DNA of 64,000 nt from NCBI GenBank assembly GCA_023488885.1, contig JAMDDH010000034.1, forward strand, positions 1-64,000, in the 5' to 3' direction. Positions 1 through 64,000 of the stretch are shown here, piece by piece. The DNA comes from Thermoplasmatota archaeon (GTDB taxonomy: Archaea > Thermoplasmatota > Thermoplasmata > Thermoplasmatales > Thermoplasmataceae). The notes beneath the pieces are model-generated. The model was given only the letters and a program-made list of their open reading frames with translations, ran no database searches and was not told the DNA's origin. Each line of letters starts with the position of its first letter. Position 1 is the first letter of the stretch. The position numbers and the translations under genes were made by a program.

Positions 1-159
1 CCCCTGGCTTTCTGGGGTATTTCCGCTCATGGGAAAAATCAGCATTATGATGCCCACGAACATTATTCCTCCGCTTGTTCCAAGAGTCCCTGTAAGTACT
101 CCAACGGGAATGCTGAGAAGGAATACAACGATCAGTGTAAGGTTTCCATTAAGATCAAA
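1..159 (-). pseudogene. TSUP (TauE/SafE-like) permease fragment, runs off left edge
   Basis: Read leftwards on the minus strand this encodes a hydrophobic segment with the glycine pattern GVLTGTLGTSGG, typical of the first membrane helices of TSUP anion permeases. No start codon lies in frame; a TGA at 160-162 closes the frame upstream, exactly where a transposase scar begins. Within 26 bases of the window edge the reading runs into sequence identical to that transposase scar in the opposite orientation. I infer a permease gene broken on both sides by IS events. The family call rests on the glycine motif and hydrophobicity only. Confidence 0.5.
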
Positions 160-412
160 TCAATCTTCATCTGTTCAAAAACCTTCTCCATGTCGATACG
201 CCATATCTCAGGGATGACCATACGCTGAGAGGATACGCATTTGTATCATTCATATCGCTGATCGTCTCTTGCCTTATACTGCAACTCCTGAAGAGCAGGA
301 AGATCAACAGCAGAATATGCGTGAAAGGTGCACTCCTCCAGTTATAGAAGATATATCCCTTGGATGTTGGTGACCGAACGATAATTGCGGAAATACCCCA
401 GAAAGCCAGGGG
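1..412. repeat. 26-bp perfect inverted repeat, arms 1-26 and 387-412
   Basis: The first 26 bases of the window are the exact reverse complement of bases 387-412, which lie inside the transposase tail. The left arm is cut by the window edge, so the repeat probably continues outside. The simplest reading is a second, inverted copy of the same transposase tail just left of the window, flanking the permease fragment. This is seen directly; the mechanism (nested insertion or inversion) is inference. Confidence 0.75.
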
Positions 413-470
413 GCAAGCGGAAACCCTTGGACTAAAACCAGAGCTGTTCCTTAAACGGATTCCGAGTTAA
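171..470 (+). pseudogene. IS4/IS1634-like transposase C-terminal remnant, copy 1
   Basis: The plus strand translates without its N-terminus into a transposase tail (LRGYAFVSFISL, then a GDRTIIAEIPQ segment and a terminal KRIPS). A TAG at 345-347 interrupts the frame. The same tail recurs uninterrupted at 26150-26421, with high identity at DNA level from the DDxTLR segment to the stop. Only about 100 residues are left of a protein that is normally over 400, so this is a non-functional scar. It is joined directly to a permease fragment on its left. Confidence 0.7.
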
Positions 471-815
471 GGTTTCTCATGACATATTTACAAGTCTTTA
501 CATAACGTCTGTGATAGAATTTAATAAAAATCGTTGTTGAAATATTTTTGCTAGATATATTAAATATGATCTGCATTCCAATGAGAATTACCCCACTCTC
601 CACTTATCAATACTGGTAGCAAATAATGATAGGAGAAAATCTAGATTACACCCACAAAAGATATGAGACATTGTAACTCATGATATCTGATTATTTCCAT
701 AAATCGATCCGGTATCAATTCGATTTCTGAGATAAATTGTATTCAAATGTGTCCTGTTGAATTAGTGAAAAGGGCTAAAATAATTTTAATTAAAATATGC
801 GTTATATTTTGCCCT
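471..815. other. A+T-rich intergenic stretch
   Basis: About 345 bases without a convincing gene. It separates the IS scar from the secreted protein that follows and presumably carries its promoter; several A+T-rich TATA-like stretches are present but none can be singled out. No repeat or RNA structure stood out. Confidence 0.5.
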
Positions 816-2621
816 ATGAATAGTAAGATTACAATTGTTGTTTCGATCTTTGCTGCTGTTCTGATGCTAATACCCGGGATAACCATGGCGACGTCAGATC
901 ATGGTTCCGTACAAACCTACAAAGTCGGAAGTAATACAGTACAATTTTCTGGTCAAAACATCACCGTGGGCCTTGGGACCCACAAATACCAGACAAAATG
1001 GGTTATTGATGAATTAAATGGATCGAATATAACTATGGTTCAATTCTCAAATTTCAAGTATGTAAGAATAAGCAACGGGTACCAAAATACAGCTTCCATA
1101 ATAGAAAACAATTCTCTTTTAATGGTGGCGGAAATTTACTCATTTGTCGGGCACTCAATAGACGCAAGTATAGCGTTCACAAATCTGCAAAACAAAAATG
1201 TAACATTTGCAGTCACTTTTATATTGCATAGTCGACACCATAATTATGCAATGGTTAATAGTTTGAAACCGGGATTGCTACGCCTAGACTCTTCCAATAA
1301 TGTCATTCCGCCAAATAGCTGGGGTGTAAATTTCGGCCATATAAATATCAGTTGGCAAAATGAGGCTTCTATTTTCAATACTGGAGGGGCTATGACCAAT
1401 AACCCAACCAATTCAGGAGTAGTATTGCCATTTGGTCCATTGACACTTGCGGCAAATGAAACATATTCAATAGATCCCATACTATCTCCCGGAATCCCTG
1501 TGTCAGAAACCTATACTATACCTCAGAGTAATCCAGTGGCCACTCCAATGTACATTCCGGATGGGGATGGCGATGGAGACGCATGTCATTGCGACAACGA
1601 TGGCGGCGGAAGCAGTGGAACCGGCCCTTCAGGGCTGTCGATTTCTGTTTCACCTACAGAAACTACCCCGGGAAACACTATAGATATACAGGCAAGTCTA
1701 GGCTCATATGGATCCGGAGGGGTAACCTTCACACTTCAGGCGCAAAATTTGGCAGGCGGTTGGAACTATATCACTTCCCAAGGATCGACTTCTTTCACGT
1801 GGAGTGCACAGTACGGGTACAAAGCCTTGCAAGTCTATGCCAGAAATGCATATGGAACTACATATAGCAATGTGGTTGGAGTTTACATTTTCAATTACCC
1901 ACAAACAAGCATAACTTCAACTGTCTATGATTCTGGGACGTCAACTGTAGTTGGTGAATACGCTCCGGGTGTTAGTTTCAACGAGCCGGGGACCGTTACT
2001 CAGTATTTCAATTCGGCCCAGACTGACATTCCAATTTATGTAGGAACAATCGCTAACTGGAATAATTCCTATGCAATTGGGATACGATCTTTTAAGCAGG
2101 CACTTACACTTTACGGCAGTTATGGATTCACACCCGGCGTTGGCTCAGGAACGAACGTAATTAACTTTGATGTGACAAACGTTCAGAATTCCATCCAAAC
2201 GGGTAGCTCAAATCAAATAATGGTCTACTTACTTGATTATCTAACTGGAATAGCCAATCACTTCTCATATGGTCTTATACCGCCGCCGGGTCTCCTTTTT
2301 AATACCTTTGGTGGCCAGACATCCTATACAAGTCCGACTCCGATTCCCGTATACTTTAATGATACAGGAGGAAATGTCTATCCCGCAAAAAGAGTGCCAG
2401 AATATTTTCCAATTTATGAGGGGATATTAAGCTCAACTCCAATAAGGGATTTCGGAATCAAAACCTGGAATGATGAAATTTCAGCCAATAGCCAGACTAA
2501 TTTCCAGCTTTTTCTCGAATATACATGTTCGGTCGCATTTCTCGAATCCTCTCAAAGCAGTGCAACCTTTGCGTCGACATCAACTTTAATATTCCAAATC
2601 AATGTAGCGGCTGCAAGTTAA
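816..2621 (+). CDS. Large secreted protein with Asp/Gly-rich linker and Ig-like domain
   Basis: About 600 residues. I chose the ATG that begins MNSKITIVV because it opens directly into a classical signal peptide (hydrophobic core, then MATSDHG); an upstream ATG at 747 would add 23 unlikely residues. A beta-rich N-terminal half is followed by an acidic glycine linker (DGDGDGDACHCDNDGGG, around residues 248-265, perhaps metal-binding), then a roughly 90-residue segment like an Ig/PKD surface domain, and a further extracellular region rich in N, S, T and aromatic residues. No C-terminal anchor is obvious. The next gene, 15 bases downstream, is another exported protein, so the two probably form a surface-protein operon. 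I do not recognise the family. IS scars on both sides and A+T-rich codon use suggest an acquired segment. Confidence 0.75.
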   Translation: MNSKITIVVSIFAAVLMLIPGITMATSDHGSVQTYKVGSNTVQFSGQNITVGLGTHKYQTKWVIDELNGSNITMVQFSNFKYVRISNGYQNTASIIENNSLLMVAEIYSFVGHSIDASIAFTNLQNKNVTFAVTFILHSRHHNYAMVNSLKPGLLRLDSSNNVIPPNSWGVNFGHINISWQNEASIFNTGGAMTNNPTNSGVVLPFGPLTLAANETYSIDPILSPGIPVSETYTIPQSNPVATPMYIPDGDGDGDACHCDNDGGGSSGTGPSGLSISVSPTETTPGNTIDIQASLGSYGSGGVTFTLQAQNLAGGWNYITSQGSTSFTWSAQYGYKALQVYARNAYGTTYSNVVGVYIFNYPQTSITSTVYDSGTSTVVGEYAPGVSFNEPGTVTQYFNSAQTDIPIYVGTIANWNNSYAIGIRSFKQALTLYGSYGFTPGVGSGTNVINFDVTNVQNSIQTGSSNQIMVYLLDYLTGIANHFSYGLIPPPGLLFNTFGGQTSYTSPTPIPVYFNDTGGNVYPAKRVPEYFPIYEGILSSTPIRDFGIKTWNDEISANSQTNFQLFLEYTCSVAFLESSQSSATFASTSTLIFQINVAAAS

Positions 2622-2636
2622 TAGGGAGGTGAAAAT

Positions 2637-3353
2637 TTGAAGAAAAATAAAAGATTTGCAATGACTGGCGCAATAACAATTACTGTAATGATTGTTACAC
2701 TAATTGTTTTTTCCCATTTGGCGTATTCCGGCATACGGATCCTTGGAATTTCAAGCGTCGCTTCCACATCAAATCGCAATGAATCAAATCCGCAATATCT
2801 CTCTGCATTCCTCAACCCTGACAACAATACAATTGGCGGACCAATTGCTTATTTTCCGTTTTCATTACCGGGATCAAATATAACCATGGCTTTAATCCCA
2901 AGGGGTTCACATATAACTCTTGCAAATTCAAATGTTTCGTCACCATTGGCATTTGGCGCCGATTTCGGCATAGCACTTCTCACGGGAAGTGCTTCACTAG
3001 GGAATCAGATTGGTTTTGCCATTAACTCCGTCAAAATAGAAGAAAACAACGCAAGTTTCCAGGGAAAGATATTAAACATCAACGAGGTTTCGTCCGGAAC
3101 AACAGCGTTCGTAAATACTTGGGAGTACGGTCCTGCTTATAGAGTTATGACTATATTCTGCAACAATTCCAAAGGTTACCTGGCATACTTGGAACCTGGG
3201 CAATATGTTCTTAAAGTAAATATATCCCTGTACAGCATTCATTTATTCTATAGAAGCTTCATTGGGAACCTAGACATGTCTATGCCTTGGGCAATAGTTG
3301 AAAAGAATTTTACTGGAGGATCTTACGGATATTCGCTGAACCCAAATATCTGA
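2637..3353 (+). CDS. Membrane-anchored or secreted hypothetical protein
   Basis: 238 residues from a TTG start preceded by a strong ribosome site (GGGAGGTG, 2624-2631), which decides the start over an ATG eight codons later. Residues 9-30 are a hydrophobic signal/anchor; the rest is a beta-rich extracellular domain with many N-x-S/T sites. It follows the larger secreted protein by 15 bases and is probably co-transcribed with it. No known domain is recognised. Likely a partner or accessory of the preceding surface protein; that is inference from position. Confidence 0.75.
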   Translation: MKKNKRFAMTGAITITVMIVTLIVFSHLAYSGIRILGISSVASTSNRNESNPQYLSAFLNPDNNTIGGPIAYFPFSLPGSNITMALIPRGSHITLANSNVSSPLAFGADFGIALLTGSASLGNQIGFAINSVKIEENNASFQGKILNINEVSSGTTAFVNTWEYGPAYRVMTIFCNNSKGYLAYLEPGQYVLKVNISLYSIHLFYRSFIGNLDMSMPWAIVEKNFTGGSYGYSLNPNI

Positions 3354-3393
3354 AATAAGCTCCACTCTCAATAAATAGGTTTCTAGATATATT

Positions 3394-3810
3394 TACGTTC
3401 GGGCAGAAAGGCAATTTGGACTATTTTGCTGGACGCAGCACAAGGTCCCTATCGTGTTAACTTTTGTCCCAAAACTGCGGCTTTCGGAATCCTTATATTC
3501 GCTGAAATGATGGATTTTTGCGAGCTTTTCTGCATAACTGCATAAGTCCAACGGACGAAGGTGCATGAAAGCGATGAACGAAAATGAGGTCTCTCCCGCA
3601 AGGAGGGTTCTGATTTGTGTAATGGGGTTGGCGACCTGCCGTAAAACACAGGCAAAACAGGTCATGCCTGTTCGGGATCAGCTGAAAAGTGATCGTAGAA
3701 CTGGGAAACGCAATCCCTGAACCGAAAGGGGACGGGATAGAGGCTCCTGGGTTGGAGCCACGAAGTTTAAGCATCGGACAGATGATAATTTCCAAAGGTG
3801 TCCGTTAACA
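3394..3810 (+). pseudogene. IS200/IS605-type tnpB 3'-end remnant
   Basis: Two short plus-strand frames, one ending at about 3720 and one running into a TAA at 3808-3810, translate into pieces that look like the degenerate C-terminal tail of IS605 OrfB/TnpB (GNAIPEPKGDG, then EAPGLEPRSL). The frames are shifted relative to each other and no zinc finger or RuvC motif is left. In intact elements this 3' region also encodes the guide-RNA scaffold, so the conserved DNA may reflect RNA rather than protein. Family assignment is from memory of such tails and is moderate at best. Confidence 0.4.
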
Positions 3811-3813
3811 TGG

Positions 3814-4014
3814 CTAAAGGAAATCATAACTTGTGTAGATAACTATAGTGGTCGTGATTACATCCACCAAAAGGCTTGACCCTACGGCCTCTTGAAAGTT
3901 AAGCCCCAGGAGAGTGAGTAATGGCACAACCAGGACAACGCCACTTGCACCGGTGATTCCGGTAAGGGCTCCCACACTCATTCCGATCATAATCAGGATC
4001 AGAATTAACAACAT
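3814..4014 (-). pseudogene. TSUP permease N-terminal fragment
   Basis: 66 residues with the TSUP start pattern: a hydrophobic helix, GALTGITGASG, then PLLTLLGLNFQEAVGSSLLVDV. Family members have about 250 residues and 7-8 helices; here the frame stops soon after the second helix, at the junction with the tnpB scar. The start and a short upstream region look intact, so the gene was probably truncated by the insertion. It is a different paralogue from the fragment at the window's left edge. It would not make a working transporter. Confidence 0.65.
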
Positions 4015-4185
4015 TTTTGGCTTATTGGTGCATATGTTATGAATATTGACAGAAAAAAATGCTTATTTTACTTAAAATTTGAGTAAAATTCATACATAAT
4101 GTCTATCGTGCTTTAATGTTCAAATCGGGGTTGATTGTGATACAGAGGCTATAGACAGGATCTGAGAGTGGTTTCTGCTGTCGAT

Positions 4186-5112
4186 TCACATGTAATTCAA
4201 TTTTTTTACGTATGATACGGATTGATCCCATCCAGGCATAGTTTCTCTCGTGTTTGCCCACATCTTAAAAAATGATCCAAGGCAGACTTCGGGGACCATC
4301 ACTCCGAATTTCATCTCCTTTCCGTCGAACGATTGAATTCTTTTGTATACGGTCACCGGTATTTCGTAAGACTTTGCAATGAGGTTTACAAGAAACGGAT
4401 TGCGCACCTGCGCTGAGTAGATTCTGTCCTTTCCAGAAATTTCAGTCAGTCCATCTGTTCCATTTAAAGCATCTGAAAATTTGTAGACGCCCGTGATACC
4501 CACATCGTGGGTCTCGATTTTTATCTGCCTGATCCACTTGTTGGTTCTGTATATCTCTTTCATGTTCATTGTTTCCGCTTCGGGCGGAATGGTACTCATT
4601 TCGACATAGTAAAGCGGCTCAAACTGGCCGAGTTTCTTGAATGTCTCAAGCGGAGGTATACCCTGCTCCATTTCATCAATCCTGAATTCGTTGAGATACA
4701 GGGACGCGTTCAGTAAGGCATTTGCCACTTTCCTCTGATCTGTATCATGGAATCTGAAAATTACGTGATACCTGCCTGAGTCGAGGAATACATGATCCAC
4801 CGTTACAGACGGAAGTTCATGCAGGGAAAAAAGAAGCCTTGCAAAAATAGAATTATGGTACGTAACAGGAAGGCATTTTATTCCTTCGACAGTTTTTGCA
4901 CCAAATTTAGTTAAAAGGAATTGTATCTCTTTGGTTTCTTTTTCCATCTTGGGAAGAAAATGCATTACCCTTACTTTATCTCCATTTTCAAGGAAGAGGT
5001 TAGTCTGAAGTCTTATATCGTGTTCTCTGGAGAATTTCGAGATCTCTGATTCCGTTGAAAATGAAATTTCGCATGAGTTGTTCAGTATGCCGTTAATTTC
5101 ATGAATTAACAT
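4186..5112 (-). CDS. Conserved hypothetical protein, 308 residues
   Basis: A soluble protein without signal peptide or membrane helix. The layout (an N-terminal alpha/beta half, a central FRFHD segment, a C-terminal half with many K/E and a WDQS ending) has no motif I can name. It could be a distant relative of archaeal Bat-like sensor/regulator proteins but lacks a visible helix-turn-helix. The gene stands alone, with its own upstream region containing a perfect 12-bp palindrome 13 bases before the start. Coding confidence is high from length and absence of overlap; function is unknown. Confidence 0.7.
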   Translation of the reverse strand: MLIHEINGILNNSCEISFSTESEISKFSREHDIRLQTNLFLENGDKVRVMHFLPKMEKETKEIQFLLTKFGAKTVEGIKCLPVTYHNSIFARLLFSLHELPSVTVDHVFLDSGRYHVIFRFHDTDQRKVANALLNASLYLNEFRIDEMEQGIPPLETFKKLGQFEPLYYVEMSTIPPEAETMNMKEIYRTNKWIRQIKIETHDVGITGVYKFSDALNGTDGLTEISGKDRIYSAQVRNPFLVNLIAKSYEIPVTVYKRIQSFDGKEMKFGVMVPEVCLGSFFKMWANTRETMPGWDQSVSYVKKLNYM

Positions 5113-5124
5113 CGGGACTAAATG

Positions 5125-5136
5125 TTAACGCGTTAA
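5125..5136. promoter_or_regulatory. Perfect 12-bp palindrome, candidate operator
   Basis: TTAACGCGTTAA lies 13 bases upstream of the minus-strand start at 5112, just downstream of an A+T-rich TATA-like stretch at about 5138-5156. The placement over the expected transcription start fits a repressor site, possibly autoregulatory. Only the palindrome is observed; the binding protein is unknown. Confidence 0.4.
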
Positions 5137-5283
5137 AACTACTTAAGTTTTAATGAAAATTAATGATCGCCGGGAAGTTTTCCAGTTTGGATGAAGTTGC
5201 ATAAATGGTACGCAGCAAAGAGCAATTGGAATTTTTTCCTGTTTCCTGATTTTTCAAAGGTGGTTTCTGATTTGCAGATTAAT

Positions 5284-6090
5284 TTATTTCTGCTGCCCGT
5301 CGAAATTCTCCAGTGCATCAGAAATAATCTTTGCCTTGTCAGTGGCTGCTTCAATGGCTCTCATGAAAGCAGTTCTTATACCGGAATCTTCCAGTTCGTA
5401 AAGTGCATCTATTGTGACTCCCCCGGGAGTTGTAACCAGATCCTTGAGCTGTGATGGATGATCTCCACTTTCCGCAACCAGTTTAGCAGCCCCCATGATT
5501 GTCTGATAGGAATCTCTCAGTGCAAGGTCTCTTGGAAGACCCACTTTAAGACCTCCGTAAACCATTGCCTCAATTATAGTAAAAATGTAGGCAGGTCCAC
5601 TTCCACCAAGCGCAGTCAGGGCATCCATATACTTTTCTTCCACCTTCTCGGTTTCCCCGAAGCATTCAAGGAGTTTCACTACCTTTTTCTCGTTTTCTTC
5701 GGTAAGGTTCTTCGAACAATAAACTGTAAAACCTCCTCCTACCTTAGCTGCGACATTGGTCATGGCTCTCACTACTGTTGCTTCCGGGATCAGCGATTTT
5801 ATCTGCCTCTCCTTGACTGCTGCGACCATGGAAATAACCAGTTTTCCTTTTGTGGCTCCGGAAATATCTTTGAGAACAGCAAGCGCATCATAAGGTTTCA
5901 TTGCTATTATTACGATCTCGGAATCCTCTGCCGCTTTATCATTCCTTGAGGTGACCTCAATTCCTATTTTAGCCAGTTGACTTATCTTCTCTACAGACCT
6001 TCTCGTAACTGTCACTTCGTGACCGTTTTTATGGAGTGCTTCAGCAATAGCGGATCCTATGGTTCCTCCGCCCAACACAGAAATTTTCAT
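5284..6090 (-). CDS. proC: Pyrroline-5-carboxylate reductase
   Basis: Reduces 1-pyrroline-5-carboxylate to proline with NAD(P)H in the cytosol. The start at MKISVLGGGTIG places the Rossmann glycine motif at residues 6-11, as in the family; the longer reading adds 20 residues with no conservation. The C-terminal dimerisation domain carries the ProC signature (ALGGSGPAYIF, then TTPGGVTIDAL). About 268 residues, the usual length. It stands alone and is divergent from the lysine/leucine-type operon; a TATA-like stretch lies at about 6150-6175. No glutamate kinase or glutamyl-phosphate reductase gene is in the window. Confidence 0.95.
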   Translation of the reverse strand: MKISVLGGGTIGSAIAEALHKNGHEVTVTRRSVEKISQLAKIGIEVTSRNDKAAEDSEIVIIAMKPYDALAVLKDISGATKGKLVISMVAAVKERQIKSLIPEATVVRAMTNVAAKVGGGFTVYCSKNLTEENEKKVVKLLECFGETEKVEEKYMDALTALGGSGPAYIFTIIEAMVYGGLKVGLPRDLALRDSYQTIMGAAKLVAESGDHPSQLKDLVTTPGGVTIDALYELEDSGIRTAFMRAIEAATDKAKIISDALENFDGQQK

Positions 6091-6301
6091 CGGAATATCA
6101 GCACCACCGATCTCAAGGACATAACTTAGCATTATTGGTGAAAATATCATAAAATTTTCATATAGTATTTAAGATATAACGGTAAAGTGTCGGAGAGGAC
6201 TTTATGGATACGGAGAAATAGCCATAATACGAAATTCGAATAGTTTTTCCTAAAAATGCGAAATAACTTTTATCCTTGATAGAATCAGCCCTGAGAAATA
6301 A

Positions 6302-6318
6302 ATGGTACAGCGTACCAT
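6302..6318. promoter_or_regulatory. Perfect inverted repeat upstream of aconitase-type operon
   Basis: ATGGTAC and GTACCAT arms separated by three bases, ending 14 bases before the TTG start of the large subunit and about 35 bases downstream of a TATA-like stretch. Position and symmetry fit an operator for an amino-acid-responsive Lrp/LysM-type regulator, but no regulator gene is adjacent. Confidence 0.45.
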
Positions 6319-6332
6319 AGAAGGTATTACTC

Positions 6333-7604
6333 TTGAACATAGTGGAAAAAATATTTCAGGATCATTCTGAAAATCCGGTAAACCGTGTTGAACCTGGAGA
6401 CATAGTAAATGTGAAAGTGGATAAGGTAATAATGCTCGACATTGCTGGACTCCACCCGGAACTCCTGAACAACCCGCCGAAAAAACCCTTCGACAGGGAT
6501 AAGGTTGCCATGATATTCGATCACTTTGTACCGGCTCCAAACGTTGAGGTGGCTTCCGGTGTTTCGAAGCTGAGAAAACTTGCGAAGAGATGGGATATAG
6601 AGAATTTTTTCGATTACGGAAGAGGCGGAATTTCACATACCTTTGCGGCGGAAAGCGGATGGTTCCTTCCCGGAAGAATTGTGGCAAACACTGATTCACA
6701 TTCCATTGCCGCTGGAGCCTATAACATGTTGAGCAGAGGACTCGGAACTCCTGAACTCATGCAGGTGATATGCACCGGGAAGACCTGGTACATTGTCGGT
6801 GAAACCATAAAGGTAAATCTCACAGGAAGAATGAAAGGTGCCACAGAGGCCAAGGACGTCTTCCTCAGGATGGCAGGTGAGATGGGAGACATCCCCAATA
6901 CCAACATCGAGTTCGGAGGCTCTGGAATAGGATCGCTTTCCGTGGATCAGAGGGCGGTCATTTCAACAATGTGCGCTGAGCTCAGTGCGGACTTTGCAGT
7001 TTTCCCTTATGACAATGTACTTGCATCATACCTGGACGGAAGATCGGAGGCGCCCTATACGCCGGTGGCTGCTGATAAAGATGAAACCTACGCTTCAACC
7101 ATTGACTTTGACATGTCAGAAATTCGCCCGATGGTTGCCATGCCGGATCACGTTGCAGGGAATACAAAACCTGCTGCAGATGTACAGGGATCGCGCATAG
7201 ACCAGGCAACAATAGGATCATGCGCAAACGGGAGACTTGACGACCTTGCTTCCGCTGCGAGAATCCTGAAGGGAAGGAAGGTTGCAAAGGATGTCAGGCT
7301 CATTGTGACGCCGGCCACACAATCAATTTTCCTTCAGGCCGACAGGCTCGGGTACCTGAGGACAATCGCTGAGGCTGGAGGAGTGGTGACGAATCCTACC
7401 TGCGGGGCGTGCATGGGTGGGCACATGGGGCTTCTGGGAGAAGGAGACATAGCCATAACCTCTACGACAAGGAATTTCAAGGGAAGGATGGGATCAAGAG
7501 ATGCAAGGATATACATGGCATCGTCCGCAACTGTCGCAGCGTCTGCTGTGAACGGTTATATTACTGACCCGGGAGATATGCTGGAGGCGAATTCAGATGA
7601 ATAA
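6333..7604 (+). CDS. Homoaconitase / 3-isopropylmalate dehydratase large subunit
   Basis: 423-residue LeuC-type iron-sulfur hydro-lyase: isomerises a 2-hydroxy-tricarboxylate through a dehydrated intermediate. Visible are the substrate and cluster motifs of the family: NTDSHS near residue 117, a first cluster cysteine in IGSCANGR near 297, and the paired cysteines PTCGACMGG near 355-360. The start is TTG; no in-frame ATG is near, and a GTG lies three codons on. It overlaps the small subunit by 8 bases. A homocitrate-synthase-like gene follows three genes later, which favours homoaconitate as substrate (lysine pathway), but archaeal enzymes of this type often serve both lysine and leucine. Confidence 0.88.
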   Translation: MNIVEKIFQDHSENPVNRVEPGDIVNVKVDKVIMLDIAGLHPELLNNPPKKPFDRDKVAMIFDHFVPAPNVEVASGVSKLRKLAKRWDIENFFDYGRGGISHTFAAESGWFLPGRIVANTDSHSIAAGAYNMLSRGLGTPELMQVICTGKTWYIVGETIKVNLTGRMKGATEAKDVFLRMAGEMGDIPNTNIEFGGSGIGSLSVDQRAVISTMCAELSADFAVFPYDNVLASYLDGRSEAPYTPVAADKDETYASTIDFDMSEIRPMVAMPDHVAGNTKPAADVQGSRIDQATIGSCANGRLDDLASAARILKGRKVAKDVRLIVTPATQSIFLQADRLGYLRTIAEAGGVVTNPTCGACMGGHMGLLGEGDIAITSTTRNFKGRMGSRDARIYMASSATVAASAVNGYITDPGDMLEANSDE

Positions 7605-8106
7605 GGTCCTGAAGGGGAAAGTGTGGGCATTCGGCGACAATATCAACACTGATCTCATGTATCCACACGCCTGCTACACTCTTCCAGAGGAGGAGAGACC
7701 CCTCCACACAATGTGGGCCAACAGGCCGGGATGGGCCCAGCAGGTTAATTCCGGCGACATTCTCGTTGCCGGAAAGAATTTTGGCGTTGGTTCTTCGAGG
7801 CCTGCAGCTTCCAACCTGAAAGGGCTTGGAATCAGTGTGGTGGTTGCAGAATCAGTGAATGGACTCTTTCTCAGGAATTCAGTAAACGTCGGCCTTCCTG
7901 TAGTTTCCTGCCAGGGTGTGTCCGGAATAGTGAGGGAGGGAGATACAGTCACAGTCAACCTGGAGACGGGCACGCTGATTGACGAAACCTCGGGAAAAAC
8001 GGCAGAGTTCAGGCCATTGCCAGGCTTTCTGATGGATATCATCGAGGCGGGAGGAATCATAGAGGTCCTCAGGAAAAATGGCTACATAGACAGCAATCCT
8101 CTATGA
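7597..8106 (+). CDS. Homoaconitase / 3-isopropylmalate dehydratase small subunit
   Basis: 169 residues of the LeuD swivelling domain that completes the active site of the large subunit. The conserved N-terminus (GDNINTD), the GKNFGVGSSR loop and the C-terminal GG segment are present. The length is that of archaeal stand-alone small subunits. The loop following NTDLMYPHACYT, which sets substrate choice in this family, differs from classical bacterial LeuD, so substrate cannot be settled from sequence. Translationally coupled to the large subunit by an ATGA-type overlap. Confidence 0.88.
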   Translation: MNKVLKGKVWAFGDNINTDLMYPHACYTLPEEERPLHTMWANRPGWAQQVNSGDILVAGKNFGVGSSRPAASNLKGLGISVVVAESVNGLFLRNSVNVGLPVVSCQGVSGIVREGDTVTVNLETGTLIDETSGKTAEFRPLPGFLMDIIEAGGIIEVLRKNGYIDSNPL

Positions 8107-8140
8107 TAATATGAGGCGAATTAGCAACAGGTGAATTGTT

Positions 8141-9205
8141 ATGGATCAAAGATACAAGCTAACTTATGCAAAAGGAGACGGCATCGGACAGGAAGTGGTC
8201 GATTCATCGATCCAGATTCTCAGGCGTGCCATAGAAAAAGATGGGCTCGAAACAATGTTCAATCTGGAGGAGGTAAAGGTGGGATGGGAATCCGTGAACG
8301 CATACAACGATCCACTCACTGCTGCGACTCTCGCTGCAATAGAGAAGTCGGATGCCCTGATCCTGGGTCCTCTTGAGGTTGGAAAATATCCTGGAGAAAG
8401 CGGCAAAAGAAGCCCTTCAGGAGCTATCAGGAAGCATTTTGATCTGTACGCCAACATCAGACCCGTAAAATCTTACTCGAAATCGAACCAGAAGCCCATA
8501 GACGTGGTCGTGGTGAGGGAAAACACTGAGGGGTTCTACGCCGACAGGAACATGGTAAAGGGATCCGGGGAATTTATGCCAACGCCGGATATTGCCCTTT
8601 CTGTCAGGGTGGTAACCAGGGAAAAGTGCGCCAAGATTTCTGCCGCAGGCATGGAAATGGCGATGACAAGGAGAAAAAAGGTCACCGCAGTGCACAAGGG
8701 TAACGTACTCAAAATGGGTGAGGGCCTGTTCCTTGAGGAATTCTACAAGCGGGCGGCTTCGTATCCCGAAGTTCAGGCAGAGGACAGGCTGATCGATTCA
8801 ACCGCCTATGATCTCATAATTAATCCCGGATCATTTGATGTAATAGTTACAACCAACATGTACGGCGATATTCTTTCTGATGAGGCTGCGGCAATTGCTG
8901 GAAGTCTCGGGATAGCTCCTGCAATCAATTATGGCGACAACTGGGCGATGGCTCAGGCAGCGCATGGAACAGCTCCTGCGCTGGCTGGAAAAGGCCTGGC
9001 AAACCCGATATCTGAGATTCTCTCGGTATCCATGCTGATGGAATGGCTCGGCAGAAAACACTCTGACGATGCTCCTGCTGGAATAGGCCGCAGGATTAAG
9101 GCCGCAGTGGAATCCTGCATGAAAACTCCTGAACTGCTTACACAGGACCTCGGTGGAAACGGTACTCTGTCATCGGTAACAAAAATGATAATTGACCGGA
9201 TCTGA
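8141..9205 (+). CDS. Homoisocitrate / 3-isopropylmalate dehydrogenase
   Basis: 354-residue beta-decarboxylating dehydrogenase that oxidises homoisocitrate or isopropylmalate with NAD(P)+. Seen: the N-terminal GDGIGQE loop, VVVRENTEGFY, the metal-binding NMYGDILSDEAA and the cofactor loop AHGTAPALAGKGLANP. The substrate-recognition helix reads SPSGAIRKHFDLYANIRP, which resembles the GAIR...YANVRP form of homoisocitrate dehydrogenase more than the leucine-rich IPMDH helix (recalled, not aligned). A GGTGA ribosome site precedes the ATG. Third gene of the operon. Confidence 0.88.
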   Translation: MDQRYKLTYAKGDGIGQEVVDSSIQILRRAIEKDGLETMFNLEEVKVGWESVNAYNDPLTAATLAAIEKSDALILGPLEVGKYPGESGKRSPSGAIRKHFDLYANIRPVKSYSKSNQKPIDVVVVRENTEGFYADRNMVKGSGEFMPTPDIALSVRVVTREKCAKISAAGMEMAMTRRKKVTAVHKGNVLKMGEGLFLEEFYKRAASYPEVQAEDRLIDSTAYDLIINPGSFDVIVTTNMYGDILSDEAAAIAGSLGIAPAINYGDNWAMAQAAHGTAPALAGKGLANPISEILSVSMLMEWLGRKHSDDAPAGIGRRIKAAVESCMKTPELLTQDLGGNGTLSSVTKMIIDRI

Positions 9206-9305
9206 AACACAGATCTGCAATTATCAGAATATCTCCCGATCGTCACCAAACTGCATCGACGCTTATACAGGATTCAACAGAATCTGACCGAAATAGGTCA
9301 CAACG

Positions 9306-9339
9306 TTCATAAATAGCTCACTCATCGGACGCCTTGACA
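9306..9339 (+). promoter_or_regulatory. TATA box for the homocitrate-synthase-like gene
   Basis: TTCATAAATAG at about 9307-9317 lies roughly 25 bases before the ATG at 9340, the spacing of a leaderless archaeal transcript. It implies this gene can be transcribed separately from the three upstream genes, from which it is separated by about 130 bases. Confidence 0.5.
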
Positions 9340-10734
9340 ATGATGACCAATAAGAAGGCTGGAATCCTTGATTCTACGCTTCGGGAAGGAGAGCAGACTC
9401 CTGGTGTTGTATTCACAACGGATCAGCGAATCGATATTGCAACCCGGCTTTCTGATACCGGGGTGAGCATGATAGAGGCAGGCCACCCTGCAGTTGCCCC
9501 TGACGTTTACGAGGGAATAAAAGGAATTGTGAAACTGAAGAAGGAGGGCGTTATAAAACCGGTAATAATAGCTCATAGCCGTGCAGTAAAGAGTGATGTC
9601 GAAACGGCAGCCTCTCTGGATGTGGACAGAATAGCTATCTTTTACGGAGTCAGTGACAGACACCTTGCTGCAAAGACCCATAAGACGAGGGAACAGGCTC
9701 TCTCCATAATCGGTGAGGCGGTTTCATTCGCGAAATCACAGGGTGTACCTGTCAGATTCACCCCGGAAGATGCCACAAGAACTGATTATGATTATCTTGT
9801 CAGTGCTATAAAAACTGCAAGAGATGCCGGTGCGGACAGGATTGGCATAGCAGACACTGTTGGAATTATGTGGCCTCTCGAAACCCGGAATCTTTTCCAG
9901 AGACTTATTCACGATGTTCCGGGAGTGGAATTTGACATACATGCGCACAACGACATGGGAAACGCTGTGGCAAATTCGCTTGCGGCAGTTGACGGAGGCG
10001 CGACAATAGTACATGCAACAGTAAACGGACTGGGTGAGAGGGTTGGCATAACACCGACACAGGTCATAGCTGTCGCATTGAAATATCACCTGGGTCTCGA
10101 CGTGGCAAAGCTTGACAAACTGGTTGAACTCTCTGCACTTGTGGAGAAATACAGCGGCCTTCCTGTATCAGCAAATTTTCCTATAACCGGTGATTATGCA
10201 TTTGTCCACAAATCGGGAGTGCATGTGGCAGGTATCCTGAGTAATCCGGAAACGTACGAGTTCATGGATCCGTCACTGCTCAACAAGGGCAGGAATTACG
10301 TAATAGACAAGTACACTGGCAAGCATGCCCTTAAATCAAGATTAGACGGCATGGGGATACTGTTGAATGATGAACAGCTGTCAGACCTGCTCAACAGAAT
10401 CAAGAATAACCAGAGTGCTAAATTCTTCCGAGATGAGGAATTGTTGGAAATTGCAGAGGAAGTAACCGGTAAAATGCTGAAGCCAAGGCCTCCTGAATAT
10501 ATAGAAGGCCTGGTCTGGGTCAAGTGTGGATCAAACGTGTACACCACCAGCGTTACAAGGAGAATATCCATCGTGAACAATGTAACAGAAGTTATGGAGG
10601 TCTCCGGGGATTATGACATAATGGTCAGGATTAAGGCCAGAGATCCCGCTCAGCTCAACCAGGTCATTGAAGATATCCGGTCGGTAAAGGGAGTTGGCTC
10701 GACTCTGTCATCCCTGGTTCTGAAGAAAATGTGA
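9340..10734 (+). CDS. Homocitrate synthase-like enzyme with C-terminal RAM domain
   Basis: Condenses acetyl-CoA with 2-oxoglutarate (or 2-oxoisovalerate in the IPMS subfamily). The TIM barrel (residues 1-285) has DSTLREGEQTPGV, the catalytic HAHNDMGNAVANS and GLGERVGITP. The GVHVAGILSNPETYEF segment resembles homocitrate synthases rather than isopropylmalate synthases. After a helical linker, residues about 390-464 form an Lrp/AsnC-type RAM ligand-binding fold (VSGDYDIMVRI...), in place of the LeuA regulatory domain. RAM domains bind amino acids, so feedback inhibition by lysine is plausible. ATG chosen over the TTG two codons earlier because of the TATA spacing. Confidence 0.87.
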   Translation: MMTNKKAGILDSTLREGEQTPGVVFTTDQRIDIATRLSDTGVSMIEAGHPAVAPDVYEGIKGIVKLKKEGVIKPVIIAHSRAVKSDVETAASLDVDRIAIFYGVSDRHLAAKTHKTREQALSIIGEAVSFAKSQGVPVRFTPEDATRTDYDYLVSAIKTARDAGADRIGIADTVGIMWPLETRNLFQRLIHDVPGVEFDIHAHNDMGNAVANSLAAVDGGATIVHATVNGLGERVGITPTQVIAVALKYHLGLDVAKLDKLVELSALVEKYSGLPVSANFPITGDYAFVHKSGVHVAGILSNPETYEFMDPSLLNKGRNYVIDKYTGKHALKSRLDGMGILLNDEQLSDLLNRIKNNQSAKFFRDEELLEIAEEVTGKMLKPRPPEYIEGLVWVKCGSNVYTTSVTRRISIVNNVTEVMEVSGDYDIMVRIKARDPAQLNQVIEDIRSVKGVGSTLSSLVLKKM

Positions 10735-10747
10735 GGCTGGAGATAGT

Positions 10748-11140
10748 TTAAATCTTGAGGTTACCAATGCAATCCTCAGTGCCGTTTATTACCCCGCAAA
10801 CTTTCTTGTTCCTCAGGAGTTTCAAACAGGTCTCGTTCATTAATGATGATAACTGATCCCGGGAAGTGCCGCCTAGAATTCTTTCAATTATCATTTTTAC
10901 CTGGCTTGAAACTTCAGGGATGCTTGCCAGCGTTCCAATCTCTCCCCTCATGCCTTTTATGTAGTTACTAATAGCCTGTTGCTTCAGTCCCAGTTCATCT
11001 GCAACTTCCTTCTGGGTAAAATGATGTTCGGTTATCAGTTTTAACGCAATCGAACCCCTCAGTGCCGGACAGATTATTTTTGCAGCAATGTCAAATGGTG
11101 TCTGCAAGCCTTGATTTCCAAATCTTTGTTCATTCTTCAT
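10748..11140 (-). CDS. HTH transcriptional regulator with C-terminal cysteines
   Basis: About 130 residues. The start MKNEQRF is preceded by a GAGGTGA ribosome site that overlaps the end of the TusA-like gene. A helix-turn-helix (FTQKEVADELGLKQQAISNYIKG) fills residues about 40-65, as in archaeal regulators of the COG2522 kind. The C-terminus has three cysteines (TCLKLL, VCGV, EDCIG) that could bind a metal or sulfide/redox signal. As last gene of the siroheme-reductase operon it probably regulates that operon. Target and ligand are inferred from position only. Confidence 0.78.
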   Translation of the reverse strand: MKNEQRFGNQGLQTPFDIAAKIICPALRGSIALKLITEHHFTQKEVADELGLKQQAISNYIKGMRGEIGTLASIPEVSSQVKMIIERILGGTSRDQLSSLMNETCLKLLRNKKVCGVINGTEDCIGNLKI

Positions 11141-11150
11141 AACTTTCACC

Positions 11151-11405
11151 TCACAATTTTTCAATTACAATTTTCCATACATTTTTTCCAATTTCCTCAG
11201 TCGAAAGAACAGAGAACTGGTTCTTCGCAGATATATCCCTAATAATACCGACTGATGGGGGGCTATTAAGAATTATTTCCAGAATGTCTTTCGAGAGCAA
11301 TTCCCTTGTCTTATGTATGGTGAGTACCTCAGGATATGGGCACGGTAGGCCCAGCAGATTGAGTTCATATCTCTTTTCTCCCCCATGCATTTGTGTCAGC
11401 CTCAC
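11151..11405 (-). CDS. TusA/SirA-like sulfur carrier
   Basis: 84 residues, two-layer alpha/beta fold. The signature is LGLPCPYPEV near residue 20; the cysteine of the CPxP motif carries sulfane sulfur as a persulfide in this family. It overlaps the upstream siroheme reductase by 4 bases (ATGA type), so the two are translated together. It probably hands sulfur to or from the reductase or buffers the sulfide it produces. The fold and motif are clear; the partner is inferred. Confidence 0.85.
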   Translation of the reverse strand: MRLTQMHGGEKRYELNLLGLPCPYPEVLTIHKTRELLSKDILEIILNSPPSVGIIRDISAKNQFSVLSTEEIGKNVWKIVIEKL

Positions 11406-12907
11406 ACCTCCATGAGTTTACTCAATTCTTCGACTGACTTCTTTTCACAGAAATCCTGGAAACTCTCATTATGTGATTTTTTTTGAGCATACCCGGAAAT
11501 AATTTTTTCAAGAGAGGCGTTAATCTTATCTTTATCCACTGCACGTTTTATCAATCTGCCGAATGATGGTTTCTTCCCGAGCCCCCCGCCAATGTAAATA
11601 TTATAACCGGTATGGGCAATCCCATTTTCGTGGTACAGGACAGCCTGCAGGCCTATGTCCGCTATAGGGTATCTGCTGCATGCACTGGGACAGCCACTGA
11701 CAGAAAGTTTGATGTCAAGACTCTCTGGGCTGGCAGAGAATTTTTCCTCAATGTATTTAACTATTTTCCTCGTTCTCTCGGAAACGCTATCGGTTGTTAC
11801 AGCGAGCGTGCAGAATTCCTGACGGCAGGATAGTGCCATCCACTGAAAAGGAGATTTTTTAATCCCGAACCCAATTTTATCCATTTCACGAGTGACCTCA
11901 CTGAGACTCTCTCTTTTTATCCCCACAAGAATCAGGTTCTGAAACGGTGAAAGCCTAATTTCAGGCCATCCATACTTCTCAGCAATATCGGCAATTGCGA
12001 TCATTTGGGTGCTTGTCAGTTCCCCATTCTGGATGGGAAAATTTGCATAATAATAACCCTCCTGTTTCTGCGAATTTATGCCTATATGTTCATTTCCACT
12101 GACCTCCAGCGGCTTCTGATCATAAATCTCAAGCTTCCTACCAAGCCTGTTCTGCAGCATATCCCTTATTTTTTCGATTCCCCATTCATCAACCAGGAAC
12201 TTGAATCTGCCTCGTGCTTTGCTGTCTCTTTTCCCATGGTCTCTGAAAATTTCGAGCAGAGTCACGATTACATTTATACACTCATTACGGGGTATGAATA
12301 AACCCAGAGGAAGGCCGATTCGCGCTGGTGCCCCGGTACCTCCTCCCAGAAGTGCTGCAAATCCAACTTCCCCCAAATTATTCTTCACTGCCACGAGACC
12401 TATATCTTGAATTTCCGGAGAGGTACAGTTGATTGGGCATCCCGAAATTGATATCTTAAATTTTCTTGGAAGATCCAGAAACGCCTGGTTTCCAGTAACA
12501 AATTCCTTGAGTTCCCTGACAAATGGAGAGCAGTCTAAAATCTCACTCGGATCGATTCCAGCTACCGGGCAGCCGACAATATTTCTCACATCCCCGTAGT
12601 GTGCAACTGGCCTGGCCTGACCGCATTTATCAGTTGTGAATCCAAGTTGTTCCAACTTGCCAAAAGCCTCAATGGCATCCTCTCCCTCTATCCAGTGCAT
12701 CTGGATGTCCTGTCTGGATGTTATTTCCGCGTAGCTCCTGCAAAATTTCTCAGAGATACCCGCAATCTCCCTGAACTGTTCAGTGGTGACCATTCCATTT
12801 GGGACCATGACTCTCAGGAAATGTCTGGAATCTTTCCCCTTTTCAAATCCCAATGCATATCTATCTGCAAATTTCAGAATATGGTCATATCCAGAATACT
12901 CATTCAT
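11402..12907 (-). CDS. Siroheme [4Fe-4S] sulfite/nitrite reductase
   Basis: 501 residues with the duplicated half-domain architecture of ferredoxin-dependent sulfite and nitrite reductases. The C-terminal half carries the cluster/siroheme cysteines: SCRQEFC (spacing of four, versus five in most members) and GCPSAC. The N-terminal half has a parallel GCPINC and the RQDIQMHW substrate segment (basic residues for the anion). Coupled to TusA and a regulator, not to nitrogen genes, so assimilatory sulfite reduction is the better guess. Electron donor is presumably ferredoxin. The start follows a TATA-like A+T stretch at about 12925-12940. Confidence 0.87.
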   Translation of the reverse strand: MNEYSGYDHILKFADRYALGFEKGKDSRHFLRVMVPNGMVTTEQFREIAGISEKFCRSYAEITSRQDIQMHWIEGEDAIEAFGKLEQLGFTTDKCGQARPVAHYGDVRNIVGCPVAGIDPSEILDCSPFVRELKEFVTGNQAFLDLPRKFKISISGCPINCTSPEIQDIGLVAVKNNLGEVGFAALLGGGTGAPARIGLPLGLFIPRNECINVIVTLLEIFRDHGKRDSKARGRFKFLVDEWGIEKIRDMLQNRLGRKLEIYDQKPLEVSGNEHIGINSQKQEGYYYANFPIQNGELTSTQMIAIADIAEKYGWPEIRLSPFQNLILVGIKRESLSEVTREMDKIGFGIKKSPFQWMALSCRQEFCTLAVTTDSVSERTRKIVKYIEEKFSASPESLDIKLSVSGCPSACSRYPIADIGLQAVLYHENGIAHTGYNIYIGGGLGKKPSFGRLIKRAVDKDKINASLEKIISGYAQKKSHNESFQDFCEKKSVEELSKLMEV

Positions 12908-13263
12908 TTCAGATTATATTTTGGTTTATTACTTAAATACAACGCCGTTGTGAAATATACAACATGCTATTATACCAATCATGACAATAAATTGTACAAT
13001 AGGTTCGCGTCCGTCCTGAAAATAATCCCGAATCGCAGTTCTTACTGAGAATCAGGAATTCCTTTATCGCCCGGCAACACCTATTCCCAGTTTCTTAATG
13101 TATCATTCATTATGGGACATGCTTTAAGAAATTCAGCCGGCTAATCTCTGGCATTTGCGGACAGGGGACCCCTTTTGACTAGATAGGGAACAAAGGTTTT
13201 TGGCTTCAGTAAAGGTGCACATTTGTGGAATGTCAGAGTCCGGATGAAATTACCTCATCAACT
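12908..13263. other. Intergenic stretch between sulfite reductase and DoxD-like gene
   Basis: About 350 bases. The left end holds the minus-strand promoter of the siroheme reductase. No convincing gene, RNA or repeat is visible in the rest; a short plus-strand frame running into the DoxD-like gene is only its complement. Confidence 0.5.
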
Positions 13264-13803
13264 CTATTTTGTGTTCGGGCTTATCTCCGCAAGCCTGTTC
13301 CATCCACTGAATTTCCTCTCTATATAGTAATCCAGACTGTACCTGCTTGGCCCAAAGACGCCATTTACCAGTATAAGGAAAAGGAAGACCAGCACATAAA
13401 TTATGCTTGTGCCGATGTCCGTCGCACCGTATATGTAGAAACCGCCGAATCCCTCTGGAACAGACCAGATAAAGAAACTGAAGATCACACCGAGGAAATA
13501 CGTTACCTTCCTCAGGAAACCAAACAATATCGCGAAGGCAAACAGGGTCTCAACAACGGCAATGAGCAACGCAAATAGATACGGATCAGGCGACGTCATA
13601 TTGATCCAGAACTGGAACCATGGCATCATCCACGAAGGCTGTTGTGCCATGGAACTCTGAATCATAGATTCAAACCCGCTAAAGAATGCGGGTTGCCATT
13701 TAAGCCACGCGTCAGCGAGCCATACCAACCCGAACATCACTCGCAAGACTACCTTATAACCCGATGTGTTCCTCACAAACCAGTTCTCATTTTTCATATT
13801 CAT
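13264..13803 (-). CDS. DoxD/DoxX-family membrane protein
   Basis: 179 residues with about four membrane helices. The start of the first helix (VMFGLVWLADAWLKWQPAFF) matches the DoxD-like subunit of archaeal thiosulfate:quinone oxidoreductase and related DoxX proteins. No DoxA partner is adjacent. It begins directly after the stop of the copper ATPase with a GGGGTGA ribosome site inside the ATPase end, so the two are co-transcribed. A role in thiosulfate oxidation is possible; a general redox-membrane role in copper stress is the alternative suggested by context. Confidence 0.75.
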   Translation of the reverse strand: MNMKNENWFVRNTSGYKVVLRVMFGLVWLADAWLKWQPAFFSGFESMIQSSMAQQPSWMMPWFQFWINMTSPDPYLFALLIAVVETLFAFAILFGFLRKVTYFLGVIFSFFIWSVPEGFGGFYIYGATDIGTSIIYVLVFLFLILVNGVFGPSRYSLDYYIERKFSGWNRLAEISPNTK

Positions 13804-15873
13804 TTAACTTTTCACCCCGTTTCTCTCATACTTTCTGATTAACCCCGATATCTTTGGCCTCAACAGAAGAGAATTCAGAACCACTGATGTCGAGCTCATT
13901 CCCATGGCCAATGCTGCGAGTATCGGGAGGAATGAGTAGATTGAAAGGCCAAAGAAAGGAACCAGAATTCCTCCGGCAATAGGGATCAGGGCAGCATTGT
14001 ACCCGACAGCCCATCCTATGTTCTGTTTGATCTTGGTGATAGTCCTTTCCCCTATGATTTTTGCATAGATGACATGGTTAAGATCATCATTCAGGAGGAT
14101 AATATCTCCACTCTCCCTCGCTATGTCTGTTCCAGAGGCCATTGCGATTCCCACGTCTGCAGTTTCAAGTGCAACAGTGTCGTTTATTCCGTCACCGGTA
14201 AAAATCACATAATCTCCAGCCATCTGGTACTGTTTTATGATTTCAGACTTGTCGGAAGGGAGAACCTCTGCATGTATATCATCAATCCCAAGTTCGCCGG
14301 CGATTCTTCTGGCCTCTTCCATGGAGTCTCCGGTAATCATAGACGTTTTAATGCCCATTTTCTTAAGTCCGTTTACGGCAGACCTGGCACTGTCCCTGAT
14401 CATATATGAAAGGGAAATGTATCCGGCTAAAGCGTTGTCGATCTTTATTGAAACCGTTGATCCCCCTTCTTTCCTGGCTCTTGACACCTCTATTTCCTTA
14501 CCGTTAATTTTCCCCTTTATACCGATACCGGGAATCTCCTTAACGCCTGAAACTTCTAGAAGTGCGATCTTTCTAACCCTGCTCATTTCGACTATCGCTT
14601 TCGCTATTGGGTGGTTTGATGAAGCTTCAACAGAGGCTGCCTTTGCGAGTACATCTTCCTCAAGGTTTCCATCTGTCACGGAAAAATCTGTTACCACGGG
14701 ATTAGGATCGGTTAATGTCCCTGTTTTATCGAAAACTGCCCTTGTAACCTTTGACAGTCTGTCAAGGGCACTTGAGTTCTTGACAATTATGCCGTTTTCC
14801 GAGGAAACATTTGACGATATAAGCAGAGTGATCGGGCCAGCCAGCCCGATTGCGCAGGGGCAGGCAATGACAACCACTGAAACAAAGGCGAGGATAGCTA
14901 TTTCAAGAGAAAGTGGAAATCCAATACCTGTAAGATAGAAATACCAGAATAATGACGCTGAAAGAGCGGCGACTATCACAATCGGAACAAATACAGATGA
15001 GAAGACATCGGCGATTCTCTGAACCTTTGCCCGGCCGGATATCGCTCTCTGTATAAGTTCGTATATCTGACTTACGGTACTGTCTTTTCCAGTCCTTGTA
15101 ACGTTGATCTTGAGGATGCCGTTCAAGTTCTTTGTTCCCGAAGAGACTTCACTGCCTGTTGTCCTAAGAACAGGTTCCTGTTCCCCCGTCAACATCGACT
15201 CGTCCAACTCACTCTTGCCCTCGTACACAGTACCGTCGACCGAAATTATCTCCCCTGGCTTCACAAGAATATTGTCTCCGGGATTTATTTCATCAGTACG
15301 TTTATCAATAATTTCTCCACTTCCAGAGATATAGTGCGTGATATTCGGGATCATGCTTATGAGTTTGCTTGCTGCCCTATTTGCCCTTATCTTTGTCATG
15401 TTTTCTATATAATTGCCCGACAAAATCAACGTGATTATGAAGGCAGATGCGTCAAAATAAACGTCTGATCTTGGAATTGAACCCGGGAAAAAAGTAACAT
15501 ATGCCGAGAAAATGAATGCGGTAAGAGTACCCATGGAAATGAGGAGGTCCATGTTTCCCGACCTGCTCTTCAGAGCGTGGTAAGCCCCTTCGTAAAATCC
15601 GAAACCAGAGTAAAATTGAACCGGTAGAGCAAGGGTGAGCAATATGAAGTCTTTATAAGCAAACATGCCGGTTGCATAGGTTAACAGAATTATTGGTATG
15701 GAGAGTGTCCAGCCCACAATCAGCCTGTTTCCAAGTATTCTGGCTTCCTTCTCTGGAGAGCTGTATTTGTGAAGGCATGTTTTAGAGCAGAAATAGTATC
15801 TCTGACCATCAGTGTCAGAAAATAGATCGGTGCTTTCCGGAACAAACATTCCACAGACTGGATCCGTAGGCAC
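13804..15873 (-). CDS. Copper-translocating P1B-type ATPase with N-terminal YHS domain
   Basis: 689 residues. Residues 1-40 are a YHS/TRASH metal-binding domain (DPVCGM...YYFCSKTCLHKY) in place of the usual HMA domain. Then membrane helices, actuator motif LTGEQEP, the translocation motif ACPCAIG, phosphorylation site DKTGTLT, the SSNHPIAKA histidine-proline motif of heavy-metal pumps, and GDGINDTVA. The CPC motif predicts Cu(I) export. The start is GTG with an AAGGTG ribosome site; it follows two tiny YHS proteins and is divergent from a TRASH-type regulator, the archaeal cop arrangement. Confidence 0.92.
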   Translation of the reverse strand: MPTDPVCGMFVPESTDLFSDTDGQRYYFCSKTCLHKYSSPEKEARILGNRLIVGWTLSIPIILLTYATGMFAYKDFILLTLALPVQFYSGFGFYEGAYHALKSRSGNMDLLISMGTLTAFIFSAYVTFFPGSIPRSDVYFDASAFIITLILSGNYIENMTKIRANRAASKLISMIPNITHYISGSGEIIDKRTDEINPGDNILVKPGEIISVDGTVYEGKSELDESMLTGEQEPVLRTTGSEVSSGTKNLNGILKINVTRTGKDSTVSQIYELIQRAISGRAKVQRIADVFSSVFVPIVIVAALSASLFWYFYLTGIGFPLSLEIAILAFVSVVVIACPCAIGLAGPITLLISSNVSSENGIIVKNSSALDRLSKVTRAVFDKTGTLTDPNPVVTDFSVTDGNLEEDVLAKAASVEASSNHPIAKAIVEMSRVRKIALLEVSGVKEIPGIGIKGKINGKEIEVSRARKEGGSTVSIKIDNALAGYISLSYMIRDSARSAVNGLKKMGIKTSMITGDSMEEARRIAGELGIDDIHAEVLPSDKSEIIKQYQMAGDYVIFTGDGINDTVALETADVGIAMASGTDIARESGDIILLNDDLNHVIYAKIIGERTITKIKQNIGWAVGYNAALIPIAGGILVPFFGLSIYSFLPILAALAMGMSSTSVVLNSLLLRPKISGLIRKYERNGVKS

Positions 15874-15882
15874 CTTTACACC

Positions 15883-16023
15883 TTACCTGCTATTTTTAAG
15901 GGGGTTCTTGTCAAAATCCTTCTTGCAGTTACTGCTGCAGAAATAAAATTTCTTTCCCTGAAACTCGCTGACAAATTCCGTGTCTTCCTTAACTTTCATT
16001 CCGCACATTACATCTTTTGCCAT
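15883..16023 (-). CDS. 46-residue YHS-domain metal-binding protein
   Basis: Short protein consisting of one YHS/TRASH treble-clef: MCGMKV at residues 6-11, then FYFCSSNCKKDF at 27-38. It lies 9 bases upstream of the copper ATPase, whose own N-terminus carries the same domain, and 17 bases downstream of a second YHS protein. By analogy with CopM in Sulfolobus it is probably a cytosolic copper chaperone. Too short to be noticed by length-based gene callers, but the motif, start codon and operon position make it convincing. Confidence 0.85.
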   Translation of the reverse strand: MAKDVMCGMKVKEDTEFVSEFQGKKFYFCSSNCKKDFDKNPLKNSR

Positions 16024-16040
16024 GATCCTTCATTCCTCCT

Positions 16041-16223
16041 TCAGCAGCAGTGATGCTTGTGGCCGTGATGAGTTTCATGGCTTTGCAGGTACTTCTCAGG
16101 ACTGGCGTCGAAACTGGTTTTGCAGTTACTGCTGCAGAAATAAAATTTCGTGCCATCGTGCTCGCTTGCAATATTCCTGTCCTTAACTCCCATGCCGCAT
16201 ACAGGATCGGTTACATTTTCCAT
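16041..16223 (-). CDS. 60-residue YHS protein with His/Cys-rich tail
   Basis: One YHS domain (DPVCGM near residue 6, FYFCSSNCKTSF near 27) followed by a C-terminal tail HETHHGHKHHCC. The tail adds six histidines and two cysteines, suggesting a copper store or chaperone with extra capacity. First gene of the minus-strand copper operon and divergent from the copT-like regulator. The two YHS proteins and the ATPase domain are clearly related, so the operon probably grew by domain duplication. Confidence 0.85.
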   Translation of the reverse strand: MENVTDPVCGMGVKDRNIASEHDGTKFYFCSSNCKTSFDASPEKYLQSHETHHGHKHHCC

Positions 16224-16257
16224 GGTCTGTCCATTACTGAAATATTCTTAATAATTT

Positions 16258-16280
16258 GTTATACATAATGTATTTATAAC
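16258..16280. promoter_or_regulatory. Nested palindrome, candidate copper operator
   Basis: Outer arms GTTATA (16258-16263) and TATAAC (16275-16280) enclose an inner perfect palindrome ATACAT-A-ATGTAT (16261-16273). The site sits between the divergent YHS operon (start 16223) and the regulator (start 16299) and overlaps a TATA-like stretch about 25 bases before the regulator's ATG. It is well placed to control both directions. Binding by the adjacent regulator is inference. Confidence 0.55.
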
Positions 16281-16298
16281 GCTTCTATATTTTTCAGT

Positions 16299-16832
16299 AT
16301 GAAAAGAAATATTACAGAAATCGAACAAAGATTGATACTCATCCTGAAAAAGGATTCCAGAAAAAGCATTCTTGATATTGCCGAAGAACTCGGCGTCAGT
16401 AGAATTACTGCGAAAAAGGCATTTGATTCACTTGTCCGGATCGGAAAAATAAAGAATTTTACTGTTACGCTGGATGAAGATGAAAGAGATCTTGCCATAA
16501 TACATGTCAGAGATTTGGGAAATCTGCCAAAAGATCTGGTTATTGAGTATTTCAGATTGATTGACAACACGTACATCGTGGTTGTTTATTATGAGAATCT
16601 TGTAAAGCTTGAGGGGCTTTCCATAATCGATGTGAAAATCGCAACCGTCAGGAGCATAAATGAAAATAGCGGCAGGGTGGAACACCTTCATTGCGACTAT
16701 TGCGGTGAGGGGATGAGTGGAATTCCAATCCGAGTCGAATTACAGGGGAAAACATACTACGCCTGCTGTCCGAACTGTGAGCGTGACCTGAGAAAGAGAA
16801 GAGAAGCCCTCGCTGAGCAAGGAACTGTTTGA
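16299..16832 (+). CDS. CopT-like regulator: Lrp-type HTH plus TRASH domain
   Basis: 177 residues. N-terminal winged helix-turn-helix (LDIAEELGVSRITAKKAF, residues about 25-45) of the Lrp/AsnC type, a middle alpha/beta segment, and a C-terminal TRASH metal sensor (HCDYCGEGM near 129 and YACCPNCERDL near 151). This domain order is that of CopT, the archaeal copper-responsive repressor known from Sulfolobus. Divergent to the YHS-ATPase operon with a shared palindromic site. The ATG lies about 25 bases from a TATA stretch, so the transcript is probably leaderless. Confidence 0.88.
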   Translation: MKRNITEIEQRLILILKKDSRKSILDIAEELGVSRITAKKAFDSLVRIGKIKNFTVTLDEDERDLAIIHVRDLGNLPKDLVIEYFRLIDNTYIVVVYYENLVKLEGLSIIDVKIATVRSINENSGRVEHLHCDYCGEGMSGIPIRVELQGKTYYACCPNCERDLRKRREALAEQGTV

Positions 16833-16962
16833 AACTGACTCACATCAGCCAACTTCTCTCTATTTTCTGCGTCTTCAAGGTGTTAGAATTTCCTGCGCCA
16901 TTGTTCAGACCTTCCTCCAGGTCTATGGGCGTGGCGAGTTCATCTGTATTATTTGCAGAAAA

Positions 16963-17017
16963 GTCATATATAAACAGGAGTCCGTCGATATCGTTGACAT
17001 TGTGTATAGGTCAATGT
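16963..17017 (+). promoter_or_regulatory. TATA box and inverted repeat upstream of SHOCT gene
   Basis: A TATATAAA stretch near 16967-16975 is followed by an inverted repeat ACATTG (16997-17002) and CAATGT (17012-17017), which would cover the transcription start. The downstream pair of genes is likely metal-responsive by context, so this may be another copper or stress operator. Sequence differs from the 16258 palindrome. Confidence 0.35.
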
Positions 17018-17043
17018 TAAATATTATCGAGAAATCGTAAATT

Positions 17044-17235
17044 ATGTCTTGTGGATGCATGAACCATTCAGGCAAAAACATGGCTGGGCATCATACAGAC
17101 CAAACCGAGGATACTGGTGGAAATGCCGGTAGAGTGTCCAGTTCAGCGATTAATATTTTAAATGAACGATACGCCAGGGGAGAATTGAGCAGAGAGGAAT
17201 ACCTGAAGATGAGGGACGATATTGCCGCTAAGTAA
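17044..17235 (+). CDS. Small Cys/His-rich protein with SHOCT motif
   Basis: 63 residues. N-terminus has CGCMNHS and GHH metal-ligand candidates; residues about 38-60 (ILNERYARGELSREEYLKM) are a SHOCT motif, a short helical-hairpin oligomerisation module found at protein ends. The rest is low complexity. It is 24 bases upstream of a DUF302 gene and next to the copper cluster, so a metal-handling role is plausible. Function is otherwise unknown. Confidence 0.75.
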   Translation: MSCGCMNHSGKNMAGHHTDQTEDTGGNAGRVSSSAINILNERYARGELSREEYLKMRDDIAAK

Positions 17236-17259
17236 TGTGGCAGAAAGGTAGGTGAATAG

Positions 17260-17658
17260 ATGGTTTTAGAATATAGAATTAACTCGAAGTTTTCATTTGA
17301 GGAGGCATGCTCCAAGGTTCCGGAAGCTGTTTCCAAGAACGGATTTGCGGTACTGGCAGAAATAAAGACCAGCGAGATTTTGAAGAGCAAGGGGTTCGAT
17401 TACGCCCCACTAAGAACATTTGACATATGCAATGCCGGGTATGCGAATAAAGCCCTTTCTCTGAGCAAGATCACCGAGGCATTGCTTCCTTGTCATCTCA
17501 TTGTACGGGGAAACGGAGATCATACAGAGATTTCAGTTCAACTTCCCAGAGATACTTTCAATGCCCTGTTTCCCAAAGGCGATGCCAAAATGGAAGCCTT
17601 CATGAACGAGGTCGAAGGTAAGCTTAAGAACATTGTGGATTCACTGGCAAAACAGTAA
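17260..17658 (+). CDS. DUF302-family protein
   Basis: 132 residues matching the DUF302 pattern: an N-terminal ferredoxin-like alpha/beta segment (SFEEACSKVPEAVSKNGFAVLAE) and the characteristic FDICNAGYANKAL...LLPCHLIV stretch with two cysteines near residues 59 and 77. DUF302 proteins often sit with metal or sulfur-stress genes; their biochemical role is not established. Good GGTAGGTGA ribosome site; likely an operon with the SHOCT protein. Confidence 0.82.
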   Translation: MVLEYRINSKFSFEEACSKVPEAVSKNGFAVLAEIKTSEILKSKGFDYAPLRTFDICNAGYANKALSLSKITEALLPCHLIVRGNGDHTEISVQLPRDTFNALFPKGDAKMEAFMNEVEGKLKNIVDSLAKQ

Positions 17659-17746
17659 CCATCTGTATGAACCGAAAGGAGTCGAAGGAGTTCATCAACT
17701 AACCCCGATTCATGCCTCCATCATATTTTTCTCATAATGTTCCAGT

Positions 17747-18718
17747 TCAATGCCTGATAGGATCACGAAACATCTTTAGTGCATTTATCAGAGCATCATT
17801 TTCATGTTCCAGGCCCACAGTAACCCGAACCATTCTGCTCAACGGATCGCCCAGTTTCCTGACCAGTATTCCATTATCTTTCAGAAACTGAAAAACGTCA
17901 AGGTTCACGAGAATAAAATTGGCTTTGCTGGGGAAAGAAAAATCAGAGATCTCCCTGTAAATCCTTTCCCGTTCACGTATTATGTATTCTACGTTCTTCA
18001 TGATCTCATGCCTGTAGTCAAGCAATATGGTGGCTGCGACATGTGAAATGGAGCTCAGGATAAATGGCGGAAGTGTTTTCTGGATCTTTTCCATGGTTTC
18101 GGATGAGGATATGGCGTACCCAATGCGAAGCCCTGCCAGTCCGAACGCCTTTGAGAAGGTTCTCATGACAATGAGGTTATCGTAATCCCTGACAAGATCT
18201 GCACAGCCGTTTCCTGCAAACTCTCCGTAAGCCTCGTCCACGATAACAGTATTTCCCGTTTCAAGCAGGCTTTTAACGGTGTCCCTATCCGTGGTGTTAC
18301 CGGTTGGATTGTTTGGTGAGCAGACGATGTAGGATGAATTTGAAAACTTCAGCAACTTGTCGATGTCAGGCTCGAACATTCGCGTCATGGGAATTTCGCT
18401 AAACCTTATTCCCTTCTTTTCTGCGAAGAACTTATACATGCTGAATGTCGGAGTGCTGGTCACAATCTCGGTGTTCCTCAGGAAATCAAACAGAAAAGTT
18501 ATGACCTGATCACTGCCATTACCGACAATTATATTGTCCGCGCCTAGTCCGTAAATTTTCCCGATTTTTTCCCTGAGGCTCTCTGAATAATCCTCAGGAT
18601 AACGGTTCATCTCGAGGCCACTGACAACCTCCGTTAACTTGATCCTGAAACTTTCCGGCACGTTGAACGGAATCTCGTTCTTGTCCAGCCGTATAATTTT
18701 CTTATAAGTATCACTCAT
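17747..18718 (-). CDS. hisC: Histidinol-phosphate aminotransferase
   Basis: Fold-type I PLP enzyme, about 323 residues, that transaminates imidazole-acetol phosphate to histidinol phosphate. The PLP lysine lies in TFSKAFGLAGLRIGY; VDEAYGEF gives the pyridine-contact aspartate and SPNNPTGN the aromatic/asparagine site. MSDTYKK start chosen because it overlaps the end of hisIE by 8 bases, as expected for coupled translation. Last gene of the histidine operon. Confidence 0.95.
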   Translation of the reverse strand: MSDTYKKIIRLDKNEIPFNVPESFRIKLTEVVSGLEMNRYPEDYSESLREKIGKIYGLGADNIIVGNGSDQVITFLFDFLRNTEIVTSTPTFSMYKFFAEKKGIRFSEIPMTRMFEPDIDKLLKFSNSSYIVCSPNNPTGNTTDRDTVKSLLETGNTVIVDEAYGEFAGNGCADLVRDYDNLIVMRTFSKAFGLAGLRIGYAISSSETMEKIQKTLPPFILSSISHVAATILLDYRHEIMKNVEYIIRERERIYREISDFSFPSKANFILVNLDVFQFLKDNGILVRKLGDPLSRMVRVTVGLEHENDALINALKMFRDPIRH

Positions 18719-19349
18719 CTGACACACGCCTCCTCGAAAGTTCGTGCATAACGTCGTCAAGCTTTATTTCGTTGAAGGAAAGCAGCACGAGAAGGTGGTA
18801 GAACATGTCTGCGGTCTCGTATATGGTTCTGTCACGTGAATTGGCAACCAGTACCTCCACAGCTTCCTCCCCGAACTTCTTGTATATCTCCTCACGCCCC
18901 TTATTAAAAAGGCTTTTTGTATAGGAGTCCACACCTCCGGAGAGTTTCCTCTGGCTTATTACGGATTCTAGGTCCCTGAGAACGGAAAGAGAATAATTCA
19001 GGCCTGCAGGTTTAACTCCCTCCTTCCCGAGTTCAGAATGGAAGCAGCTGAATTCGCCGGTGTGACAACCAGGCCCTTTCTGTTCCACCCTGATCAGTAC
19101 AGAATCGGAATCACAGTCAGTAAAGATCTTCACTATTTTCTGCGTGTTTCCACTGGTCTCGCCCTTCATCCTGATCCTGCCTTTCGATCTGGAATAATAG
19201 TGGGCAAACCCAGTGGAAATAGTCAGTTTCAAAGCTTCCTCATTCATGTAGGCCAGGGTTATAACCGCCCCGGTTCGGTCATCCACTGCAACAACAGGAA
19301 TCAGGCCATCAGCAAACCTGAGATTTGATATATCAGGGCTTTCTGACAA
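18711..19349 (-). CDS. hisIE: Bifunctional phosphoribosyl-AMP cyclohydrolase / phosphoribosyl-ATP pyrophosphatase
   Basis: 212 residues. HisI domain (1-110) has the YYSRSKGRIRMKGE segment and zinc ligands in DCDSDS and GPGCHTGEFSCF. HisE domain (115-212) has the nucleotide-pyrophosphatase helices (KFGEEAVEVLVAN, ETADMFYHLLVLL). Catalyses steps two and three of histidine synthesis. Overlaps hisF by 17 bases and hisC by 8, so the downstream half of the operon is tightly coupled. Confidence 0.95.
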   Translation of the reverse strand: MSESPDISNLRFADGLIPVVAVDDRTGAVITLAYMNEEALKLTISTGFAHYYSRSKGRIRMKGETSGNTQKIVKIFTDCDSDSVLIRVEQKGPGCHTGEFSCFHSELGKEGVKPAGLNYSLSVLRDLESVISQRKLSGGVDSYTKSLFNKGREEIYKKFGEEAVEVLVANSRDRTIYETADMFYHLLVLLSFNEIKLDDVMHELSRRRVSDE

Positions 19350-20088
19350 CTATACCCCTCCTTTCAAGATATTTCTTCAGATCAGATACACTGAATTTTC
19401 CGTAATGGAAAACGGAGGCACCCAGGGCGGCATCTGCCCCTGCCTGGAAAACCTCGAGAAAATGCTCAGGGGTGCCGGCTCCACCGGATGCTATCACAGG
19501 TATGCTCACTTTTTCAATCATTCCTGTTATGAGGTCGAGATCATATCCGTTTTCTGTTCCGTCCGCGTCCATAGAAGTTATCAGCAATTCTCCTGCGCCA
19601 AGATTCTGGGCTTCACGTGCCCAGGCAATCGCATCCATGTTTCTTGGAATCTTGCCGCCATGGGAATATATTTCGTAGTGTCTGCCGTTGAACTTGCAGT
19701 CAATGGCCACAACTGTGTTCGAGGAACCCACAACATCAGATATCTCCCTGACGAGTTCCTTCCTCTCCACTGCTGCTGTATTGATGAAGATCTTGTCAGC
19801 ACCATTCCTGATTAATTCCCTGGCTTCTGTTGCAGTTCTGATGCCTCCTCCAACGGTAAACGGAATAAAAAGCGACGATGAAACATCCCGGGCGAGTTCC
19901 TTTATTGTGCCTCTATTCTCGCGTGAAGCCGAAATGTCCAGAAATACAATTTCGTCGGCACCTTCGTTCTCGTATCTGGAAGCGAGTTCAACCGGGTCCC
20001 CTGCGTCTCTCATATTCTCGAACCTTACACCCTTTACAACTCTTCGATCCTTTATATCCAGTGCCACAACTATCCTTTTCGCAAGCAT
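19333..20088 (-). CDS. hisF: Imidazole glycerol phosphate synthase, cyclase subunit
   Basis: 251-residue (beta/alpha)8 barrel. Catalytic aspartates are in VVALDIKDRRVVKG (near residue 11; the usual PCLD is VALD here) and VAIDCKFNG (near 130). Phosphate-binding loops VGGGIRT and ASGGAGTPEHF are present. Works with HisH, which supplies ammonia; product is IGP and AICAR. Abuts hisA with a one-base overlap. Confidence 0.95.
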   Translation of the reverse strand: MLAKRIVVALDIKDRRVVKGVRFENMRDAGDPVELASRYENEGADEIVFLDISASRENRGTIKELARDVSSSLFIPFTVGGGIRTATEARELIRNGADKIFINTAAVERKELVREISDVVGSSNTVVAIDCKFNGRHYEIYSHGGKIPRNMDAIAWAREAQNLGAGELLITSMDADGTENGYDLDLITGMIEKVSIPVIASGGAGTPEHFLEVFQAGADAALGASVFHYGKFSVSDLKKYLERRGIVVRKP

Positions 20089-20771
20089 TATCTGACACCT
20101 GCCAGTTCCTGAAGCGGGATACGATCCTCGTAGATGGCTTTCCCGACTATTGCACCGGAGAAACCGTATTCTTCCAGTTTCTTTATGTCCCGGATTTCGG
20201 ATACTCCTCCAGCATAGATCATCTCCTCTCCTTCCCAGAATTTCTTCAGATCAGAAATTCCGGCAAGCGTCCCGTCTCTTTCAACATCCGTATAAATGAA
20301 TCTCCTGACGTACTTCCTGGAATTCTCAAAGAGCGAAATAACACTCATGCTGGAATTTTCTACCCAGCCTTTCGTTGCGGCTTTCATTCCTCTGGAGTCC
20401 AGGCTTACTGTTATGCCAGGAAATTTTTCCGAGGCAATCCGGAGAAATGCGGCATCAGTTGCCGAGGTACCCAGTATTACGGCAGATACTCCGGCATCAA
20501 AAGCATCGTTTATGTTTTCCATTGTTCTGATGCCGCCTCCAAGCTGTATCCATAACCCGGTTTCTCCTGCTATCTTCCTCACTGTGTCCAGATTCTTAAG
20601 AGTTCCCGAAAAGGAACCGTCCAGGTCTACTATGTGCAGTTTCTTGAAGTATTCCGAGAATTTCACGGCAAAATCTACGGGATCACCGTATATTTTCGCG
20701 CTGGAACCCTCTCCCTTGACAAGCCTCACTGCCTTACCATTCATTATATCTATTGCAGGATATATCTCCAA
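20088..20771 (-). CDS. hisA: ProFAR isomerase
   Basis: 227-residue barrel related to HisF. The acid/base aspartates are in YPAIDIMNGKAVRL (residue 8) and VSLDSRGMK (near 126). Phosphate loops LGGGIRTMENI and YAGGVSEIRD are intact. Converts ProFAR to PRFAR by an Amadori rearrangement. Two bases separate it from hisH. In some lineages HisA doubles as TrpF; nothing in the sequence settles that. Confidence 0.95.
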   Translation of the reverse strand: MEIYPAIDIMNGKAVRLVKGEGSSAKIYGDPVDFAVKFSEYFKKLHIVDLDGSFSGTLKNLDTVRKIAGETGLWIQLGGGIRTMENINDAFDAGVSAVILGTSATDAAFLRIASEKFPGITVSLDSRGMKAATKGWVENSSMSVISLFENSRKYVRRFIYTDVERDGTLAGISDLKKFWEGEEMIYAGGVSEIRDIKKLEEYGFSGAIVGKAIYEDRIPLQELAGVR

Positions 20772-20773
20772 GG

Positions 20774-21352
20774 CTAGACCTCCATTCTACTGAAATTCCT
20801 CAACAGTTTTTTCCCGTTCTCGCTGGACTTCTCGGGGTGAAACTGGACTCCATAAATATTATCCCTTTTTATTGCCACGGGAAAAACTTCCCCATCATGT
20901 TCGGAAGAGGCCTGGACTAATTCTTCCGGAACCTTAATCCTGTATGTGTGCACGAAGTAGAAATACGAATTATTATCGATACCCTCGAAAAGAGGGGGGG
21001 ACTTCTCAAAACTGACACTGTTCCAGCCGATGTGAGGCAATCTTTTTCCCAGTAGTTTTACAGTCCTGCCGGGAATGACGCCAAGACCTTTTCCCGATCC
21101 TTCTTCGCTCTCCTCGGTGAGCACCTGCATGCCAAGACATATGCCAAGAACAGGAACTCCCTCACCGATACGATCCAGCAGGACTCCTCGCAATCTTTCC
21201 AGTTCGGTGGCCACCGCATGGAATGATCCGACGCCTGGAAGCACTATCTTTTCAGCTTTTTCGATTTCATAGGGATCGGAAGTTACCTTTCCATCCACGG
21301 CTTTCGCCACGTTAGAGAAGTTTCCAATTCCAAGATCGATTATTGCAATCAA
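20774..21352 (-). CDS. hisH: Imidazole glycerol phosphate synthase, glutaminase subunit
   Basis: 192-residue class I glutamine amidotransferase. Catalytic triad: nucleophile in GICLGMQV (near residue 72), histidine and glutamate in VQFHPEKS (near 170-172). The oxyanion segment LPGVGSFH is present. Forms the ammonia channel complex with HisF. Overlaps hisB by 4 bases. Confidence 0.95.
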   Translation of the reverse strand: MIAIIDLGIGNFSNVAKAVDGKVTSDPYEIEKAEKIVLPGVGSFHAVATELERLRGVLLDRIGEGVPVLGICLGMQVLTEESEEGSGKGLGVIPGRTVKLLGKRLPHIGWNSVSFEKSPPLFEGIDNNSYFYFVHTYRIKVPEELVQASSEHDGEVFPVAIKRDNIYGVQFHPEKSSENGKKLLRNFSRMEV

Positions 21353-21876
21353 GTCATGATCCCCTTTGTGCTCTCCAGCCTGTCGGATGGCTGTATTGCC
21401 TCTCCCAGTGCTTTTCCCAGGGCTTTGAAAGATGCCTCGGTTATGTGATGGGAGTTCTGGCCTGCCATCTGGATAACGTGAATAGTGGCTCCCAGCGTTC
21501 TGGAGAACGCCAGATAGAACTCCCTGACAAGATTCAGGCTGAATCCCTCATCGTCATTGTAAGACAGTGCAAAATTGAGAAAAGGTCTTGAAATGTCCAC
21601 TGCAACCATTACAAGGGCTTCATCCATAGGTATAACTGCATTGCCGAAGCGTTTTATTCCTGACAGCTTCTCCTTAATCGCAAGAGCAATCGTTATGCCG
21701 GTGTCTTCCCAGAGGTGGTGTCTGAGGTCCCACTTCGCCTCAATTCTTGCAGTCCTGTTCATGTAGAAGAACAGTGTCCTCAGCATGTGGTCAAGTATCT
21801 TGTCTCCTGTATCGATCCTTGTTGTTCCATCTCCTATCTCTACGGTTATGTCAACTTCGTTTGTTGTTCTCTTCAT
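21349..21876 (-). CDS. hisB: Imidazoleglycerol-phosphate dehydratase
   Basis: 175 residues, monofunctional (no histidinol-phosphatase domain). Metal-binding motifs: [20 protein letters not shown] and the C-terminal [13 protein letters not shown] repeat. Dehydrates IGP to imidazole-acetol phosphate using Mn. The absence of a phosphatase domain means a separate HolPase must exist elsewhere, because none is in this operon. Overlaps hisD by 4 bases. Confidence 0.94.
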
Positions 21877-23000
21877 TTTCTTGTCTCCATTGATTTTCTG
21901 TGCGCTGTCATGCCTTCAATCGTAGCTAATTCCATGCCAGCTTCCCTGTATCTCATAAATTCATCCTTTCCGGTGTATGCCATGGATATCCTCTTTGTGA
22001 AGTCCCATACAGTCAGCGCCGATGAAAAAACAGCGGATCCTCCAGTTGGAAGGACATGGTTAACTCCGAGAAAATAATCACCTGCCGGGACAGGAGTGTA
22101 CTGACCCAGGTAAACAGCTCCTGCGTTTTCAATCATATCGATAAATCTCATGGGTTCCCTCACCAGGAGCTCCAGGTGCTCCGGTGCAAGTTCATTAGCC
22201 CTGGAAAAGCATTCTTCCAGACTGGAGTATATCTTTATATCGACGCCCTGTGATTCGCATACCTGTGCAAGTTCCGGCGATGTTGTCAGGAGCCATGCCT
22301 TTGAATCAGGCCCGTGTTCAAGTTGCGAAGCCAGATCAGCCGTTACGTACTCAGGATCTGCTGTCTCATCAGCAACAATGCATATTTCCGAGGGACCGTT
22401 CAGTCCATCTATTCCGACTGTCCCAAAAACCTGCCTCTTGGCTTCGGTCACAAAGGCATTTCCGGGGCCAAATATCTTCTGTACCGGTTTCATGCCTATT
22501 CCGTATGCCATTGCACCTACGGCCTGTATTCCACCAAGCCTGTAGATCTCATCAATTCCCAGTTTTTTTGCAATGTACAGTATGGCCGGATCAATTTTTC
22601 CGTCTTTGGGCGCAGTGACAACGACGATTTCCCTGACCCCTGCGATCCTTGCAGGAACGGCGGACATTATGAGGCTGGAAGGGAGGGGCTTTCCGCCGGG
22701 AACATACAGTCCAACCCTTCTCAGGGGGCGTTCCATGATGCCGTACAGGGATCCATTCTGCGTGAAAAGCGTGGAGTGGTTGATCTGTGCGGAATGCACC
22801 TGGCGGACTCTTTCAATCACAGTGTCTATTGCGCTGATCTGACCAGGTTTCAACAAGGAATCTGACTTTTCAATCTCCTCCGCCGGAGCCCTGATGGGCC
22901 CAACATAATGATCGAAACGGGCAGAATATTCTTTCAGCGCTTCCTCGCCTCTCTGCTTTATGTCATCGAGAACTTCCCGTGTATATTTTTCAATATCCAT
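21873..23000 (-). CDS. hisD: Histidinol dehydrogenase
   Basis: 375 residues, shorter than the roughly 430 usual for bacteria but typical for compact archaeal forms. Zinc and substrate motifs seen: [34 protein letters not shown] with the catalytic histidine. Oxidises histidinol to histidine in two NAD-dependent steps. Overlaps hisG by 11 bases. Confidence 0.95.
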
Positions 23001-23607
23001 TTTCTATCACGTTTTCCATCCGTGTTACCACGTTGTTAATTTCCTCAAATTTTGATTTCTGTGATATGCGGTTTACAATAAGCTGGGCATAAACGTCAAT
23101 TATCTTGTGAATCTCAGACAGGCCATTTTCCCTGAGGGTTGTTCCCGTATCAACGATATCTACAATCGCATCCGCTATGCCCAGACTTGGGGCAAGTTCT
23201 ATCGACCCGGAAAGAGGTATAATCCTGACGTCCAGGCCAAGAGAATCGAAGTATTTCTTCGTTATGTTCCTGTATTTTGTTGCAATCCGGAATCCGTCCA
23301 TATCCTCTGGCCGTATATCGCTTCCCGAAGGAACAGCCAGGCTGATCCTGCAGTTTCCAAAATTGAGTCTCAGCGGGATGAATACATCGGGCTGGCTCTC
23401 CTCTGTGATGTCACTGCCAACTATGCCTATGTCTGCGGCATTGGTGACGTAAACAGGTACATCCGACGGCTTGGCAAGCATGATTTCGTAACCGTTGGAT
23501 CGTATTATAAGTGACCTGTTCTCGGGAGCATCTGCGCTGATGCCTATATCCTTGAGCAGGCGCATTGAAGGTTCGAACAGTCTTCCCTTAGGAAGGGCGA
23601 TTCTCAT
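22990..23607 (-). CDS. hisG: ATP phosphoribosyltransferase, short form
   Basis: 205-residue short HisG, first enzyme of the pathway (ATP plus PRPP). It has the periplasmic-binding-protein fold start [10 protein letters not shown] and the PRPP loop [15 protein letters not shown] near residue 150. Short forms lack the C-terminal regulatory domain and need HisZ for activity, which is encoded immediately upstream with a 20-base overlap. Confidence 0.95.
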
Positions 23608-24514
23608 TCATCACCACCTCCACAGGTATCCCCATCTTAACCAGTTCCTGCGCCCTTGAACAAGCTTCCGAAGGGGTTTCTCCGCTGACGGGAACACGGG
23701 CGGAACTTTTTCTTGCATCGTAAAGTGATGCAAGCGAATCAAGGTTGAATGCAAATCCCACAGCATCTATGTCACCTATCCGGTAACTTCCACCGTTCCC
23801 AATCAGGTATTCGAATCTTGGCGAATATATCTCAAATACAAGACTGTCGTAATAGGAATGAAGCTCCACGGTTCCGAGATCAACGATGATCCTCTCATGG
23901 TTCACTTCTGATACCACATCATCAACCTGGCTGAACCCGCTGCTTTTACCCCTGGAATTCATCATTTCCCATATGCGTTTTTTCATTGAATCTTCTATGG
24001 GAAGCTTGTCAATTGCAGCGAAATTTCTCCTGGAAACGGCATCCAGTATCACATCAGTATATCCAGGAACCTTGCCGGCAATGTTTTTCCAGATCTCAAC
24101 ACTTCCGACATCAATGTAAAAATCGGTGATTCCCAGATTATTCATAGCGGAAATTGCAATATTGAGAATCTCCACATTGCTCCACTTTTTATCTCCCCCT
24201 ATAAACTCGATTCCCGCCTGCCACGTTCCCGCCTGCCACGTTCCCGCCACCCCTTTCTTGATGACTTCGGAGACGTAGAAGAGTCTCAATTTTTCCTGTC
24301 TTCCCTTCAGGTTAACCGCAATTTGGGAAGTTATGTCTGGTCTCACGATGCAGAACTCATCATTATATGCGAATTTCATTCCATCGCGCAATTCGCTCCT
24401 GTAGGTTTCGACAGTAGGCAGGAAAACCTCTTCGTAACCCCAAAGTTCAAAGGTGTTCCTCAGCCTTCGAACTACCCTGGAAAGCGATGCTGATCTGGTG
24501 AAAAGATCGCTCAA
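23588..24514 (-). CDS. hisZ: ATP phosphoribosyltransferase regulatory subunit (HisRS-like)
   Basis: 308-residue class II aminoacyl-tRNA-synthetase paralogue without tRNA-binding domain. Motif 2-like IVRPDITSQIA and a C-terminal YRIGDIDAVGFAFNLDSL segment mark the HisZ family; histidine feedback acts through this subunit. The TTG start is set by a GGAGGT ribosome site eight bases upstream. An in-frame 15-bp tandem duplication turns a single TWQAG segment into TWQAGTWQAG near residue 95, in the active-site loop. First gene of the nine-gene operon. Confidence 0.9.
   Translation of the reverse strand: MSDLFTRSASLSRVVRRLRNTFELWGYEEVFLPTVETYRSELRDGMKFAYNDEFCIVRPDITSQIAVNLKGRQEKLRLFYVSEVIKKGVAGTWQAGTWQAGIEFIGGDKKWSNVEILNIAISAMNNLGITDFYIDVGSVEIWKNIAGKVPGYTDVILDAVSRRNFAAIDKLPIEDSMKKRIWEMMNSRGKSSGFSQVDDVVSEVNHERIIVDLGTVELHSYYDSLVFEIYSPRFEYLIGNGGSYRIGDIDAVGFAFNLDSLASLYDARKSSARVPVSGETPSEACSRAQELVKMGIPVEVVMNENRPS
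24211..24240. repeat. 15-bp perfect tandem duplication inside hisZ
   Basis: The unit TTCCCGCCTGCCACG occurs twice in a row and is followed by a partial third copy (TTCCCGCC). It adds five residues (TWQAG or an equivalent rotation) in frame. Perfect identity points to a recent slippage event or strong constraint. Confidence 0.85.
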
Positions 24515-24877
24515 AACAAAACCTCCTTTTCGGAGGGTACAAAAACGGACGCCCCGTACTTAGAATTGATGAAGACAGCTTTTCTCGGCAAAAAGCTTCG
24601 TTGATAGAGAGTATTCGCGTTCTGTGCTGCCAAGGCTGTATTCGTACATTTTATATCCTTGACCAACTGATTGCCAGATCATATTTAATTATGTCGCCGA
24701 ATCAAGAGAAGTGTCGGAATTGTGGCAGTTTTCACAGTTAAGGGATTGATTCCAGAAAATTGCTGCAAGACTTGCATTCCGGTATTGCTTTAAAAATGCT
24801 TAAATCAGAAAAAGCGTTTGTAGATTACGAGCCTAAAAGACAGTCTGAGCTTCAAAGGATCAAGTGCGACACAGCTG
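24515..24877. promoter_or_regulatory. Divergent promoter region, hisZ operon and hemerythrin gene
   Basis: About 360 bases. Next to hisZ is a short hairpin (CCTCC and GGAGG arms, about 24523-24537) that includes the hisZ ribosome site, so folding could limit translation. On the plus side a TTTAAAAA stretch near 24790 is a likely TATA box for the hemerythrin-like gene, giving a leader of about 60 bases. A short frame from the ATG at 24802 overlaps the gene in another phase. Confidence 0.4.
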
Positions 24878-25348
24878 TTGCGGGATCAGCATGTAGCCAC
24901 AGTTGATGTTGCCGAAGCCTTTTTATCTGGAAGCATGGAATACAAATTCTTCCTGGACAAGGTAAAATATTCACTGGACGTTCATTTCGTCCTTGAGGAT
25001 GAGGTGCTTATTCCGACATTCAGACCCATTCTCAGGAAATTTCTTGAATTTGAGGAACCACCCAGGATAATTGTCGGCGAACATAACTCAATACGCAGTT
25101 CGTACAGGAGTGTCGCGAATCCTGTGGTGTTCGAGACCGATGAGGCGATAAGGTCAACCGAGGAGGAAATCATTGGTAAATGCGGTACTATGGCGAAAAC
25201 ATTGCTTCAGCATGTATATAAGGAAGAAAACGGGCTCTTCAGCCTCATTGAACTGTACATGCCTGATGACCTCAAGGACGATGTTTCGAAAAAGATCAAG
25301 GAAAAGTTGCCTGTACTGGAGGCCGCCCATAGGAATGCGATGAAATAG
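24878..25348 (+). CDS. Hemerythrin-like (HHE) protein
   Basis: 156 residues, helical bundle. Iron-ligand candidates follow the HHE pattern: DQH at the start, HFVLEDEVLIP in helix 2, GEHNSI in helix 3 and QHVYKEENGLF in helix 4. The start is TTG; sequence upstream in the same phase continues the first helix to a stop near 24812 without an ATG, so the true start or an upstream frameshift is uncertain. May sense or scavenge oxygen, NO or iron. Convergent with a second hemerythrin-like gene five bases away. Confidence 0.75.
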   Translation: MRDQHVATVDVAEAFLSGSMEYKFFLDKVKYSLDVHFVLEDEVLIPTFRPILRKFLEFEEPPRIIVGEHNSIRSSYRSVANPVVFETDEAIRSTEEEIIGKCGTMAKTLLQHVYKEENGLFSLIELYMPDDLKDDVSKKIKEKLPVLEAAHRNAMK

Positions 25349-25353
25349 GAGCG

Positions 25354-25860
25354 TTATCTCCCGAAAATATACGCAAATGCAGCATCGGTATAACCAACTA
25401 TTTCCAGGTACCTCTTTCTGCCGAATGAATCGATGATGCTCTCCGCATCCTTTTTCGCACCTCTCACTTCCGTTGCGTCAAGACGATCCCATCTCTGGAA
25501 CAAATCAGATTCTTCGTTTCCGTTGTGTTCCAGCAGAAGCTTGAAATAAAGCGGAAATCTCAGTGAATACATCTCCGCGTTTCCGTCATAATGCCATTTG
25601 ATGAGGTTTTTTGCAAGGGCATCAATCAGTTTGTGATCAGCCTTTATCCTGTCAACTGCGGAATTGAAATTCCTCGAGTCCTCCCACATGCCTCCTTTGA
25701 GCATGGGGAAAACTATCTTTTCCTCTATCTCGACGTGACAGGACATCACGTATTCGTGGAAACCGGCAAGTTCGAAATTGTCTGTCCTGCCATTCAGATC
25801 CCTGCTCAGGTTCCTGATTGCCAGATGGTCAACCATCAATATTTCCGCCAGATCTGCCAT
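25354..25860 (-). CDS. Hemerythrin-like (HHE) protein
   Basis: About 168 residues from MADLAEIL; a longer frame adds 43 residues without recognisable features. Ligand pattern: VDHLAIRNL, SCHVEIEEKIVFPML, KADHKLIDAL, LLEHNGNEESDLF, matching four helices with H and E/D pairs. The C-terminal 40 residues (from WDRLDA) extend beyond the bundle. It ends tail-to-tail with the other hemerythrin. Soluble, di-iron, role in oxygen or nitrosative stress inferred from family. Confidence 0.78.
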   Translation of the reverse strand: MADLAEILMVDHLAIRNLSRDLNGRTDNFELAGFHEYVMSCHVEIEEKIVFPMLKGGMWEDSRNFNSAVDRIKADHKLIDALAKNLIKWHYDGNAEMYSLRFPLYFKLLLEHNGNEESDLFQRWDRLDATEVRGAKKDAESIIDSFGRKRYLEIVGYTDAAFAYIFGR

Positions 25861-26026
25861 TTTATTAACCAGATGTACAATGTTGATCTTGTACCTGAAT
25901 TGATAGAGATACGGGCCTATAATACTGTTCTCATGATGTTGTCCTGAATGGAGATTCTTGGATACCGAGTGATAATCAGACAGGTTCAATACTTTGTACT
26001 TGTTTAGCTCAGCCGAATCCGCACAG

Positions 26027-26155
26027 TTATCCCCTCAATATTTTATCCGTCTCGACAAACATGCTCTTCCCTTTCAGGTTCCATATTGCAAGCAGTGACA
26101 AGATGTACTGGTAATTCTGTGATTCTTCAAGAATCTTCTTCAGGTTGATACTCCG
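26027..26155 (-). pseudogene. C-terminal gene fragment cut by transposase scar
   Basis: A minus-strand frame of about 40 codons (IRSINLKKILEE... to KILRG) ends in TAA at 26027-26029. It is coding-like but stops abruptly at the point where the plus-strand transposase remnant begins, so it is probably the tail of a gene whose 5' part was lost. I do not recognise the family. Confidence 0.35.
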
Positions 26156-26421
26156 TATATCAGGATGACGACACCCTGAGAAGATACGCATTTGTATCAT
26201 TCATATCGCTGATCGCCTACTACAGGATACTAAAGCTCCTGAAGAACAGGAAAATCAACAGCAGGATGAGCGTGAAGGACGCATTGCTGCAGTTATCAAA
26301 GATTTATCTTGCTGATGTAGGTGACCGAACGATAATGGCGGAAATCCCAAAAAAGGTCAGGGAACCTGCGGAAACCCTTGACCTAAAACCGGAGCTGTTC
26401 CCTGAAAAGATTCCGAGTTAA
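26150..26421 (+). pseudogene. IS4/IS1634-like transposase C-terminal remnant, copy 2
   Basis: About 90 codons of a transposase tail (DDTLRRYAFVSFISL to PEKIPS) without start or catalytic domain. It is open to its natural stop, unlike the copy near the left edge of the window. Both copies begin at about the same point of the protein, which suggests a shared truncated form spread by recombination or by a non-autonomous element. It forms the left border of the island described next. Confidence 0.7.
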
Positions 26422-26587
26422 GGATTAAAATAAGTCAGTAATCCCAAAATATCAATTCTATTCATTTTGACTAGCAAGATACTCTAATGTAGTATACGAG
26501 GGAAACAAAATTTCATCAAATCAGAACAATTTCCAACTATTTATATATTAAGAAAATTATATATACTTATGAACAGATAATCTCATT

Positions 26588-26956
26588 ATGGAGACTTTGA
26601 GACAATTCGGATATCCCCCGGCAGTTTCCAAACCACGGATGCTGTATTACTTAATAGCTCTAGCAATGGCAGCCCTTTCTTTGGTCTTGATTGCCCAGTT
26701 TTTGGGTTTTAATCCATTTGGAAGCTCCATAGTCGTAGCTTACTCTAAGGGTTGGATTAGCCTCCAATCTGCACAATTGAGTCTAGAGACCCTTTTTGGA
26801 AGTAGTGTACTTGCTACTGCAATTCTTAGCCAAGTGACTGTGGGTAGTATCTTGGGTGATGCAGCTGCCGCTGCTTTGGTGGACACAACCTTGCTTGCTT
26901 GGTTGGGGCCATGGGCTCTAGTATTTCTTGCGGCAGTCATTGTAACTGCAATTTAA
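26588..26956 (+). CDS. Small hydrophobic protein, candidate precursor of a membrane-active peptide
   Basis: 122 residues. A 17-residue basic N-terminus and a membrane helix (18-40) precede a GFNPFGSS turn, followed by a roughly 75-residue, almost uncharged alanine/leucine-rich region (one K, one E, two D; SILGDAAAAAL, GPWALVFLAAV) with no arginine. This leader-plus-hydrophobic-core layout is like circular bacteriocin precursors, especially the acidic gassericin/acidocin B subgroup (similarity of character only, recalled). A strong TATA stretch (TTATATATAC, about 26553-26562) is set for a leaderless start. The next gene, 52 bases on, has SpoIIM-like and signal-peptidase parts. Could also be an ordinary small membrane protein. 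Confidence 0.65.
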   Translation: METLRQFGYPPAVSKPRMLYYLIALAMAALSLVLIAQFLGFNPFGSSIVVAYSKGWISLQSAQLSLETLFGSSVLATAILSQVTVGSILGDAAAAALVDTTLLAWLGPWALVFLAAVIVTAI

Positions 26957-27008
26957 ACGAGTTAAAGAGATAAATTTATTTCACTTCCCTTTTTGTGATT
27001 TCGGTGCT

Positions 27009-28661
27009 GTGAATCAATTGAATGAATCTAAAATATCTGATTTAACTGTATTTCTAGCAAAATACTTCGTGATTATTTTCTTTGTCTTGATAATAATAGA
27101 CATTCTTAGGGTATTTCCCTTGACCTTAAAATCGCCGCTCTTTAGATACTCTGCTATTGGATTCTCCATGTATTCTTTGTTTTTTCTAAATTATTCATGC
27201 AGCTCGCTTATCAAAAGGAAATCTATATTGTTAAAGAAAATAGCTTTGGACTCGGCGTTGGATGTCACATTTATTATTCCCATAATTCTGATAATCAGAA
27301 ATAGGAGAACAAGTGGTAAATTATTGGGGGCTGATTCAGTGTTTTTCCTTGGAGGATCACTGTTTCTGATCATATTTCTATCATTTTCTATTTTTTCTGA
27401 AATCGTGTATAGTATCCCAGTCCTGTTGAATTCAATAGATGGTAATTCCGGTTTCATTGTCCCTGGTAGTAGAATGAGTTCGTATCCACTTTTAATAATC
27501 ACACATAACATGATTTTTCTATCGGAGATCTTTTTAGGTTCACTTTTCTTTCTTCTGCCAACATTTGGAGTGGTTCTTTTTGACACTCTGGTCACAGGGT
27601 CAATAACCGTTTATCTCATTAGAGTTGGACAAGAAAATATAATTTTGCCCCAATTATTGCTAGAATTGCTAGGAACTTGTATTGCCACTGCCACTTCTTT
27701 TGCCATATTTCATACCTTTTTCACATCTATGTCAAAAAAGATAAGGAACTCGGAGTTTTTGCAAATGCAATCTTACTCAATAAAACTTATAATCCTCGGG
27801 TTAGCGCTTTCAATTTATGCTTTTTTGTTAGCATGGCCAATAGAGTCGGCTTTGTTCTCTGCAAAAGGTTTCAACAGCCTTTGGTATAGAACAGTATACC
27901 TCTTCGACGTAATTACAATTATAATTTACGCTGGATTCTTATATGACATTCTAAAAAGGAAAGTATTCCCACTTCAACAGATCATACTTCCGTCCCTATC
28001 ATCTGGTATAATTTTGTTTGTAGCATTGGGCGGCGGCTCAGCAGCCATTGAGAACTCGATTCCGTTACTAGGGTTACTGGGAGCCGCTTCTCTGTTGTAT
28101 CCTTTGTTGGAACTTAGAAAGTTACTGACAGGCGACAAAACCCCCAAAAGGTTGAATGCATTTTTGAAAGAATTCGATTGCTTCATTGTCTCTTCGCAGG
28201 GGCGTAGTATGTATCCCACAATAACTGGCAGTGACTACGTTCTATGTTTAAAAATGAATGAAGAAATTAAATTAAGCCCTGGAGACATAATTACATATGA
28301 ATTACCTCTTTATTATTCTCCATTATCCTATGGGAGGTTTGTTACGCATAGGATAGTTGACTTAAATGAAATTGAAATAAGAACAAGAGGAGACAATCTT
28401 CAAAAGTTGGACCCTCCAATTAAATATTACAAAGTTCATGGGATTGCAATCGCAAAGTGTGATCGCTCTTTCAAAATATTTGAAACTCTAACTCAGAGAC
28501 AAGAATTAACTCAGATATTGACGAGATTAGAATCTTTTATATGGGCGGGGGAAAATAAAACAGATACGGGCAAAATAAGTGTAAAAATAAGATCATTGCT
28601 AAGCATATTTTTTGTTCTCGTTACAGCCATTGCTCTGCCATTTCTTTTCCTAATGGCTTGA
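27009..28661 (+). CDS. Polytopic SpoIIM/DUF95-like membrane protein fused to a type I signal peptidase domain
   Basis: 550 residues. Residues 1-375 hold about nine or ten membrane helices; around 155-235 the pattern ITHN, then FLGSLFFLLPTFGVVLFDTLVTG and LLELLGTCIATATSF follows the SpoIIM/DUF95 plan (HN near 166, E near 219). Residues 390-480 form an S26B archaeal/ER-type signal peptidase with Ser400 in GRSMYPTI, PGDIITYELP, His447 in VTHRIV, and Asp462/Asp468 in TRGDNLQKLD: all catalytic residues are there. A last helix anchors the C-terminus. Starts with GTG. It probably processes or exports the hydrophobic protein encoded just upstream. A+T-rich relative to neighbours and bounded by IS scars. 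SpoIIM assignment is moderate; the peptidase assignment is strong. Confidence 0.8.
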   Translation: MNQLNESKISDLTVFLAKYFVIIFFVLIIIDILRVFPLTLKSPLFRYSAIGFSMYSLFFLNYSCSSLIKRKSILLKKIALDSALDVTFIIPIILIIRNRRTSGKLLGADSVFFLGGSLFLIIFLSFSIFSEIVYSIPVLLNSIDGNSGFIVPGSRMSSYPLLIITHNMIFLSEIFLGSLFFLLPTFGVVLFDTLVTGSITVYLIRVGQENIILPQLLLELLGTCIATATSFAIFHTFFTSMSKKIRNSEFLQMQSYSIKLIILGLALSIYAFLLAWPIESALFSAKGFNSLWYRTVYLFDVITIIIYAGFLYDILKRKVFPLQQIILPSLSSGIILFVALGGGSAAIENSIPLLGLLGAASLLYPLLELRKLLTGDKTPKRLNAFLKEFDCFIVSSQGRSMYPTITGSDYVLCLKMNEEIKLSPGDIITYELPLYYSPLSYGRFVTHRIVDLNEIEIRTRGDNLQKLDPPIKYYKVHGIAIAKCDRSFKIFETLTQRQELTQILTRLESFIWAGENKTDTGKISVKIRSLLSIFFVLVTAIALPFLFLMA

Positions 28662-28679
28662 AAAAGGTGTCTGCAGAAT

Positions 28680-28995
28680 AATCCAGCGAGAATGCTGCCG
28701 GTAGAGTAGAATGAAGGAGTGGTTACCCTCTCCTTCAAACCCTCGTCGAACGCAGCAGGCGGAGTTACCGCACTACGCTCACCGACGAGCTTCTTCGTAA
28801 GGCATTATAGCGTTTGTAAATGTTCTGTGGAGGCGGTGAAGGCAGCTTCAATCCAAGCAGTTCCAGATCCTTATATTTTCCTGTATGCTCTTTCTGTTTC
28901 CACCTGCTGTGCATCATTCCAAGACGCATGTCCCCGTATTCCCATGTGCGGGCAAACGACTGCCTGGGACAGTATAATCTGACATTGCACATTAG
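28680..28995 (-). pseudogene. IS200/IS605-type tnpB C-terminal remnant
   Basis: Minus-strand pieces in shifted frames: a FARTWEYGDMRLGMMHSRWK stretch, then PPPQNIYKRY, then LVGERSAVTPPA and DEGLKERVTTPSF. The NIY-R and VGER-type tail followed by proline-rich residues is typical of the OrfB/TnpB C-terminus. No start, no catalytic domain and at least one frameshift, so inactive. It forms the right border of the 26588-28661 island. Confidence 0.45.
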
Positions 28996-29227
28996 AGACA
29001 TAAGGCTGACCATGGACGACGAGAAAATATTAAAGGAGACCCATGAATAATTTTGTCCCAAAGCGCTCGGTATCCAAGAATCTCTCCTGAATGCTGGAAA
29101 CTGAACATTTATGTCTGGAAATTACCTATGAATTTTTCGAATTCCGGTAAAGAAACTAAAATATATGGACATATGCGATGTATCTATCACCTGCAACGGG
29201 ACATTATCGGTCCAGGCACTGTTTCGC

Positions 29228-29797
29228 ATGAAGTATGTAATCCTCTCAGACGACCTGACGGGAGCTTCAGGAGTGGCATCTCTCCTCAATGCTCCAGATA
29301 CCATAACAATAAATCTGGATCAGATTGGTCTTCTGGAATCTGCAAATGCCAGTTTTGTATCCGTGAATTTGGACTGCAGGCATTCCCCGGATTCCGGAAA
29401 GATAGTTGAGATGGCCCTCAATCACTTCAGCGGATCGCGTGTGACACTCCGCATTGACAGCACACTCAGGGGGAATATATCGGCAATGATCACACCTTTT
29501 CTTTCCCGTGGAAAAAAGATACTGTTGACAGACACCATCCCGGAGTACGGCAGATATACCAGGAATGGCAAAACCATATTCAATGGCTTGGAAACAGACA
29601 TACTGTCGTCTGTGCTGAGAGGCAGTATGTTCCAACCTCCTGCAGGAAGCATTGAGGTTGCAGATTCCGAATCGTACGATGATATAAGAGAGCTGGCGCT
29701 TCGTTGCCTCTATGAAGATATGATGCCGGTGGATCCTGGACCGATGATTGCCGAGGTTCTCAGGGAGGGAGATAAACGTGGGATCTGGGATTCGTAA
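29228..29797 (+). CDS. Four-carbon acid sugar kinase, N-terminal domain protein
   Basis: About 190 residues starting MKYVILSDDLTGASG, the characteristic N-terminus of the DUF1537/OtnK-DtnK kinase family, with LRIDSTLRGNIS substrate-side segment near residue 80 and TDTIPEYGRYTRNG near 105. Normal family members are about 400-420 residues in one chain; here only the N-terminal substrate domain is encoded, and the ATP-binding C-terminal domain is a separate overlapping gene. Phosphorylates a threonate/erythronate-like acid in the family; substrate here unknown. Followed by a cupin gene. Confidence 0.82.
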   Translation: MKYVILSDDLTGASGVASLLNAPDTITINLDQIGLLESANASFVSVNLDCRHSPDSGKIVEMALNHFSGSRVTLRIDSTLRGNISAMITPFLSRGKKILLTDTIPEYGRYTRNGKTIFNGLETDILSSVLRGSMFQPPAGSIEVADSESYDDIRELALRCLYEDMMPVDPGPMIAEVLREGDKRGIWDS

Positions 29798-30227
29798 GAA
29801 AATCGCCATAGTGGTCGGAACTTTCAGAGATATTACCGTCAGGCAGATAGGGTACCTCGAAAACGCAGGAATCAAAGCCTGCAAGCCATGCATCCTCCCG
29901 GAGAGAGGCATCGACCTCTTTTCATTCCACCTTGATGAAGAATCGCACCTGATTTCAGAGAGATTTATGAAATTCATCGCTGGCTATGACTATCTGGTAA
30001 TGAGTGGAGGAGAAACTGCCGGTTTCATGCTCAGGAACTCGAATTTTTCTTACATAATTAACGGAGAAAGCATAATGCCGCTGGTATCAACCGGTTCTGT
30101 TGCAGGTGGGATCCTGCATGGCGTAAGGATAGTCCTCAAGGGAGGGCTCATTGGAAACGATTCCTGCTACGGGGATATCCTTGAATGGATTGACAGGCAG
30201 GAAGCGCGAAGCGGCATAAATGTTTAG
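29778..30227 (+). CDS. Four-carbon acid sugar kinase, nucleotide-binding domain protein
   Basis: About 150 residues corresponding to the C-terminal nucleotide-binding domain of the DUF1537 kinase: LVMSGGETAGFML near residue 75, STGSVAGGILHGVRIVLKGGLIGNDSCYGDIL at the end. A GTG start with a GGGAGGGA ribosome site (29765-29772) inside the preceding gene and a 20-base overlap show real translational coupling, so this is a split enzyme, not simply a sequencing frameshift. The two chains presumably associate. Confidence 0.78.
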   Translation: MGSGIRKKIAIVVGTFRDITVRQIGYLENAGIKACKPCILPERGIDLFSFHLDEESHLISERFMKFIAGYDYLVMSGGETAGFMLRNSNFSYIINGESIMPLVSTGSVAGGILHGVRIVLKGGLIGNDSCYGDILEWIDRQEARSGINV

Positions 30228-30229
30228 GA

Positions 30230-31189
30230 ATGAATGATTATATAATGATAAAAAGATTGCATCAGGATCGAATGGCGATAAAAATATTGGTTGACCCTGA
30301 CAAAGGAATCAGGCCTGCTGGAGCAATCAGATGTGACGTTGCCTGGAAGTTATTCATCCCTGATCATATGGGGGATTTTCCTGAGGGGGAAAGAATCAGG
30401 GTATCGAAGCTCGTAAACTGGCTTTGGGATGAACTCTCTGCCCGGTTGGGATTTCTCAGAAAAAACTCTACGGAAACAACCTGGGTAATCACCCCTCCAC
30501 TGAGCGATGCTGCCAGGGACCTCATGGTCAGAATCTGTTCAATGTGGTCCAACGAGGTCTATACGCTTTCCGGCAAAAAAGGCCCTGAAGGGCTGGAAGA
30601 AACCGGAGAAAACCTGTGGACTCCTCCCGTCCTGAATGTGTATGGAAATCGCGAAAATGATGCTGCAGCGAAAAAACTCACCGCAGATCATCATGGTAAC
30701 GTAACCAGGTATCTCATGCCGGCTCTTGGGTCTACAAAGGCTTTCATGCGAACCTACAGGATACCGAAAGGAGGCACTTATGCACGGCTCCACAGTCATT
30801 CTGCTGTTGAGGAGCACTACCTTGTCCTGGAGGGTAAAGGGACATTGAGAACAGGCGATCATTCAATCGCTGTGGGAGTCGGAGATCTTGTCTCAAAACC
30901 GATTGGCCCAGACAACGCCTCACAGTTTGTAGCCGATCTCGGTGAGGAATTACTTATCCTTGACATAGAGGTATGGCCTGATCCCAGCCAGACAACGAAG
31001 GATCTGGTACACTACCCGGATCATGGTGAGCTTTTACTGAGAGGGCAGGGATGGTCGGGAATAGTCCCGTCGGATGCGCTTATGGATGCAGATGACTTCA
31101 GCAAAAACTACGATTACGGTTATAGAAGATCTGTCAACGGGAAATGGTCTCCCAGGGAGGTTCGGGGAATGAAACGAAGAGAAAAGTAA
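30230..31189 (+). CDS. Cupin-domain protein, probable sugar-acid metabolism
   Basis: About 319 residues. An N-terminal region of about 150 residues without a recognised motif precedes a cupin barrel with the metal motif RLHSHSAVEEHYLVLEGKG (two His, one Glu near residues 188-194). The C-terminal tail is long and charged. It follows the split kinase by two bases, so it should act on the same carbohydrate acid, for example as isomerase or dioxygenase-like enzyme. ATGs at codons 6 and 15 are alternative starts. Confidence 0.72.
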   Translation: MNDYIMIKRLHQDRMAIKILVDPDKGIRPAGAIRCDVAWKLFIPDHMGDFPEGERIRVSKLVNWLWDELSARLGFLRKNSTETTWVITPPLSDAARDLMVRICSMWSNEVYTLSGKKGPEGLEETGENLWTPPVLNVYGNRENDAAAKKLTADHHGNVTRYLMPALGSTKAFMRTYRIPKGGTYARLHSHSAVEEHYLVLEGKGTLRTGDHSIAVGVGDLVSKPIGPDNASQFVADLGEELLILDIEVWPDPSQTTKDLVHYPDHGELLLRGQGWSGIVPSDALMDADDFSKNYDYGYRRSVNGKWSPREVRGMKRREK

Positions 31190-31240
31190 ATTCATAGTTA
31201 TGCGAATGGCTAACGGCAACTGTTCTGACAACGTTTACGT

Positions 31241-31268
31241 AGCCCTATTCTCCCCTCGAAGGGCTTTT
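31241..31268 (+). terminator. Possible hairpin terminator after the cupin gene
   Basis: GCCCT and AGGGC arms (31242-31246 and 31260-31264) with a 13-base loop, followed by TTTT. It is about 50 bases past the cupin stop. Stem is short, so this is tentative. The surrounding 240 bases up to the next start hold no gene. Confidence 0.3.
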
Positions 31269-31429
31269 CCAGGCTTTTTGCATATCAATTACAAGGAGGA
31301 TCGGTCTTCCGGATGCCTGATGCATCTGGTTCATCGTCGTAAATTCATGAAAAATGATGATATTTCAGTATCTATGCCATACGTCCATGAAAATCACAAT
31401 TGTTTTAGCTATTCTGTAATACCCTTATC

Positions 31430-32362
31430 ATGGACAGGAAGAATCTCCTCACGTCTCCAGTCAGGGACCTTGATATTTCAGGTTCAACAACTCTGAAACA
31501 GCTAATGGAAGGTTTCTCAGAATCGGGCGGTTTCACGTCTGCCAAGGTATTCACTGCTTATTCTATACTTAAAAAGATGTTTTCTGAAGAGAACACTACT
31601 TTTCTTTCGTTCCCTGCGGACATAATATCGACAGGAACCAGGGGATTAATCAATGAGGTTATAAAGCGTAAACTTGTCGATGTCATAGTTACAACGAACG
31701 GTACACTTGATCATGACATAGCAAGAACCTATCTTGATTATTACAGCGGAACATTTGATTATAGTGACAGGGAACTGAGGAATCTCGGCATAAACCGGCT
31801 CGGGAATGTGTTCATCCCGGACGAAAGCTATGGCGAAATAATAGAGGGTAAAGTTCAGCCTGTACTCGATATCCTGTACTCGGAAAAGAAAGAATGGGGA
31901 GGTGCAGAACTCCTCAGGGAATTCGGGCTGAGGATGAACAATGAATCATCCATCCTTTACAATGCAGCAAGAAACAACATCCCCGTCTTCGTTCCGGGGA
32001 TGACGGACGGTTCTTTCGGGTCGCAGTTGTGGTCTTTCTACGAGAGAAATCGGGATTTCAAGCTGAATCTTCTCCAGGACGAGCATGAACTCTCAGACAT
32101 TATTTTTGATGCAAAAAAAACAGGCGCATTAATGGTTGGAGGCGGCATATCCAAACATCACACAATCTGGTGGAATCAATTCAGGGGGGGCCTGGACTAC
32201 GCAGTATACGTCACCACTGCCCAGGAATACGATGGGTCTCTCTCTGGAGCAAAGCTTGAAGAAGCCATATCATGGAAAAAAGTAAAAGAAGACGCAGAGT
32301 TTGTTAACGTTTACGGTGATGCCACCGTGATCCTTCCAGTGCTACTCGGGTCTCTTCTCTAA
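31430..32362 (+). CDS. dys: Deoxyhypusine synthase
   Basis: 310 residues. Transfers the aminobutyl group of spermidine to a lysine of archaeal translation factor aIF5A. NAD/spermidine-site segments are clear: SFPADIISTGTRGL, TTNGTLDHDI, VPGMTDGSFGSQLW, GGGISKHHTIWWNQ and the C-terminal AQEYDGSLSGA followed by ISWKKV, which carries the catalytic lysine. Single gene with its own upstream region; the converging neighbour overlaps its end by four bases. Confidence 0.93.
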   Translation: MDRKNLLTSPVRDLDISGSTTLKQLMEGFSESGGFTSAKVFTAYSILKKMFSEENTTFLSFPADIISTGTRGLINEVIKRKLVDVIVTTNGTLDHDIARTYLDYYSGTFDYSDRELRNLGINRLGNVFIPDESYGEIIEGKVQPVLDILYSEKKEWGGAELLREFGLRMNNESSILYNAARNNIPVFVPGMTDGSFGSQLWSFYERNRDFKLNLLQDEHELSDIIFDAKKTGALMVGGGISKHHTIWWNQFRGGLDYAVYVTTAQEYDGSLSGAKLEEAISWKKVKEDAEFVNVYGDATVILPVLLGSLL

Positions 32363-32646
32363 ATGTACTTCAGCCATTCCATTATCGGGTCGTCTTCGTC
32401 TTCAAGACTGGAAGTTGTTTCACCAAAGGCACTCCTGGTGGTGAACCGGTTGAAATATATCTTCCCGTCTTTCTCGACTCCATACATTATGTGTTCTACC
32501 GACTTTCCTTCCGGGAGGTGCGACGTTGCTTCCGGGAATTCCGGGGAAAAATGAAGTTCTAAAATGTTATCGTGTTCATACAACCAGTAGGAATTGTTCA
32601 ATCCTACATATTCCCTCAATTTCTTAGCTTCAATGGACGGACCCAT
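32359..32646 (-). CDS. Hypothetical 95-residue acidic protein
   Basis: Small soluble protein (EHIMYGVEKDGKIYFNRF core, acidic EDEDDP tail). No domain recognised. A TATA-like ATTATAAC stretch (about 32668-32675) lies roughly 25 bases before the ATG, supporting a leaderless transcript. It overlaps the end of deoxyhypusine synthase tail-to-tail by four bases. Probably a lineage-specific conserved protein. Confidence 0.6.
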   Translation of the reverse strand: MGPSIEAKKLREYVGLNNSYWLYEHDNILELHFSPEFPEATSHLPEGKSVEHIMYGVEKDGKIYFNRFTTRSAFGETTSSLEDEDDPIMEWLKYI

Positions 32647-32760
32647 GTGCGCATATTTTCACTTGTTATAATAGTCTTTAGCTGATCTTCCACGACTCCC
32701 GGAACCGAACACCTTTCTGCGTATCTTGCAGGGGATAGTATTTTTAATTTCAAGCAATGC

Positions 32761-33678
32761 ATGTTCATGTACTACATCACCGAAAATGATGTTCATGAAA
32801 ATCTTGGAATGAGGGAAACAATTGACATCCTTGAGGAAGCCTTTACTGATTATTCCAATGGAAATTCGTTCGTGAAACCCAGAGAGAGAATTATTTTTGA
32901 CGGAACAGTTTTCAACACAATGCCCGGAGTTTTTGGAAAGCGCCATCTTGCGGGCTTGAAAACATACATAGCGAATAAAGATCGGGCAAGGTTCGTTGTA
33001 ATGGTCTTCGACACACAGAAGAACGAACTGCTTGCTGTCATCGAAGCGGACAGGCTGGGACAGGTTAGAACCGGTGCACTGCCCGCCATGGTCACAAGAC
33101 GCCTGGTTTCCGGAAAAAAACAGAGCCTGTGCATAATCGGATCAGGTTTCCAGGCAGAGACCCAGCTTGAGGGCATCCTGTCCGCTTTTGATGTGGACGA
33201 AATTTCGGTATATTCCAGAACTTTTCATAACGCCAGAAAGTTCTCCGAAACCATGTCGGCAAAGTTCGGAGTGAACATTAAGGCATATGACAATGTAAAA
33301 TCAGCCCTGAAAAATGCAACCATAGTCAACTCCATAACAGATGCCAACTCGGCCGTGTTTACCAGATCGGAACTCGGAGACGAATACCACGTCAACCTGT
33401 GCGGCGGCAACCTGCCCATGAGGAGAGAGGCAGCCGAGGACGTCCTTGTAGATAGCGACCTAATCGTAGTGGAAGATTTCGATCAGGCGATGAAGGAATC
33501 CGGAGAAATAATCAGCCTCACGAAGAATCATCCTGAGAAAAAATGCCTTGAACTTAAGGACATAATGAAGGATGGCAGTTACAGCGGCAGGAAGAGGACT
33601 GTTTTTAAATCAATGGGAGTTGGGCTTGAAGACGTTGCGGCAGCCTACGTGGTCATGAAAAACATGAAGATCCTTTGA
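32761..33678 (+). CDS. Ornithine cyclodeaminase / mu-crystallin family dehydrogenase
   Basis: 305 residues. N-terminal domain with GLKTYIAN and FDTQKNELLAVIEADRLGQVRTGALPA; the latter is the family's substrate/NAD-loop region. Rossmann motif LCIIGSGFQAETQL near residue 125. Members act as ornithine cyclodeaminase, alanine dehydrogenase or imino-acid reductase; residues do not settle which. With proC elsewhere in the window, a proline route from ornithine would be consistent but is speculative. Stands alone, with an A+T-rich stretch about 20 bases upstream. Confidence 0.85.
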   Translation: MFMYYITENDVHENLGMRETIDILEEAFTDYSNGNSFVKPRERIIFDGTVFNTMPGVFGKRHLAGLKTYIANKDRARFVVMVFDTQKNELLAVIEADRLGQVRTGALPAMVTRRLVSGKKQSLCIIGSGFQAETQLEGILSAFDVDEISVYSRTFHNARKFSETMSAKFGVNIKAYDNVKSALKNATIVNSITDANSAVFTRSELGDEYHVNLCGGNLPMRREAAEDVLVDSDLIVVEDFDQAMKESGEIISLTKNHPEKKCLELKDIMKDGSYSGRKRTVFKSMGVGLEDVAAAYVVMKNMKIL

Positions 33679-33704
33679 AAGCGTTATGGAATCAAGTTCA
33701 GAAT

Positions 33705-34631
33705 TTACTTGCGGAGCAGATTCTCTAGCGCTTTTCTCAGGTCTTCCTGCTTGAATTTATAACCGAGTTCCAGGGTTCTTTTCGGCACAACTTTTTTGCC
33801 CTTTGCAAGAACTTCGGCCACCTCACCCATCATCAGCCTCAGGATCGTGATGGGTATTATCACTTTAGTCGGTTTATTCAGCGTCTCTCCAAGTATATTT
33901 ACGAATTCCTTCATTCTTGGTACCTGTGGGGATGAGGCATTCAACGGTCCTGAAACAGATTCATTTTCAATGGCATATATTATCATGCCAACTTCATCAT
34001 CGATATGTATCCAGGGAAACCATTGATTTCCAGGCCTGATAGGCCCGCCAATCCCCTTCCTGAACACTGAAACAAGTTGAGGGAGAGCACCGCCGTCAGA
34101 GGAAAGGACCACACTGGTCCTTATATTCACAACTCTCACACCATGCCGGATGGCAGCGTTTGCTGAATTTTCCCATGCGGTGACAAGATCTCCCCAGAAA
34201 TCCGATCCTGCCGGACTGTCTTCAGAAATTTCTGTATCGTCCCACGATTCGTATCCATATATGCCTGCTGCCGATCCATTAACAAATACGGAAGGTCTGG
34301 CTTTTGTGCCTGATATTGCATCCACGATCTGTTCCGTAGCTATGACCCTGGAGTTTATGATCTGGGATTTGTAATTACCTTTCCATTTTTGAAATATAGG
34401 GGTTCCTGCCAGATTTACCACCGCATACACCCCTTCCAGTTTAGCTTTCCAGTCATCCCTGGCATAATCCCACTGAATATGATCCTGTACATCTCCAAAC
34501 AATGACCTGCTTTTCTGCAGGTCTCTGGCAAAAATCCTGACTGAATAGCCTGATCTGATCAGTTCTTTAACAGTCGCGCTTCCGATGAGTCCAGTAGCTC
34601 CGAAGACTGCCACCAACTTTTTATCATCCAT
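33705..34631 (-). CDS. TIGR01777-type NAD(P)-dependent epimerase
   Basis: 308 residues of the extended SDR family: GATGLIGSATVKEL at the N-terminus, NLAGTPI, NGSAAGIYGY in place of the usual YxxxK region, WFPWIHIDDEVG, and the DUF1731-like C-terminal segment (VVPKRTLELGYKF). Related to YfcH/SulA; substrate unknown. Faces away from the DtxR-type gene and probably has its own promoter in the shared 190-base gap. Confidence 0.85.
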   Translation of the reverse strand: MDDKKLVAVFGATGLIGSATVKELIRSGYSVRIFARDLQKSRSLFGDVQDHIQWDYARDDWKAKLEGVYAVVNLAGTPIFQKWKGNYKSQIINSRVIATEQIVDAISGTKARPSVFVNGSAAGIYGYESWDDTEISEDSPAGSDFWGDLVTAWENSANAAIRHGVRVVNIRTSVVLSSDGGALPQLVSVFRKGIGGPIRPGNQWFPWIHIDDEVGMIIYAIENESVSGPLNASSPQVPRMKEFVNILGETLNKPTKVIIPITILRLMMGEVAEVLAKGKKVVPKRTLELGYKFKQEDLRKALENLLRK

Positions 34632-34802
34632 TCATCTCACTCCTTTTCATCCAGTCCCTGATAAAAAACTATTGCATTTACAGAAAAATATTTGCAGATA
34701 CTGGATGAAAGCATAGGTGCCGTGAGAATGCTTCCTTGATCCTGCAAGGCATGTTAGATATAATTAATAAATGGCTTATTAAATTAATAATGTTTAAGAA
34801 TG

Positions 34803-34817
34803 TTAGTATAATACTAA
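34803..34817. promoter_or_regulatory. Perfect palindrome upstream of DtxR-type regulator
   Basis: TTAGTAT-A-ATACTAA, arms of 7 with a single central base, ending three bases before the regulator's ATG. Metal-dependent DtxR/MntR repressors bind A+T-rich palindromes in this position, so autoregulation of the regulator-permease operon is likely. Another A+T-rich inverted repeat (ATTAATAA / TTATTAAT) lies about 40 bases further upstream. Confidence 0.5.
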
Positions 34818-34820
34818 TTT

Positions 34821-35237
34821 ATGGCTATTAATGAAAGATATCTCACAAAACGAGAAAGAGACTGCATGGTCTCGATTCGTGAGAAGGGAACGGAAGATTT
34901 TCCACTCAGGCTTAATGAACTGGCCGGTATCCTGAAAATATCATCCCCTACCACGCTGAACATATTAAGGCGCCTTGAAGTAAAAGGCATGATAACATCC
35001 AGCAGGGGAATGATTAAGCTTACAGAAACGGGACGGGAGTCTGCCGACAGGATTCTCAAGATACACAGAGTGTACGAATCGCTTTTCTGTCAGAGCGGTG
35101 TTTCTGAAAAAATGGCCTGCAATGAAGCAAGCCTGGTGGATTATCTTACAGAAGAACAGACTGCAGAAATGGTATTGCACAGGATCGGCGATCCAAAGAT
35201 CTGCCCGCACGGAAAGCCAATTCGGGATGATAGCTGA
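34821..35237 (+). CDS. DtxR/MntR-family metal-dependent regulator
   Basis: 138 residues. Winged helix (LRLNELAGILKISSPTTLNILRRLEVKGMI, residues 27-58) followed by a dimerisation helix with metal-ligand candidates (the family E/C-x-E-H positions: C101 in ACNEAS, H120, and CPHGKPI at the end). No SH3-like third domain. Overlaps the permease gene by one base; the pair is a typical metal sensor plus transporter unit. Confidence 0.85.
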   Translation: MAINERYLTKRERDCMVSIREKGTEDFPLRLNELAGILKISSPTTLNILRRLEVKGMITSSRGMIKLTETGRESADRILKIHRVYESLFCQSGVSEKMACNEASLVDYLTEEQTAEMVLHRIGDPKICPHGKPIRDDS

Positions 35238-36187
35238 TGTCCTTCTCCTTCTTTTACGATCCTGTTGTTATTGCTACACTGGCTGCACTCGCTATTGCAT
35301 TTTTGCTCGGGATGGTACATGGCATAACTCCGGATGAACATACCTGGCCCATCACATTCTCTTACGCCATTGGAACACATACAAGGCAGGGCGGAATGAA
35401 AGCCGGGCTGATTTTCTCGAGCGGATTCACGTTGCAGAGGTCTATTCTTTCTGAACTGGCATACTTCGCTCTGATAGGCGTGCTGACAACTGTCAGGGCA
35501 ATGGGCGTGACTTACATGGCAGTCGGCATAGCTATGGCCGCCGCCGGCATATATATTGCAAGGAAGAGCCGTTACCCTCACTTCCACTGGATTGAGAGAA
35601 ACCTCAACAGGCTGTTCAGGCTCCACAAACTTGGAAGCGACGATGAAAACCTTGAATTGAGCCACGAAAGAAACCCCATGACCGTTCACGTGCACAATCA
35701 TGGTGGCCAGGTTCCCGGAAAGCTTGCATTTACCCATGGAATAATTGCAGGATTTGGAACAGGTGCCTTCGCTTTGATAATCTACACGGTACTGGCACCT
35801 TCCATGCCATCTCCGTATATAGGGTTCCTTCCAGGCGCAATGTTCGGCCTGGGCACGATGGTCATGCAGGTACTGATTGGTGCATTCTTTGGAACTATGA
35901 TGACAAAAAAGAAGCACCTCAGCAAAGAAGGCATAGCATATGTCAGCAAGAGCATCAGCATGTATGTTCTCGCCTACGGCGGTACGGCATTCGTGCTGGG
36001 AGGCATAATGGTGCTTCTATTTCCACAGATTCTTGGATATAATCTGATAACTCCAATTGCGGTTCACAACCTTCATGAGCTTGGGCTGGGCTTCATCCTC
36101 GTAATAGTATCCGTTGTAATCGTTGGAATTGCCGGGTATGTAAAAGCAATGAAGGATGCGGCAAAATTAGGATTGGTTGAAGAATAA
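35237..36187 (+). CDS. NicO/RcnA-like metal permease
   Basis: 316 residues with about seven helices. GMVHGITPDEHTW in helix 1 resembles the H-x-x-x-D-H metal signature of the nickel/cobalt transporter superfamily, though spacing differs (H-x4-D-E-H). A soluble loop near residue 150 has HVHNHGG, and another HNLHELG lies near residue 275, adding histidine ligands. Control by a DtxR-type protein points to Mn, Fe or Ni. Direction of transport cannot be told from sequence. Confidence 0.72.
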   Translation: MSFSFFYDPVVIATLAALAIAFLLGMVHGITPDEHTWPITFSYAIGTHTRQGGMKAGLIFSSGFTLQRSILSELAYFALIGVLTTVRAMGVTYMAVGIAMAAAGIYIARKSRYPHFHWIERNLNRLFRLHKLGSDDENLELSHERNPMTVHVHNHGGQVPGKLAFTHGIIAGFGTGAFALIIYTVLAPSMPSPYIGFLPGAMFGLGTMVMQVLIGAFFGTMMTKKKHLSKEGIAYVSKSISMYVLAYGGTAFVLGGIMVLLFPQILGYNLITPIAVHNLHELGLGFILVIVSVVIVGIAGYVKAMKDAAKLGLVEE

Positions 36188-36277
36188 CAGATCCTGCGAA
36201 AATGATGGAAAATGACAAAAATATGGAAAAATATCTCGCCACAATAATTCAACGTGGCGGGCTACTGATTTCAACCT

Positions 36278-36763
36278 TCAAGTCCGGTCGCGAACAAGGC
36301 TGCCAAATACTTTCAGAATGCCGAAAACAGCAGTCATGCCTGAAGCCACATCGGGGTCTTTCAGCATGGACATCAGGGAGAATATTGACATCTTCTTCGG
36401 TTCCTTTGCACCCGCTATCACCGCATCTGTCATGGCTCCGGAATTGAACAGCAGCAGTTTTATGAGGTCGGAGGTCTCTTCATTCATGAGGGCATAAAGC
36501 AGCCCGACAAGCAGGTTCCCAGACTTTATCATGGAGACGCTGAATTCTCTTGAGGTGAAGAATTTCGCCAGGAATTCCACATCAGTGGGCATATAATCCT
36601 TTGACATGTTGTCCAGAAGGTCGATTATCCCGGATTCCTCTAGCCTCTTCAGCACACGCATACCTGACTGAAATATCTCAAGATTCTCCTTCATGTCATT
36701 CATAATGGGATCAAGTTCGCTGGACTTTCCGTCCGTTTTATCTGGCTTTATTTTTTCATTCAT
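36278..36763 (-). CDS. DUF1641 protein
   Basis: About 161 residues, helical and soluble, with the DUF1641 layout (SGIIDLLDNM, LLYALMNEE, MTDAVIAG, then a glycine-rich GMTAVFGILKVFGSL C-terminus). The start is set by an AAGGTGA site at the ATG three codons inside the longest frame. DUF1641 genes are commonly beside sulfide:quinone oxidoreductases, as here; it may be a membrane-docking or maturation partner of that enzyme. Confidence 0.82.
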   Translation of the reverse strand: MNEKIKPDKTDGKSSELDPIMNDMKENLEIFQSGMRVLKRLEESGIIDLLDNMSKDYMPTDVEFLAKFFTSREFSVSMIKSGNLLVGLLYALMNEETSDLIKLLLFNSGAMTDAVIAGAKEPKKMSIFSLMSMLKDPDVASGMTAVFGILKVFGSLVRDRT

Positions 36764-36773
36764 TCCAGTCACC

Positions 36774-37916
36774 TTACATAACCCCCCTGAGCATGCCGGA
36801 GAAATATGTATCTGCCGAGGTCCATTTTAGCAGGTAATCCATCTTGCTCTGGAACGAAGCCCTCGGAGGACGGTCGTATGAGAAGTATAGCGTGATGGCT
36901 TTGCCGGATCCAGTTATTGTTGTACATGCAACCTCTCCATTGTAGATCTCATCATATATGCCTCCTGAAATATCATGGGCTAGCCTGTTTGCTAGATATT
37001 CCGATTCGAAGTGCGCAGTGGCTCCCGCTTTTGAAATAGGCAGATTAGTCGCATCACCTATTGCGAAAACGTCATCGAATTTTCCGTAGTTCAGCTTATG
37101 CCTGTCCACATCGATATATCCGCTCTTGCCTGCTAAACCGGATTCAGTTATTACTTTCTGTCCCTTGTGCGGAGGAACGAGAACGAGCAGGTCATACTTC
37201 ATGGATTCACCCTCAAGGCTCAGCACCTCTTTTGTGTCGGGATTCACGGATTCGACGTTGAAAAGCGTATGTGTCTCGATTCCTTTTTCCTCGAAGAGTT
37301 TCTCCACAAAATTAGAGACGTTCTCTATTGTAAAAACCCGGTTGAGGGGGTACATGTAGTGTATGTTTGTTTTATCCCTTATTCCTCTGCTTCTAAGGTA
37401 CTGGTCCAGCAGGAAAGTAAACTCGTAAGGTGCAGGAGGACACTGGTACGGGATGCTGGAAGGACCGATCACTATGTTGCCTCCCTGGAATTTGTCCAGG
37501 CTGTTCCCAAGTTCGATGGAGTGCTGCAGATCATAGAAATGATGGGCTTCGGTCGCATATCCCGGTATCTCGTCAGGATCGAATCTGTTTCCTGTTGCTA
37601 TTATGAGATAATCATATCCAAACTGTTTTCCGCTTCTCGTTCCCACGTTCCTGTTCTCGACGTTTATTCCGGTCACTTCATCCTGGACGTAGTTCACGCC
37701 GTAATTGAAAAGGAATCTTGTGGGTTTGATGCTGTTCTGGTATTTCTTGAGCTTGAACGGAATGTGGACGCCATCTGGTTTAAAATAATGTTTTGGGGAG
37801 TTACCTATTACGGTAATGTCGACTTCTTTCCTGTCGGTAAGAAGCCGCAATTTATTAGCCATGATTGTGCCGGCTGCTCCATCCCCGAGGATCAGCACCC
37901 TTGAGATAATCGGCAT
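36774..37916 (-). CDS. sqr: Sulfide:quinone oxidoreductase-like flavoprotein
   Basis: 380 residues with the two-dinucleotide fold: LILGDGAAGTIMANKL at the N-terminus, YLIIATGNRF, and the FAD-binding VFAIGDATNLPISKAG near residue 300. Cysteines that could shuttle sulfur are in YQCPPAP (near 158) and GEVACTTI (near 330). The C-terminal amphipathic segment would dock to the membrane. Operon with DsrE- and TusA-like sulfur carriers and DUF1641 supports sulfide oxidation to the quinone pool. Confidence 0.87.
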   Translation of the reverse strand: MPIISRVLILGDGAAGTIMANKLRLLTDRKEVDITVIGNSPKHYFKPDGVHIPFKLKKYQNSIKPTRFLFNYGVNYVQDEVTGINVENRNVGTRSGKQFGYDYLIIATGNRFDPDEIPGYATEAHHFYDLQHSIELGNSLDKFQGGNIVIGPSSIPYQCPPAPYEFTFLLDQYLRSRGIRDKTNIHYMYPLNRVFTIENVSNFVEKLFEEKGIETHTLFNVESVNPDTKEVLSLEGESMKYDLLVLVPPHKGQKVITESGLAGKSGYIDVDRHKLNYGKFDDVFAIGDATNLPISKAGATAHFESEYLANRLAHDISGGIYDEIYNGEVACTTITGSGKAITLYFSYDRPPRASFQSKMDYLLKWTSADTYFSGMLRGVM

Positions 37917-37921
37917 TTGCC

Positions 37922-38164
37922 TTACCTCTTTTTCTTCATTACTACTTCGTAATATCCGTTCCTCTCGAATACTCCGATAAGCTCATTGCCGGATTTGTTA
38001 ATCCAGGCAGCGGCATCTCTTTTAGTTCCAGTGTCCGTGGAGTAAACTGAGATCACGTCTCCGACTGCGGCCTGCTTGTACTCCTTGATCAGTTCCATAA
38101 GAGGGCCCGGGCAGAAACTGCCCCTGGCATCAACTACTTTGTTCGGTTTAACTTCCTCACTCAC
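37922..38164 (-). CDS. TusA/SirA-like sulfur carrier
   Basis: About 80 residues. The motif [13 protein letters not shown] puts the persulfide cysteine near residue 17. I chose the GTG that begins MSEEVKPNK because an AAGGTGA ribosome site lies six bases before it; the longest frame starts three codons earlier on top of that site. Between DsrE- and SQR-like genes it probably relays sulfane sulfur from SQR. It is a paralogue of the TusA at 11151. Confidence 0.87.
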
Positions 38165-38174
38165 ACAAATCACC

Positions 38175-38588
38175 TTAGATAAACAGCGTCATCTTGGCGT
38201 CCTTGGCCATTGAAACGAACTCTGCCACTCCGATTATCTCATCGACAATCGGATCATAGTCGCTTTTCTTCAATCCAAGCAAATCAGAAAACATTGCGCA
38301 TGCGTATACCTTTACGTTGCCGACTTCCTTGGCCTGCCTGAGCATCTCAATCCATGGCTGCACTTTCTTCTCTTGCATTATCTGGAATATCTCCGCAGCC
38401 ATGTCTTTCCCTTCGTAACTAACTTTTGTATTTACGGGTGCACCTTTTCGGAATTCCAAAAGTCCCCAGAAGCTGACAAAAACATCAACTTCCATATCGT
38501 TGGCGACTCCTCCCGAGGCAATTATAGTGCCTGCCATCAGTTTATCTACTGTTCCTGAAACGAACAGGAGACACATTTTCTCTGTCAT
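38175..38588 (-). CDS. DsrE/DsrF-family sulfur-relay protein
   Basis: 137 residues with the DsrE-like alpha/beta fold: [27 protein letters not shown], and a conserved cysteine in [13 protein letters not shown] near residue 108. DsrE-type proteins receive persulfide sulfur from TusA. First gene of a minus-strand operon DsrE-TusA-SQR-DUF1641. A TATA-like AAATATTATAG stretch lies about 25-35 bases upstream. Confidence 0.86.
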
Positions 38589-38771
38589 AAGACATCATTA
38601 TCCGATATTTTTGCTAAATATTATAGATAGCTCTAAGATATTAGGGTGTTAAATTATTTAAGTCATGTGACTACTTGTAGAATATCGTTGTTTACCGGTT
38701 ATTTTTCATATCCTTGTTTGAATTAATCTGCCCTCTTATATCCAGAAAAAATGAGAAATAGGGCGTGTAAG

Positions 38772-40805
38772 CTATTTCTTGCCCGAAGATGAGAGGAGAT
38801 ATTCAGGCGATATCGGTGTTTCCCTGATCTTCAGGCCTGTTGCAACCTCTATCGCCCTGGAAAGAGCTATGGGTATTCCAATTGTCGGGGATTCCCCTAT
38901 TCCCTTTGCCCGCGATGGCAGATCGGATTCTGATTTATGGAATTTTATGGATGATTTCGGTACAAGATCTGCTGAAAGAACTCCCGCGTCAGAAATGGAA
39001 GTAATCATCGGCTGGCCATCCTCGTCAAAGGTGAGGCTTTCATACAGTGTTTGACCTATTCCCTGTACAACTCCGCCGGCATTCTGTCCCGCGGCGTTGA
39101 CTGGATCAAGGACTCTTCCCAGATCATAGTAGGCAAGGCACTCTTTTACCTTAACTCTTCCAAGGTGATCAACATCCGCAGTTACAAGATTGGCGCCGAG
39201 GCTGCTTTCCATCCTGTCATAACGATAGAATTCATAAGAATCCCAGCTGCCTTCAAGTAGTTTGTCGACAGAATATTTGCCCGCCTTCTTCTGAATCTGT
39301 TCCTTAATCTTTCTTGCAGCTATGACCACCGCAGATCCCGCTACCATTGCTGATCGGCTTCCCCAGGCGCCGACGCCATCTTCTATCTGGTCGGTGTCGC
39401 CTTTCTGGACGTCGATCAGATCCTCATCTACGCCAAGTTCCTCCCGAATCAGGGTTTTCACAAAAATGTCATGACGCTGACCATGGGCATTGCCTCCGAG
39501 CCATACCTTCAATTTCCCGTCTTCCGCGAGAATCCTGGCTGATTCGCCTCCGCTGGTAGCGTGATAGAGTATAAAGAAACTGAATCCGACATTTTCCCTG
39601 CCTGCATACTTCCTGTAATTCAATTCTTTTACGGCACTCTCGAGAAAAGGTTTCGAAGCTTCAACATGGTAACCCAGAGGAGATTTATAAGGTTCAGTGG
39701 CGGCATTGAGCAGCCTGACGTCCACAGGATCCATCTTCAGTTCGTCTGCAAGCCGATCCATCATTCTCTCCACAAAATACATGGCCTCCGGTCTTCCGGC
39801 ACCCCTGTAAGGTCCCTGTGGTGCTTTGTTTGTCAGAACTGATCTCGCCCTTACATAAGCATTGTCTATCTTGTATGGCCCTGCCATCTGCTGGGCTATG
39901 AAACCTGGAGAGAACTCTCCGGATCCGCCTGTAAATGCGCCGTTGTCCACAATGACATCACCCTTCAGTCCATGTATCTTACCGTTTCTGTCGGCAAATA
40001 GCCTGACCTTTCCGATAACGCCCCTTCCAGGTCTGCTTGCCATCAGGTGTTCACGTCTTGTTTCAATCCATTTCACCGGCCTCTTCTCTTTCATGGCCAG
40101 ATGTGCGGCGACTATGTATTCCGGAAACATTCCGCCCTTGAGGCCGAAAGCTCCGCCGGTGTCCATTTGCACAATTCTCACGGATTCGAGAGGAAGTTTC
40201 ATCGCTTCCGAGAATCCTCTCCTGATGCTGTGAACACTCTGCGTGCCCATCCAGACGGTGAGCTTGCTCCCGTCGTAAGCGGCAACCACGCCTCTCGGTT
40301 CAATTGGGTTCGTAGCTATCCTGTTATTCACAAATCTGTCTTCTATCTCTATCTGGGACCTCTCCGGATTGAAATCACTGCCGTACCATTTATCGACTAT
40401 TGTGTTTGACTTCAGGCCAGGATAAATTGGTTCGAAATTTATTGACTCTTCTGGATCTGAAACAGCCTTCAGGGGATCATATTCAATATCAACGGAATCA
40501 ATCATATCTTCTGCTTCGTACTGGTTTTCAGAAAATACAGCAGCTACCGGTTGCCCGACATACCCGACAAATTTGTGTGCCAGTACCGGGTGTGCAAGGT
40601 TCTCGAAGCCTTCGCTTGCTCCTTCCCCGACGGAGGACACGCTCAGGGCAATATCCTCGCTCGTGAGTCCGCCAGAAATTTTCAGTATTTTTGCCCTCGC
40701 GTAAGGACTCCTGACGAAGGCAAGATGTATCATACCCGGCAGGTTGATGTCATCTGTGAATCTTCCTTTTCCAGTGACCAGTTTTTCACTAAGTTCCAAA
40801 TTCAT
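38772..40805 (-). CDS. CoxL/xanthine-dehydrogenase-type molybdopterin subunit
   Basis: 677 residues; the large catalytic subunit of a Mo-hydroxylase. N-terminal hammerhead (GKGRFTDDINLPGM), then Mo-cofactor segments TGGAFGLKGG, the active-site loop GPYRGAGRPEA near residue 335, and the C-terminal GIGESPTIGIP with the conserved catalytic glutamate. The loop is of the RGAGR (form II) type, not the selenyl-cysteine loop of proven aerobic CO dehydrogenases, so another aldehyde or heterocycle substrate is likely. Somewhat shorter than the usual 750-800. Third gene of coxM-S-L, abutting coxS. Confidence 0.88.
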   Translation of the reverse strand: MNLELSEKLVTGKGRFTDDINLPGMIHLAFVRSPYARAKILKISGGLTSEDIALSVSSVGEGASEGFENLAHPVLAHKFVGYVGQPVAAVFSENQYEAEDMIDSVDIEYDPLKAVSDPEESINFEPIYPGLKSNTIVDKWYGSDFNPERSQIEIEDRFVNNRIATNPIEPRGVVAAYDGSKLTVWMGTQSVHSIRRGFSEAMKLPLESVRIVQMDTGGAFGLKGGMFPEYIVAAHLAMKEKRPVKWIETRREHLMASRPGRGVIGKVRLFADRNGKIHGLKGDVIVDNGAFTGGSGEFSPGFIAQQMAGPYKIDNAYVRARSVLTNKAPQGPYRGAGRPEAMYFVERMMDRLADELKMDPVDVRLLNAATEPYKSPLGYHVEASKPFLESAVKELNYRKYAGRENVGFSFFILYHATSGGESARILAEDGKLKVWLGGNAHGQRHDIFVKTLIREELGVDEDLIDVQKGDTDQIEDGVGAWGSRSAMVAGSAVVIAARKIKEQIQKKAGKYSVDKLLEGSWDSYEFYRYDRMESSLGANLVTADVDHLGRVKVKECLAYYDLGRVLDPVNAAGQNAGGVVQGIGQTLYESLTFDEDGQPMITSISDAGVLSADLVPKSSIKFHKSESDLPSRAKGIGESPTIGIPIALSRAIEVATGLKIRETPISPEYLLSSSGKK

Positions 40806-41333
40806 TCACCTCTTTGATCGAACAGTGATCTCCTGCTCATGTTCGAGAGCATCTCCCTCTTCTTTCATCATTTCCTGAGCTTCCTTTATTGATTCCACGA
40901 TACTATCATATCCGGTACAGCGGCAGAGATTCCCTGAAATTGCCGCCCTGATCTCCTCCTCAGAAACGTTCTTCCTGTTCTTGAGAAGCCAGTATGAAGT
41001 GAGAATCATTCCGGATGTACAGTAACCGCACTGAAACCCCTGCTTATCCACAAATGCTTTCTGTACCGGGTGAAGTTTATTCTGTCCTCTGGACAGGCCC
41101 TCGATGGTAAGGATTTTCGTGTTGTTCGCCTGTACTGCCAGAACGGTGCAGGACTTAACTGCCCTGCCGTTGAGAATAACTGTGCATGCACCACAGTTTG
41201 TCGTGTCGCATCCTATATGGGTGCCTGTCAGGCCGACCACTTCTCTCAGAAAGTGTGCGAGGAGCATTCTGGGTTCAATTTCCGCTTCTTTCCTCTCGCC
41301 GTTCACAATTATTGATACTTGTTTCTTTTCCAT
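40806..41333 (-). CDS. [2Fe-2S] subunit of Mo-hydroxylase
   Basis: About 175 residues. Plant-type cluster: GCDTTNCGACTV near residue 40; helical-domain cluster: QCGYCTSGM near 100 and GNLCRCTGYDSI near 137. The MEKKQV start is set by a GGAGGAGA ribosome site four to ten bases before it; a longer frame begins 11 codons earlier. The C-terminal tail after the second cluster is longer and more charged than usual. Transfers electrons from the Mo subunit to FAD. Confidence 0.93.
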   Translation of the reverse strand: MEKKQVSIIVNGERKEAEIEPRMLLAHFLREVVGLTGTHIGCDTTNCGACTVILNGRAVKSCTVLAVQANNTKILTIEGLSRGQNKLHPVQKAFVDKQGFQCGYCTSGMILTSYWLLKNRKNVSEEEIRAAISGNLCRCTGYDSIVESIKEAQEMMKEEGDALEHEQEITVRSKR

Positions 41334-41337
41334 TAAA

Positions 41338-42207
41338 TCACTCTCCTCCTGCTCTTTTATGGGCATTCTTTATGGCATCTGTGGTAATCCGCCTCAGTAT
41401 CTCTCTCTTGTATTCCTCTGATCCATATGAATCAGAAGCCGGCTGGGAATCTCTAGCAACCATTTCCGCAGCCTGCTTGATGGTGTCCTCTGTAAGTTCT
41501 TTGCCTATGATGAATTTCTCAGCTTTTTCCATCTTCAGCGTTCTTGGTCCGACTGAAGTTGTTGCAATTCCTGACCTGATCACCTTTTTACCGTCAAGTT
41601 CCAACTGGACGGCTACGGCAGCAACCGAGAAGTTCCAGGTACCTTTCTTGAATTTCACGTATGACCCTCCCGAACTATTGCCCCAGAAAGGAAGCCGTAT
41701 CTCTGTCAGGATCTCTCCGTGATCAAGCGCAGTCGTAAAAGTGTCAATGAAAAAGTCACTGGCATTGATTTCCCTGCTCCCTTTCCTGCCTTTTGCGATC
41801 ATTGTAGCCCCGATTGCGTTCATGACAGCGGGGAGATCGTTGCTTGGATCAGCGTGTGAAATATTGCCTCCAATGGTTCCCATGTTCCTGACAAGTGGAT
41901 CAGCCAGCTGTCCGGCTGCATCTGCCAGTATAGGGAATCTTTTCTTTATTATACCGGAAAGTTCAATATCACAGTCCAGGGTCATCGCCCCTATATGCAG
42001 TGCCCCTTTTCTCTCATCTATATAAGAGAGGCCACGGATTTCGGAGAGGCTTATCAGGTATGGTATTGTCGTTATTCTGGCTTTCAACAGCGGCATCAGG
42101 CTCTGGCCTCCGGCAAGAATCTTTGCTTCTTCCCCGTACTTATTCAAAAGATCCAGAGCCTCCTGAATATCGGTCGGTGCAAAATAATCAAAAGGTGGCG
42201 GTATCAT
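41338..42207 (-). CDS. FAD-binding subunit of Mo-hydroxylase
   Basis: 289 residues of the CoxM type. FAD loops ILAGGQSLMPLLKAR (near residue 30) and NMGTIGGNISHADPSNDLPA (near 108) are complete. First gene of the coxM-S-L operon; a TTTAAATATC stretch about 25 bases before the ATG indicates a leaderless transcript. Passes electrons to the quinone pool or an acceptor. Confidence 0.92.
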   Translation of the reverse strand: MIPPPFDYFAPTDIQEALDLLNKYGEEAKILAGGQSLMPLLKARITTIPYLISLSEIRGLSYIDERKGALHIGAMTLDCDIELSGIIKKRFPILADAAGQLADPLVRNMGTIGGNISHADPSNDLPAVMNAIGATMIAKGRKGSREINASDFFIDTFTTALDHGEILTEIRLPFWGNSSGGSYVKFKKGTWNFSVAAVAVQLELDGKKVIRSGIATTSVGPRTLKMEKAEKFIIGKELTEDTIKQAAEMVARDSQPASDSYGSEEYKREILRRITTDAIKNAHKRAGGE

Positions 42208-42281
42208 AGCGAATGAACAATATTTCCTGATATTTAAAGGGATTTTTTATTTTTCAGGATTTATCTTAAATGTTACAAAAC

Positions 42282-43121
42282 CTATGCCACGAGTTTTTCC
42301 TCTCTGGTGAAAGTCAGGCGTTCGCGTCTCACACTCGTGATTTCCGCAGCAATGCTTATGGCAATCTCAAATGGAGTGACTGCTTTTATCTTCACTCCTA
42401 TAGGCGTCATGATCCTGTCCAGGAAATCTGCGGGAACTCCCTGGCTCTTCAATATTCCGAAGTCGTGATCAATCCTCTTCCTGCTTGCCATGAGGCCTAT
42501 GTATGCAACATTGTGCTTTGACAGGGCTTTCAGAGTCTCAATGTCGCGCTCCCCCTTAGTGAGTATTATTACAAAATCATCCCTGGTGAATTTGAAATTC
42601 TCCAGATTGAAGTCGAGATCAGAGATAAGCTCATCAGGCTTTTCCGTGAGCCCCGGGGCGTGATCAATAACTATGACCTTGAAATCCAGCTTTTTACCAA
42701 GCCATACCAGATGGTCTTCCACCTCGTCTCTTCCTCCCTGTCCCACGATCACCATGCGCTCAAACGGCTTGAATGGTTCAAGGAACACGTCTATGGTCCC
42801 CCCACAGAAAGTCTCCACGAAGATCTCATTATCTGTTTTTGCTGTCATCATGGCAGGCAATCCCTTACCGGCATCCTCAAGGTGGATTTTGACAGTTCTT
42901 GGTTGTCCTGATTTCAGGACTTTTTCAGCTACATCGAGTATCACGGATTCAGGGCACGCACCACCAAGCGTACCATAAATCACCTCTCCGTTGTATATCA
43001 CTACCTTGAATCCAGGTTTTGCAAGTGAAGAACCCTCAGTGTTCACAACAGTAGCAACGACGAAAGAGCGACCTGCGGTGCTCATATCATGAATCTTGCT
43101 TGCGAAATCGTAGTTCTCCAT
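42282..43121 (-). CDS. XdhC/CoxI-like Mo-enzyme maturation protein
   Basis: About 279 residues from MENYDF. XdhC N-terminal domain (TVVNTEGSSLAKPGFKV, GGACPES) and C-terminal Rossmann domain (VIVGQGGRDEVEDHLVWLG, VVIDHAPG, IGLMASRKRI) are both present. Such proteins insert the sulfurated molybdenum cofactor into hydroxylases. Start chosen from a TTTAATAG box about 25 bases upstream; an ATG six codons earlier is possible. Separately transcribed from coxM-S-L. Confidence 0.85.
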   Translation of the reverse strand: MENYDFASKIHDMSTAGRSFVVATVVNTEGSSLAKPGFKVVIYNGEVIYGTLGGACPESVILDVAEKVLKSGQPRTVKIHLEDAGKGLPAMMTAKTDNEIFVETFCGGTIDVFLEPFKPFERMVIVGQGGRDEVEDHLVWLGKKLDFKVIVIDHAPGLTEKPDELISDLDFNLENFKFTRDDFVIILTKGERDIETLKALSKHNVAYIGLMASRKRIDHDFGILKSQGVPADFLDRIMTPIGVKIKAVTPFEIAISIAAEITSVRRERLTFTREEKLVA

Positions 43122-43328
43122 ATTTATGTTATTAAACATCCTATTAAATGCTTTTCGTGTTTTCAAGCATTTTACCTATTTTCACGGTTAGGAGTATGTC
43201 CCCCATATAGGTATAGATTTATATCATGCAATTCAATATATAATTTGGCGAAGGATGTGACCACTCGTTGTTCTGATTGGAGTTGTTCTGCGGATGGATT
43301 GACATCTTTACCGAGGAGTGGGTGAACC

Positions 43329-43667
43329 ATGTACTCTCTGGTTTTTCTTGAAGTTGTCTTAACTTTTTCTATTGCGGCAGTTATGTCGTTCATTGCTTAT
43401 GTGTGGCTGTCAAGATTGTTTTCGTCGATGAGGATAACGAAGAAACAACTCCTAAAGACATTGCCCACCGCTTTGATCCTGCCTGCGATCCCATTAACGC
43501 TCTTCATCCTGTTTAATCCACAACACGTGAATATGGCAGAACCGTTGACATACGCTTGGGAGCTTATTTTCTTTTCCGGATGGATATTTTTGGTAACTTG
43601 CAGGGCGTACTTCTTACATTTCGGTAAAAAGAACATGGGGACATTGAAGAACATTGTTATGGAATGA
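43329..43667 (+). CDS. Small membrane protein, three helices
   Basis: 112 residues with three hydrophobic segments (about 3-30, 44-66, 78-100) and a positively charged loop after the first. A GAGGAG...GGTGA ribosome site precedes the ATG, and an in-frame stop just upstream fixes the start. A strong hairpin follows the stop. No family recognised. It lies between the Mo-enzyme maturation gene and the IS630 element. Confidence 0.6.
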   Translation: MYSLVFLEVVLTFSIAAVMSFIAYVWLSRLFSSMRITKKQLLKTLPTALILPAIPLTLFILFNPQHVNMAEPLTYAWELIFFSGWIFLVTCRAYFLHFGKKNMGTLKNIVME

Positions 43668-43671
43668 CCTT

Positions 43672-43693
43672 TATCAAAAAATCTTTTTTGATA
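43672..43693. terminator. Strong hairpin, probable terminator
   Basis: Arms TATCAAAAAA (43672-43681) and TTTTTTGATA (43684-43693) with a two-base spacer, starting four bases after the membrane-protein stop. The A/T tracts make it work as a terminator in either direction; it also insulates the gene from the IS630 element that begins 30 bases later. Confidence 0.5.
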
Positions 43694-43736
43694 GTGTATC
43701 GAATTTTGTGTAATTCCTAGAGCTATACACAACGAC

Positions 43737-44255
43737 TTAATTTGTTGCGCATAATTGTCTAATCTCCCGACTCTCTTTTCTGTATATGCTGAACTGCCTG
43801 ATCAGTGCATCTTTCAGCTCACCAAGCGAGGCGAAATACACATTATGGGTTGCCTTCTCCCTTATGAACTTCCATACCCGCTCTATTGGATTGAGATCCG
43901 GGGAATATGGCGGCAGGAAGAACAGCCTTATGCCTGTCAAATTGGCATAGTCGTTTATCACACCGGAATGATGATAGGGTGCGTTGTCCAGCACAAAGGT
44001 GCTGTCCGGGAATGTCCTGTGCGCAAGCGACAGGAACTCCAGGAATGTGAGAGCATTGTACCTGTCCGTAAGAGATGTGATCAGCCTTCCATTGTCAAGG
44101 CATACTGCACCGAAAACACTTATTCCCTTGCGGTTGGGCTCCTGGTACACCACAGGATCATGGTCCTCCGGAGGGAACCACATCCTGATCCTGGTGCCAT
44201 GCCGGTAGAAGTGGCACTCGTCCATGAACACTATCCTGGAGCCGTCATGCACCAT
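43737..44255 (-). CDS. IS630 transposase, DDE catalytic part
   Basis: 172 residues. Catalytic acids fit the DDE plan: FMDECHF, VLDNAPYHH and PPYSPDLNPIERVWKFIRE, the last being the hallmark of IS630/Tc1-like enzymes. It begins within the end of the upstream frame; the overlap contains a run of seven A residues (minus strand, near 44265-44271), a plausible site for programmed frameshifting to give the full enzyme. The ATG used here may be only formal. Confidence 0.85.
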   Translation of the reverse strand: MVHDGSRIVFMDECHFYRHGTRIRMWFPPEDHDPVVYQEPNRKGISVFGAVCLDNGRLITSLTDRYNALTFLEFLSLAHRTFPDSTFVLDNAPYHHSGVINDYANLTGIRLFFLPPYSPDLNPIERVWKFIREKATHNVYFASLGELKDALIRQFSIYRKESREIRQLCATN

Positions 44256-44748
44256 TTTCCGGAGTTTTTTTAAAATTATCCTTCTTCTCCTCGTCCGCCT
44301 TTGCTATGACCGGCCTTGGTTTCCTGATCCTGAAGTCCAGCATTCTGAATATCCGCTGGCACTGTCTTGTGCCCATGTCGACACCATACTTTGCATGCAG
44401 GTGATGACTCAGGAGCTTACCGTCCCACATGTTCTGAGAATACCCGAAAACGCCAGGATTCTTCCTCAGATCCTCGCCTATACTTTCCATTATGCCTGAT
44501 GTTCTGGAAGGCCTCCCGGGATGGTCGGATTCCCTCAGGCCGTCGAACCCCGTTTTCCTGTAGGAGTTAACCCAGTTCTCTATGCTCCTCGGACTGTCCC
44601 CCAGCATTTCCGAGACAGCGTATGGACTATATCCATTTGCAACCAGGAGAATGCCATGGAGTCTGTGATCGTATCTTGAATCGTCGCTGCGTCTTATCTC
44701 CTCCTCGATTCTTTCCTTTTCGTCCTGAGAAATTATGAGCTTTCTCAT
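44245..44748 (-). CDS. IS630 transposase, DNA-binding part
   Basis: 167 residues: helix-turn-helix (YSPYAVSEMLGDSPRSIENWVNSY) and a second HTH_33/winged region (RQCQRIFRMLDFRIRKPRP). This is the N-terminal half of an IS630 transposase. It ends just after an A-run from which ribosomes could shift into the catalytic frame. Upstream is the right terminal repeat of the element. Confidence 0.83.
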   Translation of the reverse strand: MRKLIISQDEKERIEEEIRRSDDSRYDHRLHGILLVANGYSPYAVSEMLGDSPRSIENWVNSYRKTGFDGLRESDHPGRPSRTSGIMESIGEDLRKNPGVFGYSQNMWDGKLLSHHLHAKYGVDMGTRQCQRIFRMLDFRIRKPRPVIAKADEEKKDNFKKTPENGA

Positions 44749-44882
44749 AGAATATAAACGTGAATAGGTATTTAAGAATATACGAATGAAATTATGACGC
44801 TATGTATAGTAAAAGGATCATGAGAGAAATTTCATGAAAAAGAAAAGGATGCCTCTAGGAAGCACCCAGGAGGAAATAAACG

Positions 44883-45090
44883 ATGGAAGAATTGGATAAA
44901 AATATATCTGAGATTGTAAGATCGGCAGTGAAGGTGTTCATGGAATCTCTCATGAAAGGAGAGATTCAGGCCTTCCTTGAGGAAAATGAAGGCCAGAGGA
45001 ACGGATATCATGAGAGAGACCTTGGCACCAGGTATGGAAAGATCAATGGCCTGAGAGTTCCAAGAGGCAGGGTCAATGAATTCCAGATGA
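44883..45090 (+). pseudogene. IS256-type transposase N-terminal remnant
   Basis: The plus strand encodes an IS256 (Mutator) transposase start: FMESLMKGEIQAFLEE, then NGYHERDLGTRYGKI and LRVPRGRVNEF. Similarity ends at about codon 70, where the frame runs into unrelated sequence leading to the MocA-like gene. No DDE residues remain. A relic of an earlier insertion in the same spot as the IS630. Confidence 0.78.
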
Positions 45091-45174
45091 TCTCTCCCCA
45101 TCTGTTTTGGAAGAATAGTTTCAGTACAGTGGGCAGGCAAGATATATGTTTTGTAGATGCTTACTCCAATCAGC

Positions 45175-45774
45175 ATGAAAATAGCAGGAGTTGTACTGGC
45201 ATCCGGATACTCCACCAGGCTGGGATCAGATAAACTCACTCAGGACCTCTGTGGCAAAACTGTAATAAGGAGGGTAGTCGATGATCTGGCTGATACCGAC
45301 CTCGATTTGATATATATTGTAACTGGGGACGGAAGCCGGATGGATTCATTACTCCTTGATTCTAGAATACGGTTGATTCAAAACAAAAACGCAAAGGAAG
45401 GGATGTCTTCCTCGATCAAGGCTGCTATAGCGAACATCGAACCCGATGCAGATGCGGTTCTCATCACCAATGGAGATATGCCATTCTTCGGATCGGAAAA
45501 TTACCGCAGGTTGATCGTGGAGTGGAGAACTGAAGGAAACGGGATAGTGAGTTCGTCTCTACACGGCATTCCCAGGAATCCGGTGATATTTTCAAAGGAA
45601 TATTTCCGGGACTTGATGGAAATAACTGGAGATAAAGGAGGAAGGGAAATAGTTGTGAAGAACAGAACCCATGCCAAATTTATCCGCATTGAAAATGAAA
45701 CCTGCTTTCTTGACATCGATACACGCGAGGATCTGGAACTTGCGAGAAAGATATGTAAAGAATCAATTGGATGA
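45175..45774 (+). CDS. MocA-like molybdenum cofactor cytidylyltransferase
   Basis: About 199 residues. The nucleotidyltransferase loop VVLASGYSTRLGSDKL sits at the N-terminus, followed by MSSSIKAAI and the metal-binding NGDMPFF. MocA-type enzymes make the cytosine dinucleotide form of Mo cofactor used by CoxL/XDH-type hydroxylases, which fits the nearby coxMSL. Start MKIAGVV chosen over an ATG six codons upstream that would include IS-scar sequence. Probably once part of the same transcription unit. Confidence 0.82.
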   Translation: MKIAGVVLASGYSTRLGSDKLTQDLCGKTVIRRVVDDLADTDLDLIYIVTGDGSRMDSLLLDSRIRLIQNKNAKEGMSSSIKAAIANIEPDADAVLITNGDMPFFGSENYRRLIVEWRTEGNGIVSSSLHGIPRNPVIFSKEYFRDLMEITGDKGGREIVVKNRTHAKFIRIENETCFLDIDTREDLELARKICKESIG

Positions 45775-45871
45775 CTAACTACGACAACAGATCAGTGCTA
45801 ACGAGGGAAGACATGGATTCTAAATCTATGCTGCAACAATTTTATAAGAGTGCCACTTTTATCCTCACAGT

Positions 45872-46360
45872 TTGCCGCCAATTAAGATACGAGAAGATTT
45901 GGAGAGCCTTTTTAAGGTCAAAACCGTTCTAATCATATCATTCATAATCACTTTCCTCCTCGAAAACCGCTATATCAAATTTCTGTCTGATCCAGCTCTT
46001 TCGGCCAGATTCACAACATTTTTCGCAAATTCGAATCTCCTAACTCTATACGGAACCCTCATTGGTCTCCTTCTGACTGCTTATGCGATGATCGTGGCAG
46101 TTATGCCGCTATTTTCGGGCGAAAGCCTCCAGAAGCCTATTTTCACGCAAATAAACAGGTTGTTTGTCTTTACCATTCTTGACGGAACAATGCTACTGAT
46201 AATCTTCTTCACCGGAGGTTTAATCCCCTATGCTAATTCGTCACTGTTCATAGATGTCGAAATATTCTTCTTCCTCAGTCTGCTCATCGGGCTTATATTC
46301 TGTGTTCTTACAATCTCAGACCTGTTCAAGATAATAAGAAAAAGAGGAGCAAGAAAGTAA
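45872..46360 (+). CDS. Four-helix membrane protein of unknown function
   Basis: 162 residues with four membrane helices (about 18-32, 55-78, 96-115, 126-148) and a basic C-terminus (KIIRKRGARK). It starts at TTG; TTTTATAA at about 45839-45846 is 26-30 bases upstream, matching a leaderless transcript. No domain recognised. Neighbours give no clear role. Confidence 0.6.
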   Translation: MPPIKIREDLESLFKVKTVLIISFIITFLLENRYIKFLSDPALSARFTTFFANSNLLTLYGTLIGLLLTAYAMIVAVMPLFSGESLQKPIFTQINRLFVFTILDGTMLLIIFFTGGLIPYANSSLFIDVEIFFFLSLLIGLIFCVLTISDLFKIIRKRGARK

Positions 46361-46801
46361 CCACCTTCCTGACATCTGCACTTATCTGTTACGATTGTCT
46401 TAACCCATTTGATCTGCCTTTTCAGAGGGGGATTTCCCGCTCAATTTTGTTAAGCCAGAAAAATCAAAACCTGAAGCCGCTTTCCACAAGGTTACCAACC
46501 ATAGGATTTCTCTATTTCTACCCTGCAGTCTTTCTTCACGGTACCTGGCTTTCCCCATGTACGGCGTGGCCAGAATCAAATCGCTCGCAACCGGGTTGAG
46601 CCATTCTACGGAAGTGCTATTCAAGACAATGGGAAACTTATGAAAATTCCAGGGGAAAGAAAAATAGAATTGGAAGGCATAGAGGCCTGAAGCTAGTGTA
46701 TCATAAAAGGCGAGAAAAGAAACTCCCATTCCTGAGCATCACCTTCCTCATAACTTGTGCTTTGAATTTGAATATTCTTGAGATTCCAGACCGGTGCTGA
46801 C
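46361..46801. other. Intergenic stretch without a supported gene
   Basis: About 440 bases. Open frames exist on both strands but have no recognisable motif, no ribosome site and composition unlike neighbouring genes. It may contain degraded mobile DNA, but nothing can be assigned. The right end presumably contains the promoter of the following membrane protein. Confidence 0.4.
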
Positions 46802-47686
46802 ATGAACAACATAACAGGGATAATTATTGTTGAATTTACTATGACCGCACTTCTGGGGTGGATCATTTTATATGTTCACAGAGTGGGGAAAAAACTTCTT
46901 TTGAAAGAATGGGCGGTAATTATCCTCATATTATCCATGATGGGAGGAATGCTGGATTCTCTGTCATATTATTTTGTAAATCCTCAAACGTTCTTCAGCG
47001 CCATAATTGCCATCAGTATATCCATGCTTTCAATGTCCGTTGCCATAATCTGCCTCGCATTCGAGGCAGCACGCTCAAACGGTGATTTTAAGGTCCGTCA
47101 CTTTTCTGCATGGATAACAGTTCTTCTCGTATGGAATGAGATATCCATGGCGTTGCTCTTATATATAATCGGATACGCCACCCTATATTCCGGTGGAATA
47201 GTTAGCATCCCCGGATATGCTGTCAACGGGATCAATAATTACCTGTTCATTGCTCCAATGGCGGCAGAAATGATATTCTCAGTTCTGCTTTTCGAAAGTA
47301 AAGGACTGCGGTTAGTCTCCTACTCCTCCATAATAGTCATGTCGCTTTCTTCTCCAACTCTGCTTCCAGACCTTGTTTTTGAAATACCCGGAACCATACT
47401 TACCATCGCCGCAATGACATTTTTTATGGTTCTCATATTTCAGGAGATATGGAAGAATCTTCCTACTCTCGCCATTAACGAGATCAGGTTCCTCGCGGGT
47501 CTGTTTCTTGTCTACGCACTAATGGCCTCCGGCATAGCACTTGGATTTCTTCTTACTGGCCCCTACTCATCAGTATGGTCTCCCCTTGCCATAGCAATGA
47601 TCTGCGGGATGGTTTTTTATTTCTATACTATATTCAACAGGAATCAGAGCTGGAATCGAAAAAAGATCAATATTGGCTCCCTCTGA
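46802..47686 (+). CDS. Polytopic membrane protein, about eight helices
   Basis: About 294 residues, very hydrophobic, with eight predicted helices and short loops. The ATG (MNNITG) is preferred to a TTG eight codons upstream. It is convergent with, and overlaps by 20 bases, the membrane iron-sulfur protein of the respiratory cluster, whose N-terminal half has a similar helix-rich character. No cofactor motif seen. Possibly a membrane component of the same electron-transfer system. Confidence 0.65.
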   Translation: MNNITGIIIVEFTMTALLGWIILYVHRVGKKLLLKEWAVIILILSMMGGMLDSLSYYFVNPQTFFSAIIAISISMLSMSVAIICLAFEAARSNGDFKVRHFSAWITVLLVWNEISMALLLYIIGYATLYSGGIVSIPGYAVNGINNYLFIAPMAAEMIFSVLLFESKGLRLVSYSSIIVMSLSSPTLLPDLVFEIPGTILTIAAMTFFMVLIFQEIWKNLPTLAINEIRFLAGLFLVYALMASGIALGFLLTGPYSSVWSPLAIAMICGMVFYFYTIFNRNQSWNRKKINIGSL

Positions 47687-49616
47687 TCTTCTCCTTCACC
47701 CAGGCCCGAACATCATAAGTAAAGATGTTGTTATGAGGGCATGCCTCAATGCAGTCTCCAACACCGACGCACTTGAAAGATTTGAATTCACCTTTTCTTA
47801 TGAAATTACCGGGAAGTTCTGTATTCCCAACAGGGCATGCGGTTGCACATTCCTTTGTAGAGCAGGTTGAGCACAGAGACGAATCACTGACTTTCAGCTT
47901 GAATAATCCGAGGTGACCGAAGAATTCGTTGAAGGAACCCCAGGCGCACCATCCCTGGGTAATGCAGGCATATGTTCCCATGAAGGGGATGGAGATAAAT
48001 ACCACATACCACAGGAAATTGAAGAAGAAGCTGAATAGGAACATCGTAACGTCAACATCAAGGATGGTAAAGGCAATGATTCCCGTACTGTTCAGGTAAG
48101 ATACTATTGCTAAAATGAGAAGAAGGACCCAGACCCCCATTATAATGAGCATGAACAATGGCTTGACTGACGACCCCAGGGTCTTTTTCCCCATTCGAGA
48201 TGTCCGGTTATAAGTTTTAAGGGTATCATAAAAAGTTCCCTGATACATAACCGGCGCCGTACAAGTCACTGAGCAGATCTGTCTGCCTCCAAACATGAAT
48301 GAAAGAGCGGCCGACACCGCATAGGTTCCGACAATTCCTCCAAGGAGGTAGGAGGGGCTGACCGGCCCAAGCGTTCCAATGCCCATGCTCCACATGTATG
48401 GTATATACCGTAAATATGAGGAAAACGGGGAAAATATGGGCAGGTAAATGGCATATACTGCAAATGAAAAGAGCATTATGGCGGATCTTGCAATATTCTC
48501 CCTGCTTTTCATGCTCATCATTTTGAAGATCACAAGGGAACCCATCTCAGTACCCATCATAATGAGGAACCATGGAGACCCGGTAACTATTCCCACCACA
48601 GCTATAAAGTCAGCAACTGCTCCCAGACTGTAATAGGAGGTAAGGGGAGCATACCATGGAAGTGAAGATATGAACCCGGGAACTCCTCCGGAAAAAATGC
48701 CGGTATTGAAATCCAGGACAGCTCCCATGAGCCATTCCATCACGAAGGTTACCAGCAGGAATGTAAAAGTCCAGCCCGCCCGAGAAGTGTAGATGATTTT
48801 GGCGGACTGGGAAGTGTCCATTGCCTTGTATATGAAAAGCGCCATCCCGAGAATCATGGAGAGTTCGAAAAGAGTCCAGTCTCCATAAAGGAAGAATAGA
48901 AATTCCCCGAGCATCATTAAAGCGAAGATACTCATCACCCAAACGGCTGAAGGAAGGTTCTGTGTTAGCGATCCCCTTGATCTGTATAGTGTTTCATAAA
49001 TGAGAACAGTGGCACCAATCATGGTGACGGCCGAATACCACGTTGAAAAGGTAACGTAAAATCCGCTGCTCAGATCCATAAGCGGCGGAATCAGCATCAC
49101 CGTCAGCATTCCGATGAGATAGTTTTTCAGTGGCGATTTTTCTTTTTTCATGCAGTAGAACAGTGCAAACAGCATCTCAGCCAGCATGGCTGCCTGATAC
49201 CAGTAACTGGTGGTTCCCTGAAGTATATTTCCCGGGCTGCCGCTGATGATTGAATTGAACGTCTGTCCCATTGCCGCCTCGCTGATTCCCATTAACAGTG
49301 CAAATATAGCAAGGACCGGTTTTCTGTGAATTTTAACTGATTCCCTGAATCTGCTGAAGTATATTATAAGGAAGAACCCGACTATCATGTATGCGGTGTT
49401 GACAAGAAGTATTATTGCAAGTAGCGACAGATTTGGGGAGGAGAAATAATATGGAAGAAAAATGAACATTGCAACCATGCCGCCTGACAGATATAGGGAA
49501 AAATTGAGCCAGGTACCTGATCTGTCATTTTTGATCCTGAATATCAGGAATATGGAGAAGAGAATCATCAGAGAAGCTAAAAATGTCAGTTCCATTATCA
49601 GAATAACAGATTCCAT
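47667..49616 (-). CDS. Membrane protein with C-terminal ferredoxin-like iron-sulfur domain
   Basis: About 649 residues. Some 14 membrane helices occupy residues 1-560. Cysteines at GRQICSVTCTAP and ACITQGWCAWGSF recall the C-x3-C-P type sites of NapH/NosR/RdxA proteins. The C-terminus is a dicluster-like ferredoxin segment: CSTCSTKECATACPVG and CVGVGDCIEACPHN. The start MESVILIM has a GGTGA site. Last gene on the minus strand of the cupredoxin-Rieske-cytochrome b set, so it probably feeds or draws electrons at the quinone level. Not a family I can name exactly. Confidence 0.75.
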   Translation of the reverse strand: MESVILIMELTFLASLMILFSIFLIFRIKNDRSGTWLNFSLYLSGGMVAMFIFLPYYFSSPNLSLLAIILLVNTAYMIVGFFLIIYFSRFRESVKIHRKPVLAIFALLMGISEAAMGQTFNSIISGSPGNILQGTTSYWYQAAMLAEMLFALFYCMKKEKSPLKNYLIGMLTVMLIPPLMDLSSGFYVTFSTWYSAVTMIGATVLIYETLYRSRGSLTQNLPSAVWVMSIFALMMLGEFLFFLYGDWTLFELSMILGMALFIYKAMDTSQSAKIIYTSRAGWTFTFLLVTFVMEWLMGAVLDFNTGIFSGGVPGFISSLPWYAPLTSYYSLGAVADFIAVVGIVTGSPWFLIMMGTEMGSLVIFKMMSMKSRENIARSAIMLFSFAVYAIYLPIFSPFSSYLRYIPYMWSMGIGTLGPVSPSYLLGGIVGTYAVSAALSFMFGGRQICSVTCTAPVMYQGTFYDTLKTYNRTSRMGKKTLGSSVKPLFMLIIMGVWVLLLILAIVSYLNSTGIIAFTILDVDVTMFLFSFFFNFLWYVVFISIPFMGTYACITQGWCAWGSFNEFFGHLGLFKLKVSDSSLCSTCSTKECATACPVGNTELPGNFIRKGEFKSFKCVGVGDCIEACPHNNIFTYDVRAWVKEKIRGSQY

Positions 49617-49857
49617 CTGTTCACCGCACTGGCGAGAAATATAATAAGTTAGGCGTGTAAAAATGTGCATTCAAACACACTAAAGAACAAATCTGCACAA
49701 TGTTCAAGCCTGCCCGTGATAAACGCCATATTCCAACATGTCATGTTTCTCCTGCCGGGTTCAATTTCTTATAAAGGAGGGAATTTCGGTTTGGGTGCAG
49801 CAGATCCGACCGTACCGGTCTGGTATCGCCGAAAATATTCGTTGATCGTACGTTACC

Positions 49858-51426
49858 CTAAGGCATGGTTATCGCGGTTTCAGTATGCAGATTGCTCGCC
49901 GCAACGGATCTTCTTGCTACCAGTGTATTGAGGCTCACATGCGTTGTCAGCCACATCAAAGGTAGCATAATTGCCCAGGTGAGGAGGGAAAACTCAATCT
50001 GTCCGATTATGGAAAATTCACTCCACAATGGTCTCTGGGTTATCACAGCATAATAATACACTATCACAGGGATAAAACTGAATATAACGGTAATGAACTC
50101 ATTTAGTATCTTTCCTGCAGTTTCTCCAAGAATTTTGTATGATAAACCGAAAAAAACACCCCCAGTGAATACTGTAATGTTCATGATCGCGAATATTGAA
50201 GGATTTGCGTATGCATATCCTGTGAGGTATGGAAAATACCATATGGAGGAGATCACGACACCGAGGCCTGCCATAATTATTCCTGCACGGTACGGGATTG
50301 AGGCCACTGGAAGAATCTTTGCCATGGTAATCCCGAAGACGTAACCGGGCACTACCATAAGCATAGTGGATCCAAGAAAGAAAAGAGGGTTGTGCTGAAG
50401 AGAATAATAAACTCCGATTATAACAAGGAATTGTGGAGCAAACAGGCATAAAACTGCAAGAGGAAATATTATTTTCCCGCTGTTTCCATTGCCGCGAATC
50501 CAGGGGAATACAATGGGTTTTCCCTCCATGTAGAATTTTGTTGTAAGGTAAAATGTCGCATACAGGAAAGCAAGGCTTTCCAGGATGAGCGGAAACAGGA
50601 AAAATGATAGAAGAAGGGCAGTCATGACAGGCAATAAGGCAATCAGCCCCTCACACTGGCAACTGAATGCACCGGTGAGTCCGTAAACCAGGCTGCTGAG
50701 TTGTCTTCCTTTCAGCCCCCTTTCTCTTACCATAACTGAAACTATCCGGTAATAGTTTTCCGACACAAGCACAGATATTGCAAAAAACAGCGCATATTCT
50801 TCAGGACTGAAAAGAACCGCTAAATGAGGAGAAAGAACAATGACCCCTGCATAAAGGAAGAATGACCCTCTGCTGAAGGAAGAAGTCAGGAAGAAGTCCA
50901 GGGAGGGAATAAATACTATATTGTTGGAGAGTGAACCGGAGGCAATAGTCACAAACTCGCCTATGTATAACATGAAAAGAAAAACTCCGATAAAGACTGC
51001 CAGCCTGCTGTTTTTCCTCCTGACGTGTCTTTCACCGGATACAAGGGATATTGTTGCTGCGGCTGCAGGGGCAAAACTCAGTATGAGCATAGGCAGATTA
51101 CCTGAACTGAGTATCATCAGCAAAATGAAATTCAATGCTGCAAACGACTTCAGATACAGCTTCAAAGGAGAAAGTTTTTCAGGTACGATGGCACCCATAA
51201 TGGGAATCACTGCTATGGCGAGAATTATTCCGTAGCGTTCGATTCCAAGGTCACTGTTGAATATTATAAATCCTGCTGCTGAACCGAGAAAGAAGTAAAT
51301 TACTGTAAAAAGTGAAGTGATAACGCTGAGCGATAATTCTAATTTCTGTGGCAATACTATGCTGTGTAAGGAGGCAGATTGTTTCTCTTCTTTACCCATA
51401 TCAGGGGATTTCTCACCATTCAACAT
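49858..51426 (-). CDS. Large polytopic membrane protein in the respiratory cluster
   Basis: 522 residues with roughly 14 helices; a loop near residue 262 contains a SCQCEG motif with two cysteines. No quinone, heme or transporter signature could be assigned. It lies between cytochrome b and the membrane iron-sulfur protein, all in one direction, much as unknown integral proteins accompany cytochrome b in the archaeal cbs/sox operons. Likely an additional subunit of the bc-type complex; inference from position. Confidence 0.65.
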   Translation of the reverse strand: MLNGEKSPDMGKEEKQSASLHSIVLPQKLELSLSVITSLFTVIYFFLGSAAGFIIFNSDLGIERYGIILAIAVIPIMGAIVPEKLSPLKLYLKSFAALNFILLMILSSGNLPMLILSFAPAAAATISLVSGERHVRRKNSRLAVFIGVFLFMLYIGEFVTIASGSLSNNIVFIPSLDFFLTSSFSRGSFFLYAGVIVLSPHLAVLFSPEEYALFFAISVLVSENYYRIVSVMVRERGLKGRQLSSLVYGLTGAFSCQCEGLIALLPVMTALLLSFFLFPLILESLAFLYATFYLTTKFYMEGKPIVFPWIRGNGNSGKIIFPLAVLCLFAPQFLVIIGVYYSLQHNPLFFLGSTMLMVVPGYVFGITMAKILPVASIPYRAGIIMAGLGVVISSIWYFPYLTGYAYANPSIFAIMNITVFTGGVFFGLSYKILGETAGKILNEFITVIFSFIPVIVYYYAVITQRPLWSEFSIIGQIEFSLLTWAIMLPLMWLTTHVSLNTLVARRSVAASNLHTETAITMP

Positions 51427-51572
51427 TCATTACTCAGCCTCAATAATATTGGAAAAGGAAATAAGATAATAAACAATTCCGGACCTTCTCTGGATTTCAG
51501 GACGGGACCGAAATATTTTGTGATCCAGCGGCAGGTTCAAAAAAGGAAAAGTGTGGAGTGTCCTTTCTGGCT

Positions 51573-53210
51573 TCACTCCCCGTATGTCGCACTCCTGTAT
51601 ATTTTCAGCAAGGCTGCTGCAATCAGGAACAGAATTCCGAGGCCTATTCCATAAAGTGAACTTGACATAACAGAAGTAGGCGGAATAATGGAGATCTCGA
51701 TGAATATAACGATTGCTGAAAGTGTGAATCCAGAGGCTGTCACTGTATATGTGCTACCCTTGAGATAGTCTTCCCTCTCCTTTTTCCCGAACATCGCACC
51801 GCCGGTCTTTATGAACGCAAAGATATACACCAGACATATGCCTACCACCATCAGTAGAAGGATCAGCGGCACCCCGTAGATCAGGAGATAGTTTGTGATC
51901 AGGGCAATGGCTAGAATGCCAACTCCAAACGATGACAGACCAAGAATCGTCAGTGCAATGTAGAGATTTTCCGGATTGGTAAACTTAATTGCCCCCTCTT
52001 CCAGGAGATGGGAAATAAGAAGGACGAGACCTACTATCAGGACTCCCGGCACGAGGAAGAATGCAAGAACCTGCCAGGTTGGTATAGGCACGCCAGGTGT
52101 GAGTCCACCCCATATTGTCAAGCCTATCAGGTAAACTATCCCGATTATTCCCATTGAAACAGTTATGGGTCTATCTCTCAGCTTCAATGAATTGCTGACA
52201 TCGAGATACGGAAGAGCCAGGAGGTACATCAGAGGAGGACCGACAAATGCCACTGTTCCCCAGAATGGCCCGATTCCCTGAACCATCTCGAAATCAAGCT
52301 CCTTGTAAACAAAAAGCAGGAACCACGGCGGGTAAGGCGGAACATTTGCCGCAAGGGGATTCGTGGCTGCCACCTGCGGAAACGGTGAAAATAACGCAGG
52401 CACACCGGGAAGTATGCCAAGCAGGGACGGGATCAGCATAATTGCTGAAATGATCAAGAGAGAGAGTTCCGCCATATACAGAAGGTTGTTCGGGAACCAT
52501 GGTTTGTATTCCGGGTTCCCCATGTCAATAGCCGGCGCCTTGTAATCTGAATCTTTCCTTGCGGGCATAACGGTGTTGTATTCCGCCATGAAAAAGTGAA
52601 AAGAAAACAGTATTCCTATGGCGACTGCCAGCACAATATGCCATCCAAGCATCCAGTGAAATAGCGACAGATCCGTGCCGCTTCCGAAGAATAATGATCT
52701 AAGATAGACGCCAATCAGAGGGGCGCCTGCTGCGATGCCTCTGCCAACATCGGTCGCATCAATTGCAAGAACGTCTCCGCTCATGGAGTAACCGAAAAAC
52801 CCTACTGCGAGAGTGAGCAGGAGAAGAAGGATTCCTGTGATCCACTGGTTCTTCCTTGGATTCTTGTATGCACCAACGAAGAAATTCCTGAGAAGGTGAA
52901 TGTAGGTTAAAACAATCATAATATATGCACCGTAGAGGTGCGTGGTGAGTATCAATGATCCAAATGGAACATTATTGACAAAATTCTCTGTGCTGGCATA
53001 GGCACTCGCCGGGTCATAATAGAAGAGTATGATCAGCCCTGTGAACACCTCGTACATGAATGCCGTAAGGACCATTGATCCTATCCAGTAAGATGAACCC
53101 CCTTTCTTTCTCATGTAATCTGGAACTTTTCTTGGCAGAAACTGTGGTTCATTCATTATCTTCGCAATCATGGAACCTTTTTTAGATCCGCTTTTCAACA
53201 TATTTTTCAC
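51573..53210 (-). CDS. Cytochrome b of a bc1-like complex
   Basis: 545 residues. Heme-ligand histidines: H91 and H105 in one helix, H191 and H205 in another, both with 13 residues between, as in cytochrome b/b6. The Qo motif PEWY is replaced by PPWF near residue 291. A long C-terminal part with extra helices exceeds the usual 380-420 residues, as in archaeal SoxN-type proteins. Preceded immediately by the Rieske gene (three bases), forming the quinol-oxidising core. Confidence 0.9.
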   Translation of the reverse strand: MKNMLKSGSKKGSMIAKIMNEPQFLPRKVPDYMRKKGGSSYWIGSMVLTAFMYEVFTGLIILFYYDPASAYASTENFVNNVPFGSLILTTHLYGAYIMIVLTYIHLLRNFFVGAYKNPRKNQWITGILLLLLTLAVGFFGYSMSGDVLAIDATDVGRGIAAGAPLIGVYLRSLFFGSGTDLSLFHWMLGWHIVLAVAIGILFSFHFFMAEYNTVMPARKDSDYKAPAIDMGNPEYKPWFPNNLLYMAELSLLIISAIMLIPSLLGILPGVPALFSPFPQVAATNPLAANVPPYPPWFLLFVYKELDFEMVQGIGPFWGTVAFVGPPLMYLLALPYLDVSNSLKLRDRPITVSMGIIGIVYLIGLTIWGGLTPGVPIPTWQVLAFFLVPGVLIVGLVLLISHLLEEGAIKFTNPENLYIALTILGLSSFGVGILAIALITNYLLIYGVPLILLLMVVGICLVYIFAFIKTGGAMFGKKEREDYLKGSTYTVTASGFTLSAIVIFIEISIIPPTSVMSSSLYGIGLGILFLIAAALLKIYRSATYGE

Positions 53211-53213
53211 CTA

Positions 53214-53939
53214 TTAAGACGTGGGAGTCCCAGTATTCTGTATTTTCGTCTGAGTGGTTGAAGGAAGTGGGTTGCCGCCGCTAAGGTCGTTGGTGTGACC
53301 GTATATCGTTGGTCCTACCATGTTTACGACTTTGTAAGTGTCGCTGGACGGATCATAACTCAAGACAGCATTAGGCAACGGCTCCAGTGTAGGTCCGGTG
53401 ACGATACCAAAACCCTGATACGGATCGAAAGTGCTTCCGTGGCAGTTACAGTGTATCTTTCCCGGAAATGAACCAGAACCTGGCGGGTAGAAATGTATGA
53501 TCGGTGGTTCGCAACCGAGGTGCTGACAGATTGCACTCGATGCAACCACAGATTTATACGGCCCAACACCAGGCGGGGATTGAAATGTTTTTCCGGATGC
53601 CGGGGATTTTACCGTCATGGATTTAACCTCTACATCCTTGTTGCTGCTGTCGCCCAGTCTGAGCAGGAAGTTCGGTTCTCCCTGGAGTGGATATTCAAAG
53701 GTAACGACTGAAGCGGAATTGACCTGTAAATCAGTTGTTTTAATGGGATTCCCGGAAGAATCCACCAGCGTCATGGTCGGAAAGCCTGAGGCAAGTGGTG
53801 TCGACTGCGGGATAACAGTCTGAACCATCCCCCGGAGTCCTCCCACAACGGCGGCCCCAATGGCAATAGTACCCATGAACTTGAGGAATGTCCTTCTCTC
53901 AGGATTTACGGACAAATCCTCTTTTTCCGGCGAGCTCAT
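53214..53939 (-). CDS. Rieske iron-sulfur protein
   Basis: About 241 residues. Twin-arginine signal ERRTFLKFMG then a membrane anchor. Cluster ligands: CQHLGC (first Cys and His) and CNCHGS (second Cys and His), about 25 residues apart; the two flanking cysteines for the disulfide are present. Start MSSPEK chosen because an AGGTGA ribosome site lies six bases before it. The C-terminal 40 residues after the Rieske fold are low complexity. Partner of the adjacent cytochrome b at the outer face of the membrane. Confidence 0.93.
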   Translation of the reverse strand: MSSPEKEDLSVNPERRTFLKFMGTIAIGAAVVGGLRGMVQTVIPQSTPLASGFPTMTLVDSSGNPIKTTDLQVNSASVVTFEYPLQGEPNFLLRLGDSSNKDVEVKSMTVKSPASGKTFQSPPGVGPYKSVVASSAICQHLGCEPPIIHFYPPGSGSFPGKIHCNCHGSTFDPYQGFGIVTGPTLEPLPNAVLSYDPSSDTYKVVNMVGPTIYGHTNDLSGGNPLPSTTQTKIQNTGTPTS

Positions 53940-53955
53940 TAACATTCACCTGAAT

Positions 53956-54663
53956 TTAAGATACCGTTACCTGTCCAGCCATCCAGCCTGCCGTAGCCAT
54001 TGCGCCACCCCATCCATTTGTGGCACTGCCACACGGAACATAACATTGCCATGTATACGTACCGGTCTGGTTAATGTAGATATTTGCGTGAATTATCGAA
54101 TCTCCAGGGCTTGGCAGATTCAGAATAACCTTCCCATTGGACAGTATGGTGAATGTGTGTGCCAAGTCGTAGCCTCCGGTGGAGTTACCTACCCATGGAA
54201 CCTTTGAAATCAACATTCCCCCACTAACTGTAATGTTGTTGGAAACGTTGTTTGAAAGGCTCGAATTGATGTTTGTATTGTTGTAATAATACTCAACTCC
54301 CCCAACAGTTCCGGTTACATTGGCATAGTTGGTGATATTTGATGTGGTGTCCGCAAATATGTTGGCCTCAGTACCCTGTCCATCATAATCCACAATTGTT
54401 ATGGAAATCAGTTTGTGAGATGGAAGATTTATGTTCGAAGCGGAGGCGAGACTGCCATTAGGTTCCAGAATGTAAAACGCCGGTTGAGTGCCGGTTGTGT
54501 TGTTGTAATAATTTTCCGATGTAACCACTAGTGTAAGAGAGGTCTGTTGAGGCAAAGCCGTTGAACTGGCACTGCTTACGGAGTGATAATAAATGGCTCC
54601 TATTCCAATTCCGCCAACTACAATAATCGCCGATATAATTGCATAAAAAAACTTTTCATTCAT
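53956..54663 (-). CDS. Membrane-anchored cupredoxin, sulfocyanin/CoxB-like
   Basis: 235 residues: N-terminal anchor helix (5-25), a heavily N-glycosylatable middle (many NNT/NNS), then a cupredoxin fold. Probable copper ligands: H169 in LAHTF, C207 in WQCYVPCG, and M222 or M228 (GWM). C207 and C211 are spaced as in CuA (C-x3-C), but the histidine expected by either the sulfocyanin or the CuA pattern after the cysteine is absent. First gene of the Rieske-cytochrome b operon and the likely mobile or tethered electron acceptor. Confidence 0.82.
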   Translation of the reverse strand: MNEKFFYAIISAIIVVGGIGIGAIYYHSVSSASSTALPQQTSLTLVVTSENYYNNTTGTQPAFYILEPNGSLASASNINLPSHKLISITIVDYDGQGTEANIFADTTSNITNYANVTGTVGGVEYYYNNTNINSSLSNNVSNNITVSGGMLISKVPWVGNSTGGYDLAHTFTILSNGKVILNLPSPGDSIIHANIYINQTGTYTWQCYVPCGSATNGWGGAMATAGWMAGQVTVS

Positions 54664-54890
54664 AGTACTTCTCCCCCATATTAATCATGTGCGATGGCAT
54701 AAAAAGATTCCCATACGGGAAATTTATGCTCACTTCTACGACATACATAGGTAAATACCTTGAAAGCCAGACAGTTGAGAAATATAATAAGTTAAGTGAG
54801 TAAGGATGAGTATAGTAACACACTGTGGAACAATTCTACTCATATGAGGTATATGTATAGGGATTAAGGTAATGGATAGGACTTCTGACA

Positions 54891-54942
54891 AAACTATATA
54901 AAGGCGCTATAGAGTATCCTGATGTACCGGTTCAAGGTGTAC
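54891..54942 (+). promoter_or_regulatory. TATA box and inverted repeat before RHH regulator
   Basis: AACTATATAAAGG (about 54891-54903) is a good TATA box, with transcription expected to begin near 54925. Directly there, TGTAC (54922-54926) and GTACA (54938-54942) form an inverted repeat ending five bases before the ATG. The encoded ribbon-helix-helix protein could bind it and repress its own gene. Confidence 0.45.
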
Positions 54943-54947
54943 AAAGA

Positions 54948-55526
54948 ATGGCAAGAATAAATGTCAGTATGAAGAATGAGTTGCTCAAGAGTATCAATGA
55001 GGAATCTGAGAAATCCGGAAAAACCGTGAGTTCGCTTCTGAGTGAAGCTGCAGTCATTTATCTTGAAACAAAGAAGGTCTGGGTAAGAGCTGACGAAATT
55101 CTCAGTTCCTTAAAACTTTTGGGGATAATGAAGGAGATTAATTCTGTGCCCATTCCGGGAATCCTTCTCGACAACCTGATAAAAATAGCATTCAATAACT
55201 CAGAAGAGGAAGTGATTAAGCGATGGTACGAGAGAGGCCAGGTTATAGGAGACATTCTGAAGAAATACTCACACAACCTCAAGGATGTGGTAAACTTAAT
55301 AACAGAATATAGCCCGCTACTTCCAATGGATATCTTTGAGGTCGAGATGCAGGGAGATGTGACTTCCATGGTTATTTCGGGGGCAGGATACAGCATCGAA
55401 GCCGCCAAATGCACTGCAGAGGGGCTCCGGGGCTTCCTGAAGTCCTATGGATATTCCACTGAAAAGATTGAATTCTCCGAAGGTTTTGTAAAGATAGTTG
55501 CTAAACCTACCGTAATTTCAAAGTAA
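54948..55526 (+). CDS. Ribbon-helix-helix regulator with C-terminal sensor-like domain
   Basis: 192 residues. Residues 1-40 are a MetJ/Arc-type ribbon-helix-helix (RINVSMKNELLKSINEESEKSG...). The following 150 residues are an alpha/beta domain ending in two ferredoxin-like strands (YSTEKIEFSEGFVKIVA), reminiscent of small-molecule-binding or hydrocarbon-sensing domains but not recognised. Divergent from the respiratory operon start by about 285 bases, so it may control that operon. Confidence 0.72.
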   Translation: MARINVSMKNELLKSINEESEKSGKTVSSLLSEAAVIYLETKKVWVRADEILSSLKLLGIMKEINSVPIPGILLDNLIKIAFNNSEEEVIKRWYERGQVIGDILKKYSHNLKDVVNLITEYSPLLPMDIFEVEMQGDVTSMVISGAGYSIEAAKCTAEGLRGFLKSYGYSTEKIEFSEGFVKIVAKPTVISK

Positions 55527-55616
55527 ATCATCCCCTATAGTAGTTCTCGAGTCGATCTCCGGAACCCGTGAATATATACATATGGCATCACAATAGTCTT
55601 AGACTCTGATCGATTC

Positions 55617-55860
55617 AAGCCATTCCTCCAGTTCCCTCGCAGGTAAAACCCCATTCGCTTCCAGTATCTTCACAAGCGCTCACAGGACAGACTTCCTTTC
55701 CGTGTCCTTCCGCATGATTGGCCCCTCCAACTGGATTGATATGTTTACAGGCTGCACAGCAAATCCCAACCGGGGTATTCCAGAGCAAGTTCTTGCTTAT
55801 GCCCGGTGTTGTTCGTTTATAACCAATTGCTAGACCACTGTGAATACAGAAGCACTTCAA
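55617..55860 (-). pseudogene. Unrecognised gene remnant with Cys-rich segment
   Basis: On the minus strand a Cys/His-rich stretch (GICCAACKHINPVGG, then HAEGHGKEVCPV) is followed, after a one-base frame change near 55690, by a helical tail (ALVKILEANGVLPARELEEWL) ending in TAA. Together they look like one small metal-binding protein broken by a frameshift. The family is not recognised. It overlaps a degenerate copy of the tRNA-end-like repeat (55761-55777). Confidence 0.3.
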
Positions 55861-55946
55861 TGAGGAGGCGGCTCAACACGATGATCGCAGGTCTGAAGCC
55901 ACGTATAACGGATAGACTTAATGCGGCTTACCGTATATATGGCTGG

Positions 55947-56231
55947 ATGGTTAAAACCAAGATAACAGTGTCGGTCGAAAAAGCAGTAGTAGACAACGCG
56001 AAGTTGGCCCTGTTAAAAAAGAGAAGAACACTCAGTGATTTCATTGAAAACTCACTTCATTCTCTTTCCACCTCAGAGATCCTTGATGATCTTTGTAAAG
56101 AGCTTAACCTCCATTGTGGATACGTAAGCGGAGAAGACGTTGAGAGGAACAGGCCGGATCTTGTTAGAAAAGCAGATTCAGAAACAGAAGTTAAGAAGAT
56201 GAGACATGGACGAATCTCGCATCTATCTTGA
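55947..56231 (+). CDS. VapB-like antitoxin
   Basis: About 94 residues from MVKTKITVSVEKAVVDNAK. The start matches ribbon-helix-helix antitoxins (beta strand TKITVSV, helix VVDNAKLALLKKRRTLSDFIENSL); the C-terminal half would wrap the toxin. A longer frame exists upstream but lacks features. Overlaps the PIN-domain toxin by 26 bases, the normal antitoxin-toxin coupling. Confidence 0.78.
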   Translation: MVKTKITVSVEKAVVDNAKLALLKKRRTLSDFIENSLHSLSTSEILDDLCKELNLHCGYVSGEDVERNRPDLVRKADSETEVKKMRHGRISHLS

Positions 56232-56646
56232 TACCAGCATACTGATCAAAAGGTACGTTAAGGAGGAGGGCAGTGATATAGCTGATTGGTACTTCCACAT
56301 GGCCCAGCGCGGAGAGACGGTTATATGCCTGTCTGAGATCAATCTTGGCGAGGCAGCAGCAGTTTTTGACACATATTCCAGAAGAATGAGAATTGATGCA
56401 AATGTTCGACTCCAAACAATGCTGAGTGAATTGAAGGGGCTTGAAAGATCTTCGTCGGTTGAAATATATCCCGTAAGCAGTTATTTGATCCGGAAGGCCA
56501 TCAAAACCGTGCTGGAGCAACACATATACATCATTGATGCTGTTCAGCTGGAAACGTGTATTGAGGCACATGGAGCTGTGTTCTGCTCTGCAGACAAGGA
56601 GCTTAACGCGACAGCCAAGAGAATTGGAATGGAGACTGTTCCATAG
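56206..56646 (+). CDS. VapC-like PIN-domain toxin
   Basis: 146-residue PIN nuclease. Acidic active-site residues: D in YLDTSILIKRY (residue 9), E in LSEINLGEA (near 45), D in IYIIDAVQLETC (near 110) and D in FCSADKEL (near 128). Predicted Mg-dependent ribonuclease, neutralised by the protein encoded just upstream. Followed by a copy of the tRNA-end-like repeat 130 bases on. Confidence 0.87.
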   Translation: MDESRIYLDTSILIKRYVKEEGSDIADWYFHMAQRGETVICLSEINLGEAAAVFDTYSRRMRIDANVRLQTMLSELKGLERSSSVEIYPVSSYLIRKAIKTVLEQHIYIIDAVQLETCIEAHGAVFCSADKELNATAKRIGMETVP

Positions 56647-56779
56647 GGCACTATTCTCTTTTTTCCTTGCATTCCGCTGCGCTTATGTTCGGATGGAAAC
56701 AATTGCTTGAGCTGCAATATAAACATAGATCTAAGGTTAGATCAGTCTTCGACTTTTTGCATCAATGAAGTGTTGCATA

Positions 56780-56795
56780 CCCCAACCGGTCCATA
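56780..56795 (+). repeat. tRNA-3'-end-like repeat, copy 1 (degenerate)
   Basis: ACCCCAACCGGTCCAT, a one- to two-base variant of the AATCCCGACCGGTCCAT core found three more times downstream. It lies between the VapBC pair and the next cassette. Confidence 0.55.
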
Positions 56796-56921
56796 AGCGT
56801 TCGATCCTGAACAAAGGCTCTTGAGTGAAAATAACAATGCCAAATACGTTGAGTTATGAATTGCGAGTGTTTATTGAAGTATCCCGGAAACATTCTTATC
56901 TCAACAATTCGTTGTAGTTCT

Positions 56922-57185
56922 ATGCAACTTACCGTTTCAGAATTGAGAAAAATAGTCCAAAATTTCATGAAAGAACAATTTGAGGTTGAAAAATTTAGGA
57001 TAAATTCTGCAATTCCAAATGAGACGAACAAAGTTTGGACGTTGCTTATTTCATACAATATAGAAATTAGTCAGTCAGCTGAACTTGGTGATCTGAAGTT
57101 AGAGCCTAGACTTAGTCTTGCTAAATCATGCTTTGTTATAGTTGATGATGAAAAAAAGCAAGTTTATTGGTGGTACGAAGCTTAA
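56922..57185 (+). CDS. Small hypothetical protein upstream of retropepsin-like gene
   Basis: About 87 residues from MQLTVSELRKIV; an upstream ATG at 56856 would add 22 residues. Alpha/beta, acidic, ending YWWYEA. It overlaps the longest retropepsin-like frame and sits in the antitoxin position of the cassette, but has no known antitoxin fold. No family recognised. Confidence 0.5.
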   Translation: MQLTVSELRKIVQNFMKEQFEVEKFRINSAIPNETNKVWTLLISYNIEISQSAELGDLKLEPRLSLAKSCFVIVDDEKKQVYWWYEA

Positions 57186-57199
57186 AGAGTTTAAGTAGA

Positions 57200-57549
57200 A
57201 TGAGTATTATTACTGAAATCATAGAGATAGTTAGAACCAACGCTTCTAAAAAAGTTGAAGCACTTATTGATACTGGCGCTGAAGGCAACTATATAAGCGA
57301 AAGAAGTTCTAAGGAATTTGAAAGGATAGGAATATCAAGCCTTCGTGAAACATATGTGTCTATCGCCGGATCAAGAGAAAAAGAATTAAAGACTGCCTTC
57401 ATATTTAAGGGAGTTAAAATGCTTAACGCAATGTTATCTGAACCGGGTTTATCATTCTTGATGGAATAGATTATGACGCAATAATTGGAGTGGAAGTATT
57501 ACAAATAATGGGTTTATCAATTGATATGAGAGCGGACAAACTAAAGTGA
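57200..57549 (+). pseudogene. Retropepsin-like aspartic protease, frameshifted
   Basis: MSIITEIIEIVRTNASKKVEALIDTGAEGNYIS carries the DTG catalytic motif of clan AA proteases (near residue 25) and the following GISSL...VSIAGSREKEL beta strands. The first frame stops at 57469, but a second phase continues the fold (LDGIDYDAIIGVEVLQIMG, the typical D-x-I-x-G-x-x-x-L end) to a TGA at 57547-57549. A single indel around 57430-57450 explains both. Either a real pseudogene or a sequence error. Such small proteases are seen in archaea and occasionally with toxin-antitoxin-like partners. Confidence 0.6.
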
Positions 57550-57585
57550 ATTTTGTTTTTCAGGTATTCCCTCAAAACATTAATC

Positions 57586-57602
57586 AAATCCCGACCGGTC
57601 TA
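57586..57602 (+). repeat. tRNA-3'-end-like repeat, copy 2
   Basis: AAATCCCGACCGGTCTA. The core AATCCCGACCGGTC is identical to copy 3. It reads like the T-loop 3' part, T-stem 3' strand (CCCGA) and acceptor 3' strand (CCGGTCC) of a tRNA. It lies between the broken protease cassette and the MazEF-like cassette. Confidence 0.65.
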
Positions 57603-57750
57603 TTCTTCTGGAGTTTATCGTAATCATGAGAAATGAATCGAGATTGAGGATATTCTCAATGCTGTTTTTCACTTTCATCTGGAATGTATTGAACCTACTT
57701 AACAACTATAGACACATAAACCAATATATACCAATTATAGATTACCAATA

Positions 57751-57975
57751 GTGACGAAAACTGAAGTAACAACAATACAGCTAGACAAGTCTGTAGTTGA
57801 AGCTCTCAAGCGAGTGAAGAAATACCCTCGAGAAACATATAACGAAACAATACTCAATCTTATCAAGAATGAGGAGGAAACCCGAGAGATTGGCATTTTT
57901 GTGCAAAAAGCTCAAGAAGCCAAAATGAAAGAATTGTGGGAAGAAGGGGACTACTCTGGGTGGGAACGTGCCTGA
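57751..57975 (+). CDS. Antitoxin of MazEF-like pair
   Basis: 74 residues from a GTG start. N-terminus VTTIQLDKSVVEALKRVKKYPRETYNETI is a ribbon-helix-helix of the type seen in many archaeal antitoxins; the acidic C-terminus would block the toxin. The sequence ATTATAG/ATATATA just upstream gives a TATA box about 25 bases away. Overlaps the toxin by 8 bases. Closely similar in its first 35 residues to the antitoxins at 58478 and 59123. Confidence 0.78.
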   Translation: MTKTEVTTIQLDKSVVEALKRVKKYPRETYNETILNLIKNEEETREIGIFVQKAQEAKMKELWEEGDYSGWERA

Positions 57976-58282
57976 GCCTGGGGACGTAATAATAACAAGA
58001 GTCAAATTCACGGACCGTGAAGATTCGAAAGTTCGGCCTGCTCTGATATTATTCGAAGAAATGGGTAATCTGGTGATAGCTGGAATCACAACGAACACCG
58101 GAATGAAAGGTATACCCATATCTTCAGGCGAAGGAGCAGCCCAAGACAGCGTGATCAAGCTAAATTACATTTTTACAGTCACGAACGAAGCAATTATCAA
58201 AACTGTTTTTCGACTAAGCAAGGAAAAAAAGCGAATGGTTTTAGAAGAACTAGTCAAGAGACTTGAAGCCCTTAAAACTTAG
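57968..58282 (+). CDS. MazF/PemK-like toxin
   Basis: 104 residues, GTG start. PGDVIITRVKFTDREDSKVRPALIL is the MazF/PemK N-terminal signature (G-D-V/I and K-x-RPA-L-I/V), followed by GITTNTGMKG in place of the usual T/S-x2 loop. Predicted mRNA interferase, SH3-like barrel. Co-translated with the antitoxin. Confidence 0.8.
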   Translation: MPEPGDVIITRVKFTDREDSKVRPALILFEEMGNLVIAGITTNTGMKGIPISSGEGAAQDSVIKLNYIFTVTNEAIIKTVFRLSKEKKRMVLEELVKRLEALKT

Positions 58283-58358
58283 GGAGGTCTGCTTCTCTAA
58301 TCTGGCTTTCTGAATCGCGAACTAACTGTTTGAATTTGAGCTACAACCGTTTTGTTTA

Positions 58359-58376
58359 AATCCCGACCGGTCCATA
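58359..58376 (+). repeat. tRNA-3'-end-like repeat, copy 3
   Basis: AAATCCCGACCGGTCCAT, the best-preserved copy; preceding TTT makes TTTAAATCCC, close to a T-loop. Ends in CCA-like GGTCCA. Lies between the MazEF-like and first RelBE-like cassettes. Confidence 0.65.
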
Positions 58377-58477
58377 AATACTTAATCGAGAGTGGTAAAA
58401 AGTCATTCTAGAACGTTTTCGTTGGGGCTGAACCGCTATAGAACAAAACTTTATACTATAGTCCACTATCGACAAAT

Positions 58478-58699
58478 GTGACGATTTCAACAATACAGAT
58501 AAAAGAAGAGACTAAGAAGACGTTGCAGTCTATGAAACTACACCCAAGAGAGACCTATGAAGAGGTAATTGAGAGGCTGATTGAGGATTTGAGCGAACTT
58601 AATGAAGAGACAAAGGCTGAGATTGAAGAGGCCAGAAAGGAAATAGCGTCTGGAAAATTTGTCACACATGAGCAGTTGAAGAAGGATTTGGGCCTCTGA
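58478..58699 (+). CDS. Antitoxin of RelBE-like pair 1
   Basis: 73 residues from GTG. RHH-like start (STIQIKEETKKTLQSMKLHPRETYEEVIERLIEDL), then an acidic helix ending QLKKDLGL. Overlaps the toxin start by one base. The TATA-like TTTATACTATAG is about 25 bases before the start. Confidence 0.78.
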   Translation: MTISTIQIKEETKKTLQSMKLHPRETYEEVIERLIEDLSELNEETKAEIEEARKEIASGKFVTHEQLKKDLGL

Positions 58700-58953
58700 T
58701 GGAGTATAAGATCGTCTGGTCCCTCAAGGTAGCCAAACAGATGGAAAAGCTCGACAGATCAATCGCCAAGAGGATATATGAAAAGGTCGATCAGTTGCAT
58801 CAAAATCCAGAAAGATACGTTGAGAAACTTGTCAGATACCCGTATTACAGACTTAGAGTTGGCGACTTCAGGTTGATTCTTGATATCCAGAGTCAGATGT
58901 TAATTGTCCTCATCTTAAAAGTTGGTCACAGGAGCAACATCTATGAAAGATGA
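58699..58953 (+). CDS. RelE-like toxin
   Basis: 84 residues: YKIVWSLKVAKQMEKLDRSIAKRIYEKV, then YYRLRVGDFRLILDI, and a C-terminal ILKVGHRSNIYER. This is the RelE/ParE signature with the R-x-G-D-x-R core and final H-R-x-x-x-Y. Predicted ribosome-dependent mRNA cleavage. Confidence 0.87.
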   Translation: MEYKIVWSLKVAKQMEKLDRSIAKRIYEKVDQLHQNPERYVEKLVRYPYYRLRVGDFRLILDIQSQMLIVLILKVGHRSNIYER

Positions 58954-58989
58954 AATACGACTGAAAAGTGTTCGCTTAAAATCTTAAAC

Positions 58990-59007
58990 GAATCCCGACC
59001 GGTACAT
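58990..59007 (+). repeat. tRNA-3'-end-like repeat, copy 4
   Basis: GAATCCCGACCGGTACAT; preceding AAAC gives AACGAATCCC, like a TTCGAATCCC T-loop. One substitution (C to A) relative to copy 3. Lies between the two RelBE-like cassettes. Confidence 0.65.
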
Positions 59008-59122
59008 TTTTTCAGTACTTTCAACCCTTTAAGAATTAATAGTTGAAATTGTGCTTAGGTGGTAGTATACGTCATGCATAACTGTAGATAATGGTTATAT
59101 ATGACCATAAGATTTAGGCATC

Positions 59123-59308
59123 ATGACTCAGACTACCATACAGGTTTCGACAGAAACAAGAGAGAAACTGAAGAAACTTGGAAGGAAAGGGCAAACTTAT
59201 GAAGAAGTTATAGAGAACCTCATAGAGATCAGCAAGAAGGCTATGTTTTTCGATGAACTTGACAGAATAGCCGACACAGAGGAATTTACCCCTCTTGACG
59301 ACCTATAA
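59123..59308 (+). CDS. Antitoxin of RelBE-like pair 2
   Basis: 61 residues: TTIQVSTETREKLKKLGRKGQTYEEVIENLIEI is the RHH part, then an acidic tail. Overlaps the toxin by 14 bases. Promoter-like TTATATATGACC lies about 25 bases upstream. Confidence 0.8.
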   Translation: MTQTTIQVSTETREKLKKLGRKGQTYEEVIENLIEISKKAMFFDELDRIADTEEFTPLDDL

Positions 59309-59573
59309 AATTCTCGTTTCAAGTTCTGCTTCCAAAGAATTCAAAGCTCTGCAGAAGAAGGAGCAGGAGAGAATAAGGGAGAAGCTGAAAGAGCTAGCAG
59401 AAGACCCTCACAACAAACCTAACAGGCTCGATACAAAGAAACTTTCTGGGGATAGACACTCATATTTTAGATTAAGGGTTGGAAATTACCGAGTTATCTA
59501 TTACCTCGAAGAAGAAACGATAAGAGTTGTAAGAATTGCAATAAGATCTGATGCATATTCATGGTTAGATTGA
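59295..59573 (+). CDS. RelE-like toxin
   Basis: 92 residues: TYKILVSSSASKEFKALQKKEQERIREKL, KKLSGDRHSYFRLRVGNYRVIYYLEEE and VRIAIRSDAYSWLD. All RelE elements present (LSG, R-x-G-x-Y-R-V-I-Y). Last toxin of the array. Confidence 0.88.
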   Translation: MTTYKILVSSSASKEFKALQKKEQERIREKLKELAEDPHNKPNRLDTKKLSGDRHSYFRLRVGNYRVIYYLEEETIRVVRIAIRSDAYSWLD

Positions 59574-59773
59574 CATTCCGGAAATTGAATCATCATTGGT
59601 ATTCCCTTAAAACTTAAAATGCCTATAATCTTATCCAATTAATTTCTCTCAAACCTGGAATCTGAAAATAATAATTGCAGTTTTCATTTTTTCCTTATAT
59701 ACTACCGCAGCAAATTTAGAAATATATTATTACTCAAATACTCCTTCACTTCATTGACTGATCGAGGAGTGCA

Positions 59774-59821
59774 AAAAGTTTACCCGATTTTCCTAAGTTT
59801 GGGCTTTTCGGGTAAACTTTT
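59774..59821. repeat. Hairpin with 14-bp perfect stem
   Basis: AAAAGTTTACCCGA (59774-59787) and TCGGGTAAACTTTT (59808-59821) with a 20-base loop. It lies between the convergent toxin array and the minus-strand small genes. It could be a bidirectional terminator; a replication or recombination site of the mobile element is another possibility. About 200 bases to its left hold no gene. Confidence 0.6.
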
Positions 59822-59853
59822 GTAATTGACCTTATCCGATTTTATCTAAATGG

Positions 59854-60117
59854 TTACCATCGTCTTTTGCTCTTCGAGTGAAGATATGCACCAGCAGCAA
59901 TCCCAGCGATTAATAGTGCTGTTAAAGTGAGTCCAACAACAGAAATCAACGCTCCGATGAATTGAGCCCATATTCCGGCGAAGTATTGTGATAGGATTTG
60001 TTGAGGCGGAGTATATGGATTCGCAAAGTGCTCGTACACTAACCAAAACACGCCTCCGAAAATGAGAAGTCCTATAATCCAACCTCCGATGCCTATGCCA
60101 CTATTTCTTCTCGCCAT
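59854..60117 (-). CDS. Small two-helix membrane protein
   Basis: About 87 residues from MARRNSGIG, with a GAGG ribosome site just upstream; a longer frame adds 23 residues. Helices at about 10-30 and 52-78, short PYTPPQQ loop, basic C-terminus KSKRRW. Small glycine-rich two-helix proteins are common in archaeal plasmids and viruses. No specific family. Confidence 0.6.
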   Translation of the reverse strand: MARRNSGIGIGGWIIGLLIFGGVFWLVYEHFANPYTPPQQILSQYFAGIWAQFIGALISVVGLTLTALLIAGIAAGAYLHSKSKRRW

Positions 60118-60199
60118 GGTTATCCTCTTGCAAGTCCTTACATCTTGCACGAGTGTTTCCATAAAAATATTCTCATACTTCTGCACGGCATCAAAAAAA

Positions 60200-60441
60200 T
60201 TACTGCTTTGCTTGTTCTTCCTTGTTCACTGGCGCTATAATGCTATCCAGATACTTCCTGAATGTGTCGCTGAAGTTGATGGTTTCCTGTGTGCCTTTAT
60301 GAAGTCGCTCTGCTCCTGACTTATGGTGAACGAAAACGTTTTTTCACTCGTTCCCTGTGCATTACCTCTGTACACAATTTCAGGCTTCGTCTCAATAGCT
60401 GGCTGTTCCTTTCCCACATTGGCTTGTTCCTGCTTTGCCAT
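60200..60441 (-). pseudogene. Small soluble protein gene with apparent frameshift
   Basis: From ATG at 60441 a polar N-terminal region leads into SEKTFSFTISQEQSDFIK. That frame ends at 60235, but the next phase continues more naturally: ETINFSDTFRKYLDSIIAP to a TAA at 60200-60202. One indel near 60290 joins the two into a protein of about 80 residues. Which version is real cannot be told here. Function unknown; member of the mobile-element gene set. Confidence 0.45.
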
Positions 60442-60561
60442 AATTCTACATTAGGATATTTAGTTTGGCAAAAATATCATGGAGATTTTGTTTCCCTTGA
60501 ATTAATAACTTTCTCGACACATATATCGCGCAGTGTGAGTTTCACTCAGAATTAGCTTTCT

Positions 60562-60825
60562 TTATATCGTTCTATCTGACGTTTTTATGGTGATGTATAA
60601 AGACCTGCCACGTCCAGCATCTTCATAGTCAATGAACCCGTCTCTTTTCAGAGCCCATAAAATGTAACTTATATTTTTCACACCAGTTGCTCTTTTGATA
60701 GCCCCAGCCCTTACTTTATCGTCGACTTTGAAATTTGAAAGATACTCCTTAACCTTCTGGATGCCAATGCCCTTTCTATTGCCCTTTCTATTTGTTTCTC
60801 TGATTGTTTTTGTTTCTTTCTTCAT
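60562..60825 (-). CDS. Winged-helix DNA-binding protein
   Basis: 87 residues. Lysine/arginine-rich N-terminus containing NRKGNRKG, encoded by a 12-bp tandem duplication, then a winged helix (VRAGAIKRATGVKNISYILWALKRDGFIDYE). Its ATG lies inside the left terminal repeat of the IS1634-like element, so its natural N-terminus or promoter was probably changed by the insertion. Confidence 0.6.
   Translation of the reverse strand: MKKETKTIRETNRKGNRKGIGIQKVKEYLSNFKVDDKVRAGAIKRATGVKNISYILWALKRDGFIDYEDAGRGRSLYITIKTSDRTI
60769..60792. repeat. 12-bp tandem duplication
   Basis: GCCCTTTCTATT repeated twice without mismatch inside the winged-helix gene; it adds four residues (the NRKG repeat) in frame. 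Confidence 0.7.
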
Positions 60826-62682
60826 GACCTGAATAGCGACGGGTGTGCCACCTACAGTTTCAGATTACTGGTAGCCTGTATGTAAAAATGTTATGCTTAC
60901 CGGGATTTCTCATCAAACAGTTTGGGAAAACCTATCTTCCTCAGTATTTCAGTGGAGGCAGGCATGAGGTTGAGATACCATATCCTGTGCTCTTTCCCGA
61001 ACCTGATCTCCATCCGCTCAACCCTTGACAGTGAATCAAGAAGCTTCTGCGATGTTTCCCAGGGATCCCTGTCACCGCTCTCCCTCAGGAAATATACGAG
61101 AGCAGCGATGAGTCTGTACGCGGTGACCATGACGAATACATATGCCCTGACTCTCCTCTCCAGCCTGTGCCTCACAGGAACGATCTCCTCCTGTGTCTTC
61201 ATTGTGCGGAATACCTTCTCAACGAAATCCTTCTCCAGGTACATGTTGACAATCTCCGATGCGGATAACGATGGATCTGTACACAATATTGCAGATTTGC
61301 CGTCCAGCTTCTCCGAGGCGTTTATCGCCTGCGAATGATATCTCCATTCAATCCGTTTTCCGCCTTTCCTGTTTATCCTGGCCATTACATACTGTTTCCA
61401 TTCACCGATAATGCGGGATATTTCCGCATGTATCTTCGATTCGTCCCAGTCCATGCATCTCCCTGACAGATCGTCGATCTCTTTCCCTATCCTTGCAAGT
61501 TCAGAATTCCGTTCCTCCCGATCATTGAGCGATTTGAGGGGATTCACATATACTGCCACGCTTCTCTTCTTTCCGTACAGATTTCCCTGAACAAGTGCTG
61601 CATAAACGTTGGCTATCTTCGTTCTCCGCACAAGGTTCTGCGGTTTCTCCAATATCTCCGTGTCCATGATGATCTTTCTGGCCTGCTTCACGCTCCTGGG
61701 TATTCCCGAGATCAGGCTCCATCCTGCCAGTTCAACCTCCTCCACGTTCTTCGCCGATATGTTCCCGCGATCCCATATTATGGTGCCGGGTGAATTATCA
61801 TCCCTCGGTCCGGGAAGAGCCGCAAGGAGGTTCCTCACAGTCGTCGATCCTGATCTCGAACCCCCGAATACCGCATGGTATTCGGGCTGGTAGTCCTCCT
61901 TCGATGCCATCAGGGCGATGCTGATCTGCCTCCTGTTGAGGTGGCCGGGATTGTAGCCGAATTCGGCGAGAGGGCATGAAGTGCCGAAGAATAATACCGT
62001 GGTGAGATCATATGCGACATGATCCTTTTTCTTCAGTGGATGTTTCCTCCGCCATTCCATGAATATCTCCCTGTCCATCTCCCCGCTGAGATCCTTCAGC
62101 TCCTGCGTCGTACCATCGTCGAAGCATATGTTGTCAAGGGAGTCCAGGAACAGATCCTTGGACCACTTCTCTTCGACGATGCCTGTCAATCTGGGAATGT
62201 CCGTTGTCTTTACCCATGATTCGAGCTGAGTTGCACTCTCGGGATCGATGACACGGTTGATCGCCCATGCTGTCAGCACTTTCCCAGGAGATATGGATGA
62301 TTTTCCGGGGCTCATTCTGTCAATTATACCGGGAATGTTGAGATCCTGTGCAAGCGCCCAGAGAAGATCGACGTCGCCGGCCCTTGTGGAACCCGTTGGT
62401 TTAACCTTGTCCAGTGTTTTCACGGGCGGCCTGATCGTGTTATCAACCTCTTCGACGCCAAGGTACCTGATGAACTGGCTCTTAACCTTTCCGTCCACCC
62501 TTGTGTTCCTGTATTCGGCACGGTATACGCGGTTGCCCCGCTTATGCCTCTTTATTGCCATTATAGGTGTAATAACACCTACACACTTAAAAACTTATTC
62601 ATTCAAAAACCAAGGAAAATGCAATGTTACGGTTCAAATTCAAAATTGTAGGTGGCAGATGATGGCGCTGTTCAGGTCATGA
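60822..62682 (-). mobile_element. IS1634/IS4-like insertion sequence, apparently complete
   Basis: About 1.86 kb. Outer ends read TCATGACCTGAA on the left and its exact complement on the right; inside, TGCCACCTACA is shared after a short divergent stretch, giving an imperfect terminal repeat of about 36 bases. One long transposase frame fills the element. No clean target duplication is visible (CTTTCT versus CTTTTT). Undamaged frame and ends suggest recent arrival. Confidence 0.75.
60897..62561 (-). CDS. IS1634-like DDE transposase
   Basis: 554 residues. N-terminal KRHKRGNRVYRAEYRN segment and GVEEVD; catalytic aspartates in VAYDLTTVLFFG and IIWDRGNIS; glutamate in the C-terminal MYLEKDFVEKVFRTMKTQEEI, the family's Y-(2)-R/K-(3)-E...K helix. 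Inserted in a set of small minus-strand genes. It is distant from the two tail scars at 171 and 26150, which come from a related but different element. Confidence 0.85.
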   Translation of the reverse strand: MAIKRHKRGNRVYRAEYRNTRVDGKVKSQFIRYLGVEEVDNTIRPPVKTLDKVKPTGSTRAGDVDLLWALAQDLNIPGIIDRMSPGKSSISPGKVLTAWAINRVIDPESATQLESWVKTTDIPRLTGIVEEKWSKDLFLDSLDNICFDDGTTQELKDLSGEMDREIFMEWRRKHPLKKKDHVAYDLTTVLFFGTSCPLAEFGYNPGHLNRRQISIALMASKEDYQPEYHAVFGGSRSGSTTVRNLLAALPGPRDDNSPGTIIWDRGNISAKNVEEVELAGWSLISGIPRSVKQARKIIMDTEILEKPQNLVRRTKIANVYAALVQGNLYGKKRSVAVYVNPLKSLNDREERNSELARIGKEIDDLSGRCMDWDESKIHAEISRIIGEWKQYVMARINRKGGKRIEWRYHSQAINASEKLDGKSAILCTDPSLSASEIVNMYLEKDFVEKVFRTMKTQEEIVPVRHRLERRVRAYVFVMVTAYRLIAALVYFLRESGDRDPWETSQKLLDSLSRVERMEIRFGKEHRIWYLNLMPASTEILRKIGFPKLFDEKSR

Positions 62683-62736
62683 CTTTTTCAAATAGTTGCC
62701 TGAGTATCAACATCCCGTTCTCGTCAAACATCTTAT

Positions 62737-62967
62737 TCATAACTTCACTTCCATTTCAATATATACAAAAGCACGCTGTCCTTTCTTTCCCTTCATTGTT
62801 GGAGCGTATGTCAAATAGCCTTCACGCACAAGCTTTCTCAGATTTTGCCTTATAATTTCACGCCTGTCGACCTGTAATGACGACATAATCTCATCCACAG
62901 CTATCGTTTCTCCGACTCCATAAGAAGGTAGGTAGCTCCCGATTTTCTGATACATCTGATGTTTCAT
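62737..62967 (-). CDS. Small winged-helix DNA-binding protein
   Basis: 76 residues: IAVDEIMSSLQVDRREIIRQNLRKLVREGYLTYAP is a winged helix-turn-helix, with a basic GKKGQRAFVYIE wing. Its ATG overlaps the stop of the zinc-ribbon gene upstream (ATGA), so they are co-translated. Likely regulator of the mobile element. Confidence 0.72.
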   Translation of the reverse strand: MKHQMYQKIGSYLPSYGVGETIAVDEIMSSLQVDRREIIRQNLRKLVREGYLTYAPTMKGKKGQRAFVYIEMEVKL

Positions 62968-63107
62968 ATCTCTCCACTGTCCACTTTGACCTCTTTTCCT
63001 GGAATTATCCGCTTACATCTCTTGCAGTAGTGGCCCACATTCACATTCCTAATACCAACTGCTACCAATGGCATCAACTTCTTGTGACACTGCTTACAAT
63101 TCGTCAT
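62964..63107 (-). CDS. 47-residue zinc-ribbon protein
   Basis: MTNCKQCHKKLMPL then HYCKRCKRIIPG: two C-x2-C knuckles 24 residues apart, the plan of a small zinc ribbon. The ATG follows directly after the stop of the coiled-coil gene (TAA then ATG), and the stop overlaps the next start, so it is tightly packed in an operon. Tiny zinc ribbons of this kind occur in archaeal viruses and plasmids. Confidence 0.75.
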   Translation of the reverse strand: MTNCKQCHKKLMPLVAVGIRNVNVGHYCKRCKRIIPGKEVKVDSGEI

Positions 63108-63407
63108 TTAAAACGCCTTCGGATAAGGATCGTCAACTTCTGATTGAACTTCGGAAATAGTTTCCCAGTAATCCGCTTGTGCTTTTTCTATAGCTTTCTC
63201 GTATATTCTAAATGCGATTCTCTTTGCTTTTTCATAAGCTTTTAATGTCGGTTCGACAGCACTGCTGTAAGCTTCTTCTGCTTCAATTAGAGCTTCTTTG
63301 TAGCTTTTCCAAATTTTTGCTATTTCTTCTTCCATTTTATCCACTTCCTGACACATTATATTGGACATGGTGCTTACCTGCCTTGTTTCGCTTAGTTTAT
63401 AGGTCAT
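63108..63407 (-). CDS. Helical, coiled-coil small protein
   Basis: About 99 residues. From residue 25 onward an uninterrupted charged helix (MEEEIAKIWKSYKEALIEAEEAYSS..., KAYEKAKRIAFRIYEKAIEKAQADYW) with heptad-like spacing and an alternating A/Y pattern. The start ATG has a GGAG site; a later Met (MEEEI) is an alternative. Could be structural or a scaffold protein of the element. Confidence 0.65.
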   Translation of the reverse strand: MTYKLSETRQVSTMSNIMCQEVDKMEEEIAKIWKSYKEALIEAEEAYSSAVEPTLKAYEKAKRIAFRIYEKAIEKAQADYWETISEVQSEVDDPYPKAF

Positions 63408-63411
63408 TATC

Positions 63412-63711
63412 TCAGACTCCACCAAGGACTATTGGCGTGATTATGATATATGAGATAATCAACCAAAATGCGAACATAATGATCATGGACTTGTATCCGA
63501 GCACGAGACGATGAAGGATCAGTGTGATAGCGATTGCAATGAATATGGGAAACGCCAACATGATGGCTGTTAACTGTGTGTAAAGTGTCGTATTCTGCCC
63601 AATTGTATAATCCCGCATTACCTTCAGAATAATCAGAATGATTCCAAGCATCGTTAGAATCAAAGTACCAAACACCCTCGGATTAAACCGTGTCATAACA
63701 GTGCCAAGCAT
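63412..63711 (-). CDS. Small three-helix membrane protein
   Basis: 99 residues with hydrophobic segments at about 14-30, 47-66 and 75-96. One base separates it from the upstream partial gene and four from the next, so it is within the operon. Function unknown; could be a holin-like or secretion component of the element, which is speculation. Confidence 0.65.
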   Translation of the reverse strand: MLGTVMTRFNPRVFGTLILTMLGIILIILKVMRDYTIGQNTTLYTQLTAIMLAFPIFIAIAITLILHRLVLGYKSMIIMFAFWLIISYIIITPIVLGGV

Positions 63712-63712
63712 T

Positions 63713-64000
63713 TCAAATCTTCTCCAGATAGATTTTTATGAACTTGTCCCAGTCAAACTGTATGGAAGTCTTGTAAGCCAATGGATCTGTTTCTTTGAAG
63801 GCCCTCTTTATGCGAGATAAACGATCTCTGATAATGGCCAACTCTTTCATCAGATCGGCAACTTCCATCTTACTTAGTCCCTGTGAACGGTATGTTTTCT
63901 CACGGTCTGTGCCTTTATCTTCTGTCCAAACCTGTGGCTCGTGAATATATCCACCAAACAGATTTGCCCTTTCTACCTGTTCAGGTAGCCATTTTATATC
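63713..64000 (-). CDS. Partial gene at right edge, soluble basic protein
   Basis: The minus-strand frame is open from the window edge to a TGA at 63713-63715, about 95 codons. It encodes a charged helical C-terminal region (KMEVADLMKELAIIRDRLSRIKR) and an aromatic end (FDWDKFIKIYLEKI). The start lies beyond the window. The stop is one base from the next start, so it belongs to the same operon. Not recognised. Confidence 0.65.
   Translation of the reverse strand, partial: DIKWLPEQVERANLFGGYIHEPQVWTEDKGTDREKTYRSQGLSKMEVADLMKELAIIRDRLSRIKRAFKETDPLAYKTSIQFDWDKFIKIYLEKI

Follow-up and report, generated by a model that had tools for sequence, protein, structure and literature searches.

A hydrophobic precursor gene paired with a SpoIIM-signal peptidase fusion in a Thermoplasmatota order: a candidate bacteriocin-like peptide system

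The locus and its two products

The window analyzed here, a 64,000-nucleotide stretch of DNA from a Thermoplasmatota archaeon, carries two genes on the same strand, a small one encoding 122 residues and, 52 bases downstream, a large one encoding 550 residues. Both frames and the gap between them are present as a first-pass annotation of this DNA had given them. The features of the locus, in order of position, are as follows.

26126..26426, plus strand: transposase 3' remnant, with copies of 72-80% identity at other places in the genome
26540..26549, plus strand: TATA-box-like stretch upstream of the precursor gene, noted by eye only
26588..26956, plus strand: small hydrophobic precursor gene, 122 aa, ATG start
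26588..26728, plus strand: putative leader, residues 1-47, with a basic N-terminus (K15, R17), a 17-residue hydrophobic helix, and a GSS site
26729..26953, plus strand: putative core, 75 residues (Ile48-Ile122), placed from the relatives' alignment and AF2
27009..28661, plus strand: membrane protein of 550 aa with fused SpoIIM-like and S26B signal peptidase domains, GTG start
27009..27338, plus strand: N-terminal membrane region, residues 1-110, from hhalign against RDD-SpoIIM
27339..27863, plus strand: SpoIIM/DUF95-like domain, about residues 111-285, from profile-profile comparison
28161..28493, plus strand: S26B peptidase domain, residues 385-495, with Ser400, His447, Asp462, and Asp468
28569..28658, plus strand: C-terminal membrane anchor, residues 521-550, from predicted secondary structure
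28957..29064, unstranded: repeat fragment, with copies of 98% identity on two other contigs of this genome, C54 and C21

The pair is A+T-rich, with 33-40% GC against 44-50% in its surroundings, and fragments repeated in the genome lie on both sides, the upstream one reading as the 3' end of a transposase. Both the base composition and the flanking insertion sequence scars had been described in the first-pass annotation. By eye, his and leu-type biosynthesis genes surround the cassette, and a 554-aa open reading frame elsewhere in the window (60897-62561, minus strand) reads like an IS transposase. Horizontal transfer, argued from an 82%-identical copy in another genus, was considered and dropped, a his gene region in that genome being also 85% identical.

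The small protein reads, from its sequence, as a signal-anchor leader followed by a 75-aa core with hydrophobic termini. Leaders in all eight precursors carry 3-5 basic residues and then a 17-residue helix with GRAVY >2.1. The predicted cleavage site, picked by eye and by pattern, has small residues at -3 and -1, with Asn at -3 in three of the eight; in the window precursor the putative cut lies at the GSS site, which provides small residues at both positions. The core behind it is almost uncharged, as first described, with 1 basic and 3 acidic residues and a GRAVY of 1.36. Cores are 75 aa long in seven of the eight precursors and 77 aa in L016. Their first residue is Ile or Val, and the last, which falls at one alignment column in all eight, is Ala, Ile, or Leu. 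Core identity exceeds leader identity in each pair compared (for example, 83% vs 46%), and dN/dS is below 1 for these cores wherever dS could be estimated. An AF2 model of the window precursor, weak overall (pLDDT 62), places the leader helix at residues 16-38 and, at low confidence, about five helices in the core. Pfam, NCBIfam, and PDB sequence searches returned nothing usable for the small protein and no match to a known subunit family, so an ordinary subunit of another complex, one of three outcomes that would have undone the first-pass reading, was not found.

Several comparisons give good support to a description of the large protein as a fusion of SpoIIM-like and S26B domains, with a membrane region before them and a C-terminal anchor after. 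A first Pfam/NCBIfam scan yielded a signal-peptidase match alone, and a weak one. The archaeal signal peptidase I model TIGR02228 matches 11 of the 13 fusion-protein relatives (best E 5.1e-18), SEC11 structures match the S26B domain (E 7e-7), and the Ser-His-Asp catalytic residues lie within S26 boxes. The peptidase residues named in the first-pass annotation, Ser400, His447, Asp462, and Asp468, are all present and are invariant in 13 of 13 aligned relatives.

The proposed SpoIIM similarity also held up on profile comparison. When a profile built from the 13-member alignment of fusion proteins is compared with RDD-SpoIIM proteins by hhalign, the SpoIIM-like domain aligns with a probability of 95.5% (E 1.5e-8, score 70.7). 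In controls, 37 unrelated membrane families, a set that left aside two clusters holding S26 domains, score at most 23.8, and reversed profiles score 15-16. Profile-profile alignment with ordinary SpoIIM proteins of the same order extends across the full domain (E 2.1e-4). Membership of the SpoIIM superfamily (PF01944) is indicated by this similarity and by motifs in register between the fusion and RDD-SpoIIM proteins (HN/NN, ILPQ..LE/ILPQ..PE, and AWPIE/GALIE), with PF01944 and direct HMMER searches of the large protein staying below the Pfam cut-off. From about residue 67, the fusion aligns with the stretch immediately before SpoIIM in RDD-SpoIIM proteins. Asn167, Gly177, Pro214, Glu219, Ala275, and Glu279 are invariant in the domain among the 13 relatives; of the HN...E pattern first noticed there, Asn167 and Glu219 stand, whereas residue 166 varies among His, Arg, and Thr. 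The large gene has a dN/dS of ~0.24 against the 82%-identical copy, indicating purifying selection. Its AF2 model is weak (pLDDT 70), and Foldseek comparison of both low-confidence models with the PDB gave no significant match, only weak signal-peptidase hits. Elsewhere in the window genome, the sole SpoIIM match detectable with PF01944 is L001 (G000:C30:37876-38289), a 169-aa frame just above the cut-off.

Pairing, distribution, and co-divergence

Precursor and fusion form a conserved two-gene module of acid-loving archaea, found only in one Thermoplasmatota order among the genomes searched. Each of the eight intact small genes found in 117 genomes of the order immediately precedes a large gene and shares its strand, at a spacing that ranges from ~55 bp to a slight overlap, and a profile search of these genomes found no intact small gene away from a large one. 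Co-occurrence in other genomes, put forward as a check in the first-pass annotation, is therefore observed, at eight loci including the window. Full-length fusion relatives are confined to the order, matches elsewhere in the phylum covering mainly the peptidase domain, and scans of viral contigs found no relatives of the module. At 13 loci, no third conserved gene is present in the flanking 7 kb, or in what is left of the contig where that is shorter, only transposase fragments and frame artefacts; nor is an ABC transporter, exporter, or immunity gene conserved around the module at these loci, in agreement with what had been seen in the window.

Variants of the arrangement occur. A second, truncated fusion copy of 265 aa, comprising the SpoIIM end and the S26 part, lies near the intact module of L030 (9917-10714, plus strand), and L044 and L045 hold shorter S26 proteins of 327 aa similar to it. 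Genome G067 has two diverged precursor-fusion modules (L029 and L036). In other families of the phylum, L104-L118 contain S26 peptidase domains, several within open frames of 390-580 aa.

The peptidase domain resembles the archaeal/eukaryotic S26B signal peptidase of the Sec11 type in its Ser-His-Asp site and surrounding boxes. Unlike that enzyme, it follows a large membrane region containing SpoIIM in one polypeptide and is linked to one substrate-like gene. Relatives of the fusion protein occur in 19 of the 117 genomes of the order, a patchy distribution that argues against a housekeeping role. PF00717 finds only the fusion protein in the window genome, but because it finds none in two related genomes it is too blunt an instrument for deciding between a dedicated and a housekeeping peptidase.

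Pairwise identities of the small and large proteins are strongly correlated (r=0.934), and the true pairing is the best of 40,320 permutations, a result that shared cassette history alone could produce. Tight pairing and co-divergence would also look identical if the small protein were a permanent hydrophobic subunit of the large one, with the S26 domain acting elsewhere, for example in a membrane-stress or secretion-quality device. Three genomes with the large gene but not the small one are consistent with such an arrangement, as is a core that is conserved and not diversified. It is nonetheless considered unlikely, given the leader/core layout of the small protein, in which conservation changes near the small-residue site, the retention of a full S26B site in the large protein, and the patchiness of the distribution; the precursors of an analogous M48-SpoIIM module, described below, further show a pattern typical of cargo.

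The cases of loss are asymmetric. Decayed remnants of the small gene precede an intact large gene in L034 and L040, and in L038 the large gene is intact and the small gene is not seen. Retention of the large gene without the small one, and never the reverse, would follow if the large protein had a protective function as well. Loss of this kind, like the mobile-element scars at the locus, would equally suit an addiction-like pair, in which the small protein acts as a membrane toxin on its own producer and the large protein neutralizes it by proteolysis. The leader, however, has a signal of the export type, and SpoIIM proteins as a family are linked with the production and export of cyclized peptides (PMC8659200, PMC7132975), which makes an addiction-like pair distinctly improbable.

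A parallel module with an M48 peptidase

A second kind of SpoIIM-containing locus in the same order provides the strongest contextual support for a precursor-peptidase relationship. Nearly every RDD-SpoIIM gene examined has just before it a gene for a membrane peptidase with an HExxH-type motif, and the two such peptidases tested with Pfam both belong to M48 (PF01435 down to 2.6e-21). Upstream of the peptidase gene, most RDD-SpoIIM loci encode a hydrophobic precursor of 157-182 aa. The full set of precursor, HExxH peptidase, and RDD-SpoIIM is found at L079-L088, L172, L173, and L175. The window's own genome has this module as well (L172, contig C19:205-2213), where the RDD-SpoIIM gene is truncated close to the end of the contig. 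L081 and L173 each have two copies of a pair made up of precursor and peptidase.

The two modules occur in the same order and genome and share a homologous SpoIIM domain, an adjoining peptidase, and a precursor encoded directly upstream. They differ in that the M48 metallopeptidase is encoded by a separate gene, the conserved leader is longer (~85 aa), and the cores, of 73-96 aa, are hypervariable. Within a genus, M48-type leaders are 83-92% identical and the cores just 24-32%. As judged from these sequences, conserved leaders joined to hypervariable cores are the pattern of a diversifying secreted peptide. The conservation of the S26-type cores departs from this pattern and counts against a bacteriocin-like reading of the S26-type module. 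Profile comparison of the two core types was not significant and did not rise consistently above reversed controls; a YFTxGH-like motif common to both was seen by eye and, given that result, is not claimed. Taken together, the two modules suggest that hydrophobic precursors in this lineage are accompanied by a SpoIIM domain and a dedicated peptidase, encoded by separate genes in one module and fused in the other.

Relation to circular bacteriocins and proposed mechanism

Circular bacteriocin systems are among the closest known ones, and the first-pass annotation had already likened the pair to them. That likeness stands for the DUF95-like/peptidase fusion beside a hydrophobic precursor and is not borne out by the core, which matches no circular bacteriocin model. 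The clusters of AS-48, carnocyclin A, and gassericin A likewise encode a hydrophobic helical precursor with a leader (the helices being low-confidence predictions in the archaeal protein) and an adjoining SpoIIM/DUF95 membrane protein, recognized here by profile-profile comparison. Their cores, of 58-70 aa, end in a hydrophobic residue, as does the core here. In charge and hydropathy the archaeal core resembles subgroup II circular bacteriocins, and its GRAVY, charge, and Ile...Ala termini recall gassericin A and butyrivibriocin AR10. Unlike the bacterial clusters, the archaeal module is without an ABC transporter or a separate immunity gene, has a Sec-type leader, and includes a peptidase, fused to SpoIIM.

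The core also has no detectable sequence similarity to circular bacteriocins. The window core does not match the Bacteriocin_IId or BacteriocIIc_cy models, and profile comparison of the S26-type cores with AS-48-type and gassericin-type peptides gave no significant match and no consistent excess over reversed controls. Of the known sequences used in this comparison, three are exact against the PDB, and seven of the other eight are recognized by Pfam models, with leucocyclicin Q below the curated cut-off and lactocyclicin Q without a match. By analogy, the module may work like a circular bacteriocin module, yet it is not filed as one because it has no transporter and no core similarity. SpoIIM has been described as a class-defining partner of circular bacteriocins (PMC13289728), and loss of the DUF95 protein from the leucocyclicin Q cluster causes the mature circular peptide to accumulate in the cell (PMC7132975). 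Leader removal and ring closure are called a longstanding question in these systems, in a paper that names neither a peptidase for the leader nor a cyclase as identified and mentions M48 peptidases in two clusters (PMC8659200).

The favored explanation, by a modest measure the probable one, is that the two genes make up a minimal bacteriocin-like peptide system, in which the precursor's own signal directs its export and the fused peptidase cleaves it. The leader would act as a Sec/SRP signal anchor, inserted with its N-terminus inside, and no ABC exporter would therefore be needed. The S26B domain of the neighboring protein would then cut the leader behind the small-residue site at the outer face of the membrane; the active site of S26B enzymes normally faces outward. 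Cleavage of the small protein by this domain, like the export route, is inferred from sequence features. The SpoIIM-like domain would retain the greasy core, help it to fold, or let it go, and it may shield the producing cell, an immunity role that, along with a membrane-active (antimicrobial) role for the peptide, belongs to the inferred part of the scheme. Finally, the core could be joined head to tail. Such cyclization is only possible, and is suggested by a core that ends exactly at a hydrophobic residue without a tail, like circular bacteriocins.

A linear product overlaps with this explanation and is a serious possibility, if somewhat short of an even chance. The S26 domain would mature a secreted or membrane-inserted peptide, antimicrobial or signaling, that is never cyclized. 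An S26 cut requires no ring closure and would not by itself activate a free C-terminus for it, and the module contains no ligase or ATP-dependent enzyme. On the other hand, the invariant C-terminal column, hydrophobic termini, and SpoIIM association are traits of head-to-tail cyclized bacteriocins (PMC8659200). The fullest version of the favored scheme, a new archaeal class of ribosomal head-to-tail cyclized membrane peptides, with one SpoIIM-S26 protein to cleave the leader, handle the peptide, and protect the cell that makes it, is put forward tentatively and is rather doubtful.

The pairing of a signal-peptidase-like enzyme with a small hydrophobic protein is also found in TraF-TrbC and TrhF-TrhA. 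A SpoIIM domain is not known to be part of either system. In addition, the secretion machinery is absent around the module: the type IV secretion system that accompanies VirB2/TrbC-type pilins was not found in the module neighborhoods, and no conjugation gene is conserved there. TraF, a signal peptidase homologue, is the proposed cyclizing enzyme of the pilin TrbC, and the pilin TrhA is cyclic; pilins of this type shed a C-terminal tail on cyclization (PMC11722321), whereas the archaeal precursors have none. Core length is similar, and the precedent exists, but a system in which an S26-type enzyme cuts and cyclizes a VirB2-like pilin is highly improbable at this locus.

If a cyclized-peptide class of this kind does exist, the module and its M48-SpoIIM sister would show that dedicated leader peptidases partner SpoIIM proteins, and would point to the maturation step still lacking from the general picture of circular bacteriocins. 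Such systems may be overlooked by standard mining: a study of the Thermoplasmatales genome 'E-plasma' that used antiSMASH and BACTIBASE reported no bacteriocin loci (PMC10354927). Within one archaeal order, SpoIIM beside a hydrophobic precursor is associated with either of two unrelated peptidase types, S26B and M48, the former in the same polypeptide. The fusion and its precursor offer a direct candidate for the leader-cutting enzyme, in an enzyme-substrate pair compact enough for expression and testing.
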